Below, piece by piece: positions 1 to 42,781 of a DNA stretch of 42,781 nt; position 1 is the first letter of the stretch; each line of letters opens with the position of its first letter. The notes below the pieces were generated by a model that worked only from the letters and a program-made list of their open reading frames with translations, was not told the origin of the DNA and ran no database searches. The position numbers and the translations under genes were made by a program. The DNA lies in contig NZ_QVMH01000003.1 in NCBI RefSeq assembly GCF_010501035.1, positions 70,258 through 113,038 of the forward strand. The letters are read 5' to 3'. The DNA is from Paludibacter sp. 221. GTDB lineage: Bacteria > Bacteroidota > Bacteroidia > Bacteroidales > Paludibacteraceae.

Positions 1-1
1 A

Positions 2-124
2 AAGCAGAGTCAAGCTTGCTTGAACTATGCTGAGCGTAGGTGCTTCAACAAGGTTAATTTTTTGTTTACTTTTTCAGCTATAGGAAAAAGTAAAAGCCCG
101 TCCGGCTTGAGGACGAAAGAATAA
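2..124 (+). repeat. Open frame at window edge, possible dispersed repeat
   Basis: From base 2 a frame stays open for 40 codons and closes at TAA 122-124, but no start codon or family is recognisable. The stretch contains two inverted repeats (65-94 and 99-115), which is unusual for coding DNA. I think it is more likely the end of an interspersed intergenic repeat than a truncated gene. This is an impression from sequence style, not a database match. A gene fragment continuing to the left of the window cannot be excluded. Confidence 0.25.
65..94. repeat. Perfect 11-bp inverted repeat upstream of pcrA
   Basis: TTTACTTTTTC (65-75) and GAAAAAGTAAA (84-94) are exact reverse complements around an 8-nt loop. 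No U-tract follows the stem on either strand, so it is not a standard terminator. A second, 5-bp hairpin (CGTCC 99-103, GGACG 111-115) follows. Both lie within 80 bp of the pcrA start, so they would sit in the 5' leader if transcription begins to the left. Confidence 0.5.
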
Positions 125-143
125 AAACAAGGCATTTATAACT

Positions 144-2465
144 ATGGAATTTCCTTTTTTAGACGAACTGAACGACAGCCAGCGGCAAGCGGTAATATAT
201 ACGGATGGGCCTTCACTTGTAATAGCAGGTGCCGGCTCAGGAAAAACACGTGTATTGACCTACAAAATAGCATATCTATTAAAAATGGGGATGCGTCCTA
301 ACACCATCCTTGCACTTACGTTTACCAACAAGGCTGCAAAGGAAATGAAAAGCCGCATTGCACAAATTGTAGGCGAAAACGTAGCACGTTACCTGTGGAT
401 GGGAACTTTTCACTCCATCTTTTCACGCATATTGCGTGCCGAATCCGAAAAAACGGGATATAGCAAGAACTTTACAATCTACGACTCGGCCGACTCCAAA
501 AGCCTGATAAAAGCAATTATCAAGGAGATGAAACTGGACGATAAAGTTTACAAGCCGGGACTTATACAATCGCGCATTTCTTTTGCTAAAAACAACCTGA
601 TTACTCCGCAAGCCTATGCGTCGGACAGCGATGTCCAAAAAAGCGACTTGTATGCAAAAGTGCCGTTGCTGAAAGAGATATATCAAATCTATAGCAGCCG
701 ATGCAAGCAAGCCGATGCAATGGATTTTGACGATTTGTTGCTACAAACCAACCTGCTGTTCCGCAACCATCCTGACGCTTTGCAAAAATACCAGCACATA
801 TTTCAATTTATTCTGGTAGACGAGTATCAGGATACCAATTTCGCCCAATACCTGATTGTAAAAAAACTGGCCGAGGCACATAAAAAAATATGCGTGGTAG
901 GAGACGATGCCCAAAGCATTTACTCTTTTCGGGGGGCAAACATCGACAATATACTGCAATTTAAAAACACATATCCCGAAGCCAAGGTATTTAAGTTGGA
1001 ACGCAATTACCGTTCCACCAAGAACATTGTAAACGCTGCAAACAGCCTGATAGATAAAAATTCGGCTCAGATAAAAAAGACTATTTTCTCGGAGAAAGAA
1101 ACCGGTGAACTTATCAAAGTCACCAATGTTTTTACCGATTTGGAAGAAGGTATGTATGTTGCCGACAACATCAAGCTACTCAACAAAAAAGAAAATTACG
1201 GTCATCAGGACATTGCTGTATTGTACCGTACCAACTCACAATCGCGGGTAATAGAAGAAGCATTGCGGAAGCAAAATATCCCCTATCGTATTTATGGAGG
1301 CCTTTCTTTTTATCAGCGCAAAGAGATAAAAGACGTTATCGCTTATTTTCGCCTCGTAGCAAACAGGAATGATGAAGAAGCCCTTAAGCGCATTATCAAC
1401 TATCCGGCACGGGGCATTGGCGACACTACCGTAGGGAAACTATTTGCCACCGCTCAGTTACACGGAGTTGGAGTGTGGGATGTGCTGAACGATATGTTGG
1501 GATATAACTTACCCGTAAATGCAGGAACTGCTGCTAAACTGGCAAATTTCAGGGATATAATAGACTCGTATGCAGCACTCATAACCGAACTTAATGCGTA
1601 CGAGCTTGCTCAGAATATAATAAAAGGAACAGGTATACTTAGCGAAACATTTCTCGACCGTTCGCCCGAAAATCTTAGTAAACAGGAAAATATACAGGAA
1701 TTGCTAAAAGCAATCCACGAGTTTTGCGATGAGAAAGAAAAAAACGGGGAAGCAAATCTTTATCTTTCCGACTACTTGGCTGAAATTTCGTTGCTTACAG
1801 ATCAGGATACTGACAAAGGAGAAAGCAACCGCGTCACCCTGATGACGGTACACGCAGCAAAAGGCCTGGAATTTAAAGTCGTATTCATAGTGGGCATGGA
1901 AGAAGAACTTTTCCCCTCCCCGTTCAATGTAGACAATGAGCGCGATTTGGAAGAAGAACGACGTTTGTTTTATGTAGCCATCACGCGCGCCGAAGAGCGT
2001 TGTTTGATAAGTTATGCACGTTCGCGGTTCCGCAACGGGAAAACAAATTTCTCGAATCCAAGCCGTTTTTTAAAAGATATTGACGAAAGGTATCTTGATA
2101 TCCCGAAAGATGAAACTATTCTTGACAAGCCAAAGCTAACAGGAAACTGGGACGATGAAGTTAACCTTGAGCGGATGCGCTTCAACAAACAACAGCCAAC
2201 GATAAGTTTCCAAAAAGAAGAGACTGAATATATACCTGTAAGACCAAAGCGACTGGCTAAATTACCTAAAGGAGATAACAGCAAGGTTACAACCCAAAAT
2301 CCATCCGTTCCGGTAGGAGCATTTGTCAAACACAGCATATTCGGGATAGGCAAAGTATTGGAAACTAGCATCGTGAATGGCAACGAAAAAGCTGAAATAG
2401 ACTTTGGCGAAAAAGGAGTAAAATCGCTCCTGCTGAAGTTTGCCAAACTCGAAATATTACAATAA
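144..2465 (+). CDS. pcrA: ATP-dependent 3'-5' DNA helicase, PcrA/UvrD family
   Basis: Superfamily 1A helicase of 773 residues that unwinds DNA in nucleotide-excision and mismatch repair and clears recombination or replication intermediates in the cytoplasm. The helicase motifs appear in order: Walker A AGAGSGKT (28-35), motif II DEYQD (226-230), motif III GDDAQSIYSFRGA (about 253-265), a LERNYRST motif, motif V VTLMTVHAAKGLEFK, and motif VI RRLFYVAITRAEER. The C-terminal 50 residues (GAFVKHSIFGIGKV onward) match the small Tudor-like tail typical of PcrA. Length and motif set are normal for an intact enzyme. RecB-type nuclease and AddA features are absent. The next gene is recA on the same strand 249 bp downstream, with no terminator visible between them. 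Choosing the name PcrA over UvrD is convention; the family is certain. Confidence 0.95.
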   Translation: MEFPFLDELNDSQRQAVIYTDGPSLVIAGAGSGKTRVLTYKIAYLLKMGMRPNTILALTFTNKAAKEMKSRIAQIVGENVARYLWMGTFHSIFSRILRAESEKTGYSKNFTIYDSADSKSLIKAIIKEMKLDDKVYKPGLIQSRISFAKNNLITPQAYASDSDVQKSDLYAKVPLLKEIYQIYSSRCKQADAMDFDDLLLQTNLLFRNHPDALQKYQHIFQFILVDEYQDTNFAQYLIVKKLAEAHKKICVVGDDAQSIYSFRGANIDNILQFKNTYPEAKVFKLERNYRSTKNIVNAANSLIDKNSAQIKKTIFSEKETGELIKVTNVFTDLEEGMYVADNIKLLNKKENYGHQDIAVLYRTNSQSRVIEEALRKQNIPYRIYGGLSFYQRKEIKDVIAYFRLVANRNDEEALKRIINYPARGIGDTTVGKLFATAQLHGVGVWDVLNDMLGYNLPVNAGTAAKLANFRDIIDSYAALITELNAYELAQNIIKGTGILSETFLDRSPENLSKQENIQELLKAIHEFCDEKEKNGEANLYLSDYLAEISLLTDQDTDKGESNRVTLMTVHAAKGLEFKVVFIVGMEEELFPSPFNVDNERDLEEERRLFYVAITRAEERCLISYARSRFRNGKTNFSNPSRFLKDIDERYLDIPKDETILDKPKLTGNWDDEVNLERMRFNKQQPTISFQKEETEYIPVRPKRLAKLPKGDNSKVTTQNPSVPVGAFVKHSIFGIGKVLETSIVNGNEKAEIDFGEKGVKSLLLKFAKLEILQ

Positions 2466-2472
2466 AAACAAC

Positions 2473-2480
2473 TATATTTG
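2473..2480 (+). promoter_or_regulatory. Possible -7 element upstream of recA
   Basis: TATATTTG matches the Bacteroidota -7 consensus TAnnTTTG exactly and begins 7 bp after the pcrA stop. No TTTG or TTG lies 19-21 bp upstream, so the -33 half is missing, and the recA leader would be about 230 nt. It is a weak candidate. I found no better-matched pair in the 249-bp gap, which otherwise holds only AT-rich sequence. Co-transcription from pcrA is the alternative. Confidence 0.25.
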
Positions 2481-2714
2481 TAAAGATATAGGTACAACAA
2501 GCAGAAGAAACAAAAAAAGGCTTAAAAACGAAATTGGCTGTATAAACACTCAGAACAGAATAATACTGATTATCAATGTTTTACAAATTTATTTCAAATA
2601 ACAAGCTGACAATCAGCATAGTATACGTTTTTATATATTGATATTATGTAGACCTTTTATCACTTTTTCAAGAAAAAAATCATATACAAATAAAATAATT
2701 AATTAAAATAAAGC

Positions 2715-3728
2715 ATGTCAGAAGAAGTAAAAAAACCATCATCCGAGAAATTGAAAGCATTGCAGCTCGCAATGGACAAAATAGAGAAAGACCACGGCAA
2801 AGGCACCATTATGAAAATGGGCGACACCAAAGTGGAGGAAGTTTCCGTTATCCCTACCGGCTCGGTAGGACTGAATATGGCATTGGGCGTAGGGGGCTAT
2901 CCACGCGGCCGTGTCATTGAGATATACGGGCCTGAGTCGTCGGGTAAAACCACACTGGCAATACATGCCATAGCCGAAGCACAAAAGGCAGGCGGAATAG
3001 CTGCAATCATCGACGCAGAACACGCTTTCGACCGTTTTTATGCTGAAAAATTAGGTGTAAACATCGACGATTTGCTTATTTCGCAGCCCGATAGCGGCGA
3101 GCAGGCTTTGGAAATTGCCGACCAGCTCATCCGATCTTCTGCTGTTGATATTGTTGTAATCGACTCAGTAGCTGCACTTACCCCAAAAGCCGAACTTGAA
3201 GGAGATATGGGCGACTCTAAAATGGGATTGCAAGCCCGCTTGATGTCGCAGGCATTAAGAAAACTTACTGCCAATATCAACAAGACAAATACTACCTGTA
3301 TTTTCATCAACCAGTTGCGCGACAAAATCGGCGTAATGTTTGGCAACCCCGAAACTACGACTGGGGGTAACGCTCTGAAGTTTTATTCTTCGGTTCGTCT
3401 CGATATCCGCAGAATTGGTCAATTAAAAGACGGTGAAGACGTGGTAGGAAACCAAACACGTGTAAAAGTAGTAAAGAATAAAGTAGCTCCTCCTTTCCGC
3501 AAAGCCGAATTTGATATCATGTTTGGCGAAGGTATTTCGCGTACAGGAGAAATTATCGACTTAGGAGTTGAATACGGAGTGGTTAAGAAAAGCGGGTCGT
3601 GGTTTAGCTATGGCGATACCAAACTGGCACAGGGACGTGATGCTGCAAAAGCAGTAGTAAGGGATAATCCTGAGTTGGCTGATGAACTGGAAGCTAAAAT
3701 CATGGAAGCTATCCAAAACAAGAAATAA
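2715..3728 (+). CDS. recA: Recombinase RecA
   Basis: The DNA-dependent ATPase that forms filaments on single-stranded DNA, performs strand exchange and triggers LexA-type self-cleavage. The protein has 337 residues, a little shorter than the roughly 350 of many RecAs because the C-terminal tail is short (ending MEAIQNKK). Visible hallmarks are Walker A GPESSGKT (72-79), Walker [13 protein letters not shown], the L1/L2 DNA-binding region with [20 protein letters not shown], and the following [12 protein letters not shown] segment. The start gives the usual basic, Lys-rich N-terminus before the [10 protein letters not shown] helix. No LexA-box could be identified, since the operator consensus of this group is not one I can score by eye. 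A strong hairpin terminator follows the stop. Confidence 0.97.
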
Positions 3729-3752
3729 ACATCATCTGTTTTTATCAGAATG

Positions 3753-3791
3753 AATAAATCCGGTTTCTTTTTGAAGACCGGATTTATTTTT
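3753..3791 (+). terminator. Intrinsic terminator of recA
   Basis: A perfect 12-bp stem, 3753-3764 paired with 3777-3788 (core AAATCCGGT / ACCGGATTT), with a 12-nt loop, followed by a short T stretch (TTT at 3789-3791). It begins 24 bp after the recA stop and separates recA from the convergent minus-strand gene that ends at 3901. Confidence 0.85.
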
Positions 3792-3900
3792 ACCCTCCAA
3801 TCAATATTTCCTATCCTCTTTTCCTACCTGAATTTACAATAAGGATTTTAAATCACCATTGTATTCAAAACAAAATGTTAAACACCTTGAGTATAACGAA

Positions 3901-4431
3901 TCAAATCTTTATTAATTTTTCTACCTTATCCATCGTGGTTTGTGTGACCTTAACAGATTTTTCGGTATAAGCCGTTATCGGGAAACAAGTTAGTTTCATT
4001 GTTCGCTGCACTGCATCATAAGTGACACATCCTCCTACTCCCCATGATGGGAAAAACCCTGAACGAAACTTCACTACATATTTTTCCACATCATCATATA
4101 CCGTAATATGGTATTGTTCTTTTATCCGGTACTTAACAACCTCGAACGAAAAATCTGAAGTTTCCACCGGAATGTATCTCTCCATTTTATCCCCAAAGGG
4201 AGGTATATCAGTATCTTCGGTATTCAGAAAATTTAATTTCGGTTTTAATAACGAATTAATTACCAATACCAAAGCCAGTGCTACAATTAGGGCTATTACA
4301 ACTCCGGTTAGCAAAGTGTCCATAAAATTAATAGGACGGGCAAATACCGAATCGAACAATAAATCAAGTGCTACAAATAAAACAAGTGCAATAATTGATA
4401 CTGCCAAGAAAAGTGTTTTTAATTCTTTCAT
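3901..4431 (-). CDS. Hypothetical protein with two N-terminal membrane helices
   Basis: A protein of 176 residues that I do not recognise. The N-terminus has two hydrophobic helices, at about residues 6-26 and 38-60, separated by a short polar stretch around FARPINFMDT. They are followed by a soluble domain of about 110 residues, presumably on the cytoplasmic or periplasmic face. That domain contains FSFEVVKYRIKEQYHITVYDD and VVKFRSGFFPSWGVGGCVTYD, a beta-rich pattern with a Gly-Gly-Cys turn. No catalytic motif is evident. The gene stands alone, after the lrp terminator (4519-4553) and convergent with recA. I see no consensus promoter in the 95 bp upstream; the nearest to a -7 is a one-mismatch match at 4464-4471. 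Base composition resembles its neighbours. Confidence 0.75.
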   Translation of the reverse strand: MKELKTLFLAVSIIALVLFVALDLLFDSVFARPINFMDTLLTGVVIALIVALALVLVINSLLKPKLNFLNTEDTDIPPFGDKMERYIPVETSDFSFEVVKYRIKEQYHITVYDDVEKYVVKFRSGFFPSWGVGGCVTYDAVQRTMKLTCFPITAYTEKSVKVTQTTMDKVEKLIKI

Positions 4432-4518
4432 ATTAAATATGTTTTTGAGGATAATTTCATGTGCAAATTAATAAGGCCACTTCTTCTTAAACATTCTTTT
4501 TACAAGAATTGTTTTTTG

Positions 4519-4553
4519 AAAAAAACAAGTGCCTCATTAAATAATGAAGCACT
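4519..4553 (-). terminator. Intrinsic terminator of the lrp-type gene
   Basis: On the minus strand AGTGC-TCATT pairs with AATGA-GCACT (4528-4538 with 4543-4553), one mismatch and a 4-nt loop. It is followed by a U-tract from the A run at 4519-4525. It begins 19 bp after the stop codon of the Lrp/AsnC gene. Confidence 0.85.
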
Positions 4554-4572
4554 CACAACTATATTCTCAATT

Positions 4573-5085
4573 TTAATCTTCTTCCTCATATTCATCATCC
4601 ACGTCAATACTTGTATCCACATCAAATACTGATAACTGGCGGTGAAATATCTCATCGAGCGAAATCTGGAAAGTTTCAGTATGCCCTACCCCCTGTATCA
4701 CCGAAAGTTTTTCCAATATAATATCCAACAAGTGCCTGTTGTCCTTCGCATATATTTTAATGAACATCGCATATTTTCCTGTAGTATAATGACATTCTAC
4801 CACTTCGGGTATCTTCTTCATCTCGCTAACCACCGAGTCAAACAATTTCACATCGGTAAGTGTGATACCAATATACGCACAGGTCTGGTAGCCTATCTTA
4901 TACGTATCTACAATAAATTCAGAGCCTTTGATAACGCCTATATTGCGTAGTTTCTGGATGCGCTGATGAATTGCAGCACCAGACACATTACACTCGCGGG
5001 CAACCTCTAAAAACGGTATCCGGGCATCTTTCGATATTAATTGTAAAATCTTTTTATCTAACCTGTCAATTCTATGTTGTCCCAT
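4573..5085 (-). CDS. Lrp/AsnC family transcriptional regulator
   Basis: A DNA-binding regulator that typically senses amino acids and forms dimers to octamers. Residues 5-60 form the AsnC-type winged helix-turn-helix (IDRLDKKILQLISKDARIPF, then ARECNVSGAAIHQRIQKL as the recognition region). Residues 68-145 form the RAM ligand-binding and oligomerisation domain, with the characteristic PEVVECHYTTGKYAMFIKIYAKD. The last 16 residues are strongly acidic (ending DDEYEEED), an extension beyond the usual end of about 150-155. It has its own consensus promoter at 5144-5174, overlapped by a palindrome, and its own terminator, so it is a single-gene unit. Autoregulation is common in this family and would fit the palindrome. 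The ligand and target genes cannot be told from sequence. Confidence 0.92.
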   Translation of the reverse strand: MGQHRIDRLDKKILQLISKDARIPFLEVARECNVSGAAIHQRIQKLRNIGVIKGSEFIVDTYKIGYQTCAYIGITLTDVKLFDSVVSEMKKIPEVVECHYTTGKYAMFIKIYAKDNRHLLDIILEKLSVIQGVGHTETFQISLDEIFHRQLSVFDVDTSIDVDDEYEEED

Positions 5086-5143
5086 AATACATTATTATTT
5101 AGCTTTTCATGTTATTCTCTTTCAACAAGGCTTATTTCTTATA

Positions 5144-5174
5144 CAAATATAGTGAAAGTTGAGGGGTAAGCAAA
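5144..5174 (-). promoter_or_regulatory. Bacteroidota sigma-A promoter of the lrp-type gene
   Basis: Read on the minus strand, TTTG (5174-5171), a 19-nt spacer and TATATTTG (5151-5144) match the Bacteroidota consensus TTTG-N19-TAnnTTTG at every fixed position. The start codon is at 5085, so the predicted leader is about 50 nt. Confidence 0.8.
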
Positions 5175-5192
5175 ACTTGTTTTAGCTTACCC
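5164..5192. promoter_or_regulatory. Palindromic operator candidate on the lrp promoter
   Basis: GGGTAAGC (5164-5171) and GCTTACCC (5185-5192) are exact reverse complements. The inner arms AAAAC and GTTTT also pair, leaving a single unpaired A at 5184 and a TT centre. The palindrome covers the -33 element of the downstream promoter. No U-tract follows on the minus strand, which argues against a terminator for rsgA. A binding site for the Lrp-type protein encoded next to it is the simplest reading, by inference. Confidence 0.6.
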
Positions 5193-5284
5193 GAAACGCA
5201 TCCTATATTCTACAAATGTATTAAAAATTTTCATTTCTATCTTATATTTTCATACAATTTGAAAGCCGATTTTCAAAAACAATA

Positions 5285-6208
5285 TTAACGGTATTTACCC
5301 GAATCGCAATCTTCCATTATACTCAGGTAACTTTGATAGCGCGACTGTGATATTTGCTGATTTTCAACCGCTTCCAACACAGCACAACCCGGCTCATGAA
5401 TATGAGTACAATTAAAGAAGCGACATTTTTTTGATACCGGAAAAATATCCCTGAAATAATGCCCCACTTCGTTTTTTTCCATATCAATCACACCAAATCC
5501 CTTCACACCCGGAGTATCAATTATATACCCTCCCCCGTCCAACTCATACATTTCAGAGAATGTAGTTGTATGCATTCCCTTATTATGAACCATAGAAATA
5601 CCACTCGTCTTTATATCCGAATCAGGCAATATAGCGTTTATCAAAGTTGACTTACCCACACCTGAATTTCCTGAAAACAACGTTATTTTACCTTTCAGAA
5701 AATCAATCAGCCCTTTCAACGAATCCGGATTCAAAGCAGATACTTTAAATATCGGATAATCCATTGTAGAGTATAAATAAGCTAAAGCATCCAGATATTC
5801 TTTTTCGCCGTCGTCATAACAGTCTGTTTTATTGAATATAATGCAGGCGGGTATTCTATATGCCTCGGCCGTAGTCAAAAAGCGGTCGATAAAAACCGTA
5901 TAAGTCTCAGGATAATTTACTGTTACTATCAATGCCGCCCAATCCAGATTGGCAGCAATAATGTGAGCCTGCTTTGATAAATTCGACGAGCGGCGGATAA
6001 TATAATTCTTCCTTTCCTTTATTTCATATATCAACCCCATACCATCAGGCGTAAGCTCAAAAGCTACTCTATCACCGATAGCAACAGGGTTGGTAGTCTT
6101 AATTTCTTTAATACGGAAATTGCCCTTTATCTTACACTCTACCGGTTTCCCGTCATCGCCCTTTACCCAATACGAGCTTCCGGAATTTTTTACAACAAGA
6201 CCTTCCAT
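5285..6208 (-). CDS. rsgA: Small-subunit assembly GTPase RsgA
   Basis: A circularly permuted GTPase that acts late in 30S ribosome maturation at the decoding centre. From the chosen ATG the protein has 307 residues: an OB-fold N-terminus (to about 70), then G4 NKTD (126-129), G1 GNSGVGKS (180-187), the switch I region around SGISMVHNKGMHTTT, and G3 DTPG (231-234). This G4-G1-G3 order is diagnostic. A C-terminal zinc site uses Cys262, Cys267, a His of CTHIH, and Cys275. The frame can extend to a TTG at 6226, adding MVGLIN. I prefer the ATG at 6208, because MEGLVVKNSG matches the usual start of the family and the extension runs into a C-rich hairpin repeat. It fits functionally with frr and pyrH upstream. 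Confidence 0.93.
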   Translation of the reverse strand: MEGLVVKNSGSSYWVKGDDGKPVECKIKGNFRIKEIKTTNPVAIGDRVAFELTPDGMGLIYEIKERKNYIIRRSSNLSKQAHIIAANLDWAALIVTVNYPETYTVFIDRFLTTAEAYRIPACIIFNKTDCYDDGEKEYLDALAYLYSTMDYPIFKVSALNPDSLKGLIDFLKGKITLFSGNSGVGKSTLINAILPDSDIKTSGISMVHNKGMHTTTFSEMYELDGGGYIIDTPGVKGFGVIDMEKNEVGHYFRDIFPVSKKCRFFNCTHIHEPGCAVLEAVENQQISQSRYQSYLSIMEDCDSGKYR

Positions 6209-6226
6209 ATTTATAAGCCCCACCAA

Positions 6227-6253
6227 CCTCCCCTTCGGGGGGAGGCTTTTAAA
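6227..6253. repeat. C/G-rich hairpin repeat next to rsgA start
   Basis: CCTCCCC (6227-6233) pairs with GGGGAGG (6239-6245) and is followed by GGCTTTTAAA (6244-6253). The same GGCTTTTAAA follows a CCCC-AAA-GGGG hairpin at 12625-12643, just upstream of infA. The run of G/C pairs stands out in an AT-rich intergenic region and looks like a dispersed element rather than local sequence. Confidence 0.5.
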
Positions 6254-6289
6254 TTAGTACTATATTGTTTACTTTGCCTGCCTATTTAC

Positions 6290-7372
6290 TCAAAAAGCCT
6301 CTGTAGCAGTAATATAAAATTGTAATTTGTTATCATAATTACTTTTAGCGACATCAAACCGGACATGAACGCGTGCATCGTTTACACGGCAACGAATCCC
6401 TGCACCATAAGCAAACTTCAACTTGTCGGTACGAAAATTCTTGCTATCGAACACATCGCCTGTAGCGCAAAACACAGCAGCTTTGAAACGCTTATATATC
6501 GGGAAACGATATTCAGCCTGTGCAGCCAACAGCATATTTTCTTTATACTTCCCTTGACGGAATCCGCGCAGCATATCAATACCACCCAGAGTAGAAAGCA
6601 TCTGAAAAGGCACGTCCTTACCGAATATACCATCAAATTTGGCTTGAAGCGCAAACACATGCGACCCGAATAATGGAAAGTATTTCCTCAAATCCAAAGA
6701 AACCTGTTGCAATGAATATGTACTGCCAAAGCCCGCCTGCGAAAAAGCAAATGAAAATTTGCCAAAAACCCCGCTATAGGGATAAAAAGAATTATCACGG
6801 CTATCGTACGTTGCTACCACCCCAAGGCTTGTTTGATAATAAGGCTTCCATCCCGCTTTGCCAAAACGTTCGTAAATACTCTCCTCATTTGCCGTAAAAG
6901 TAGAATCTATTTTAATATGCTCAATACGGGTAGCAAGGTTGACCCCTACATATAAATCTTTAGTCACAGCATACTGAGGCTGAAGCAGAACCGAAATAAT
7001 GCGCGAGGTAAAAGGCTGTTTTATATCATTATCCTGATTGCCAATACCATAATAGTAATCGGGATAATTTCGGAAATTAACGTTAGAATATAAATACCAT
7101 TTATTATTTCGGAAGTAAATTTTAGGAGTAGTATTAAATATAAATTGATGCCTGAAAGTATATACCGCACTCCCCGAAATGGAACTGATACGGTTCAGGT
7201 CTTTACTTTTGAAATAGTAACCGTAAGCGACACCCGGCGCCCAGCTTGTCTCCTGCTGGTACGAAGCGTGAGGAATAACAAAAATACTACTGCGCGACAC
7301 AATAGAATCGGACTGGGCATGCAACTGAACAGCGAATGCTAAAAATAAAAATAATACGGCTTTACGAAACAT
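6290..7372 (-). CDS. Omp85/BamA-type outer membrane barrel protein
   Basis: An exported outer membrane protein of 360 residues from the chosen start. The N-terminus MFRKAVLFLFLAFAVQLHA is a signal peptide with cleavage expected after HA. The rest is a chain of alternating aromatic beta strands. It includes the Omp85 loop-6 motif in GGIDMLRGFRQGKYKENM and a preceding VATYDSRDNSFYPYSGVFGKFSF strand pair typical of the BamA/TamA surface-antigen domain. The length covers a 16-strand barrel only. No POTRA repeats are present, so a role as the main BamA is unlikely. An alternative ATG at 7393 would add seven residues, but it lies inside the terminator-like hairpin after frr and moves the signal peptide away from the N-terminus. 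Its partner and cargo are unknown. It separates rsgA from frr. Confidence 0.85.
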   Translation of the reverse strand: MFRKAVLFLFLAFAVQLHAQSDSIVSRSSIFVIPHASYQQETSWAPGVAYGYYFKSKDLNRISSISGSAVYTFRHQFIFNTTPKIYFRNNKWYLYSNVNFRNYPDYYYGIGNQDNDIKQPFTSRIISVLLQPQYAVTKDLYVGVNLATRIEHIKIDSTFTANEESIYERFGKAGWKPYYQTSLGVVATYDSRDNSFYPYSGVFGKFSFAFSQAGFGSTYSLQQVSLDLRKYFPLFGSHVFALQAKFDGIFGKDVPFQMLSTLGGIDMLRGFRQGKYKENMLLAAQAEYRFPIYKRFKAAVFCATGDVFDSKNFRTDKLKFAYGAGIRCRVNDARVHVRFDVAKSNYDNKLQFYITATEAF

Positions 7373-7375
7373 ATT

Positions 7376-7416
7376 CAGAAAAACAAAAGCCATCTCAAAC
7401 CTGATTCGAGATGACT
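7376..7416 (-). terminator. Probable terminator after frr
   Basis: On the minus strand a 9-bp stem with one mismatch (7388-7396 with 7408-7416, core GAGATG / CATCTC) is followed by a T-rich stretch read from 7387 down to 7376. It begins 42 bp after the frr stop and ends just before the signal-peptide ATG of the barrel protein. That placement supports the downstream start for that gene. Confidence 0.55.
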
Positions 7417-7457
7417 AAAATAGGAATCATTAAATAAACTAAAGCAGAAAGAAATGA

Positions 7458-8018
7458 TTACACAGTCATAATCTCTTTTTCTTTATCAGCAAGCATATCT
7501 TCTATCTTCTTGATATATTTATCATGAATCTTTTGTATTTCGGCTTCAGCATCTTTACCGGCATCCTCAGGCAATCCTTCTTTTACTAGTTTTTTCACTT
7601 GTTCAATCGCATCGCGCCTTGAGCTACGCACGCTGATTTTAGCTTCTTCGCCTTCGCCACGAGCCTGTTTTACCAGCTGTTTACGACGGTCTTCCGTCAG
7701 CGGTGGAATCCCCAAACGGATTGTCTCACCATTGTTCGCAGGTGTAATACCCACATCCGAATCCATGATTGCCTTTTCGATAACAGAAATCATATTCTTT
7801 TCCCAAGGCTGAATCACGATTGTCTTAGCATCCGGAGTCGATACGGTAGCAACACTTGCAAGCGGCGTAAGCGAACCATAATAATCCACCCTGATACCAT
7901 CCAGAATACGCGCATTGGCTTTACCTGCACGTATGTGGGCTAACGACTCGTCCAAATAAGCAAGAGCACCTTCCATGCTTTCCTGCGCTTTATTCAAATA
8001 AGGCTTTACGTCTAACAT
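7458..8018 (-). CDS. frr: Ribosome-recycling factor
   Basis: Splits post-termination ribosomes together with EF-G so that they can start again. The 186 residues are the standard length, and the protein is collinear with the family: the N-terminal helix ([34 protein letters not shown]), the small beta domain ([26 protein letters not shown]), and the long coiled-coil arms ending [16 protein letters not shown]. The universally conserved R-A-G-K/R-A segment is intact. It lies 89 bp downstream of pyrH on the same strand, with no terminator between them, so pyrH-frr is probably one transcript, as in many bacteria. Confidence 0.97.
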
Positions 8019-8107
8019 AACTCTATTTTATTAAGAAAATTCCCTATCCCTCACAAAAGAAGCTCTAAGGATAATTTGATTTATACTATTTTTAATTATT
8101 GAGAACT

Positions 8108-8821
8108 CTACTTATTTTTTACCAATGTGCCGATTTTTTCTCCCTGCATTACTTTTTTCAAATTGCCCGGAGTGTCCATATCGAAAACATAAATAGGCAT
8201 ATTGTTTTCCTTGCACATAGTGGTGGCAGTCAAGTCCATAACCTTCAAGTTACGGTTATATATCTCATCATAAGTTATTTCGTCAAACTTCACGGCAGTA
8301 GGGTCTTTTTCAGGGTCGGCGGTATAAATTCCATCTACCCGCGTACCTTTCAGCATCACATCGGCCTCTACCTCAATAGCACGCAGCGATGAGCCTGTAT
8401 CAGTAGTAAAAAAAGGATTTCCCGTCCCGCCCGAAAGAATAACTATTTCGCCTTGCTCCAACGAGGCTATAGCTTTTTGCTTACTATAATACTCCCCTAT
8501 CGGTTCCATCCGTATTGCAGTAAGCACCCGCGAACGCATGCCGGCAGCCTGTAATGCTGAGTTCAACGCAAGGCTATTGATAACTGTAGCCAACATACCC
8601 ATTTGGTCGCCCTGCACCCTGTCAAAACCTTTCGAAGCCCCGCTCAGCCCTCTGAATATATTGCCTCCACCAATTACAATAGCTATCTGAACTCCCATCT
8701 GCGAAATCTCAGCTATTTGCGAAGCATACTCCGCCAAGCGGTTCTCATCAATTCCATATTGCTTACTTCCCATAAGCGATTCGCCACTCAGTTTCAATAA
8801 TATCCGGTTAAATACTGCCAT
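8108..8821 (-). CDS. pyrH: UMP kinase
   Basis: Phosphorylates UMP to UDP in pyrimidine nucleotide synthesis. It is a bacterial hexameric enzyme of the amino-acid-kinase fold, unrelated to eukaryotic UMP/CMP kinase. The 237 residues contain the phosphate-binding KLSGES (10-15), the GGGNIFRG loop (about 53-60), the acceptor region DQMGMLATVINSLAL, the GGTGNPFFTTDT segment and the nucleotide site GTRVDGIYTADPEKDP. All are intact. The start codon is only about 10 nt from the predicted transcription start of the promoter at 8838-8869, so the leader is very short. The gene heads the pyrH-frr unit. Confidence 0.97.
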   Translation of the reverse strand: MAVFNRILLKLSGESLMGSKQYGIDENRLAEYASQIAEISQMGVQIAIVIGGGNIFRGLSGASKGFDRVQGDQMGMLATVINSLALNSALQAAGMRSRVLTAIRMEPIGEYYSKQKAIASLEQGEIVILSGGTGNPFFTTDTGSSLRAIEVEADVMLKGTRVDGIYTADPEKDPTAVKFDEITYDEIYNRNLKVMDLTATTMCKENNMPIYVFDMDTPGNLKKVMQGEKIGTLVKNK

Positions 8822-8837
8822 ATCCTAAAAATTTGAA

Positions 8838-8869
8838 CAAATGTAGCTAATTTGGAATTTATATACAAG
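8838..8869 (-). promoter_or_regulatory. Promoter of pyrH-frr
   Basis: Minus-strand CTTG (8869-8866), a 20-nt spacer and TACATTTG (8845-8838). The -7 element matches TAnnTTTG exactly; the -33 element matches three of four bases. It sits between the rplQ terminator (8876-8912) and the pyrH start at 8821, the expected place for a new transcription start. Confidence 0.65.
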
Positions 8870-8875
8870 TATGCA

Positions 8876-8912
8876 AAAATAAAAAGCGAGATAAAATCAA
8901 TTTACCTCGCTT
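8876..8912 (-). terminator. Terminator at the end of the ribosomal cluster
   Basis: On the minus strand AAGCGAG (8912-8906) pairs with CTCGCTT (8890-8884) and is followed by a T-rich tract from the A-rich 8876-8885. It begins 29 bp after the rplQ stop and marks the 3' end of the roughly 19-kb str-S10-spc-alpha unit. Confidence 0.9.
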
Positions 8913-8940
8913 CATTCTTATATATTAAGATTTTTATTTC

Positions 8941-9516
8941 TTATTCTGCCTTTTCAGCTTCTTTTTCTTCAGTTGCAGGAGCTTCGGCCGGAGTTTCTTC
9001 TACTACCGGAGCTTCTTCGGCTTTTGGTGCTTCTTCAACCGGAGCAGCTTCTTCTTTCACTGTTTCCTTTGCAGGAGCAGCTTCTGTAGTTGCTTTGGCA
9101 GTACCGGCACGACGAGTACGTTTTGTTTTCTTAGCCGACTTTTCTTTCAACATGTTTTCGTTGTAGTCTACTAATTCGATGATACACATTTCAGCATTAT
9201 CACCCAAACGGAAACCTGTTCTTAAGATACGAGTATAGCCACCCGGACGGTCTGCTATTTTTACAGAAATTTCGCGGAACAATTCAGTAACCGCTTCTTT
9301 ATTTTGCAAATAGCTGAAAACCACACGTCTTGAATTAGTAGTATCCTCTTTAGATTTAGTCAAAAGCGGCTCAATATATAATTTTAATGCTTTTGCTTTA
9401 GGCACAGTAGTAGCAATGCGTTTGTGCATGATAAGCGAACATGCCATGTTAGAAAGCATTGCCTTTCTGTGAGCCGTTTTACGGCCTAAATGATTGAATT
9501 TCTTATTGTGTCTCAT
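8941..9516 (-). CDS. rplQ: 50S ribosomal protein L17 with long acidic tail
   Basis: Large-subunit protein near the exit tunnel. Residues 1-122 are a complete L17 ([20 protein letters not shown] through [11 protein letters not shown]). About 65 further residues follow: a basic patch ([13 protein letters not shown]), then a low-complexity Ala/Glu/Pro/Thr stretch ([17 protein letters not shown] and similar). L17 is usually 115-130 residues, and Bacteroidota versions commonly carry an extension; this one is on the long side at 191. The tail is probably disordered. It is the last gene of the cluster, 6 bp after rpoA. Confidence 0.96.
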
Positions 9517-9522
9517 TTTTCG

Positions 9523-10515
9523 TTACTCTTTATCCAATTTATATTTAGAAATATCCATGCCGAATGACAGGTTCAGGCTCTCCAATTTCTCGTCCAACTC
9601 AGTAAGCGATTTTTTACCGAAGTTACGGAACTTCAGCAAATCGTTGCGGTGGTAAGAAACAAGCTGTCCTAAAGTCTCTACATCTGCTGCTTTCAAACAA
9701 TTCAACGCACGTACTGACAAGTCCATGTCGGTAAGTTTTGTTTTAAGCAACTGGCGCATATGAAGTACTTCTTCATCAAATTCATCATTTTCTTCAGCCT
9801 TAGCTTGCTCCAACGATATTTTTTCGTCAGAGAACAGCATGAAGTGGTGAATCAGGATTTTTGCAGCTTCTTTCAACGCCTCTTTCGGATGGATAGAACC
9901 ATCTGTGCTGATTTCTAACACTAATTTTTCGTAATCTGTAATCTGTTCTACACGATAGTTTTCAACTGAATATTTCACGTTGCGAATCGGAGTAAAAATA
10001 GCATCAACCGGTATTACACCAATTTCCGCATTCGGATTTCTGTTTTCTTCGGCAGGAAGATAACCACGTCCTTTATTTACAGTAATATCAATTTGAAAAC
10101 CGGCAGAAGCATCAAGAGTACAAATAACCAAATCAGGATTAAGCACTTCGAAACCAGTAAAATGTTTTCCAATATCGCCGGCTTTAAAAACGGTTTGACC
10201 CGAAACTGAAATTGTTACTTTTTCATTTTCTATTCCTTCAACAACTTGTTTGAATCTTACTTGTTTAAGGTTCAGGATAATGTTAGTAACATCATCAATC
10301 ACTCCCGGAATAGTTGCGAACTCATGGTCAACACCTTCTATTTTGATTGAAGTTATAGCAAAACCTTCTAACGAAGAAAGAAGGATACGACGCAGAGCAT
10401 TACCGATAGTGATACCATAACCGGGCTCGAGCGGACGAAATTCAAATTTACCTTGAAAATCGTCAGCTTCCAACATGATTACTTTATCGGGTTTTTGAAA
10501 TGCTAATATAGCCAT
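9523..10515 (-). CDS. rpoA: RNA polymerase alpha subunit
   Basis: Assembles the core polymerase and contacts upstream promoter DNA and activators. The 330 residues comprise the dimerising N-terminal domain (to about 230, with the [20 protein letters not shown] assembly helix), an acidic linker ([13 protein letters not shown]), and the C-terminal domain ([20 protein letters not shown], then the helix-hairpin-helix around [15 protein letters not shown]). All parts are intact. It sits between rpsD and rplQ, the universal alpha-operon order. Confidence 0.98.
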
Positions 10516-10590
10516 GGATGTTTATTTATTTTATTTTAAAATTACGATTTGAAAAATACAATTAAAATAATACCAACTAAAAGCCGGTTA

Positions 10591-11196
10591 TTATTTAGAG
10601 TACAACTCTACAATTAATTGTTCTTTAATGTTTTCTGGAATATCTTCACGTTCCGGAATATGTAAGAAAGTTCCACCCATGATAGAATCGTTCCATTCAA
10701 TCCAAGGATATTTGCTATGGTTGAAACCACTTAACGATTCGTTGATAACTTCCATTGATTTGTTTTTCTCACGTACTGCGATAACTTGTCCGGGACGCAC
10801 GTGATATGATGGGATATTAACAACTTTTCCATCCACAGTAATGTGACGGTGAGATACTAACTGACGAGCACCTGCACGGGTTTTTGCCATTCCCAAACGA
10901 TAAACTACGTTATCCAAACGAGACTCTAATAATTGCAACAAGATAACCCCTGTTACACCCGGGTTACTTTGAGCTTTTTCATAAAGAATACGGAATTGTT
11001 TTTCTAATACTCCGTAAGTATATTTAGCTTTTTGTTTCTCACGCAACTGTGTGCCATACTCCGAAGTTTTACGACGGCGTGTATTTCCGTGCTGTCCGGG
11101 AGGATAGTTCTTTTTAGATAATACTTTATCTGGTCCGAAAATAGGCTCACCAAATTTACGTGCGATTTTTGATTTTGGTCCGATATATCTTGCCAT
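10591..11196 (-). CDS. rpsD: 30S ribosomal protein S4
   Basis: Primary 16S rRNA binder that nucleates assembly of the 5' domain. The 201 residues begin [18 protein letters not shown] and contain the S4 RNA-binding domain ([28 protein letters not shown], about 90-150). No zinc cysteines are present at the N-terminus, so this is the metal-free form. It lies 75 bp upstream of rpoA. The 223-bp gap on its other side, towards rpsK, holds a long inverted repeat. In E. coli S4 represses its own operon by binding a leader; no comparable pseudoknot could be recognised here. Confidence 0.97.
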
Positions 11197-11358
11197 TTCT
11201 TTTTAATTGTTTTTTATTTATTATTGTCCTACAGACGGGGAACCAGTACTAATCGTTACAGCCGCGGTTGTAGAGAGGTTTAGAAACACAACCCAAAACA
11301 ATCCTTACCGATTTTTGACGCCTTTTAGACTTGATTTTAATTTACAATTCACATATTT

Positions 11359-11401
11359 ATTTACAATTTACAATCGCCTTATTTGATTGTAAATTGTAAA
11401 T
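11359..11401. repeat. Heptad inverted repeat between rpsK and rpsD
   Basis: ATTTACAATTTACAATC (11359-11375) and its exact reverse complement (11385-11401) form a perfect 17-bp stem, extendable to 19, with a 9-nt loop. Each arm is two and a half copies of the 7-mer ATTTACA. A diverged copy (TTTACAATTCACA, 11341-11353) sits to the left. The rest of the 223-bp gap (11197-11340) shows no gene or promoter match. The stem has no GC-rich core and no U-tract beyond it, so it is not a normal terminator. Confidence 0.85.
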
Positions 11402-11419
11402 AATAAAATCGTAAATAAA

Positions 11420-11809
11420 TTAAACTCTTCTGCGTTTTGGAGGACGACAACCATTGTGTGGTAATGGAGTAACGTCAACTATTTCAGTTACTTCTATTCC
11501 GGCTCCGTGTACAGTACGGATAGCCGATTCGCGACCATTACCCGGTCCTTTTACATAAGCTTTTACTTTGCGTAGTCCTAAGTCGTATGCAACTTTAGCA
11601 CAATCCTGTGCTGCCATTTGCGCTGCATAAGGTGTATTTTTCTTTGAGCCTCTGAATCCCATTTTACCTGCCGAAGACCAAGATATCACTTGTCCTTCAC
11701 CATTGGTAAGTGTGACAATAATGTTGTTGAAAGAAGAGTGAACGTGTAACTGTCCTGCACCATCCACCTTAACAACTCTTTTTTTGGCTGCAACTGTTTT
11801 CTTTGCCAT
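11420..11809 (-). CDS. rpsK: 30S ribosomal protein S11
   Basis: Platform protein of the small subunit that contacts the mRNA exit region with S7. It has 129 residues. After a basic N-terminus ([15 protein letters not shown]) it contains [25 protein letters not shown] and the conserved [38 protein letters not shown] end. Intact and of normal length, 44 bp after rpsM. Confidence 0.98.
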
Positions 11810-11853
11810 ATTATTATTACTTTACTAAAATTCGCTAATTGTTAATACCTCAA

Positions 11854-12234
11854 TTACTTAGTTGCTTTTTTCTTGTTAGCAACAGTTTTCTTTCTACCTT
11901 TACGGGTACGGGCGTTGTTCTTTGTACTTTGTCCACGTACAGGAAGACCAATACGGTGACGGATACCTCTGTAGCAACCAATATCCATCAAACGTTTGAT
12001 GTTAAGTTGCACTTCCGAACGCAAATCACCCTCTACCTTGTATTGGGCACCGATAATTTCACGGATTTTAGCTGCTTGGTCATCAGTCCAATCTTTCACT
12101 TTAGTGTCTAAATCAACACCAGCTTCATTCAAGATTTTTTTTGCACTACTGCGACCTATTCCGTAGATATAAGTCAATCCAACTTCCCCTCTTTTATTTT
12201 GGGGTAAATCTACTCCGACGATTCTTATTGCCAT
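11854..12234 (-). CDS. rpsM: 30S ribosomal protein S13
   Basis: Head protein of the small subunit that forms bridges to the large subunit and touches the P-site tRNA with its tail. It has 126 residues: [27 protein letters not shown], the [32 protein letters not shown] core, and a long Lys/Arg tail ([19 protein letters not shown]). Normal for the family. It follows rpmJ by 27 bp. Confidence 0.98.
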
Positions 12235-12261
12235 AAACTAATTTTTTGCAAAAATAATTAA

Positions 12262-12378
12262 TTATCCCTGACGTTGTTTAAACTTAGGATTTTTTTTGTT
12301 GATAACATACAAACGTCCTTTACGACGAACGATTTTGCAATCTTCAGAACGTTTTTTAATAGATGCTCTTACTTTCAT
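12262..12378 (-). CDS. rpmJ: 50S ribosomal protein L36
   Basis: A 38-residue protein, [20 protein letters not shown] through NPKFKQRQG, between infA and rpsM in the universal order. It keeps one cysteine (Cys14) of the four metal ligands found in zinc-binding L36, so this is the zinc-independent type. The start ATG is at 12378 and the TAA at 12262-12264. The gene is short but unmistakable. L36 packs against 23S rRNA at the base of the L7/L12 stalk region. Confidence 0.96.
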
Positions 12379-12388
12379 ATTATTTGTT

Positions 12389-12607
12389 TTATTTGTATCT
12401 GAACGATATTCTTCCCTTTGTCAAATCGTAAGGCGACATTTCCACTTTCACTCTATCACCCGGCAAAATCTTGATATAGTGCATACGCATTTTACCGGAA
12501 ATATGAGCAGTAATAACATGCCCGTTTTCCAATTCTACACGAAACATTGCATTAGATAATGCCTCTACAATTGTTCCGTCTTGTTCTATTGCAGTTTGTT
12601 TAGCCAT
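12389..12607 (-). CDS. infA: Translation initiation factor IF-1
   Basis: A 72-residue OB-fold factor that occupies the ribosomal A site during initiation. The sequence [20 protein letters not shown], then [46 protein letters not shown] is canonical. It has a consensus promoter of its own 44-74 bp upstream, so the genes from infA to rplQ may be expressed partly apart from the upstream ribosomal genes. A small C/G-rich hairpin lies in its leader. Confidence 0.98.
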
Positions 12608-12624
12608 AAAATTACCCTTAAATT

Positions 12625-12643
12625 CCCCAAAGGGGCTTTTAAA
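12625..12643. repeat. Short CCCC-AAA-GGGG hairpin repeat before infA
   Basis: CCCC (12625-12628) and GGGG (12632-12635) with a 3-nt loop, followed by GGCTTTTAAA (12634-12643). It shares that 10-mer and the C/G-rich hairpin form with the element beside rsgA (6227-6253). It lies in the leader of the infA transcript predicted from the promoter at 12651-12681. Confidence 0.45.
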
Positions 12644-12650
12644 AAGAATG

Positions 12651-12681
12651 CAAAATTAAACAAAATTATGGTTATTTCAAA
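12651..12681 (-). promoter_or_regulatory. Internal promoter before infA
   Basis: Minus-strand TTTG (12681-12678), a 19-nt spacer and TAATTTTG (12658-12651) match the Bacteroidota consensus exactly. It lies in the 100-bp map-infA gap; the leader would be about 37 nt. The region is AT-rich, so a chance match is possible, but of the gaps I scanned inside the cluster only this one and the one before rpsL gave a complete match. Confidence 0.65.
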
Positions 12682-12707
12682 ATTCTCTATTCAAAAGAGA
12701 GTGGGAT

Positions 12708-13493
12708 TTAAATTGCTCTGTCTCCTAACACCTCTTCGATATATTGAAAACTGGATAAAATATCCGCTTTACCACGGCGTACAGCTATTGAATGCTCAAA
12801 ATGAGCCGAAGGTTTACGATCGATAGTTCTTACAGTCCAACCATCACTTTCGAACACGATATTACGCTTACCTAAATTTATCATAGGTTCAATAGCGATT
12901 GTCATACCTGTTTTCAGCATTGGCCCGTTTCCTTTTCTTCCATAATTCGGAACATCGGGTTTTTCGTGCAAATTGCGGCCTACACCATGTCCTATCATTT
13001 CGCGGACAACAGAGTAACCTCTTTCTTCACAATAAGTCTGAACTGCATTTCCAACATCGCCTAAACGCTTACCTTCAATTGCATTCTCTATACCTTTGTA
13101 CAGAGATTCCTTTGTGGCTTTCATTAGCGCAATAATTTCAGGCTTCACTTCGCCTACACAAAACGTATAGGCCGAATCGCCGTGAAAACCATTGATATAC
13201 GCACCAACATCTACAGATACAATATCCCCGTCTTTCAAAATAACTTTGTCAGAGGGTATTCCGTGTACAACCTGCTCATTTACCGAAGTACAGATAGATT
13301 TCGGGAAACCGCCGTAACCGAGAAAACCCGGTACGGCTCCGTTATCCCTTATAAATTCATCTGCTACCTTGTCCAACTGAGCTGTTGTGACACCGGGAGC
13401 AATTATTTTAGCTACTTCTGCTAATGTCTTTGCTACGATCTGATTACTTATACGAAGTAATTCGATTTCCTCGTCTGATTTTAAAAAAATCAT
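12708..13493 (-). CDS. map: Type I methionine aminopeptidase
   Basis: Removes the initiator methionine from nascent proteins. The protein of 261 residues has the pita-bread fold with the two-metal site: Asp in VDVGAYINGFHGDSAYTF (two aspartates), His in GHGVGRNLHEKPDVPNYG, Glu in AIEPMI, and Glu in FEHSIAV. The substrate-side His in VVHGIPSD is also present. The start MIFLKSDEEIELLRISNQIV is typical. Its position between secY and infA is common in bacterial spc operons; it lies 15 bp after secY. Confidence 0.97.
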   Translation of the reverse strand: MIFLKSDEEIELLRISNQIVAKTLAEVAKIIAPGVTTAQLDKVADEFIRDNGAVPGFLGYGGFPKSICTSVNEQVVHGIPSDKVILKDGDIVSVDVGAYINGFHGDSAYTFCVGEVKPEIIALMKATKESLYKGIENAIEGKRLGDVGNAVQTYCEERGYSVVREMIGHGVGRNLHEKPDVPNYGRKGNGPMLKTGMTIAIEPMINLGKRNIVFESDGWTVRTIDRKPSAHFEHSIAVRRGKADILSSFQYIEEVLGDRAI

Positions 13494-13508
13494 TCGATAT
13501 TTCCTTTC

Positions 13509-14849
13509 TTAATAGGCAGCAACGCTACCTGTACGTCCTTTTATTCTACCTGACTTCATCAACCCGTCGTAATGACGCATCAATAAATGACTTTCTATTT
13601 GCTGCAGTGTATCGAGTACAACACCTACCATAATCAACAGTGAAGTTCCACCGAAGAATTGTGCAAATTCCTGTGATATACCAAGCAAAGATGCAAATGC
13701 AGGCATAATCGCTACAATAGCAAGGAAGAATGAACCCGGCAATGTAATACGCGACATAATAGTGTCGATATATTCAGCAGTTTTCTTTCCCGGTTTTACA
13801 CCCGGAATGAAACCATTGTTACGCTTCATATCTTCAGCCATCTGTGTAGGGTTAATAGTAACCGCAGTATAAAAGTAAGTAAATGCGATAATCATTATAG
13901 CAAATACAAAGTTATACCAAAATCCATTCATATTCAGGAATGTACCCATGAATCCACTAGCACTTTCCGGATTAGCATATTGCATGATTGTAATAGGAAT
14001 AAACATGATTGCCTGAGCAAAAATGATAGGCATTACACCTGCAGCATTTACCTTAAGCGGAATATACTGACGAACACCTCCATATTGTTTATTTCCTACA
14101 ACACGTTTAGCATATTGTACAGGTATTTTACGTGTTCCCTGAACAAGCAGGATAGAAGCTGCAATAACAACCAGCAAGAAAATAATTTCGAGCAGGAACA
14201 TTACCAAACCACCACCGGCATCTGTCAGACGGAATGCAAATTCCCTGATGATTGCACTTGGGAAACGGGCAATGATACCCACCAAGATGATGAATGAGAT
14301 ACCATTTCCAATACCCTTGTCGGTTATACGCTCACCCAACCACATTACGAACATACTGCCCGCACAAAGAATGAGTGTTGAAGAAAAGCTAAACCAAAAT
14401 CCGGCAGGAAACGCGGTACCACTACTTGCCATCTGCATTTTCAGGTTGATAAGGTACGAAGGGCCTTGAAGCAACAAAATTACAACAGTAAGATACCGTG
14501 TAATCTGATTCATTTTTCTACGACCACTTTCGCCCTCACGTTGCATTTTCTGGAAGTAAGGAATAGCGATAGTTAATAACTGTATAACAATCGATGCTGA
14601 GATATAAGGCATGATACCTAATGCAAAAACAGAAGCATTGGCAAACGCACCTCCTGAGAACATATTCAATAAACTCATTAACCCACCACTTGTTTGTTGT
14701 TTAAGTGCTGTTAACGCTCCTGGGTCAATACCAGGAAGAACGATGAATGAACCGAAACGGTAAATCAGCACAAACAAAAACGTTGTTAATAACCGATTAC
14801 GTAGGTCTTCAATCTTCCAGATATTCTTAATTGTCTCTATGAATCTCAT
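13509..14849 (-). CDS. secY: Protein translocase subunit SecY
   Basis: The channel of the Sec translocon in the inner membrane. It has 446 residues and ten hydrophobic segments, starting with LLTTFLFVLIYRFGSFIVLPG. The plug region FSGGAFANASVFALGIMPYI and the cytoplasmic loops used by ribosome and SecA (GTRKIPVQYAKRVVG and FIPGVKPGKKTAEYID) are intact. It lies 4 bp downstream of rplO, so translation is likely coupled. In this window it serves the many exported and outer membrane proteins of the locus. Confidence 0.98.
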   Translation of the reverse strand: MRFIETIKNIWKIEDLRNRLLTTFLFVLIYRFGSFIVLPGIDPGALTALKQQTSGGLMSLLNMFSGGAFANASVFALGIMPYISASIVIQLLTIAIPYFQKMQREGESGRRKMNQITRYLTVVILLLQGPSYLINLKMQMASSGTAFPAGFWFSFSSTLILCAGSMFVMWLGERITDKGIGNGISFIILVGIIARFPSAIIREFAFRLTDAGGGLVMFLLEIIFLLVVIAASILLVQGTRKIPVQYAKRVVGNKQYGGVRQYIPLKVNAAGVMPIIFAQAIMFIPITIMQYANPESASGFMGTFLNMNGFWYNFVFAIMIIAFTYFYTAVTINPTQMAEDMKRNNGFIPGVKPGKKTAEYIDTIMSRITLPGSFFLAIVAIMPAFASLLGISQEFAQFFGGTSLLIMVGVVLDTLQQIESHLLMRHYDGLMKSGRIKGRTGSVAAY

Positions 14850-14853
14850 GCGA

Positions 14854-15300
14854 TTATAATTTTGTTACGGTTCCACCTGCAGCTACGATAGCTTCTTCTG
14901 CCGATTTAGAAAATGCATTAGCTTCAACATCTACTTTTTTTGTCAAAGCACCTTTACCCAAAACCTTCACTAACGAAGATTTAGAGATAAAGCCAGCTTC
15001 TCTCAATTCGCTCAATCCAACTTTAGTTAAGTTTTTGCTTGCAGCAAGTGTTTCGATTGTTTCCAGATTGATAGCTTTATATTCAATACGGTTGATATTC
15101 TTAAATCCGAATTTAGGCAAACGACGTTGAAGCGGCATCTGACCTCCTTCAAAACCTATTTTCTTAGAATAACCTGAACGAGATTTTGCTCCTTTATGTC
15201 CTCTGGTTGAAGTACCACCCATTCCGGAACCAGAACCACGTCCGATTCTTTTTCTGGTTTTCACTGAGCCAGCAGCAGGAGTTAAACTATTTAAATTCAT
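14854..15300 (-). CDS. rplO: 50S ribosomal protein L15
   Basis: Large-subunit assembly protein. It has 148 residues: MNLNSLTPAAGSVKTRKRIG, the Gly-rich RNA-binding arm GRGSGSGMGGTSTRGHKGAKSR, the FEGGQMPLQRRLPKFGF motif, and the C-terminal globular domain. Complete. The 118-bp gap between it and rpmD carries two heptad arrays. Confidence 0.98.
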   Translation of the reverse strand: MNLNSLTPAAGSVKTRKRIGRGSGSGMGGTSTRGHKGAKSRSGYSKKIGFEGGQMPLQRRLPKFGFKNINRIEYKAINLETIETLAASKNLTKVGLSELREAGFISKSSLVKVLGKGALTKKVDVEANAFSKSAEEAIVAAGGTVTKL

Positions 15301-15318
15301 GTCTTTTATATTTTAAAC

Positions 15319-15400
15319 AGTAGTGAGTAGTGAGTAGTGAGTAGTGAGAATAGAGTTAAACGAAACTCCTTGCTCCTTGCTCCTTACTCCTTGCTCCTTT
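15319..15400. repeat. Two facing heptad arrays between rpmD and rplO
   Basis: Left array: AGTAGTG repeated four times plus AG (15319-15348), exact throughout. Right array: CTCCTTG, CTCCTTG, CTCCTTA, CTCCTTG, CTCCTTT (15366-15400), five consecutive 7-mers. They are separated by 17 bp. The two heptamers differ but have opposite purine/pyrimidine polarity, so on one strand the first array is purine-rich and the second pyrimidine-rich. That makes imperfect pairing of the arms possible. No coding potential or promoter is seen in the gap. Confidence 0.9.
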
Positions 15401-15418
15401 TCTGTAAAAGTTAATTAC

Positions 15419-15595
15419 TTATTTTTCTACTTCAACCAAATGTTTCACCTTGTTCACCATTCCCATAATTGCAGGAGTGGCTTCGTGCTCAACAACGGCA
15501 TTCATTTTCTTAAGACCAAGAGCCTCAAGAGTTCTCTTTTGATCTTTAGGAGCATTAATTTTGCTTCTTACTTGTTTTACTTTTATTGTAGCCAT
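15419..15595 (-). CDS. rpmD: 50S ribosomal protein L30
   Basis: A 58-residue protein starting MATIKVKQVRSKINAPKDQK and ending NKVKHLVEVEK, between rpsE and rplO, its standard place. ATG at 15595, TAA at 15419-15421. It carries the L30 core with the QKRTLEALGL helix and the MNAVVEHEATPAIMGMVNKV segment. It is short but unambiguous by sequence and synteny. Confidence 0.97.
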   Translation of the reverse strand: MATIKVKQVRSKINAPKDQKRTLEALGLKKMNAVVEHEATPAIMGMVNKVKHLVEVEK

Positions 15596-15614
15596 AAATA
15601 AAATCTCCTATAAA

Positions 15615-16133
15615 TTATCCGTTAAACACTTTATCAAGCGAAACACCTCTGTTTTGAGCAACAGTGTTAGCATCACGCAATTCGCCCAAAGCAACCATTG
15701 TAGCTTTTACCAAGTTGTGAGGGTTCGACGAACCTTTTGATTTAGCCAATACGTCAGTTATACCAACGCTTTCAAGTACTGCACGCATCGCACCACCAGC
15801 CTTTACTCCGGTACCGGCAGAAGCTGGTTGAATCAATACTTGCGCACCACCAAATTTAGCTAACTGAGCATGAGGAATAGTACCTTTAAGCACAGGAACT
15901 TTAATAAGGTTCTTTTTTGCAGCCTCAGTACCTTTAGCAATAGCAGCAGTTACTTCACCCGCTTTACCAAGTCCCCAGCCAACAATACCATTTTCGTTTC
16001 CAACTACAACAATAGCAGAAAAACTAAAAGTGCGTCCCCCTTTTGTTACTTTTGTAACACGGTTAACAGCTACCAATCTGTCTTTCAATTCCAAATCGTT
16101 AGTCGATTTTACTCTATTCATATTTGTTGCCAT
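15615..16133 (-). CDS. rpsE: 30S ribosomal protein S5
   Basis: Small-subunit protein at the mRNA entry site involved in accuracy. It has 172 residues. The S5 double-stranded RNA-binding domain is visible ([20 protein letters not shown] through [21 protein letters not shown]), then the C-terminal domain with [27 protein letters not shown]. The loop around [10 protein letters not shown], where spectinomycin resistance changes occur in other bacteria, looks ordinary. It lies 6 bp after rplR. Confidence 0.98.
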
Positions 16134-16139
16134 ACTCGA

Positions 16140-16484
16140 TTAAAATTTAAGTCCACCTTCGCGAGCTGCGTCAGCTAATTGTTTAACTCTACCATGGTAC
16201 AGGTAACCATTACGGTCGAATACCACTTCTTTAATTCCAGCTTCCTGAGCAGTTTTCGCTACGAGGGCTCCAACTTTTGCAGCTTGCTCTTTTTTGTTTA
16301 CTTTATCTTTCATTCCTAAAGAAGATGCAGTAGCAAGAGTCTTACCATTTACATCGTCAATAAGCTGAACATAAATCTGTGTATTGCTTCTGAACACAGT
16401 CATACGTGGTTTTTCAGCAGTACCCGACACCCTGTGGCGGATATGTGCTTTTATTCTTTGTCTTCTATTATTTTTTCCAGTCAT
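16140..16484 (-). CDS. rplR: 50S ribosomal protein L18
   Basis: 5S rRNA-binding protein of the central protuberance. It has 114 residues, with the basic N-terminus [20 protein letters not shown], the [20 protein letters not shown] strand and the C-terminal [26 protein letters not shown]. Complete and of standard length, in the order rplF-rplR-rpsE. Confidence 0.98.
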
Positions 16485-16505
16485 AATTTCACAAGTTTAC
16501 GAAAA

Positions 16506-17057
16506 TTATTTACCTGCAGACTTACCTGCTTTACGACGAACAACTTCTCCTTGGAAGCGAACACCTTTACCTTTGTAAGGCTCAGGCTTACGGAACGAAC
16601 GGATTTTAGCGCAAACTTGTCCGACCAACTGTTTATCACAGCTTTCAAGTATGATAAGCGGATTTTGGTTACGCTCCATTTTAGCTTCCACCTTAACTTC
16701 GTTAGGTAATTTCAAAAAGATGTTATGTGTATATCCCAAAGACAATTCCAAAACCTGACCTTGACTTGAGGCACGATAACCTACGCCGACTAATTCTAAT
16801 GTTTTTTTGTAACCTTCAGAAACTCCGGTTACCATATTTTGTATCAAAGAGCGATACAAACCATGATTAGCCCTGTTTTGTTTTTCGTCGTTCGGACGGG
16901 TAACAGTAATTTCGTTTCCTTCGATTTTTACTTCGATATTAGAATCTATTTCTTGTGATAATTCTCCTTTAGGACCTTTTACAGTAACTACGTTGTCTTT
17001 TACTGTAACGTTTACTCCGGCAGGAACACTAATAGGCAATTTTCCAATTCTTGACAT
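16506..17057 (-). CDS. rplF: 50S ribosomal protein L6
   Basis: Two-domain protein near the factor-binding site at the base of the L7/L12 stalk. The 183 residues start MSRIGKLPISVPAGVNVTVK and keep the second-domain signature PEPYKGKGVRFQGEVVRRKAGK. No indels relative to the usual pattern. It sits 18 bp after rpsH. Confidence 0.98.
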   Translation of the reverse strand: MSRIGKLPISVPAGVNVTVKDNVVTVKGPKGELSQEIDSNIEVKIEGNEITVTRPNDEKQNRANHGLYRSLIQNMVTGVSEGYKKTLELVGVGYRASSQGQVLELSLGYTHNIFLKLPNEVKVEAKMERNQNPLIILESCDKQLVGQVCAKIRSFRKPEPYKGKGVRFQGEVVRRKAGKSAGK

Positions 17058-17075
17058 ACTACTTTCCTCCTTTTA

Positions 17076-17471
17076 TTAATAAACGTAACACAATACTTCA
17101 CCACCGATTTTCAAGTCTCTCGCTTCCTTATCTGTCATTACACCTTTCGATGTAGAAAGGATTGCGATACCTAAACCGTTCAATACACGTGGCATTTCTT
17201 TATAACCTACGTACTGACGAAGACCCGGAGTAGAAACTCTTTTCAACGATTTGATTGAGTTCACTTTGTTTACCGGATCGTACTTCAAGGCAATCTTAAT
17301 AGTGCCTTGTGGTCCATCTTCTACAAATTTGTAGTTCAGAATATAGCCTTTTTCGTGCAATATTCTGGTCATCTCTCTTTTGAGATTCGATGCAGGAACT
17401 TCCACCACACGGTGGTTTGCTTTAATAGCGTTCCGCAATCGCGTTAAATAATCTGCTATTGGATCTGTCAT
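17076..17471 (-). CDS. rpsH: 30S ribosomal protein S8
   Basis: Central-domain assembly protein that binds helix 21 of 16S rRNA. It represses the spc operon in E. coli. I start it at the ATG at 17471, giving 131 residues from MTDPIADYLTRLRNAIKANH, the family's usual beginning. The frame is open further to 17516, but the extra 15 residues are unlike S8 and cover a TCCCGA-CTA-TCGGGA hairpin (17492-17506) in the leader. The C-terminal STPGLRQYVGYKEMPRVLNG and GLGIAILSTSKGVMTDKEAR are intact. Confidence 0.97.
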   Translation of the reverse strand: MTDPIADYLTRLRNAIKANHRVVEVPASNLKREMTRILHEKGYILNYKFVEDGPQGTIKIALKYDPVNKVNSIKSLKRVSTPGLRQYVGYKEMPRVLNGLGIAILSTSKGVMTDKEARDLKIGGEVLCYVY

Positions 17472-17529
17472 TATAAATTGTTTTAAATTGATCCCGACTA
17501 TCGGGACAATATTCATTTACTATTATTGC

Positions 17530-17571
17530 ATTTACCATTTACTATATTAATTGTCATAGTAAATGGTAAAT
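17530..17571. repeat. Heptad inverted repeat between rpsN and rpsH
   Basis: ATTTACCATTTACTAT (17530-17545) and its exact reverse complement (17556-17571) form a 16-bp stem with a 10-nt loop. The arm is two heptads, ATTTACC and ATTTACT. Another copy lies to the left: ATTCATTTACTATT at 17511-17524, which occurs identically at 27266-27279 between rpsL and rpsG. A partial copy (GGTAAAT, 17580s) lies to the right. The 118-bp gap has no promoter match. Confidence 0.85.
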
Positions 17572-17589
17572 TATCATATGGTAAATATA

Positions 17590-17859
17590 TTACCAGCTTG
17601 ATTTTTTCACTCCGGGTATAAGACCGTTTGATGCCATTTCGCGGAATTGAATACGCGAAATTCCAAACTGACGCATATATCCTTTTGGACGTCCTGTCAG
17701 TTTACAACGGTTGTGCAAACGTACAGGCGATGCATTTTTTGGAATGGATTGAAGAGCTTCATAGTTTCCTTCAGCAATGTATTTTGCTCTTTTTTCAGCA
17801 TATTTTGCCACCATTTTAGCTCTTTTCACCTCACGGGCTTTCATTGATTCTTTTGCCAT
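17590..17859 (-). CDS. rpsN: 30S ribosomal protein S14
   Basis: Late-assembling head protein of the small subunit. The 89 residues match the zinc-free form: the ligand region reads [20 protein letters not shown] with a single cysteine instead of two CxxC pairs. It ends [11 protein letters not shown], as usual for the family. It follows rplE by 5 bp. Together with the cysteine-poor L36 this makes the cluster independent of zinc for these two proteins. Confidence 0.98.
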
Positions 17860-17864
17860 ATCTC

Positions 17865-18413
17865 TTATTTATTTTTCTTGAATGGTAAACCAAATTCTTT
17901 CAACAAAGCAAAACCTTCTTCATCAGTTTTAGCTGTTGTTACAAACGTAATATTCATCCCCAAAATACGAGCAATGTTGTCGATATTGATTTCAGGGAAA
18001 ATAATTTGTTCTTCTATACCAAGAGTATAATTACCACGGCCATCCAACTTATTTTCGATACCCTTAAAGTCGCGGATACGAGGCAATGCTACACGAACAA
18101 GACGTTCCAAAAACTCGTACATATGCTCGCCACGCAGTGTAACACGTACACCGATAGGCATTTTTTTACGCAGTTTGAAGTTCGAAATATCTTTTTTCGA
18201 CACTGTAGCTACCGCTTTCTGACCCGAAATAGCTGTCATTTCGTTGATAGCAACTTCAATTATTTTTTTATCGGCAACAGCGATACCCAATCCCTGATTG
18301 AGGACAATTTTTTGAAGTTTTGGCGCTTGCATCACTGACGAATAGCCAAATTCCTTCATTAAGATTGGAACGATACGTTCTCTATAATCTTGTTTTAAAC
18401 TTGCTGTATTCAT
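17865..18413 (-). CDS. rplE: 50S ribosomal protein L5
   Basis: Central protuberance protein that binds 5S rRNA and contacts P-site tRNA. It has 182 residues: [20 protein letters not shown], the [10 protein letters not shown] strand, the [22 protein letters not shown] segment, and the C-terminal [30 protein letters not shown]. Complete. It is 7 bp downstream of rplX. Confidence 0.98.
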
Positions 18414-18420
18414 TTTTTAA

Positions 18421-18732
18421 TTATATTACCTCTCCTGATTTTTTAGAAATACGCACTAATTTACCATCATCGTTTCTTTTACGTCCTACACGAACAGGTT
18501 TTCCGTTCTCTACAACGTTAAGGTTCGAAATATGAATTGATGCTTCTTTCTTGATTATACCTCCTTGAGGACTTTTTGCATTTGGCTTGGTGCTTCTCGA
18601 CACCATGTTGATACCTTCTACGATAGCACGTTGTTTCTTAACTTCAACAGTTAATACACGACCGGTTTTACCCTTGTCGTTACCCGTGTTTACATATACT
18701 GTATCGCCTTTTTTAATATGTAATTTACTCAT
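18421..18732 (-). CDS. rplX: 50S ribosomal protein L24
   Basis: Assembly initiator of the large subunit, positioned near the tunnel exit. It has 103 residues with a KOW motif at the start ([20 protein letters not shown]) and the [20 protein letters not shown] segment. Length and sequence are standard. 22 bp separate it from rplN. Confidence 0.98.
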
Positions 18733-18754
18733 TACGCTTAATTTTTTTCGAAGA

Positions 18755-19120
18755 TTAAAGCACTTCCGGTGCTAATGATATGATTTTCATATTAGTGGCA
18801 CGTAGTTCGCGGGCTACAGGACCAAAAATACGGCTTCCGCGTATTTCACCTGCGTTGTTCAGCAAAACACATGCATTATCATCGAAACGGATATATGAAC
18901 CATCGGCACGGCGTATTTCTTTTTTTGTACGCACCACAATTGCCTTTGATACAATACCTTTCTTAATATCACTCGAAGGAATAACGCTTTTTACAGCTAC
19001 AACAATCACGTCACCTACTGTTGCGTAACGCTTGCCAGTTCCTCCCAGAACACGGATACAAAGAGCTTCCTTTGCACCACTGTTATCTGCTACTGTTAGT
19101 CTTGATTCTTGTTGTACCAT
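18755..19120 (-). CDS. rplN: 50S ribosomal protein L14
   Basis: Large-subunit protein at the intersubunit face (bridge B8). It has 121 residues, [20 protein letters not shown] through [23 protein letters not shown], with the DNSGAKE and [20 protein letters not shown] signatures. It begins 2 bp after the rpsQ stop, so translation is probably coupled. Confidence 0.98.
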
Positions 19121-19122
19121 AA

Positions 19123-19380
19123 TTACTTAGCCCTTTCGATAATTTCAGTTAATCTCCATCTTTTACTCTTACTCAAAGGACGGGTTTCCATAATGCGTAC
19201 AGTGTCGCCAATGTTACATTCATTTTTTTCGTCGTGAGCGTGATATTTTTTGGTTTTATTTACGAATTTACCGTAAATAGGGTGTTTTTCTTTCCATTTT
19301 ACAGCAACAGTAATGGTCTTGTCCATCTTATTGCTGAAAACTACACCCGTTCTTTCTTTTCTTAAATTTCTTGTTTCCAT
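19123..19380 (-). CDS. rpsQ: 30S ribosomal protein S17
   Basis: Small-subunit primary binder of 16S rRNA with an OB fold. It has 85 residues: [20 protein letters not shown], then [45 protein letters not shown], the family signature. Standard length. It lies 14 bp after rpmC. Confidence 0.98.
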
Positions 19381-19394
19381 CAGGTCCTAAAATT

Positions 19395-19589
19395 TTACTT
19401 ATTTACTTCTCTCTGACGTAACTCAGTAGCTAAACGTGCAATATCTCTGCGAACTTCTTTGATTTGCATCGGGTTGTCCAGCGGCGAGATAGCATGATTC
19501 AATTTCAAACGATCTAATAACTCTTTTTGAGCTTCCATTCTTTCAGCCAATTCTTTGGCATTAAGTTCTTTGATTTCTGTCGATTTCAT
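19395..19589 (-). CDS. rpmC: 50S ribosomal protein L29
   Basis: Small helical hairpin protein at the tunnel exit, which helps form the docking site for trigger factor and SRP with L23. It has 64 residues, MKSTEIKELNAKELAERMEA through IKEVRRDIARLATELRQREVNK. Both helices are complete. The 16-bp gap to rplP, together with the rplP stop codon, contains two copies of the heptad ATTAGTT (19598-19611). Confidence 0.97.
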   Translation of the reverse strand: MKSTEIKELNAKELAERMEAQKELLDRLKLNHAISPLDNPMQIKEVRRDIARLATELRQREVNK

Positions 19590-19605
19590 TTCTCTTAATT
19601 AGTTA

Positions 19606-20034
19606 TTAGTTAGTAACTCCATCATAATCACGTCTAACTACAAATTTAGTAGTTACGGGTAGTTTTTGTGCAGCTAAGCGCAATGCTTCTTTTGCAATAT
19701 CGAAAGGCACGCCTTCTACTTCAATAAGTATACGTCCCGGTGTAACTGGTGCCACAAAACCTTCTGGCGAACCTTTACCTTTACCCATACGTACTTCAGC
19801 AGGTTTCTTTGTTATTGGTTTATCCGGAAACACGCGAATCCAGATTTGTCCTTGACGTTGCATATAGCGTGTAACAGCAATACGAGCAGCTTCAATCTGA
19901 CGTCCGGTAAGCCATTTAGAATCCATACATTTGATTCCGAATGAGCCGAAAGCCAATTGGTTTCCTCGTTGGGCATTACCTTTCATGCGCCCTTTCTGCT
20001 GTCTTCTGAACTTTGTCTTTTTAGGTTGTAACAT
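19606..20034 (-). CDS. rplP: 50S ribosomal protein L16
   Basis: Late-assembling protein near the A site and peptidyl-transferase centre. It has 142 residues: [20 protein letters not shown], the [20 protein letters not shown] helix, the [20 protein letters not shown] loop that reaches the tRNA, and the C-terminal [20 protein letters not shown]. Complete and standard. Confidence 0.98.
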
Positions 20035-20063
20035 AATTCCTTAAATCAAATTTCTTAACAGTT

Positions 20064-20795
20064 TTATTTCTTTCTTTTTCTGAATCCTTTGCCACCACCA
20101 CGATTGTCATGACGTTCACCGCCACGCGACGAATCTTTTTGTGTTGTAAAGGAAGGCGCTAGGTCTTTCTTACCATAGATTTCTCCACGGCATATCCATA
20201 CTTTGATACCAATTAAACCTACTTTTGTCAATGCTTCGCCTAGTGCATAGTCGATGTCTGCACGGAAAGTATGAAGAGGCGTACGGCCTTCTTTGTACAT
20301 TTCCGAACGTGCCATTTCAGCACCATTCAAACGACCTGAAACCATTACTTTGATTCCTTCGGCACCTAAGCGCATTGTTGAAGCGATTGCCATTTTCACT
20401 GCACGGCGGTAAGCGATTTTGCCTTCTACCTGACGGGCAATATTGTTAGCTACTATCACAGCATCTAATTCCGGACGCTTAATCTCGAAGATATTGATTT
20501 GAATTTCTTTATCAGTAATTTTTTTCAATTCTTCTTTCAGCTTGTCAACTTCTTGTCCACCCTTACCGATAATAATACCGGGGCGAGCAGTGCAGACAGT
20601 GATTGTCACAAGTTTAAGCGTGCGTTCAATGATAATACGCGATACACTGGCTTTTGCAAGACGGGCATTTAGGTATTTTCTGATTTTGCTGTCTTCCAGT
20701 ATAGTGTCGCCATAATTTTTGCCACCATACCAGTTAGAATCCCATCCACGGATAATTCCTAAGCGATTACTTATCGGATTTGTCTTTTGTCCCAT
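20064..20795 (-). CDS. rpsC: 30S ribosomal protein S3
   Basis: mRNA-entry protein of the small subunit head, part of the ribosomal helicase. It has 243 residues: an N-terminal KH type II domain with [20 protein letters not shown], the C-terminal S3 domain ([41 protein letters not shown]), and a basic Gly-rich tail ([18 protein letters not shown]). All conserved features are present. The tail is ordinary for S3 proteins. It lies 7 bp after rplV. Confidence 0.98.
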
Positions 20796-20802
20796 CTAGC
20801 AA

Positions 20803-21219
20803 TTAATTTTGGTTATCGTTATCATTAGTATTCTTCGTATCAACGAACAATGTTACGTGATTCGAACGTTTGCGAACACGATAAGCACGCCCTTGAGGTG
20901 CTGTTTGCAAACGTTTCAGCATAGTTGCTGAGTCTACGTAAATTGCACTTACATATAATTCTGCATCATCAGCTTTTTGCTCTGTTTTTTGTTCCCAGTT
21001 AGCAATAGCTGAGCGCAACAGTTTTTCTAATCTGTTTGAAGCTTCTTTCGAAGAAAACTTCAATACACTCAACGCTTTATTTACTTCCATACCGCGAATC
21101 ATGTCGGCCACAAGGCGCATTTTACGAGGAGAAGTAGGTACATCGTTAAGCTTCGCAAAGTAAAGCGACTTTTTCGCTTCTTTTCTTTGATCGGCTGATA
21201 TTTTTTTTCTTACACCCAT
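20803..21219 (-). CDS. rplV: 50S ribosomal protein L22
   Basis: Lines the peptide exit tunnel with a beta hairpin. It has 138 residues, with [20 protein letters not shown] at the start of the globular domain and the hairpin region [20 protein letters not shown], where macrolide-resistance changes occur in other species; nothing unusual is seen there. A short Asn/Asp-rich tail ([11 protein letters not shown]) ends the protein. The gap to rpsS is 46 bp and AT-rich. Confidence 0.98.
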
Positions 21220-21265
21220 TTTTATCGAAATTTTTTAATTTTTTCTGATTAATGTTTTCAATGGA

Positions 21266-21532
21266 TTATTTCTTTTTACCACCATGTCCGCGGAAAATAC
21301 GGGTAGGTGCAAATTCTCCCAATTTGTGTCCTACCATGTTTTCGGTAACATATACGGGGATAAATTTATTTCCATTGTGAACTGCAATTGTATGACCTAC
21401 AAAATCAGGTGAAATCATTGAAGCTCTTGCCCATGTTTTAACGACAGTTTTTTTGCCGCTTTCGTTCATGGTCAAAACTTTTTTCTCAAGCTTCAAGTTA
21501 ATGTATGGTCCTTTTTTTAATGAACGGCTCAT
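21266..21532 (-). CDS. rpsS: 30S ribosomal protein S19
   Basis: Head protein of the small subunit that pairs with S13 and bridges to the large subunit. It has 88 residues: [67 protein letters not shown]. Canonical. It lies 22 bp after rplB. Confidence 0.98.
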
Positions 21533-21554
21533 ATTATTTACTTAGTTTTTTCTG

Positions 21555-22379
<825 letters not shown>

Positions 22380-22387
22380 TTTTTTAA

Positions 22388-22678
22388 TTAAATATTGCTA
22401 TAAAAATCTATTTGTTCTCCTTCTTTCACTGTAACAATCGCTTTTTTATAAGCCGATGTCTTACCATTAATAATTCCCGATTTTGTATAACGGGATTTTG
22501 TTTTTGGCGCAACAACCAACGTATTTACGTCTGTCACTGTTACATTATACATAGCTTCAACAGCTTGTTTGATTTGAATTTTATTCGCATCTTTTTGAAC
22601 TCTAAAGCCATAGCGGTTAAGCTTTTCGCTCAACCCTGTCATCTTTTCCGTTACAATCGGTTTTATGATAATTCCCAT
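22388..22678 (-). CDS. rplW: 50S ribosomal protein L23
   Basis: Tunnel-exit protein that docks trigger factor and SRP. It has 96 residues: [53 protein letters not shown], then the RNA-contacting basic loop ([21 protein letters not shown]). Typical of the family, with 13 bp to rplD. Confidence 0.98.
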
Positions 22679-22691
22679 TATTACTTACCTC

Positions 22692-23321
22692 CTATGCTTT
22701 AAATATTTGTTCAACTGCCGATACTGCATCTGCTGTAAACACAAGAACTTTCGCATTAAGCAAATCATAAGTACTTAATTCCGAAACTGTTATTACTTTT
22801 GCAGAGGGCAAATTACGAGCCGACAAATATACATTTTTATTTCCTTCCGACAAAATAAAAAGTGCCTTTTTATCAGCTACTTGCAAACTTTTTGTCAAAG
22901 CTGTGAAATCTTTTGTTTTTGGAGCTTCGAATGTAAAATTCTCAACAACAGTAATCGCATTGTCTTTAGCTTTGTATGATAAAGCTGATTTACGAGCCAA
23001 TTGTTTTACTTTTTTATTCAATTTGAAGCTATAATCGCGTGGAACCGGACCGAAAATACGGCCTCCTCCTACACGTACCGGCGACTTGATATCACCCGGA
23101 CGAGCACCTCCACCACCTTTTTGACGACCCAATTTACGGGTACTTCCGGCAACTTCGCTGCGTCCTTTTGCTTTGTGTGTTCCTTGACGTTGATTAGCCA
23201 AATATTGTTTCACATCTAAATAAATAGCATGGTCATTTGGCTCAATACCGAATACTGCATCGCTAAGCGATACTTTTTTACCGGTGTCTTTTCCTTTGAT
23301 GTCTAAAATACTTAATTCCAT
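22692..23321 (-). CDS. rplD: 50S ribosomal protein L4
   Basis: Tunnel-constriction protein; in E. coli it also represses the S10 operon. It has 209 residues, with the tunnel loop [44 protein letters not shown]. The loop shows no changes of the kind linked to macrolide resistance that I can recognise. The C-terminal globular domain is present. It begins 2 bp after the rplC stop. Confidence 0.98.
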
Positions 23322-23323
23322 GA

Positions 23324-23944
23324 TTATTTATTGATGTAAACGATTGAATTTTTTGCTCCCGGTACCGAACCTTTTACTAATAAAAGATTGTGCTCAGGAA
23401 TTACCTTTAATACCTGTAGGTTTTGCACTGTTACTTGGTCACCTCCCATACGTCCGGCCATGCGCATTCCTTTGAATACACGTGACGGATAAGAAGAAGC
23501 ACCTATCGAACCCGGTGCGCGTAAACGGTTGTGCTGACCGTGAGTAGCTTGACCCACACCACCAAAACCATGACGTTTTACTACACCTTGAAAACCTTTA
23601 CCTTTTGATGTTCCAACAACATCAACAAAAGTGTCTGCTTCGAACAACATGTCTACAGTAAGCTTATCGCCTATTTTCAATGTTTGTTCAAAATCTTTGA
23701 ACTCAACCAAGTGTCTTTGAGCTGTTACTCCCGCTTTCTTAAAGTGACCTGCTTCCGGTTTTGAAGTGTGTTTTTCAGTTTTCTCTTGAAAACCTAACTG
23801 AACTGCTTCATAACCATCAGTATCAACTGTTTTGATTTGGGTAACAACACAAGGACCTGTTTCGATAACAGTGCATGGAACGTTTTTTCCATCGGCACTG
23901 AAAACGGAAGTCATTCCGATTTTTTTTCCTATTAATCCTGGCAT
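23324..23944 (-). CDS. rplC: 50S ribosomal protein L3
   Basis: Early assembly protein whose long loop reaches the peptidyl-transferase centre. It has 206 residues: [20 protein letters not shown], the loop [48 protein letters not shown] with the Gln that is methylated in some bacteria. Complete. Upstream, towards rpsJ, is a 142-bp gap with facing heptad arrays, an unusual interruption within the S10 gene string. Confidence 0.98.
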
Positions 23945-23960
23945 TTCAATTAAATTATTT

Positions 23961-24082
23961 AGTTACAAGTTACGAGTTACGAGTTACAAGACTCTATTAG
24001 CACGTAACTAATTATTTTTTTTGTTTTTTAGAAACGAATCACAAGACCAAGCCTGAAAACTTGTAACTTGTAACTCGTAACT
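23961..24082. repeat. Facing heptad arrays between rpsJ and rplC
   Basis: Left array (23961-23990): AGTTACA, AGTTACG, AGTTACG, AGTTACA, AG, with no interruptions. Right array (24060-24082): CTTGTAA, CTTGTAA, CTCGTAA, CT, which is the inverse complement of the same heptad. AGTTACGAGTTACAAG (23975-23990) pairs perfectly with 24067-24082. The 69 bp between the arrays are AT-rich and show no gene. The structure would form a large stem in the rpsJ-rplC transcript. Confidence 0.9.
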
Positions 24083-24086
24083 GATA

Positions 24087-24392
24087 TTATACTTTAATCT
24101 CTACTTCTACACCACTTGGCAATTCAAGTTTCATCAAAGCATCAACTGTTTTGCTTGTTGAGCTGTAAATGTCGATAAGACGTTTGTAAGATGAAAGTTC
24201 GAATTGTTCGCGTGATTTTTTGTTTACGAAAGTCGAACGGTTTACAGTAAAAATACGTTTGTGAGTTGGAAGTGGAATAGGACCACTTACTACTGCTCCT
24301 GTTGCTTTTACTGTTTTTACGATTTTCTCAGCCGATTTATCAACCAAGTTGTGATCGTATGATTTCAGTTTAATTCTAATTTTTTGACTCAT
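24087..24392 (-). CDS. rpsJ: 30S ribosomal protein S10
   Basis: Head protein of the small subunit, also the NusE partner in antitermination. It has 101 residues: [20 protein letters not shown], the loop [45 protein letters not shown], and [12 protein letters not shown]. Standard. It lies between a fusA-side hairpin (24431-24468) and the heptad arrays before rplC. Confidence 0.98.
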
Positions 24393-24430
24393 CGTCTTTT
24401 TTTTAATTATTTATTAATTGATATTTAAAT

Positions 24431-24468
24431 AATTTTCCGGTTAAGAGTCATTCGCTAACCGGAAAATT
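24431..24468 (-). terminator. Hairpin between fusA and rpsJ, possible terminator or attenuator
   Basis: AATTTTCCGGTTA (24431-24443) and its exact reverse complement (24456-24468) make a 13-bp stem with a 12-nt loop. It begins 7 bp after the fusA stop. On the minus strand the 3' side continues AAAATTATTTAAAT, U-rich but not a clean U-run. No promoter match lies between the hairpin and rpsJ, so if it terminates, it does so partially, leaving readthrough into the S10 genes. Confidence 0.6.
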
Positions 24469-24475
24469 CTATTTT

Positions 24476-26593
24476 TTACAATAAATCCACACGTCCTTTA
24501 GCTTCGGTAAGAACTTCTTTAGCTATCGAAGCCGAAACTTCTGCATAGTGTGAGAATTCCATCGAAGAGGTTGCACGGCCTGAAGTGATAGTACGCAATG
24601 CTGTTACATAACCGAATGTTTCAGCCAGTGGCACTTTTGCTTTTACGATACGCGCTCCGGTACGGCTTGTCTCCATGCCTTCTACCTGACCGCGACGTTT
24701 GTTCAAGTCGCCGATTACATCACCCATACTTTCTTCCGGAGTAACAACTTCCATTTTCATGATTGGTTCCAAAAGAACTGGTTTTGCTTTTGCACACGCA
24801 TTTTTGAATGCTATTTGCGCACAAATTTCGAATGACAATTGGTCAGAGTCCACTGCGTGGTAAGAACCGTCTACAAGTGTAACTTTCAGTTTATCCATTG
24901 AATATCCTGCCAATACACCGTTTTTCATTGCCATTTGAAATCCTTTCTGAACCGAAGGGATATATTCTTTAGGGATGTTACCACCTTTTACAACATCTAC
25001 GAATTGCAAGCTTCCGTCAAAGTCAGCATCTGCCGGCTCTACTCTCACAATGATATCCGCAAATTTACCACGACCTCCCGATTGTTTTTTGTAAACTTCA
25101 CGAATTTCAACGGATTGTGTAATAGCCTCACGGTAAGAAACCTGTGGACGGCCTTGGTTACACTCTACCTTAAATTCACGTCTCAAACGGTCGATAATGA
25201 TTTCCAAGTGAAGCTCACCCATACCACTAATTACAGTTTGACCTGATTGCTCGTCGGTATGAACTGTAAATGTAGGATCCTCTTCCGACAGTTTTGACAG
25301 TCCCATACCTAATTTGTCAATATCTTTCTGAGTTTTTGGCTCTACTGTAATACCAATTACCGGATCAGGGAAGTCCATTGATTCCAATGTAATCGGATTT
25401 GCCTCGTCACACAGAGTATCTCCGGTACGAATATCTTTAAACCCTACTCCTGCACCGATATCACCAGCACCGATTTTTTCAACCGGATTTTGTTTGTTCG
25501 AGTGCATTTGGAAGATACGCGAAATACGTTCTTTCTTTTCAGAGCGGCTATTATAAACATAAGAACCGGCATCTAATTTTCCTGAATAAACACGGAAGAA
25601 ACAAAGACGGCCTACATAAGGGTCGGTTGCAATTTTGAATGCCAAAGCACACAAAGGTTCGCTTTCATCCGGATGACGAAGCACATCTTTATCTTCGTAA
25701 CGTGGATCTTTTCCTACAATCTCCGGTGTATCAAGCGGACTTGGCAAATATGCACACACAGCGTCGAGCATTGTTTGCACACCTTTGTTTTTGAATGATG
25801 AACCACAAATGATTGGATTTACATCCATCGATAATGTAGCTTTACGAAGTGCCACTTTAATTTCGTCTTCAGTAATTTTAGATGGATCATCAAAGAATTT
25901 TTCCATCACAACATCATCATATTCGGCTATAGTTTCAAGCATTTTATCTCTCCACTCTTGTGCTTCGTTTAATAAGTCAGCCGGAATTTCTTCTACCGAA
26001 TATTCTGCACCCATTGTTTCATCGTGCCAGAAGATAGCTTTCATCTTAATCAAATCAACAACACCTTTAAATGTTTCTTCTGCTCCGATTGGAATCTGAA
26101 TAGGACATGGAGATGCTCCAAGCACTTCTTTAATCTGACGAACTACTTCAAAAAAATCAGCTCCCGAACGGTCCATTTTATTCACATAACCTACACGGGG
26201 AACATTGTATTTATCAGCCTGACGCCACACGGTTTCCGACTGAGGCTCAACACCACCAACTGCACAGAAGGTAGCAACAGCCCCGTCCAAGATACGCAAA
26301 GAACGTTCTACCTCTACAGTGAAGTCAACGTGCCCCGGAGTATCAATCAGGTTGATTTTATATTTATTATCTAAATAATTCCAAGATGTTGTAGTTGCAG
26401 CAGAGGTAATAGTAATACCACGCTCTTGCTCTTGCGCCATCCAGTCCATAGTAGCAGTTCCGTCGTGCGTTTCACCAATTTTATGAGTCAAACCGGTGTA
26501 ATACAAAATACGCTCCGATGTTGTAGTTTTTCCAGCATCGATATGCGCCATGATACCAATGTTGCGCGTATATTTTAAATCTTCTTTTGCCAT
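24476..26593 (-). CDS. fusA: Elongation factor G
   Basis: Translocation GTPase that moves tRNAs and mRNA through the ribosome and recycles ribosomes with RRF. It has 705 residues: G1 AHIDAGKT (16-23), switch [13 protein letters not shown]3 DTPGH (84-88), G4 NKMD (138-141), then domains II-V, including the domain IV segment [25 protein letters not shown] and the final [16 protein letters not shown]. Complete. It lies between rpsG and rpsJ, the str-operon place of the main EF-G; no tuf gene follows in this window. Confidence 0.98.
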
Positions 26594-26624
26594 TTAAATT
26601 TTTATCCTTTCCTTGTGTATATTA

Positions 26625-27101
26625 TTAAAATTTAAAGTAAGCAAATGCACGGTTAGCTTCGGCCATGCGGTGCATATCTTCTTTACGTTTGAATGCGCCA
26701 CCTTGGTTATTATATGCATCTACGATTTCAGCAGCCAATTTATCGGCCATTGAGCGTCCACCACGTTTACGGGCAAACAAAATAAGATTTTTCATTGAAA
26801 TTGATTCCTTCCTGTCAGGACGGATTTCTGTAGGAACTTGGAAAGTAGCTCCACCGATACGGCGCGATTTAACCTCTACTAACGGAGTAACGTTTTCAAG
26901 TGCTTTTTTCCAAATTTCAAGCGGAGTTTTTTCATCATTCGGAAGTTTGTTTTTCACAACATCCAAAGACGAATAAAAAATATCGAAAGCAGTTGATTTT
27001 TTGCCATCATACATCAAATGGTTTACAAATTTAGTAACCATCGATTCATTGAAAACCGGGTCTGGTAATACAACCCTTTTTTTAGGTTTTGCTTTTCTCA
27101 T
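26625..27101 (-). CDS. rpsG: 30S ribosomal protein S7
   Basis: Primary binder of the 16S 3' major domain, contacting E-site tRNA. It has 158 residues: [40 protein letters not shown], the beta hairpin [24 protein letters not shown], and the helix [12 protein letters not shown] at the end. Standard. The 238-bp gap to rpsL contains heptad-type repeats. Confidence 0.98.
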
Positions 27102-27265
27102 TTTTTTAAAATTTCAGTTTTTGTTTTGGTTGCTTTTTTAAGTTCGCTTCAACGGCTCCACCGAGCCATTTACTCAACCTTTCATCCGGCACCTAAACTC
27201 AAACAAGTTTTTTTGACTTGATTTAATTTTTTTCTTCAGAAAAGGCGTTTTATCATTCACTATTT

Positions 27266-27337
27266 ATTCATTTACTATTTTTTCTGTTTTGCTTTCACAA
27301 TCCAATAGTAAATGGTCAATGGCTAAATGGTAAATGC
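27266..27337. repeat. Heptad-type inverted repeat between rpsL and rpsG
   Basis: CATTTACTATT (27269-27279) pairs exactly with AATAGTAAATG (27304-27314). The right arm continues as a degenerate heptad run: TAAATGG (27309-27315), TCAATGG (27316-27322), one extra C, TAAATGG (27324-27330), TAAATGC (27331-27337). The 14-mer ATTCATTTACTATT at 27266-27279 recurs exactly at 17511-17524. The remaining 164 bp of the gap (27102-27265) has no gene or full promoter match. Confidence 0.75.
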
Positions 27338-27339
27338 TT

Positions 27340-27723
27340 TTATTTTTTAGCAGCTTTAGGACGTTTAGCTCCGTACTTTGAACGACGTTGTGTACGACCA
27401 TTCACACCAGCTGTATCCAATGTTCCACGAACGATGTGATAACGTACACCGGGAAGGTCTTTCACACGACCACCACGAACCATTACGATTGAGTGCTCTT
27501 GCAAGTTGTGTCCTTCGCCCGGAATGTAAGCATTCACTTCTTTTTGGTTTGTAAGTTTCACACGCGCAACTTTACGCATTGCCGAATTAGGTTTTTTCGG
27601 AGTTGTAGTATACACGCGAACACAAACACCACGTCGTTGTGGACAAGAATCCAACGCCGGAGACTTGCTTTTGTCAACAAGTTCTGCTCTTCCTTTTCTA
27701 ACTAATTGTTGAATTGTAGGCAT
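27340..27723 (-). CDS. rpsL: 30S ribosomal protein S12
   Basis: Decoding-centre protein. It has 127 residues: [48 protein letters not shown], the [28 protein letters not shown] loop. Lys43 and Lys88 (Met counted), the positions altered in streptomycin-resistant mutants of other bacteria, are both the wild-type lysine, and Asp89 of the loop is present. It is the first gene of the long ribosomal unit, directly behind a consensus promoter. rpoC, its usual upstream neighbour in Bacteroides as I remember it, is not here. Confidence 0.98.
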
Positions 27724-27788
27724 TTTACTTTGATTTTTTACTTAATTACTTTATTCACATTCCGTTTCAGTTTTCCTAAAACGGCTTG

Positions 27789-27819
27789 CAAAGATAGATA
27801 TTTTTTTTTATCCTGCAAA
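27789..27819 (-). promoter_or_regulatory. Main promoter of the str-S10-spc-alpha unit
   Basis: Minus-strand TTTG (27819-27816), a 19-nt spacer and TATCTTTG (27796-27789) match the Bacteroidota consensus at all fixed positions. The start codon of rpsL is at 27723, so the leader is about 60 nt. It sits just downstream of a strong terminator for the preceding gene, so the ribosomal unit has a clean independent start. Confidence 0.85.
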
Positions 27820-27872
27820 CACCCTGATGAAGAATGTTTTGAGAAAAAACATAATTATTACCTTAATAAAGC

Positions 27873-27911
27873 AAAATTCAGTTCCTGTTTTATTCTCAGA
27901 AACTGAATTTT
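27873..27911 (-). terminator. Terminator after the 200-residue exported protein gene
   Basis: AAAATTCAGTTCCTG (27873-27887) pairs with CAGAAACTGAATTTT (27897-27911) with one mismatch, a 15-bp stem. U-rich sequence continues on the minus strand (TTTTGCTTTATT). It begins 28 bp after the stop at 27940. The near-symmetry means it could also work in the other direction. Confidence 0.8.
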
Positions 27912-27939
27912 ACACAAATCGTCATGTCTATTCCCGAAG

Positions 27940-28542
27940 TCATTTTTCTGCCGGAACATCAAAACTTCTTCTTGACAAAATGGCATCTATATCTTTAAAT
28001 ATCTCATTTATCCGTACTACAGCACTTTCAGTTATTTTTTTAGAGGCTTGAGGTATCAGAAGCACTTTGTATTTCTTTTTTATCATTATATCTTCTGCTG
28101 TATATTCCGGCATATTCACTTTTCTTTTTTCACGAGCTTCAACCTTCTCCTTGGTTTCAAACTCCTCTTTATCCATAAAAGTTATATCCCTGATTATTGC
28201 AACACATTTATTTTCCTGATATTCAAAAACAATGCGATAGGTCATATACACTGAAAACACGCTGACAAATTCGGAACTAACCACCAAATAATCAGTTGTC
28301 CGGAAAACCGCATGGTTGTCATTATCCAAAAGAAAAACTCCGGAGTAAGGGTTCAAATCGTTCTTCAGATAATAAACAATTCTGTTTCTTATATCTTGAT
28401 TATCCAACGGTAAATCAAAATCGACCCTGAACTCGACCTTGCCATTCCGAACCGGAATAGAGGTGGCCGAAAAATAAGACAATTGGCAATAAGCCGGAAC
28501 TGCCGTTATTATCAGTACGAACAAAAACAGTGTTTTTCTCAT
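27940..28542 (-). CDS. Small exported protein, possibly DUF4468 type
   Basis: It has 200 residues with a signal peptide (MRKTLFLFVLIITAVPAYC, cleavage near AYC-QLS). It is not a clear lipoprotein, because the Cys lacks a Leu-Ala/Ser-Gly lipobox. The mature part has a strand-rich first half (GKVEFRVDFDLPLDNQDIRN and YMTYRIVFEYQENKCVAIIRDITF). A charged helical stretch follows (KEEFETKEKVEAREKRK), then a C-terminal helix. The middle segment resembles DUF4468 proteins with a TBP-like fold, found widely in Bacteroidales, but I cannot confirm the family by eye. Function unknown. It follows the BACON/DUF3472 gene by 46 bp on the same strand and may be read from the same transcript; I see no consensus promoter in that gap. 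Confidence 0.7.
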   Translation of the reverse strand: MRKTLFLFVLIITAVPAYCQLSYFSATSIPVRNGKVEFRVDFDLPLDNQDIRNRIVYYLKNDLNPYSGVFLLDNDNHAVFRTTDYLVVSSEFVSVFSVYMTYRIVFEYQENKCVAIIRDITFMDKEEFETKEKVEAREKRKVNMPEYTAEDIMIKKKYKVLLIPQASKKITESAVVRINEIFKDIDAILSRRSFDVPAEK

Positions 28543-28588
28543 ATCCGTTTCAATTTAAAATTAAACACAAAACGACATCCTAATAATA

Positions 28589-30790
28589 TTAATTAACCGA
28601 GGGGATATTTTTCAGTGCTTCCAAATCAATATCGGGAGCTTTGCCATTAGCCATTCTGGTAAAAACTGTATTTTTAGTAGTATTCCCATCAAAGTAACCA
28701 CAGTTTTTCAGCATAAACTTATCGTCCTTTATTCCCCCATAATAGTCTAAACGGATACCTTTATTAGCCGTATTATCATGGGTAAAATTAGCACTTGTCA
28801 ACTCTTGCCAATTTCCCGAAAGAGTTCTTACCCACTGATTATCGAAATAAACCTCGCGGGTTATCCAGCCTTGTGTAGGCGAAAAATTCTCAAGGAAAGA
28901 ATGCATACCTGTATACGTCTTATTTGTCTCAGGCCTACGGAACGAGGCTATTAAAAACCATTTTCCTGCTCCGCCATTGGCTTGGGGATCAAAAAAGTAT
29001 GCTGTATAGTCGGTAGTATGGCTACCTTCTACTACCGCGTTGTATTTTACTTGCGTCAGCAAGCGATAAGTCACTCCGGCTTTCCAAGGATAAATCAGAT
29101 AACTCTGTCCTCCTGAACCTTCGTTACCAAACTCTCCAACCTTCACCCCTTGTCCTCTACGCAGCAGCTTAACACGCAAATGTTCCGGAATTTGCGAAGG
29201 ATCGTCTGTTTCAAAAGGTGCCCAAACTGAAAACAAAACCCTTCTCTCCGAAGCAGAGTTTACTTGGATGCCACAATACCCTTCTCCAAATCCGTTTGTC
29301 ATACAATACGTACCTATAACATCGTTGCCTGCCGGAACTGTAATCTCGTTGTAAAAATACTCTACATTTTGAGGCGCTCCCCTGTAATTCATATGCACCG
29401 AAGGGCCTCTACGCCCCCAGTAAGACCATTCCGAAACCTGATCGTCTTTTATATAGGTATTAGTACCGGTGGTAGCTTCACCGCCAATGCGGAGTTTTGA
29501 TATTTGTCCAAAATAAGAAGAAGTAGTACTTACCCCTTGAAAATCGACCCTCACATAGCCGGCTTTCTCCATCTCCATTTGCCCGATCGGGTAAAACTTA
29601 GTAGAAGCACCATTTAGTTTAACAAGAAACTCTTTACCGTTTACAGTTACTTTTATTTCACTCGAACCCGAAGCTATGTTACCTATAAAACCTAGATTTA
29701 ACTGTCCCGGTTTCGAAACCCTGAAATACATACTAATTCGCTGGTCTGTTTTCGACCATTGGCTTATCCCGCTTTCCGAATCGGGGTTGGTTGCCAGCAT
29801 TACCCCTGAGCCTGCCGTCACATATGTATTGCCCGGTATTGATATGGGAATAGGAGTAGTTTCTTCTGTCACAGATGCCAACTGGTTTATCTGAATCGAA
29901 TCTATTTTAGCATTCATCTCTTTCCATACGATATAAATTTTTCCTCCTCTATCTCCTCCGGTATTCTTGGTGATATTCCACGACGTATTTTCACCCTGAA
30001 TGGGGATAATCCAGTCAACACCCGGTTCTATCTCATACAGCAATTCGGCAACCGGCTCCGAGCTTATTTCAAAAGAAATCTTTTGCTGGGCATATGTATA
30101 TGTTTCGCGCTTTGATGGCAGCACCGCCACCTTAGGGGCATCAATCCCTTTTTGTTGAATAATAATCGAATCCAACAAAGCCGAAGTACCTTTGGCTATA
30201 ACATATATTTTAGCTTGGCGTACCGGAACTAAATCATAAGCCTTCACGTTCCATGCCGTTTTTCCTTCAACCGGCAAAACCCAGTCAATCCCTTCTTCTA
30301 TCTTATACTCCAAATCAATAACAGGAGCTACCGAAATTTCAAATTTACATTCTCCCCCTTCCTTACCAATCTCTATATATTTGGAAGGCGAAATTTTCAC
30401 ATCATAAGCATTTTGTATCACTGTTATTCTGATTTTTTTACTCTCAGATTCCACCATGAATACATCCGAACGGTTTTTCCCTGTCAGGTTCGAGGTTATA
30501 GTCAATACAATTTTTCCATTCCCGCTATTTTCAATGTTTAATGGTTCAATTGTAAAAAAATCAGATTTACCATCCACAAAACGGGCTTTCCAAGTTTCTT
30601 TTTTTCCCGCTTTAACATTTATTTCAATAGTTGTAGTACCTGCCGTAACAAGCATTTCCGACGACGATTTTGATAAATCGTAGCCATCTGCAGACAATTT
30701 TACTCCCTCTTTCAAGTCGTCATTACATCCAAACAACATAACGGCTCCAAAAAGAAGTACAATAAGCCTGAAAAGAAGTGTGTTTTTCAT
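28589..30790 (-). CDS. BACON-DUF5077-DUF3472 surface lipoprotein
   Basis: A large lipoprotein, 733 residues from the chosen start MKNTLLFRLIVLLFG with lipobox LFGC (Cys22). Three BACON-like repeats follow at about residues 30-300. Each has a strand-rich core, and the last two contain matching WVLPVEG/WIIPIQG segments and end in IIIQQKG or IQINQLAS. Next comes a DUF5077 jelly-roll-like domain (about 310-430, from SIPGNTYVTAGSGVMLATN), then a DUF3472 domain (about 435-700, from EWSYWGRRGPSVHMNYR). BACON domains are thought to bind carbohydrate or mucin; DUF3472 has no proven activity that I know of. An upstream ATG at 30841 would add 17 residues and hide the signal peptide, and it lies in a hairpin, so it is rejected. 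It is the last gene of the SusC/D group and the best candidate for its effector. Confidence 0.85.
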   Translation of the reverse strand: MKNTLLFRLIVLLFGAVMLFGCNDDLKEGVKLSADGYDLSKSSSEMLVTAGTTTIEINVKAGKKETWKARFVDGKSDFFTIEPLNIENSGNGKIVLTITSNLTGKNRSDVFMVESESKKIRITVIQNAYDVKISPSKYIEIGKEGGECKFEISVAPVIDLEYKIEEGIDWVLPVEGKTAWNVKAYDLVPVRQAKIYVIAKGTSALLDSIIIQQKGIDAPKVAVLPSKRETYTYAQQKISFEISSEPVAELLYEIEPGVDWIIPIQGENTSWNITKNTGGDRGGKIYIVWKEMNAKIDSIQINQLASVTEETTPIPISIPGNTYVTAGSGVMLATNPDSESGISQWSKTDQRISMYFRVSKPGQLNLGFIGNIASGSSEIKVTVNGKEFLVKLNGASTKFYPIGQMEMEKAGYVRVDFQGVSTTSSYFGQISKLRIGGEATTGTNTYIKDDQVSEWSYWGRRGPSVHMNYRGAPQNVEYFYNEITVPAGNDVIGTYCMTNGFGEGYCGIQVNSASERRVLFSVWAPFETDDPSQIPEHLRVKLLRRGQGVKVGEFGNEGSGGQSYLIYPWKAGVTYRLLTQVKYNAVVEGSHTTDYTAYFFDPQANGGAGKWFLIASFRRPETNKTYTGMHSFLENFSPTQGWITREVYFDNQWVRTLSGNWQELTSANFTHDNTANKGIRLDYYGGIKDDKFMLKNCGYFDGNTTKNTVFTRMANGKAPDIDLEALKNIPSVN

Positions 30791-30822
30791 TATTTTAATA
30801 AAAGTAAAAACATATTTAATTC

Positions 30823-30862
30823 TGAAAAAAGAGAAAGACATGTTTCCATAAAAGAAAACATG
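30823..30862 (-). terminator. Hairpin between the DUF1735 and DUF3472 genes
   Basis: CATGTTT pairs with AAACATG (30839-30845 with 30856-30862), with T-rich sequence (TCTTTCTCTTTTTTC) following on the minus strand. It begins about 30 bp after the stop of the DUF1735 gene. It may attenuate transcription within the operon, lowering expression of the last gene relative to susCD. No separate promoter match was found for that gene. Confidence 0.5.
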
Positions 30863-30891
30863 CCTTTTTCCTTTCTTATCTCATATTAATA

Positions 30892-32265
30892 TTATTCAGC
30901 ATAACCATTCAACGACAATTCGCTCATAGCAAAATAACCGGCTTTTGTTTCCGAAGCTACAATCCGTACATATTTAAATGGCTGAGAAACAAATACCGAT
31001 GAAGAATAACTTTCTTCTTTACCACCCGGCAACTCGCCTACAGTTCCTACAGAATAAAAGTTTGTTCCATCTATACTTGTCTGAACCGTTATCGCTACCG
31101 GAGTACCATTATCATTCTGCTTACGGGTTACGTAGCTAAAACTTAACGCTACATACTCATCATCCAGATTAACCTGAATATAAGGGTTCTCTGGCATAGG
31201 AGCCGAATAACTGGAATGGAAATAAGTTTCAGTATCACCGTCAACCAATGCTGCAACACCTCCTCCGTCTCCCGACTGTGCATGTGGCGACGACAACATT
31301 GAGGATGTTAGCGAAATAGGCCTCATTTTGCTGGCATTCGGCACATAAGAGAAACCGAAGAGACATTCGTCTTTTTCGTCATCGATCACAAACGACTCCA
31401 TCGAACATGCTGCCAAGTAAAATGGAAGTATATAGTTTCCATAGGCCAGTTCGCTTCTATCCACGTCAACACTTATTGCCTTATACGTATTTTTATCCGT
31501 GTCCTTTTTAAAATCAATTTTATTATTTACTAAATTTGTTTTGTAAGCCGAAGCCGGAAGCATGGCGTAATTAGAGTTATTTTTTTGATTGTACTCTGCA
31601 AGTTTTTCCTCGCTAATATCAATAGTACAATCAAAATCCCATCTGTTTTTCACTGGTAGCGTTAGCAACAACTCCAAATTCATCTTATCCGAACCACCGT
31701 CTATAAACTCATTACGCACATAGCCCGTTTTTCCAAAAGCTACTGTAGGAACAAGGACCTGAGGTACATATACTACACTGCTCTTTTTTGAATTAACCGA
31801 ATCTGTAGATATTAACATCAATGGGAAAGCATATTCTTTCAGAGCTACGTTATCGCCCAAAGCCTCTATTTTATCCAATATAAATTCTACCTCTACGGAT
31901 TTATAAAGCTCATTACTTTCAAAATCAACATTTGCATGCTGATTAAACATCGTATAACAATCTTCGGGAAGCAACCTGTAGTTAGTCAAGTTTTCTTGGT
32001 TGTACTCTTCCAATTCCGCTTGCGTCATCAGGCTAACAGTAGCCGTAGTTTTAGTAGACAAATCGCTACCGGCCTTATTTACAACAATAGGATGTACCGT
32101 ATTAAAACCGGTTTTGTAAATGGTTAAATCCTGTTCTCCGCTATTTATAAAATACAGGATTGTTGCATAATCTTTCAAAAACTCATCATTACTTTCCTGT
32201 TTGCAACCAAACAAGGTTGAGAGTAAGAGTCCCAATATGCTTAATATAATTATATTCTTTTTCAT
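30892..32265 (-). CDS. DUF1735 and discoidin-domain surface lipoprotein
   Basis: It has 457 residues, with a lipoprotein signal MKKNIIILSILGLLLSTLFG and Cys21. Two tandem DUF1735 units follow: about 35-165 with the element YNQENLTNYRLLPEDCYTM, and about 170-305 with the matching YNQKNNSNYAMLPASAYKT. The C-terminal 150 residues are an F5/8 type C (discoidin) domain with VDGDTETYFHS, NPYIQVNLDDE, VQTSIDGTNF and FKYVRIVASETKAGYFAMSELSL. Proteins of this build sit on the cell surface beside SusC/SusD and bind glycan (surface glycan-binding proteins). The gene follows susD by 28 bp, so it belongs to the same transcript. The glycan is unknown. Confidence 0.9.
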   Translation of the reverse strand: MKKNIIILSILGLLLSTLFGCKQESNDEFLKDYATILYFINSGEQDLTIYKTGFNTVHPIVVNKAGSDLSTKTTATVSLMTQAELEEYNQENLTNYRLLPEDCYTMFNQHANVDFESNELYKSVEVEFILDKIEALGDNVALKEYAFPLMLISTDSVNSKKSSVVYVPQVLVPTVAFGKTGYVRNEFIDGGSDKMNLELLLTLPVKNRWDFDCTIDISEEKLAEYNQKNNSNYAMLPASAYKTNLVNNKIDFKKDTDKNTYKAISVDVDRSELAYGNYILPFYLAACSMESFVIDDEKDECLFGFSYVPNASKMRPISLTSSMLSSPHAQSGDGGGVAALVDGDTETYFHSSYSAPMPENPYIQVNLDDEYVALSFSYVTRKQNDNGTPVAITVQTSIDGTNFYSVGTVGELPGGKEESYSSSVFVSQPFKYVRIVASETKAGYFAMSELSLNGYAE

Positions 32266-32293
32266 ATGTATATTTAAAATTTTATACGATTAA

Positions 32294-34216
32294 TTACCAA
32301 CCATAATTTTGTACTAACAATTTATTCCTATCCAGTTCACGTTGAGAGAAAGGATACAAATAATAGTTATTTCTAAATACGCGAGGTTGGTCAAAAGTAA
32401 CCCGCTTCCAGAATTCATCAGGAGTATTAGTACCACTACCTTTCGCATTCACATTCATTCCATACATATACCCATTATCCGTTTCGGTAGCAATCATCCA
32501 TGTACGGGTATCGAAGAACCTGTGGTTTTCGAACGATAACTCAACTCTGCGCTCTTTTCTGCAATATTCAATCAAAAGTTCGTAGTTATCCCTAGCCGTC
32601 GGATACACTTCGGTTATAGGTTTCAGCCCGGCTCTGTCACGTATATCAGCCCACACTTCCATTGCCTTCGATTCATAGTCGCTCGGAATAGCAACTCCTC
32701 TTTTTTTACACTCCAAAACAGCTTCGATGTAGTTCAAATAAATTTCGGCCAAACGGAATGTAGGGAATGTCATGTTGCCCCACTGACCAGCTGCCGAGTT
32801 TACAGTATGGTCATAAAAACGGGAAATAAGATACCCCGATTTTGGATGGTCATGAGTTGTATTACTGTTTCCACCTTGTGCAAACGATATTTTTGTTTCA
32901 CCGTCTCCATGTTTCCACATTTGCCCGCTAAAGAATACATTGACATAAAAACGAGGTTCCCGTCCTTCATACATAGCAGGGCTTACAGTAGAATAGCTAT
33001 TTATATTACCTCCCCACGAAGGATAAGTCCACGTTTTCATTTCAAATTCATTAGCAGGATAGCCCGATCTTGAATCTATCTTCGGACTACCATCTACCTC
33101 ATAACCGGTAATAGGATAACGTCCGTTGCCCATTGCATACGCATCTACCTGTTGTTGTGTTGGCCCGGCAGCACCATACGAAGTACCTGCCAAAGCAGTT
33201 GGAGTCATTGTAACAGCATAATTATAACGTCCCTTGTAACCACTTGCCGAATAGATAATTTCATCATTCCAGTTTTCCTGAGTTATTCCATAATAATCCT
33301 CATATGGATTGTCATTTCCTTTCCGGTATAGTTTATACTGAGTAGCATAATCATCTATAAGTTTTCGGGATGCATCGGCAGCTTGTTTCCACTTATCAGC
33401 CTTATAATCAGGAAAAAGTCTTTCACCCGACTGTTCAGGGAAATCAGGTGTTTCCGGATTTACCAAATTCTTATATAAATCATTTCCGTTAAACAAGTCA
33501 CGAGCCGAATACAACAACAAACGCGAAATCACTGCCTGACAAGCTCCTTTCGTAGCCAAGCCTTTCTCCATATCGCTTTCCCATGTTGCTTTCATGTATT
33601 TTGAATCACGACAGATTTGCATTTCGCTTACCACATAATCCACACACTGATCCCATGTGTTACGCGGACGCATCAGTTCCTCTGTAGTAAGTCTGAAGTC
33701 AAGCACCTCATCGCCAAGCAAATATACAGGGCCATACAATCTCATCAAATGGAAATAATTATAAGCACGGGCAAAACGAGCTTGTATCTGCATTTGTCCC
33801 AATATCTCCTCGCTGGCCGACGAATCATAATCTCCACAGGTAAAAACGTTTTCCATAAAAACAGTACACTCCCTTATACCCTGATAAAGACGGGTTGAAG
33901 GATCGCCGTAAGGAATGTTACTTGGGTTCCACGAGCCGTAAATAATTTTGTTATAATCGCGGCTATATGCAACTGTAGCCTCATCCGAAGCTCCTAAAAA
34001 AGGATTACTATCACCATTTATTGTCGACATTTCGTGTGGAGTATACGACATAGCCGTATACCAATACTTACGGGTGTTTTCCAAAGTATGCCATATTTTT
34101 TCAAAAGTTAATTGCTCATCCTCCTGTCTATCCAAGAAACTTTCGCAAGAAACCGTACTAAATACTGTCAGAACCAGCATGAAGTACATTATATATTTAT
34201 TGAATATGCTTTTCAT
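32294..34216 (-). CDS. SusD/RagB-type nutrient-binding lipoprotein
   Basis: It has 640 residues, with signal MKSIFNKYIMYFMLVLTVFS and lipobox TVSC (Cys24), followed by the conserved ESFLDRQEDEQLTFEKIW. The SusD tetratricopeptide-like helices are visible (EILGQMQIQARFARAYNYFHLMRLYGPVYLL), and the C-terminal RagB/SusD signature FRLAEIYLNYIEAVLECKKRG, then EYCRKERRVELSFENHRFFDTRTW, ending in a typical FSQRELDRNKLL tail. It forms the lid of the SusC channel and selects the glycan at the outer membrane surface. It is 30 bp downstream of susC. The length is above the usual 500-570, in line with the larger SusD group. Confidence 0.96.
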   Translation of the reverse strand: MKSIFNKYIMYFMLVLTVFSTVSCESFLDRQEDEQLTFEKIWHTLENTRKYWYTAMSYTPHEMSTINGDSNPFLGASDEATVAYSRDYNKIIYGSWNPSNIPYGDPSTRLYQGIRECTVFMENVFTCGDYDSSASEEILGQMQIQARFARAYNYFHLMRLYGPVYLLGDEVLDFRLTTEELMRPRNTWDQCVDYVVSEMQICRDSKYMKATWESDMEKGLATKGACQAVISRLLLYSARDLFNGNDLYKNLVNPETPDFPEQSGERLFPDYKADKWKQAADASRKLIDDYATQYKLYRKGNDNPYEDYYGITQENWNDEIIYSASGYKGRYNYAVTMTPTALAGTSYGAAGPTQQQVDAYAMGNGRYPITGYEVDGSPKIDSRSGYPANEFEMKTWTYPSWGGNINSYSTVSPAMYEGREPRFYVNVFFSGQMWKHGDGETKISFAQGGNSNTTHDHPKSGYLISRFYDHTVNSAAGQWGNMTFPTFRLAEIYLNYIEAVLECKKRGVAIPSDYESKAMEVWADIRDRAGLKPITEVYPTARDNYELLIEYCRKERRVELSFENHRFFDTRTWMIATETDNGYMYGMNVNAKGSGTNTPDEFWKRVTFDQPRVFRNNYYLYPFSQRELDRNKLLVQNYGW

Positions 34217-34246
34217 ATTATTATGTATCTTTATTTGTTTTTATTT

Positions 34247-37200
34247 TTAGAAATTAGCATTTATACCTATAGTTATTACGCGAGATGGAGGATAACCGGA
34301 GCCATCACTATTTCCCTTCTCAGGATCCCAAAGTTTAAATTTGCTAAATGTAAGCAGGTTAGTTCCGGCAGCATACACACGAAGCGAGTTTATAAACGAA
34401 CCCTTCAGCACTGACTTGGGAAGTGAATAACCTAATTCAAAATTTTTCAAACGCATAAAGCTACCATTCTGAAGATTCCATGTAGAATTTTGAGAGTTGT
34501 TGGAAGAACCTGTTCCCGAACCATAGCTCAAACGAGGATATTTAGCATTTGCATTTTCCTCCGGAGTATTAGTACTCATCCATGTGTTACCCCACAGGTC
34601 GGCATTAATAGCCGAACGTTCTATATTTCCACTTGAGAACGGACGCATCGAAGTTCCCCCTGTGAAGAACGAAATATGGCTAATACCTTGAAAGAATACG
34701 TTAACATCAATACCTTTCCACTCGGCAGTTACTCCAAAGCCGTATGTTATCTCCGGCAAGTTTGTATAACCAATTGCCACACGGTCATAAGTATCAACCT
34801 TTCCATCACCATTTACATCTTGGTATTTAATATCACCTACGCGATACTCGCCATACATTTGTTGCGGACTGTTTGCTATTTCTTCATCACTCTCGAATAA
34901 GCCCAAAGCAATAAGCCCTAATGGTTGAGCTGAACCTCCCGAACCAAACGGACGTCCTATCGTATTTTGATATTTATATTCCCAGTCCGGTTCATCATTG
35001 TTCAGCAGTTTATTCTTATTATATGTAAAGTTAACACGTCCGGTAAGAAATACCTCACCTATCTTTTGGTTGTATTCTACGTTGGTATCAAACCCTTGAT
35101 TCATTGTTTCGCCAATGTTTACATAAGGATTGGTTGTTAAACCCACATAATTTTGCAATCCGGCACGTTGCAAGAAAATACCTTGACGGCTTTCGTAAAA
35201 ATAATCGGCCTGAATCCTCAACGAGTTGAACAAAGAAAACTCTATACCCAAGTTCGCTTTCTTGGCTTCTTCCCAAGATACCATTCGGTTCTCAATACGT
35301 CCCTGACGAATACCTGTTCCTCCCGATTGTGCCGAAGAACCATAATTCCATGAATAAGGACTATTCTCGATAGTAGGGTTATAAATCCAACGGATGTCGG
35401 TACCTATTTCGTCATTACCTACAATACCATAAGAAGCCTTGAATTTAAGCATATCTACAACTTTAGTTACAGGCTCGAACCACGACTCGTTCGACACTAC
35501 CCAACCTAACGCTAAAGCAGGGAAGAAACCAAACCTGTGACCCGGTGCAAAGTTTTCAGAACCATTATAACCCAAGTTGAACTCTCCCAGATATTTATCC
35601 TTATACGCATAAGTCACACGCCCAGCAATACCTTGATTTTTATAAGGCAACGATTTTTGTTGAGTGCCCGCAAGAGTTAATGTTTTTATCTTATGGTTAT
35701 ACAGGAATAATCCTCCGATACGATGTTTTTCGGCAAATAAACGGTTGTATGTCAACGATGCCTCCATATATGTAACCATGCTACCACCGTCATAGGCTTC
35801 GCGCTCATAACCCAAAGAGTCATTCCCCTTATAAATAGGGTCGCCATAAAACAGTTTACCTGTATCCGGGTCTCTGTATTTAGCATGATACTGAGTAGAT
35901 TCTTTTGAACGCACTTGTCTTGCTGTATTGAAAGCATCCCACGAGAATTTAAAGTTACCTGTCAAGCCTTCCAATGGTTTCCACAACTTACCAAAATCCT
36001 GATTCAAACCAATTAACGCCTGAGAAGAGTTCCAGAATTGCTCACGATAACCGGAGTGCGCCAATAGGTTCCAAGGGTTATATCCCGTAGAAGAAGAAGG
36101 CGCGGCAATCGTACCATCCGAATATTCGATAGGGAACGCATTAGGCGAAGTAGCGAATGTATATCCCCAAATATCATTTTTATCTCTACCCGGTGCAAAC
36201 GATTTTTCATATATATTTGCCAGGTTCAGATTCAACACCGTACTTTTAGTTATGTTAAAATCAATGTTCGCCCTGAAATTATATTTTGTATAACGGATAG
36301 ACGAGTCGTAGTTGTAACGGTCGCCGGCATTCTCGAAAATAGAATTTTCATTATAAAACGAACCCGAAATATAATAACGAACAATTTCGCTACCACCCGA
36401 TACACTTAAGTTGACTCTCTGATTCGAAGCAAAATTGCGATATAACTCGTCAATCCAGTTTACATCCGGATACAAATCCGGATCACTTCCATCCCTGTAC
36501 TTTTCCAGTTCATCGGTAGTATATTGCGTTTTGCCTTCGCTTTTTGCCATTTCGTTGTAAAACGTACCCCATTGGTAAGAGTCTAAAAACTTAGGCATTT
36601 GGGTTGGAGATGTCAGACCATACTCACCACGAGCATTGATTTTTGGTTTTCCTTCCGACCCTTTTTTAGTTGTAATCAAGATTACACCATTTGCACCACG
36701 TACCCCATAAACTGCCGAAGCCGAAGCATCTTTCAGAATAGAGAATTGTGCAATATCTTCGGTATCAACCAAGTCCAACTCGCGCTCGATACCATCAACC
36801 AGTACCAGCGGGTTAGTATTTCCTTTGAATGACGATACACCACGGATATAAAAGTTTGCAGCACCATCGCGTCCCGGCTCACCCGAACGGGTCATCGCTA
36901 CAATACCGGACAATTGTCCTGCTAATGCTGTTGACAGGTTAGAGCTACCGGGAACTTTTAAATTCTCTACATCTACGGTAGAAATAGCACCTACAACACT
37001 CTCTTTACGTTGTTGCCCGTAACCTACCACAACCACCTCATCCAGTAACTTCTCATCAGGGTCAAGGGTTACATTAATAACTCTTTGGTTAACAATCGCT
37101 ATTTCCTGAGTTACCATACCGGCATAGGAAAAAACAAGAACACCTCCTACTCCTTCGACAGTAAGCGAATAATTACCATCAAAGTCAGTAATAGTACCCA

Positions 37201-37384
37201 CCGAAGTTCCCTTCAGCCAGATATTCCCACCAATTACAGGCAATTTATCCTCAGAGGAAATTACTTGCCCCGTAATTGTTCTTCTTGAAACATTTTGATT
37301 TGTGTTTTGCGCATAAACTGTCCAAGTACAGAGTAAGGACATCAGCACAAAACTTAAACAACATTTTTTAAAAAATTGCTTCAT
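34247..37384 (-). CDS. SusC/RagA TonB-dependent outer membrane transporter
   Basis: It has 1045 residues. A signal peptide (MKQFFKKCCLSFVLMSLLCT, cleavage near VYA) is followed by an N-terminal carboxypeptidase-regulatory-like domain (about 36-107, RTITGQVISSEDKLPVIGGN). Then comes the DEVVVVGYGQQRKESVVGAI region with the SusC hallmark GYG. The plug follows (LAGQLSGIVAMTRSGEPGRDG, VLVDGIERELDLVDTEDIAQ, SASAVYGVRGANGVILITTK), then a 22-strand barrel ending in Phe (ITIGINANF). It imports oligosaccharides or peptides using TonB energy, with SusD as lid. It heads the four-gene operon susC-susD-DUF1735-DUF3472 behind a promoter candidate at 37513-37544. No anti-sigma-binding DUF4974-type N-terminal extension is present, so ECF/anti-sigma control is not suggested. 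Confidence 0.97.
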   Translation of the reverse strand: MKQFFKKCCLSFVLMSLLCTWTVYAQNTNQNVSRRTITGQVISSEDKLPVIGGNIWLKGTSVGTITDFDGNYSLTVEGVGGVLVFSYAGMVTQEIAIVNQRVINVTLDPDEKLLDEVVVVGYGQQRKESVVGAISTVDVENLKVPGSSNLSTALAGQLSGIVAMTRSGEPGRDGAANFYIRGVSSFKGNTNPLVLVDGIERELDLVDTEDIAQFSILKDASASAVYGVRGANGVILITTKKGSEGKPKINARGEYGLTSPTQMPKFLDSYQWGTFYNEMAKSEGKTQYTTDELEKYRDGSDPDLYPDVNWIDELYRNFASNQRVNLSVSGGSEIVRYYISGSFYNENSIFENAGDRYNYDSSIRYTKYNFRANIDFNITKSTVLNLNLANIYEKSFAPGRDKNDIWGYTFATSPNAFPIEYSDGTIAAPSSSTGYNPWNLLAHSGYREQFWNSSQALIGLNQDFGKLWKPLEGLTGNFKFSWDAFNTARQVRSKESTQYHAKYRDPDTGKLFYGDPIYKGNDSLGYEREAYDGGSMVTYMEASLTYNRLFAEKHRIGGLFLYNHKIKTLTLAGTQQKSLPYKNQGIAGRVTYAYKDKYLGEFNLGYNGSENFAPGHRFGFFPALALGWVVSNESWFEPVTKVVDMLKFKASYGIVGNDEIGTDIRWIYNPTIENSPYSWNYGSSAQSGGTGIRQGRIENRMVSWEEAKKANLGIEFSLFNSLRIQADYFYESRQGIFLQRAGLQNYVGLTTNPYVNIGETMNQGFDTNVEYNQKIGEVFLTGRVNFTYNKNKLLNNDEPDWEYKYQNTIGRPFGSGGSAQPLGLIALGLFESDEEIANSPQQMYGEYRVGDIKYQDVNGDGKVDTYDRVAIGYTNLPEITYGFGVTAEWKGIDVNVFFQGISHISFFTGGTSMRPFSSGNIERSAINADLWGNTWMSTNTPEENANAKYPRLSYGSGTGSSNNSQNSTWNLQNGSFMRLKNFELGYSLPKSVLKGSFINSLRVYAAGTNLLTFSKFKLWDPEKGNSDGSGYPPSRVITIGINANF

Positions 37385-37512
37385 AATGATTTTTTTGATT
37401 TAAAAACGGTTTTTCATGATTTATATATGTGATTTTCAGTGTCTATCCATTATTTCATTTAAACACAGACATGGAATAAAATAAGCTGATACTTAAACAT
37501 ATAAAGCAACAA

Positions 37513-37544
37513 CAAACCTACCTTAGTATAACTTCCATACCAAG
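37513..37544 (-). promoter_or_regulatory. Promoter candidate of the SusC/D operon
   Basis: Minus-strand CTTG (37544-37541), a 20-nt spacer and TAGGTTTG (37520-37513). The -7 matches TAnnTTTG exactly and the -33 three of four bases, the same pattern as the pyrH promoter. The susC start is at 37384, so the leader is about 120 nt, long enough for post-transcriptional control. The rest of the 308-bp gap holds the inverted repeat at 37607-37677 and nothing else I can name. Confidence 0.55.
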
Positions 37545-37606
37545 CTAAAACAATGTGTCCAGTGTGTTTTTTATCAGTTATTTTTGTCAAGAGTAGTTTA
37601 GTTACA

Positions 37607-37677
37607 GACAAACCTTTCGGAAAAAGAACATAAAAACACCTTTTCGGGAGAATCATTTCTTTTCAGAAAAGTTTGTC
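37607..37677. repeat. Long imperfect inverted repeat upstream of susC
   Basis: GACAAACCTTTCGGAAAAAG (37607-37626) against CTTTTCAGAAAAGTTTGTC (37659-37677): the outer 7 bp are exact and most of the remainder pairs, with a 32-nt centre. It begins about 16 bp after the stop of the type IX cargo gene. It may serve as that gene's terminator, though no clean U-run follows. Otherwise it could be a regulator site 60-100 bp upstream of the susC promoter. Confidence 0.5.
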
Positions 37678-37692
37678 AGTAGCTATTTTTTC

Positions 37693-39453
37693 TTATTGGA
37701 TAATAATTTTTATATTTTCCGATACTGAATCAGCATAAGTTACCGATACGATATAGCAACCTGTAGCTGGCAAAGTATATGTAGTAGAAACTGCCGACGA
37801 AGTTATCAACCGGGTTCCTGTGATATCATAGATGATAACGCCTGCGATATTTTCACCTTCTATAGTCACTTGTTTTCCATTAACACAACATTGAGTTCGG
37901 TCAATCTGGCTTTCGGCAAGGGCACTACCTTCACTATATGGGATAAACTCTAATTCGTTTCCACCTTGATTTGCAGTATATAAACCAACAGTGCTGCCCG
38001 CATAATCATTAAATGCCAAACTTGTAGTATTGTGTATCACCTGCCATTGGTTAGGATTGCCATCTACAAGGGCTAACTTAAAGAAATCGCCGTTTTCCAT
38101 TTCAGCCAAAACTAAATCATTGGAATCTGCAGCCTTTTTCACTTCAAGGTCACCTGTTTTGGCTATAAATCCGAATGAATTATATGTACCGTTCAGACGG
38201 AATAATTGTGCTTCATTCCCTTCTTCAAGGTCTGCTTGTAAAAGCGTACTACCTAATCCCGCTGCTGTCATGTATTTCTTATTTCTCACAACTTTTACAT
38301 AATACCATTTTGGGATGTCATAAGAACTCAATGCAGGAGCTTTGTCAAACGGATTGGAACCGGGCTCGTAAATATCAAAAACACTTCCGTCGTCAGTAAC
38401 AGAATAAGTTGTTAAATCATTACCGGGTGCACCATTAAAACCATTACCTGCTTCGAGATGAACAAATCCCCATTTATTTTCGCCATAATTGGTGTTTGTA
38501 TTAGAAATAATACTAAAATCATCACCTGCGCTCGCAAGGATAAAGATCCCCCTATCAGCACCATTACTATCTTTTTCAGTAGAAAGTTTCAGATATCCAC
38601 CTGCTTTACATTTAATTTTTACAGAACCATATTCTCCGTCGGCTCCTTCAAAAGCAAACAATTGTGCATCTTGCTCCTCTCCTTCAATAAGTTCTCTACT
38701 CAATAATTTCAATTTTTGCTCATCACCTTGCGAAGTCACCACCAACTTTTTACGCAGGTTGTCTAAAAAATACCAAGTATAATCTTCGCCAACCGAAATT
38801 TTAGGAGGATTTACATAAAGTACTTCATAAATTTCTTTCATGCTCTTGATAGCACTAAAAGGGTTACCACCGTCATTATCAACATGGTATACGCAAATTT
38901 CTTTTGAAGAGTCTCCGGTCATATTTATATAAGTATCAAATTCGGGACAATAAAGTTGGAATTTAAAGCCGGTTTCGTCCGTACCAAACTGTTTAAAAAC
39001 AAAAACAGCACCCTCGGCAATAGGAGCCGGCTTAAAATGAGAACGTACTGCGGCGTCAATTTCCATGTCATGGGTACCTTTATAGTTACCTTCAGCATCT
39101 TTTTCAGCCAACTTATAACCTCCGGCACCATCGGAAACATATTTTCCAGTACCTTTTGCATTTGCCTTATAATTAGCGAAAAGCTTTAGCGCTTCTCCTT
39201 TTTTAGATACAATTTTAAAACTTTCATTCTCTACCTGCTGAAATTTCCATTTCAGTTCATCTACATTTTCAAATTGAACAACTGTAATTTTCGCATCATC
39301 ACCATTGTCTTTCCATACATTGCCGGAACGGTGAGAATAAATACTATACCACTCTTCGGTGGTACCATCGCTAATAGTAGGAAAAGTTTGTGAATTAAGA
39401 ACAAAAGGCATAAACGCCCACAATACAAGTAAGGGCAGTAATAGTTTTTTCAT
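37693..39453 (-). CDS. Secreted repeat protein with type IX sorting tail
   Basis: It has 586 residues, with signal peptide MKKLLLPLLVLWAFMPFVLN (cleavage near NS-QTF). The body contains at least three units beginning with a Trp-Tyr pair: EWYSIYSHRSGN, YTWYFLDNLRKKLV and PKWYYVKVVRNKKYM. Each is followed by a QLF/FQ-containing strand (AQLFAFEGADGEYGS, AQLFRLNGTYNSFGF), a pattern like beta-trefoil (ricin-type) lectin repeats. The last 70 residues (ITGTRLITSS to SENIKIIIQ, with TYTLPATGCYIVSV) form a type A sorting domain of the type IX secretion system. It is therefore probably exported across the outer membrane and attached to the surface. A lectin role is inferred from the repeat pattern only. 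It has its own promoter candidate and precedes the susC operon by 308 bp. Confidence 0.8.
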   Translation of the reverse strand: MKKLLLPLLVLWAFMPFVLNSQTFPTISDGTTEEWYSIYSHRSGNVWKDNGDDAKITVVQFENVDELKWKFQQVENESFKIVSKKGEALKLFANYKANAKGTGKYVSDGAGGYKLAEKDAEGNYKGTHDMEIDAAVRSHFKPAPIAEGAVFVFKQFGTDETGFKFQLYCPEFDTYINMTGDSSKEICVYHVDNDGGNPFSAIKSMKEIYEVLYVNPPKISVGEDYTWYFLDNLRKKLVVTSQGDEQKLKLLSRELIEGEEQDAQLFAFEGADGEYGSVKIKCKAGGYLKLSTEKDSNGADRGIFILASAGDDFSIISNTNTNYGENKWGFVHLEAGNGFNGAPGNDLTTYSVTDDGSVFDIYEPGSNPFDKAPALSSYDIPKWYYVKVVRNKKYMTAAGLGSTLLQADLEEGNEAQLFRLNGTYNSFGFIAKTGDLEVKKAADSNDLVLAEMENGDFFKLALVDGNPNQWQVIHNTTSLAFNDYAGSTVGLYTANQGGNELEFIPYSEGSALAESQIDRTQCCVNGKQVTIEGENIAGVIIYDITGTRLITSSAVSTTYTLPATGCYIVSVTYADSVSENIKIIIQ

Positions 39454-39504
39454 GTCTCAAATTTTAATGTTAACAGTATCTTTATAATAAATGAAATACA
39501 AACA

Positions 39505-39537
39505 CAAATATAGATATACTTTTTCTAAAAAAACAAA
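39505..39537 (-). promoter_or_regulatory. Promoter candidate of the type IX cargo gene
   Basis: Minus-strand TTTG (39537-39534), a 21-nt spacer and TATATTTG (39512-39505). Both hexamer-like elements are exact; the spacer is 2 nt longer than the commonest. The leader to the ATG at 39453 would be about 45 nt. Confidence 0.55.
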
Positions 39538-39788
39538 AAAAGCACTTTTATTTAAACACTTTTCTACTGTTTTGTATCGTTCGTTTTTTACCCATCGAGA
39601 TATTCCCCAAATTAACAGCCAAATACCCTCGTATACTATCTTTAGAAACTGTTTAAAGTTTCCACTATTATGCCTTCAAAAAAAATCTTTTTCGCAATAA
39701 TTTATATCCTTTTTTATTAAAAGCCCCGGAACAATCTATAATTACCAAAAAAAAACCGACCGGGTAAGATAATCACCCCCTACCCTAT

Positions 39789-39827
39789 AAAAAAAACAGA
39801 AGCAGAATATCCCATATTCTACTTCTG
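39789..39827 (-). terminator. Intrinsic terminator of glnN
   Basis: CAGAAG-AGAATAT (39797-39810) pairs with ATATTCT-CTTCTG (39814-39827), 13 pairs with one mismatch and a CCC/GGG loop. Eight uridines follow on the minus strand (39796-39789). It begins 38 bp after the glnN stop and is the strongest terminator in the window. Confidence 0.93.
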
Positions 39828-39864
39828 CTCCCGATTTTTCATTATAATTTTAGAGGTTGTCTTC

Positions 39865-42060
39865 TTATCTGATAAATAGCAGTTCCCTGTATTTCGGCAA
39901 TGTCCACATCTCATTATCCACTGTTAGTTCCAACTTATCCACATGATAGCGGATAACATCAAAATAAGGATAAACATTATCATGATAGGCAATAGCTTTC
40001 TCACGTTCATCCTCAATCCTGTTGGCCACCTTACGTGCTTCCACCATTGCATCCGCATTGGTTTTTATAGCACAAATATGGTCGGCTATCTCTTCAATAA
40101 TGGCCGAATCCATCTCGCTCAGTTTTTCTGCCTTATCAGCCGGATACACAGCTTTTATCTTGTATACATTATCCAACAGCATCGACTGGTAACGGGTGGC
40201 TACCGGAATAATATGATTCATAGCCAAATCGCCCAGCACACGTGCCTCTATCTGAATCTTCTTTGTATATACCTCCCATTTCACCTCGTTACGTGCATGG
40301 AGTTCTTTTTCGGTCAACACACCAGTTTCTTCAAACATTTTCACGGTTTGAGGAGCAAGATAAGCATCGTAAATCAAAGGAACGCTTGTTTCACAATCCA
40401 ATCCCCTTCTTTTAGCTTCTTCTTTCCACTCATCGCTATAGCCATTACCATCGAAACGAATGGCCTTTGTATCTTTTATGTATTGCTTTAATGTGTCAAA
40501 AATAGCTTCTTCCTTGGATATACCCGCTTTCATCTTAGCGTCTATCTCTGTCTTAAACTCTTTAAGCTGGCTTGCTACCGATGTATTTAAGGCAATCATC
40601 GCAGAAGCACAATTGGCCGAAGAACCTACTGCACGAAACTCGAAACGGTTTCCGGTAAACGCAAAAGGCGAAGTACGGTTACGGTCGGTATTATCTACCA
40701 GCACTTCTGGTATATGAGCAATACCCAGTTTCATCCGTTTTTTATCGTCCACCACGATAGCTTCTTCGCTGGTACTGGCTTCGAGCTTATCCAGCACAGC
40801 AGACAGTTGCGAGCCCAGAAAAACAGATATAATAGCCGGAGGAGCCTCATTTGCACCAAGGCGGTGAGCATTCGGAGCTGTCATAATCGAGGCTTTCAGC
40901 AAAGCATTGTTTTTATGAACGGCTTTCAGCGTATTTATAAGAAAAGTCACAAACTGAAGATTAGCTTCCGAAGTTTTACCCGGAGTAAGCAAGCCCACAC
41001 CCGTATCAGTTCCCAGCGACCAGTTATTATGCTTGCCCGACCCATTGACACCTGCAAATGGCTTCTCATGAAGCAGAACGCGGAAATTATGTTTACGCGC
41101 TATCCTGTCCATCAGCGACATGATGAAGATATTCTGGTCGACAGCCAGGTTTGTTTCCCCATAAATAGGAGCAAGTTCAAACTGGTTTGGTGCAACTTCG
41201 TTATGGCGGGTCTTCAACGGAATACCATACTTATATGCCTCAAACTCCAAGTCGCGCATGTACTCCGCAACGCGCGGCGGAATAGCCCCAAAATAATGGT
41301 CTTCCAACTGTTGGTTTTTAGCGCTCTCGTGTCCCATAAGCGTTCTTCCGGTCAGCAATAAGTCAGGACGCGCTACACAAAGGTCTTCATCAACCAAGAA
41401 GTATTCTTGTTCCCAGCCAAGATACGAGTATATCTTTTTTACATTCGAGTCGAATAGCAAACAAACATCCAAAGCAGCCTTTTCTACCGCATTGATAGCC
41501 TTAAGCAATGGAGCTTTATAGTCAAGCGACTCACCTGTATACGAGATAAATACCGTAGGAATACAAAGCGTATCGTCAACAATAAATGCCGGAGAAGATG
41601 GATCCCATGCTGTATAACCACGCGCCTCGAAAGTATTTCGTATCCCCCCGTTAGGGAAGCTCGACGCGTCAGATTCCTGTTGTACAAGCAATTTTCCCGA
41701 AAACTCCTCAATAATAGGCCCGCCCGGTTCATCCACATACTCGATAAAAGAATCATGTTTTTCGGCAGTACCGTCGGTCAATGGCTGGAACCAGTGAGTG
41801 TAATGAGTAGCGCCCATCTCCATCGCCCACATTTTCATTCCGGCAGCCACATGGCTTGCTATTTCACGGTCAAGCGTTTTACCCTCGTCAATAGCCTCAC
41901 ATACAGTTTTCATCGTATTTTTCGACAAGTATTTTGCCATCTGGTCACGATTGAATACATACTTACCATAGTACTCCGATGTGATTTTGTCCGGCACCGA
42001 TGCCGGAACGGCTTTACGCTTGAATGCTTCTTCAACAACTTTAAATCTTAATGTTGACAT
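39865..42060 (-). CDS. glnN: Glutamine synthetase type III
   Basis: Forms glutamine from glutamate, ammonia and ATP, the main ammonium assimilation step in many Bacteroidales. It has 731 residues, the size of the large GSIII class rather than the roughly 450 of GSI. The GSIII N-terminal region (MSTLRFKVVEEAFKRKAVPA, then GMKMWAMEMGATHYTHWFQP) is followed by the catalytic segments: EQEYFLVDE, RHNEVAPNQFELAPIYGETN, VNGSGKHNNWSLGTDTGVG with the ATP/glutamate-site motif, NAHRLGANEAPPAI, and NRTSPFAFTGNRFEFRAVGSS. A long C-terminal helical domain completes it. It is a single gene with a strong terminator. No promoter pair was found within 100 bp upstream, and no GlnK or ammonium transporter gene lies beside it. 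Confidence 0.97.
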   Translation of the reverse strand: MSTLRFKVVEEAFKRKAVPASVPDKITSEYYGKYVFNRDQMAKYLSKNTMKTVCEAIDEGKTLDREIASHVAAGMKMWAMEMGATHYTHWFQPLTDGTAEKHDSFIEYVDEPGGPIIEEFSGKLLVQQESDASSFPNGGIRNTFEARGYTAWDPSSPAFIVDDTLCIPTVFISYTGESLDYKAPLLKAINAVEKAALDVCLLFDSNVKKIYSYLGWEQEYFLVDEDLCVARPDLLLTGRTLMGHESAKNQQLEDHYFGAIPPRVAEYMRDLEFEAYKYGIPLKTRHNEVAPNQFELAPIYGETNLAVDQNIFIMSLMDRIARKHNFRVLLHEKPFAGVNGSGKHNNWSLGTDTGVGLLTPGKTSEANLQFVTFLINTLKAVHKNNALLKASIMTAPNAHRLGANEAPPAIISVFLGSQLSAVLDKLEASTSEEAIVVDDKKRMKLGIAHIPEVLVDNTDRNRTSPFAFTGNRFEFRAVGSSANCASAMIALNTSVASQLKEFKTEIDAKMKAGISKEEAIFDTLKQYIKDTKAIRFDGNGYSDEWKEEAKRRGLDCETSVPLIYDAYLAPQTVKMFEETGVLTEKELHARNEVKWEVYTKKIQIEARVLGDLAMNHIIPVATRYQSMLLDNVYKIKAVYPADKAEKLSEMDSAIIEEIADHICAIKTNADAMVEARKVANRIEDEREKAIAYHDNVYPYFDVIRYHVDKLELTVDNEMWTLPKYRELLFIR

Positions 42061-42149
42061 ATATAGTTTATGTTTGGATTATTTATAATAGAGCTTATAT
42101 TCAATAGTCTATTATAAAGCTTATTTATAAATCATTATAGTATTAAAAG
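42061..42149. other. AT-rich leader region upstream of glnN
   Basis: Between the glnN start and the first palindromic element, AT-rich sequence with repeated TTATAA/TATTATAA words. A promoter for glnN is expected here, but no TTTG-N19-TAnnTTTG pair can be found on the minus strand, so the site is either divergent or lies beyond the palindromes. Confidence 0.4.
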
Positions 42150-42302
42150 CTCCCGTAGGGAGTAAAGTTTGGTAATGTGCAAATTACTTAATAATCCGGC
42201 ATGCCGTAGGTACGCGACAATTAGAGAGAAAGTTGCGTACCTATACGGCACGCCCGCTATATCTAAAGATAGTGTTTTACCAAACTCCCACTCCTAACGG
42301 AG
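42150..42302. repeat. Nested palindromic element (REP/MITE-like)
   Basis: Outer ends are imperfect inverted repeats, each carrying a small hairpin: CTCCCGTAGGGAG (42150-42162) and CTCCTAACGGAG (42291-42302). Inside them AGTTTGGTAA (42166-42175) pairs exactly with TTACCAAACT (42277-42286). The centre is a long stem: TGCCGTA-GGTACGC (42202-42215) with GCGTACC-TA-TACGGCA (42235-42250). There is no transposase frame. The GC-rich arms differ from the flanks. The layout fits a small non-autonomous mobile or REP-type element moved by an enzyme encoded elsewhere. Confidence 0.65.
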
Positions 42303-42313
42303 TGCCATATTTA

Positions 42314-42399
42314 GCGCAAGTCTGTGACTTGTGCTTATATTCTTTACAGTTTAAAACTGCATTATCTTTGGTACAAGTTGTGCTACGCTAAACTTGCGC
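42314..42399. repeat. Second palindromic element beside the first
   Basis: GCGCAAGT (42314-42321) pairs with ACTTGCGC (42392-42399). An inner pair, ACTTGTGC (42327-42334) and GTACAAGT (42371-42378), matches with one mismatch. The centre CAGTTT-A-AAACTG (42347-42359) is itself a palindrome. The nested layout repeats that of 42150-42302 with different sequence. No coding frame is present. Confidence 0.6.
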
Positions 42400-42414
42400 C
42401 AACAGTGAAAAAAT

Positions 42415-42431
42415 CTGACTTTTCAAGTCAG
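42415..42431. repeat. Small perfect hairpin
   Basis: CTGACTT (42415-42421) and AAGTCAG (42425-42431) are exact reverse complements with a 3-nt loop, 16 bp after the second palindromic element. It has no U-tract beyond TCTACTTTT on the plus strand. It may be a third member of the palindromic cluster. Confidence 0.45.
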
Positions 42432-42781
42432 TCTACTTTTTAAAATACATCTGCAAAACCGTTTCTATCAATTACTTTCCGAAAGCAAAAACATCTCAAA
42501 AACAGCTATTCTGAAACATCGTACTTTCAATAAACAGGTTTGCAATACATCAAACAAGGAGGAATAAAATACGGGGTATAAAGATACATAAAAAAAATTG
42601 GTCAAAAATATTCAACTTTCATATTTTAAAGGCAACCGCATCAAAATATGTAAAATTGCTATTTTTTTCTTTCGTAGCCGGAGCTAATCTTTCCGCCTCA
42701 GCTGGTGAGCGTTAAGAAATTCAGCGTAACGAAGCGTTAAACAGGATTTGCTGTTTGACGACCAACGGGAGGAGTTTCAAA
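42432..42781. other. Gene-free right edge, possible truncated repeat
   Basis: No gene, RNA or promoter is recognisable. The last 100 bp are richer in G/C than the preceding AT-rich stretch and contain three related words: GAGCGTTAAG, CAGCGTAACG and AAGCGTTAAA. This suggests a dispersed intergenic element cut by the window end. Confidence 0.3.

Follow-up and report, generated by a model that had tools for sequence, protein, structure and literature searches.

A heptad-armed hairpin between rpsJ and rplC of Paludibacter sp. 221 is probably a gene-less member of a dispersed family of elements encoding intervening-sequence proteins

The 23S rRNA intervening sequence (IVS) of Coxiella burnetii, which is about 430 nt long and carries the S23p gene, is closed by a 28-bp terminal stem, undergoes excision by RNase III, carries, ahead of the gene in its 5' region, tandem heptamers whose number varies between strains, and was termed a selfish element by the authors of the report that describes these features (PMC4990558). 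Direct repeats of the heptamer TAACTGA have been reported from Beggiatoaceae, Cyanobacteria and some Bacteroidetes (PMC4679880). The heptad elements described here resemble both systems. As in the IVS described in PMC4990558, a PF05635-type gene may lie in sense inside a transcribed unit, together with a terminal inverted repeat stem and tandem heptamers. Unlike the IVS, the heptad elements lie between protein genes, in many copies and with different units, and the copy between rpsJ and rplC is located outside 23S rRNA and lacks the PF05635 gene that a copy between sdhA and sdhB, with arms of the same AGTTACR unit, possesses. With the TAACTGA repeats (PMC4679880) they have in common that the tandem heptamers are intergenic, sporadic, placed forward just upstream of start codons and present in ribosomal protein operons; the unit found here, TAACTYG, resembles TAACTGA but is not identical to it. 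In contrast to the TAACTGA repeats, for which only one inverted case is tabulated, the heptads of the present study are tied to inverted arms, to genes for intervening-sequence proteins (IVPs) and to miniature hairpins, and the words 'intervening' and 'four helix' are absent from the main text of PMC4679880.

The stretch of DNA that was analysed, referred to as the window, comprises 42,781 nucleotides of contig NZ_QVMH01000003.1. The features at its rpsJ-rplC junction are the following:

23324-23944, minus strand: rplC (ribosomal protein L3), the downstream gene
23961-23990, plus strand: AGTTACR heptad arm, TAACTYG on the transcribed strand; the 3' arm in the mRNA, with the rplC start codon 17 nt further on
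23975-23990, plus strand: one side of a 16-bp perfect stem, the other side being 24067-24082
23991-24059, minus strand: loop of 69 nt between the arms of a 23-nt inverted repeat, without an ORF
24058-24082, minus strand: inverse heptad arm with AGTTACR as its transcribed-strand reading, about 5 nt past the rpsJ stop codon and thus the 5' side of the mRNA hairpin
24087-24392, minus strand: rpsJ (ribosomal protein S10), the upstream gene

From the rpsJ stop to the rplC start there are 142 bp, which on the minus strand consist of a short lead, AGTTAC units, the 69-nt loop, inverse units and the final 17 nt ahead of the rplC ATG. Period-7 arrays were called by Tandem Repeats Finder at 23961-23990 (4.3 units of AGTTACA/G) and 24058-24082 (3.6 units), and a repeat search returned an inverted repeat of 23 nt with 96% identity and 69 nt between its arms (23968-23990 / 24060-24082) as well as a perfect one of 16 nt (23975-23990 / 24067-24082, 100%). 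The inverted AGTTACN arms and the 16-bp perfect stem that the initial annotation had placed between the two genes can be read directly, and two programs agree on them. The terminal inverted repeats are predicted to be able to pair as an RNA stem (16 bp perfect, or 23 bp at 96%), and the predicted fold of the transcribed strand has an energy of -38.3 kcal/mol versus -20.7 (sd 3.2) for shuffled sequences (z -5.4). In the window as a whole, 9 exact period-7 runs were found versus 0.85 expected. The matching choice of A or G in the two arms had also been taken as a sign that the arms were copied from one another or are kept paired. This argument does not stand by itself, because 78% of simulated random 3- and 4-unit arms match over two successive units, and the A/G agreement therefore carries little weight. 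When 22 elements were scored, the best in-register arm score exceeded the mean for permuted unit orders in 21 of them (23.1 versus 19.5), in a comparison that is biased by the choice of the stretch from the observed alignment; this fits with arms that are kept in phase.

The initial annotation regarded an insert of 142 bp as noteworthy at a junction that is normally tight. This view is supported by the reference genomes, since the gap is at most 39 bp long in 25 of the 33 Bacteroidales/Bacteroidota reference loci in which the gene motif used for measurement found both genes (80 loci in total, 47 of which were not measurable). However, it does not hold for the family of the source organism, where 9 of the 11 measured gaps are 85-159 bp long and have unrelated contents. 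This suggests that the rpsJ-rplC junction is a recurrent landing place. AGTTACR arms are present in this gap in the source genome (G000) and in G001, and an AGTTACR array is present in G111. The same-genus genomes G058 and G031 have a different sequence there, so that the nearest relatives are without the AGTTACR hairpin at this position; rplC was not found in G076 when the junction was sought. Other hairpins were seen in the gap of G058, G031, G089 and genus g2, and unrelated hairpins of the CCCCTAAAGGGG, GATCCCC and CCTCTTGAAG types were noted at L184 (G089), L186-L188 (G034, G143 and G147) and L181-L182 (G058 and G031). The junction thus appears to take up several kinds of insert. A full IVP element was sought in the rpsJ-rplC gaps of the relatives and none was found, the gap of G111 having an array that adjoins rplC and no IVP. 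Just ahead of this array (L192; G111:C220) the C-terminus of rpsJ is unlike that of the relatives; the end of the gene may have received an insertion, or the assembly may be at fault. No target-site duplication is evident at the rpsJ-rplC element, as judged from the occupied site alone, and the approximately 20 nt outside the arms correspond to an ordinary gap size.

These observations bear on the idea that the S10 operon has in this hairpin a conserved attenuator, leader or terminator of its own, as the position of the hairpin between two ribosomal protein genes and the stability of its predicted RNA might suggest. Such an element is hard to reconcile with a gap that is short in most reference loci and has unrelated contents in same-genus genomes, with the absence of any Rfam family at gathering score at the hairpin, with a terminator scan whose only hit lay on the plus strand inside rplC and which left the transcribed strand of the hairpin without any, and with the presence of the AGTTACR heptad at dozens of other places. 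We regard this explanation as highly improbable, and an S10-operon-specific regulator or terminator was rejected on the basis of Rfam, the terminator scan and the junction comparison.

Indeed, the AGTTACR heptad is not specific to the rpsJ-rplC junction. A pattern of three AGTTACR units with at most 2 mismatches had 120 matches (64+56) in the 3.1-Mb source genome versus 0+0 for the reversed control, and exact matches were patchy within the family (12 of 150 genomes). Inverted heptad pairs within 300 bp occurred at 1 per 400 kb of control stretches, and gene-less heptad pairs are therefore not common everywhere. The source genome has 39 places called as AGTTACR arrays, and for 37 of them a next gene was called in the direction of TAACTYG. 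TAACTYG stands in sense ahead of the next start codon, at a distance of 3-104 nt, in 25 of these 37, and of the other 12 arrays 8 read AGTTACR no more than 7 nt past a stop codon. Since most AGTTACR arrays of this genome have no complementary partner within the same gap, arm pairing is not obligatory; clear pairs are the rpsJ-rplC element, the sdh element and L240, and L236 is a partial pair. One array of about 25 units (L242; G000:C70, ~4859-5040), in sense and 22 nt ahead of the next gene, shares its gap with other heptads at the upstream end and is likely to be a length-variable locus.

The placement of the arrays would also be expected if a regulator of the translational or post-transcriptional type bound to them close to start and stop codons. 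An IVP may then be that regulator, and rplC may be controlled through the hairpin. All 25 arrays in sense ahead of a start codon lie within 104 nt of it, and the TAACTGA arrays of Beggiatoaceae, some of them inside ribosomal protein operons, are placed alike and have been proposed to be such sites (PMC4679880); yet the genes beside the AGTTACR arrays look unrelated, the occupancy of junctions changes between close relatives, and sister species keep the architecture with units of different sequence. Altogether, we consider it improbable that regulator binding accounts for the arrays.

Heptads are found at two further junctions of the window:

11359-11401, minus strand: second gene-less inverted heptad pair, of ATTTACA units, with 16-bp perfect arms and an 11-nt loop
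15319-15348, plus strand: heptad array, CACTACT on the transcribed strand, shortly ahead of the rplO start codon
15366-15399, plus strand: array of a different heptad, with CAAGGAG as its transcribed-strand unit, located where the rplO junction starts on its upstream side and not complementary to 15319-15348

The ATTTACA pair lies about 20 nt past the rpsK stop codon and is located upstream of an S4-Bacteroidia leader (RF03139, 11259-11293) and rpsD. The junction upstream of rplO (15319-15399) combines two different, non-complementary heptad units.

The AGTTACR unit that is dispersed in the source genome also flanks an IVP gene there. Between sdhA and sdhB, inverted AGTTACR arrays (C30) enclose an ORF of 124 aa, the product of which is a four-helix bundle that matches TIGR02436 with an E value of 9e-40 and has 2gsc and 2rld as its nearest PDB entries. 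This ORF is a PF05635 gene encoding a 23S rRNA intervening-sequence protein (IVP/S23). A likeness to Avd, the accessory protein of diversity-generating retroelements, extends to the same broad four-helix family and is a weak match (E 1.5e-6, below the curated cut-off). The AGTTACR-armed IVP element at sdhA-sdhB is present in the source genome and in G001, which belongs to another genus, and the junction is unoccupied in the same-genus genome G031, where only 5 nt stand ahead of the ATG. G022 has an IVP-sized ORF with other repeats at this junction, in G013 the gap is long, contains heptads and lacks any ORF reaching 100 aa, and in most of the other loci (30 loci, with sdhB not found by the gene caller in 3) the gap is short. 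The 69-nt loop of the rpsJ-rplC element showed no similarity above shuffles to the IVP element at sdhA-sdhB.

The association of IVP genes with inverted heptads is not confined to the AGTTACR unit. The source genome has 14 PF05635 matches, several of which lie between inverted heptads of very different sequence. For each IVP gene, an inverted repeat was sought between the 220-bp flanks with a score cut-off of 13, genes being called simply as longest ORFs. In the family, 54 of 79 IVP genes proved to be flanked by tandem 7-mers (8-mers in some cases) in inverted orientation, the unit being particular to each gene, versus 0 of 312 displaced windows; the 79 were examined out of 123 matches, and of the other 44, three belong to the source genome itself (two of them fragments, the third below the cut-off) while the rest had no fetched locus and mostly score lower. 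Inverted flank repeats were seen at 3 of 265 random genes. In eight further genomes inverted arms were present at 24 of 30 IVP genes (those with loci, out of 40 matches) versus 0 of 68 displaced windows, and in a sample of the phylum, biased to good matches by taking the best-scoring locus per genome, at 13 of 29 versus 3 of 116. PF05635 proteins were found in 90 of the 118 sampled genomes of the phylum. The best arm period was 7 in 51 and 8 in 10 of 67 IVP elements, and the elements were 389-671 bp long, with a median of about 470. Units of the 8-mer type, e.g. GTTGATTA and AATCGCRG, were observed at L208, L209, L211-L213 and L342.

The IVP genes also show a marked preference in orientation. 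When only IVPs with both neighbours callable were counted, both neighbours were co-directional with the IVP in 65 of 70 cases in the family, 20 of 21 in the eight genomes and 21 of 25 in the phylum sample, versus 150 of 265 random genes (Fisher p-values of 1e-9, 3e-4 and 0.01, respectively). IVPs opposed to both neighbours were seen in 1 of 70 and 2 of 25 cases in the family and phylum, versus 26 of 265 random genes. In the full-length elements the 5' arm lies a few nt past a stop codon and the 3' arm shortly ahead of a start codon. This sense bias of the gene-bearing copies may be the result of an RNA route or of selection for expression. The proteins encoded next to IVP genes (270 neighbour proteins, those shorter than 40 aa being dropped) gave no match to the proteins of the window.

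A general co-variation of IVP and arm sequence was considered and rejected. Before removal of pairs with a homologous neighbour on the same side, 15 of 18 IVP pairs with at least 65% identity had a common 6-mer (15 of 19 in a recount in which pairs were counted slightly differently), whereas after this removal the number was 8 of 11, identical to the 8 of 11 obtained with the partner reversed. Likewise, local alignment of the arms of similar IVPs gave a separation no better than that of the reversed control.

For the units that were tried, the heptads of a genome nevertheless tend to correspond to the arms of IVPs in that genome or in close relatives. AGCTACR is the arm unit of IVPs in G058 and G076, and AGCTACR arrays, counted after these arms had been seen, number 180 in G058, 151 in G076 and at most 2 in each of 22 others. 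The 8-mer AATCGCRG, present in IVP arms of G058, was counted 8 times in G058, once in G076 and not at all elsewhere. CAAGARYC, which forms IVP arms in G000, G022 and G143, was counted 53, 7 and 2 times in these genomes, respectively, and also in G033 (7), G024 (4), G147 (2) and G001 (1), with 2, 1 and 1 occurrences of the reversed control in G000, G001 and G024. AGTTACR arrays were present without an AGTTACR-armed IVP among those scored in G010, G058, G143, G147 and G089. In G058 the arrays mix AGTTACR and AGCTACR units, and one of the two units may therefore derive from the other.

Of the AGCTACR places in G058 and G076, 20 were fetched, and 17 of these proved to be inverted pairs that enclose no gene and have loops 23-124 nt long; these hairpins have the same architecture as the rpsJ-rplC element. 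Most of the loops are bounded by AAGTGCCATGCGG-like and GCATACGACTT-like sequences and occur facing either way with respect to the gene downstream; the best loop-loop scores were 92, for the same site in G058 and G076, and 21, with shuffles at 8. At L383-L402 the high-copy AGCTACR hairpins, which have a common loop of 42-47 nt and occur in both orientations, form a MITE-like family of these sister species. Common ends and interior are a MITE-like trait seen in the loops of G058 and G076; the source genome has few paired AGTTACR copies, no common loop was found among them, and the 69-nt rpsJ-rplC loop has no likeness to the AGCTACR loops of G058 and G076. The miniature hairpins of these two genomes are also located between convergent or divergent genes, which indicates that the sense bias belongs to the IVP copies. 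REP/REPIN sequences and their RAYT transposases are a known case in which short dispersed inverted repeats match the sequence of a resident protein-coding element. The present system is similar in this logic only: the protein concerned is a four-helix bundle (TIGR02436) in the case of the IVP and an HUH transposase in that of RAYT, and in the arms tandem heptads take the place of a tagged palindrome.

Such arrays could also be ordinary simple-sequence repeats, with replication slippage expanding 7-mers in intergenic DNA and template switching within quasi-palindromes matching the arms, without any mobile element. In most of the genomes examined, heptads have been named as the most frequent of the long simple repeats (work of Mrazek, as cited in PMC4679880), unit numbers vary, up to the array of about 25 units at C70, many arrays are single, and matching of two arm units is expected by chance. 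However, slippage does not explain the occurrence of one unit at dozens of sites (120 matches versus 0), the common loops in G058 and G076, the finding that inverted arms surround the genes of a single family (54 of 79 versus 0 of 312) or the unoccupied sister junction at sdhA-sdhB. We consider this explanation unlikely, to much the same degree as regulator binding sites.

Our preferred reading is that the rpsJ-rplC hairpin is a miniature, gene-less member of a dispersed family of heptad-armed IVP elements, which we hold to be probable, if by no means certain. We read this family as related to the rRNA intervening sequences; an element so far known mainly from ribosomal RNA genes would then have a genome-wide form that is undescribed. 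Searches of open-licence PMC papers gave no report joining PF05635 genes to heptad arms outside rRNA. Full-length members consist of a PF05635 gene with an arm of tandem 7-mers, or in some cases 8-mers, on either side, the two arms being inverted, and lie in sense between co-directional genes; the length of the unit is nearly constant and its sequence differs between elements. Dispersed arrays and miniature hairpins tend to carry the heptad of an IVP in that genome or in close relatives. This match makes it probable that the IVP, or the agent by which it is moved, works in trans on heptads of its own kind, and suggests that the IVP or a partner recognises the heptad. In the mRNA, paired arms would form a duplex of 20-30 bp, and the duplex between rpsJ and rplC is probably cut by RNase III; such cutting is demonstrated for the IVS (PMC4990558) and is proposed here by analogy. 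A cut at this position would part the rpsJ and rplC messages with neither gene being harmed, and the insert would be tolerated for this reason.

A more far-reaching proposal is that these elements constitute a new mobile class, in which tandem heptads are recognised by the orphan four-helix-bundle protein of PF05635 and carried by it into gene junctions, whether or not its own gene goes along. The spread may take place at the RNA level, given that gene-bearing copies nearly always stand in sense, or be coupled to transcription and may still be ongoing, each protein lineage would have its own heptad, and the rRNA intervening sequences would be one special landing site. We advance this proposal tentatively, as a possibility that we hold with distinctly less confidence than the family membership of the hairpin. 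If it is true, a large share of the simple-sequence repeats of heptad type in Bacteroidota genomes would be traces left by such elements.

The link between heptads and IVPs gives a concrete substrate and a testable role to PF05635 proteins, the function of which is called unknown in the literature consulted, and it ties the rRNA intervening sequences to a genome-wide element. It also suggests where intergenic heptamer repeats, for which earlier reports gave no explanation, may have come from, and it predicts possible cut sites in the messages of ribosomal and metabolic operons.
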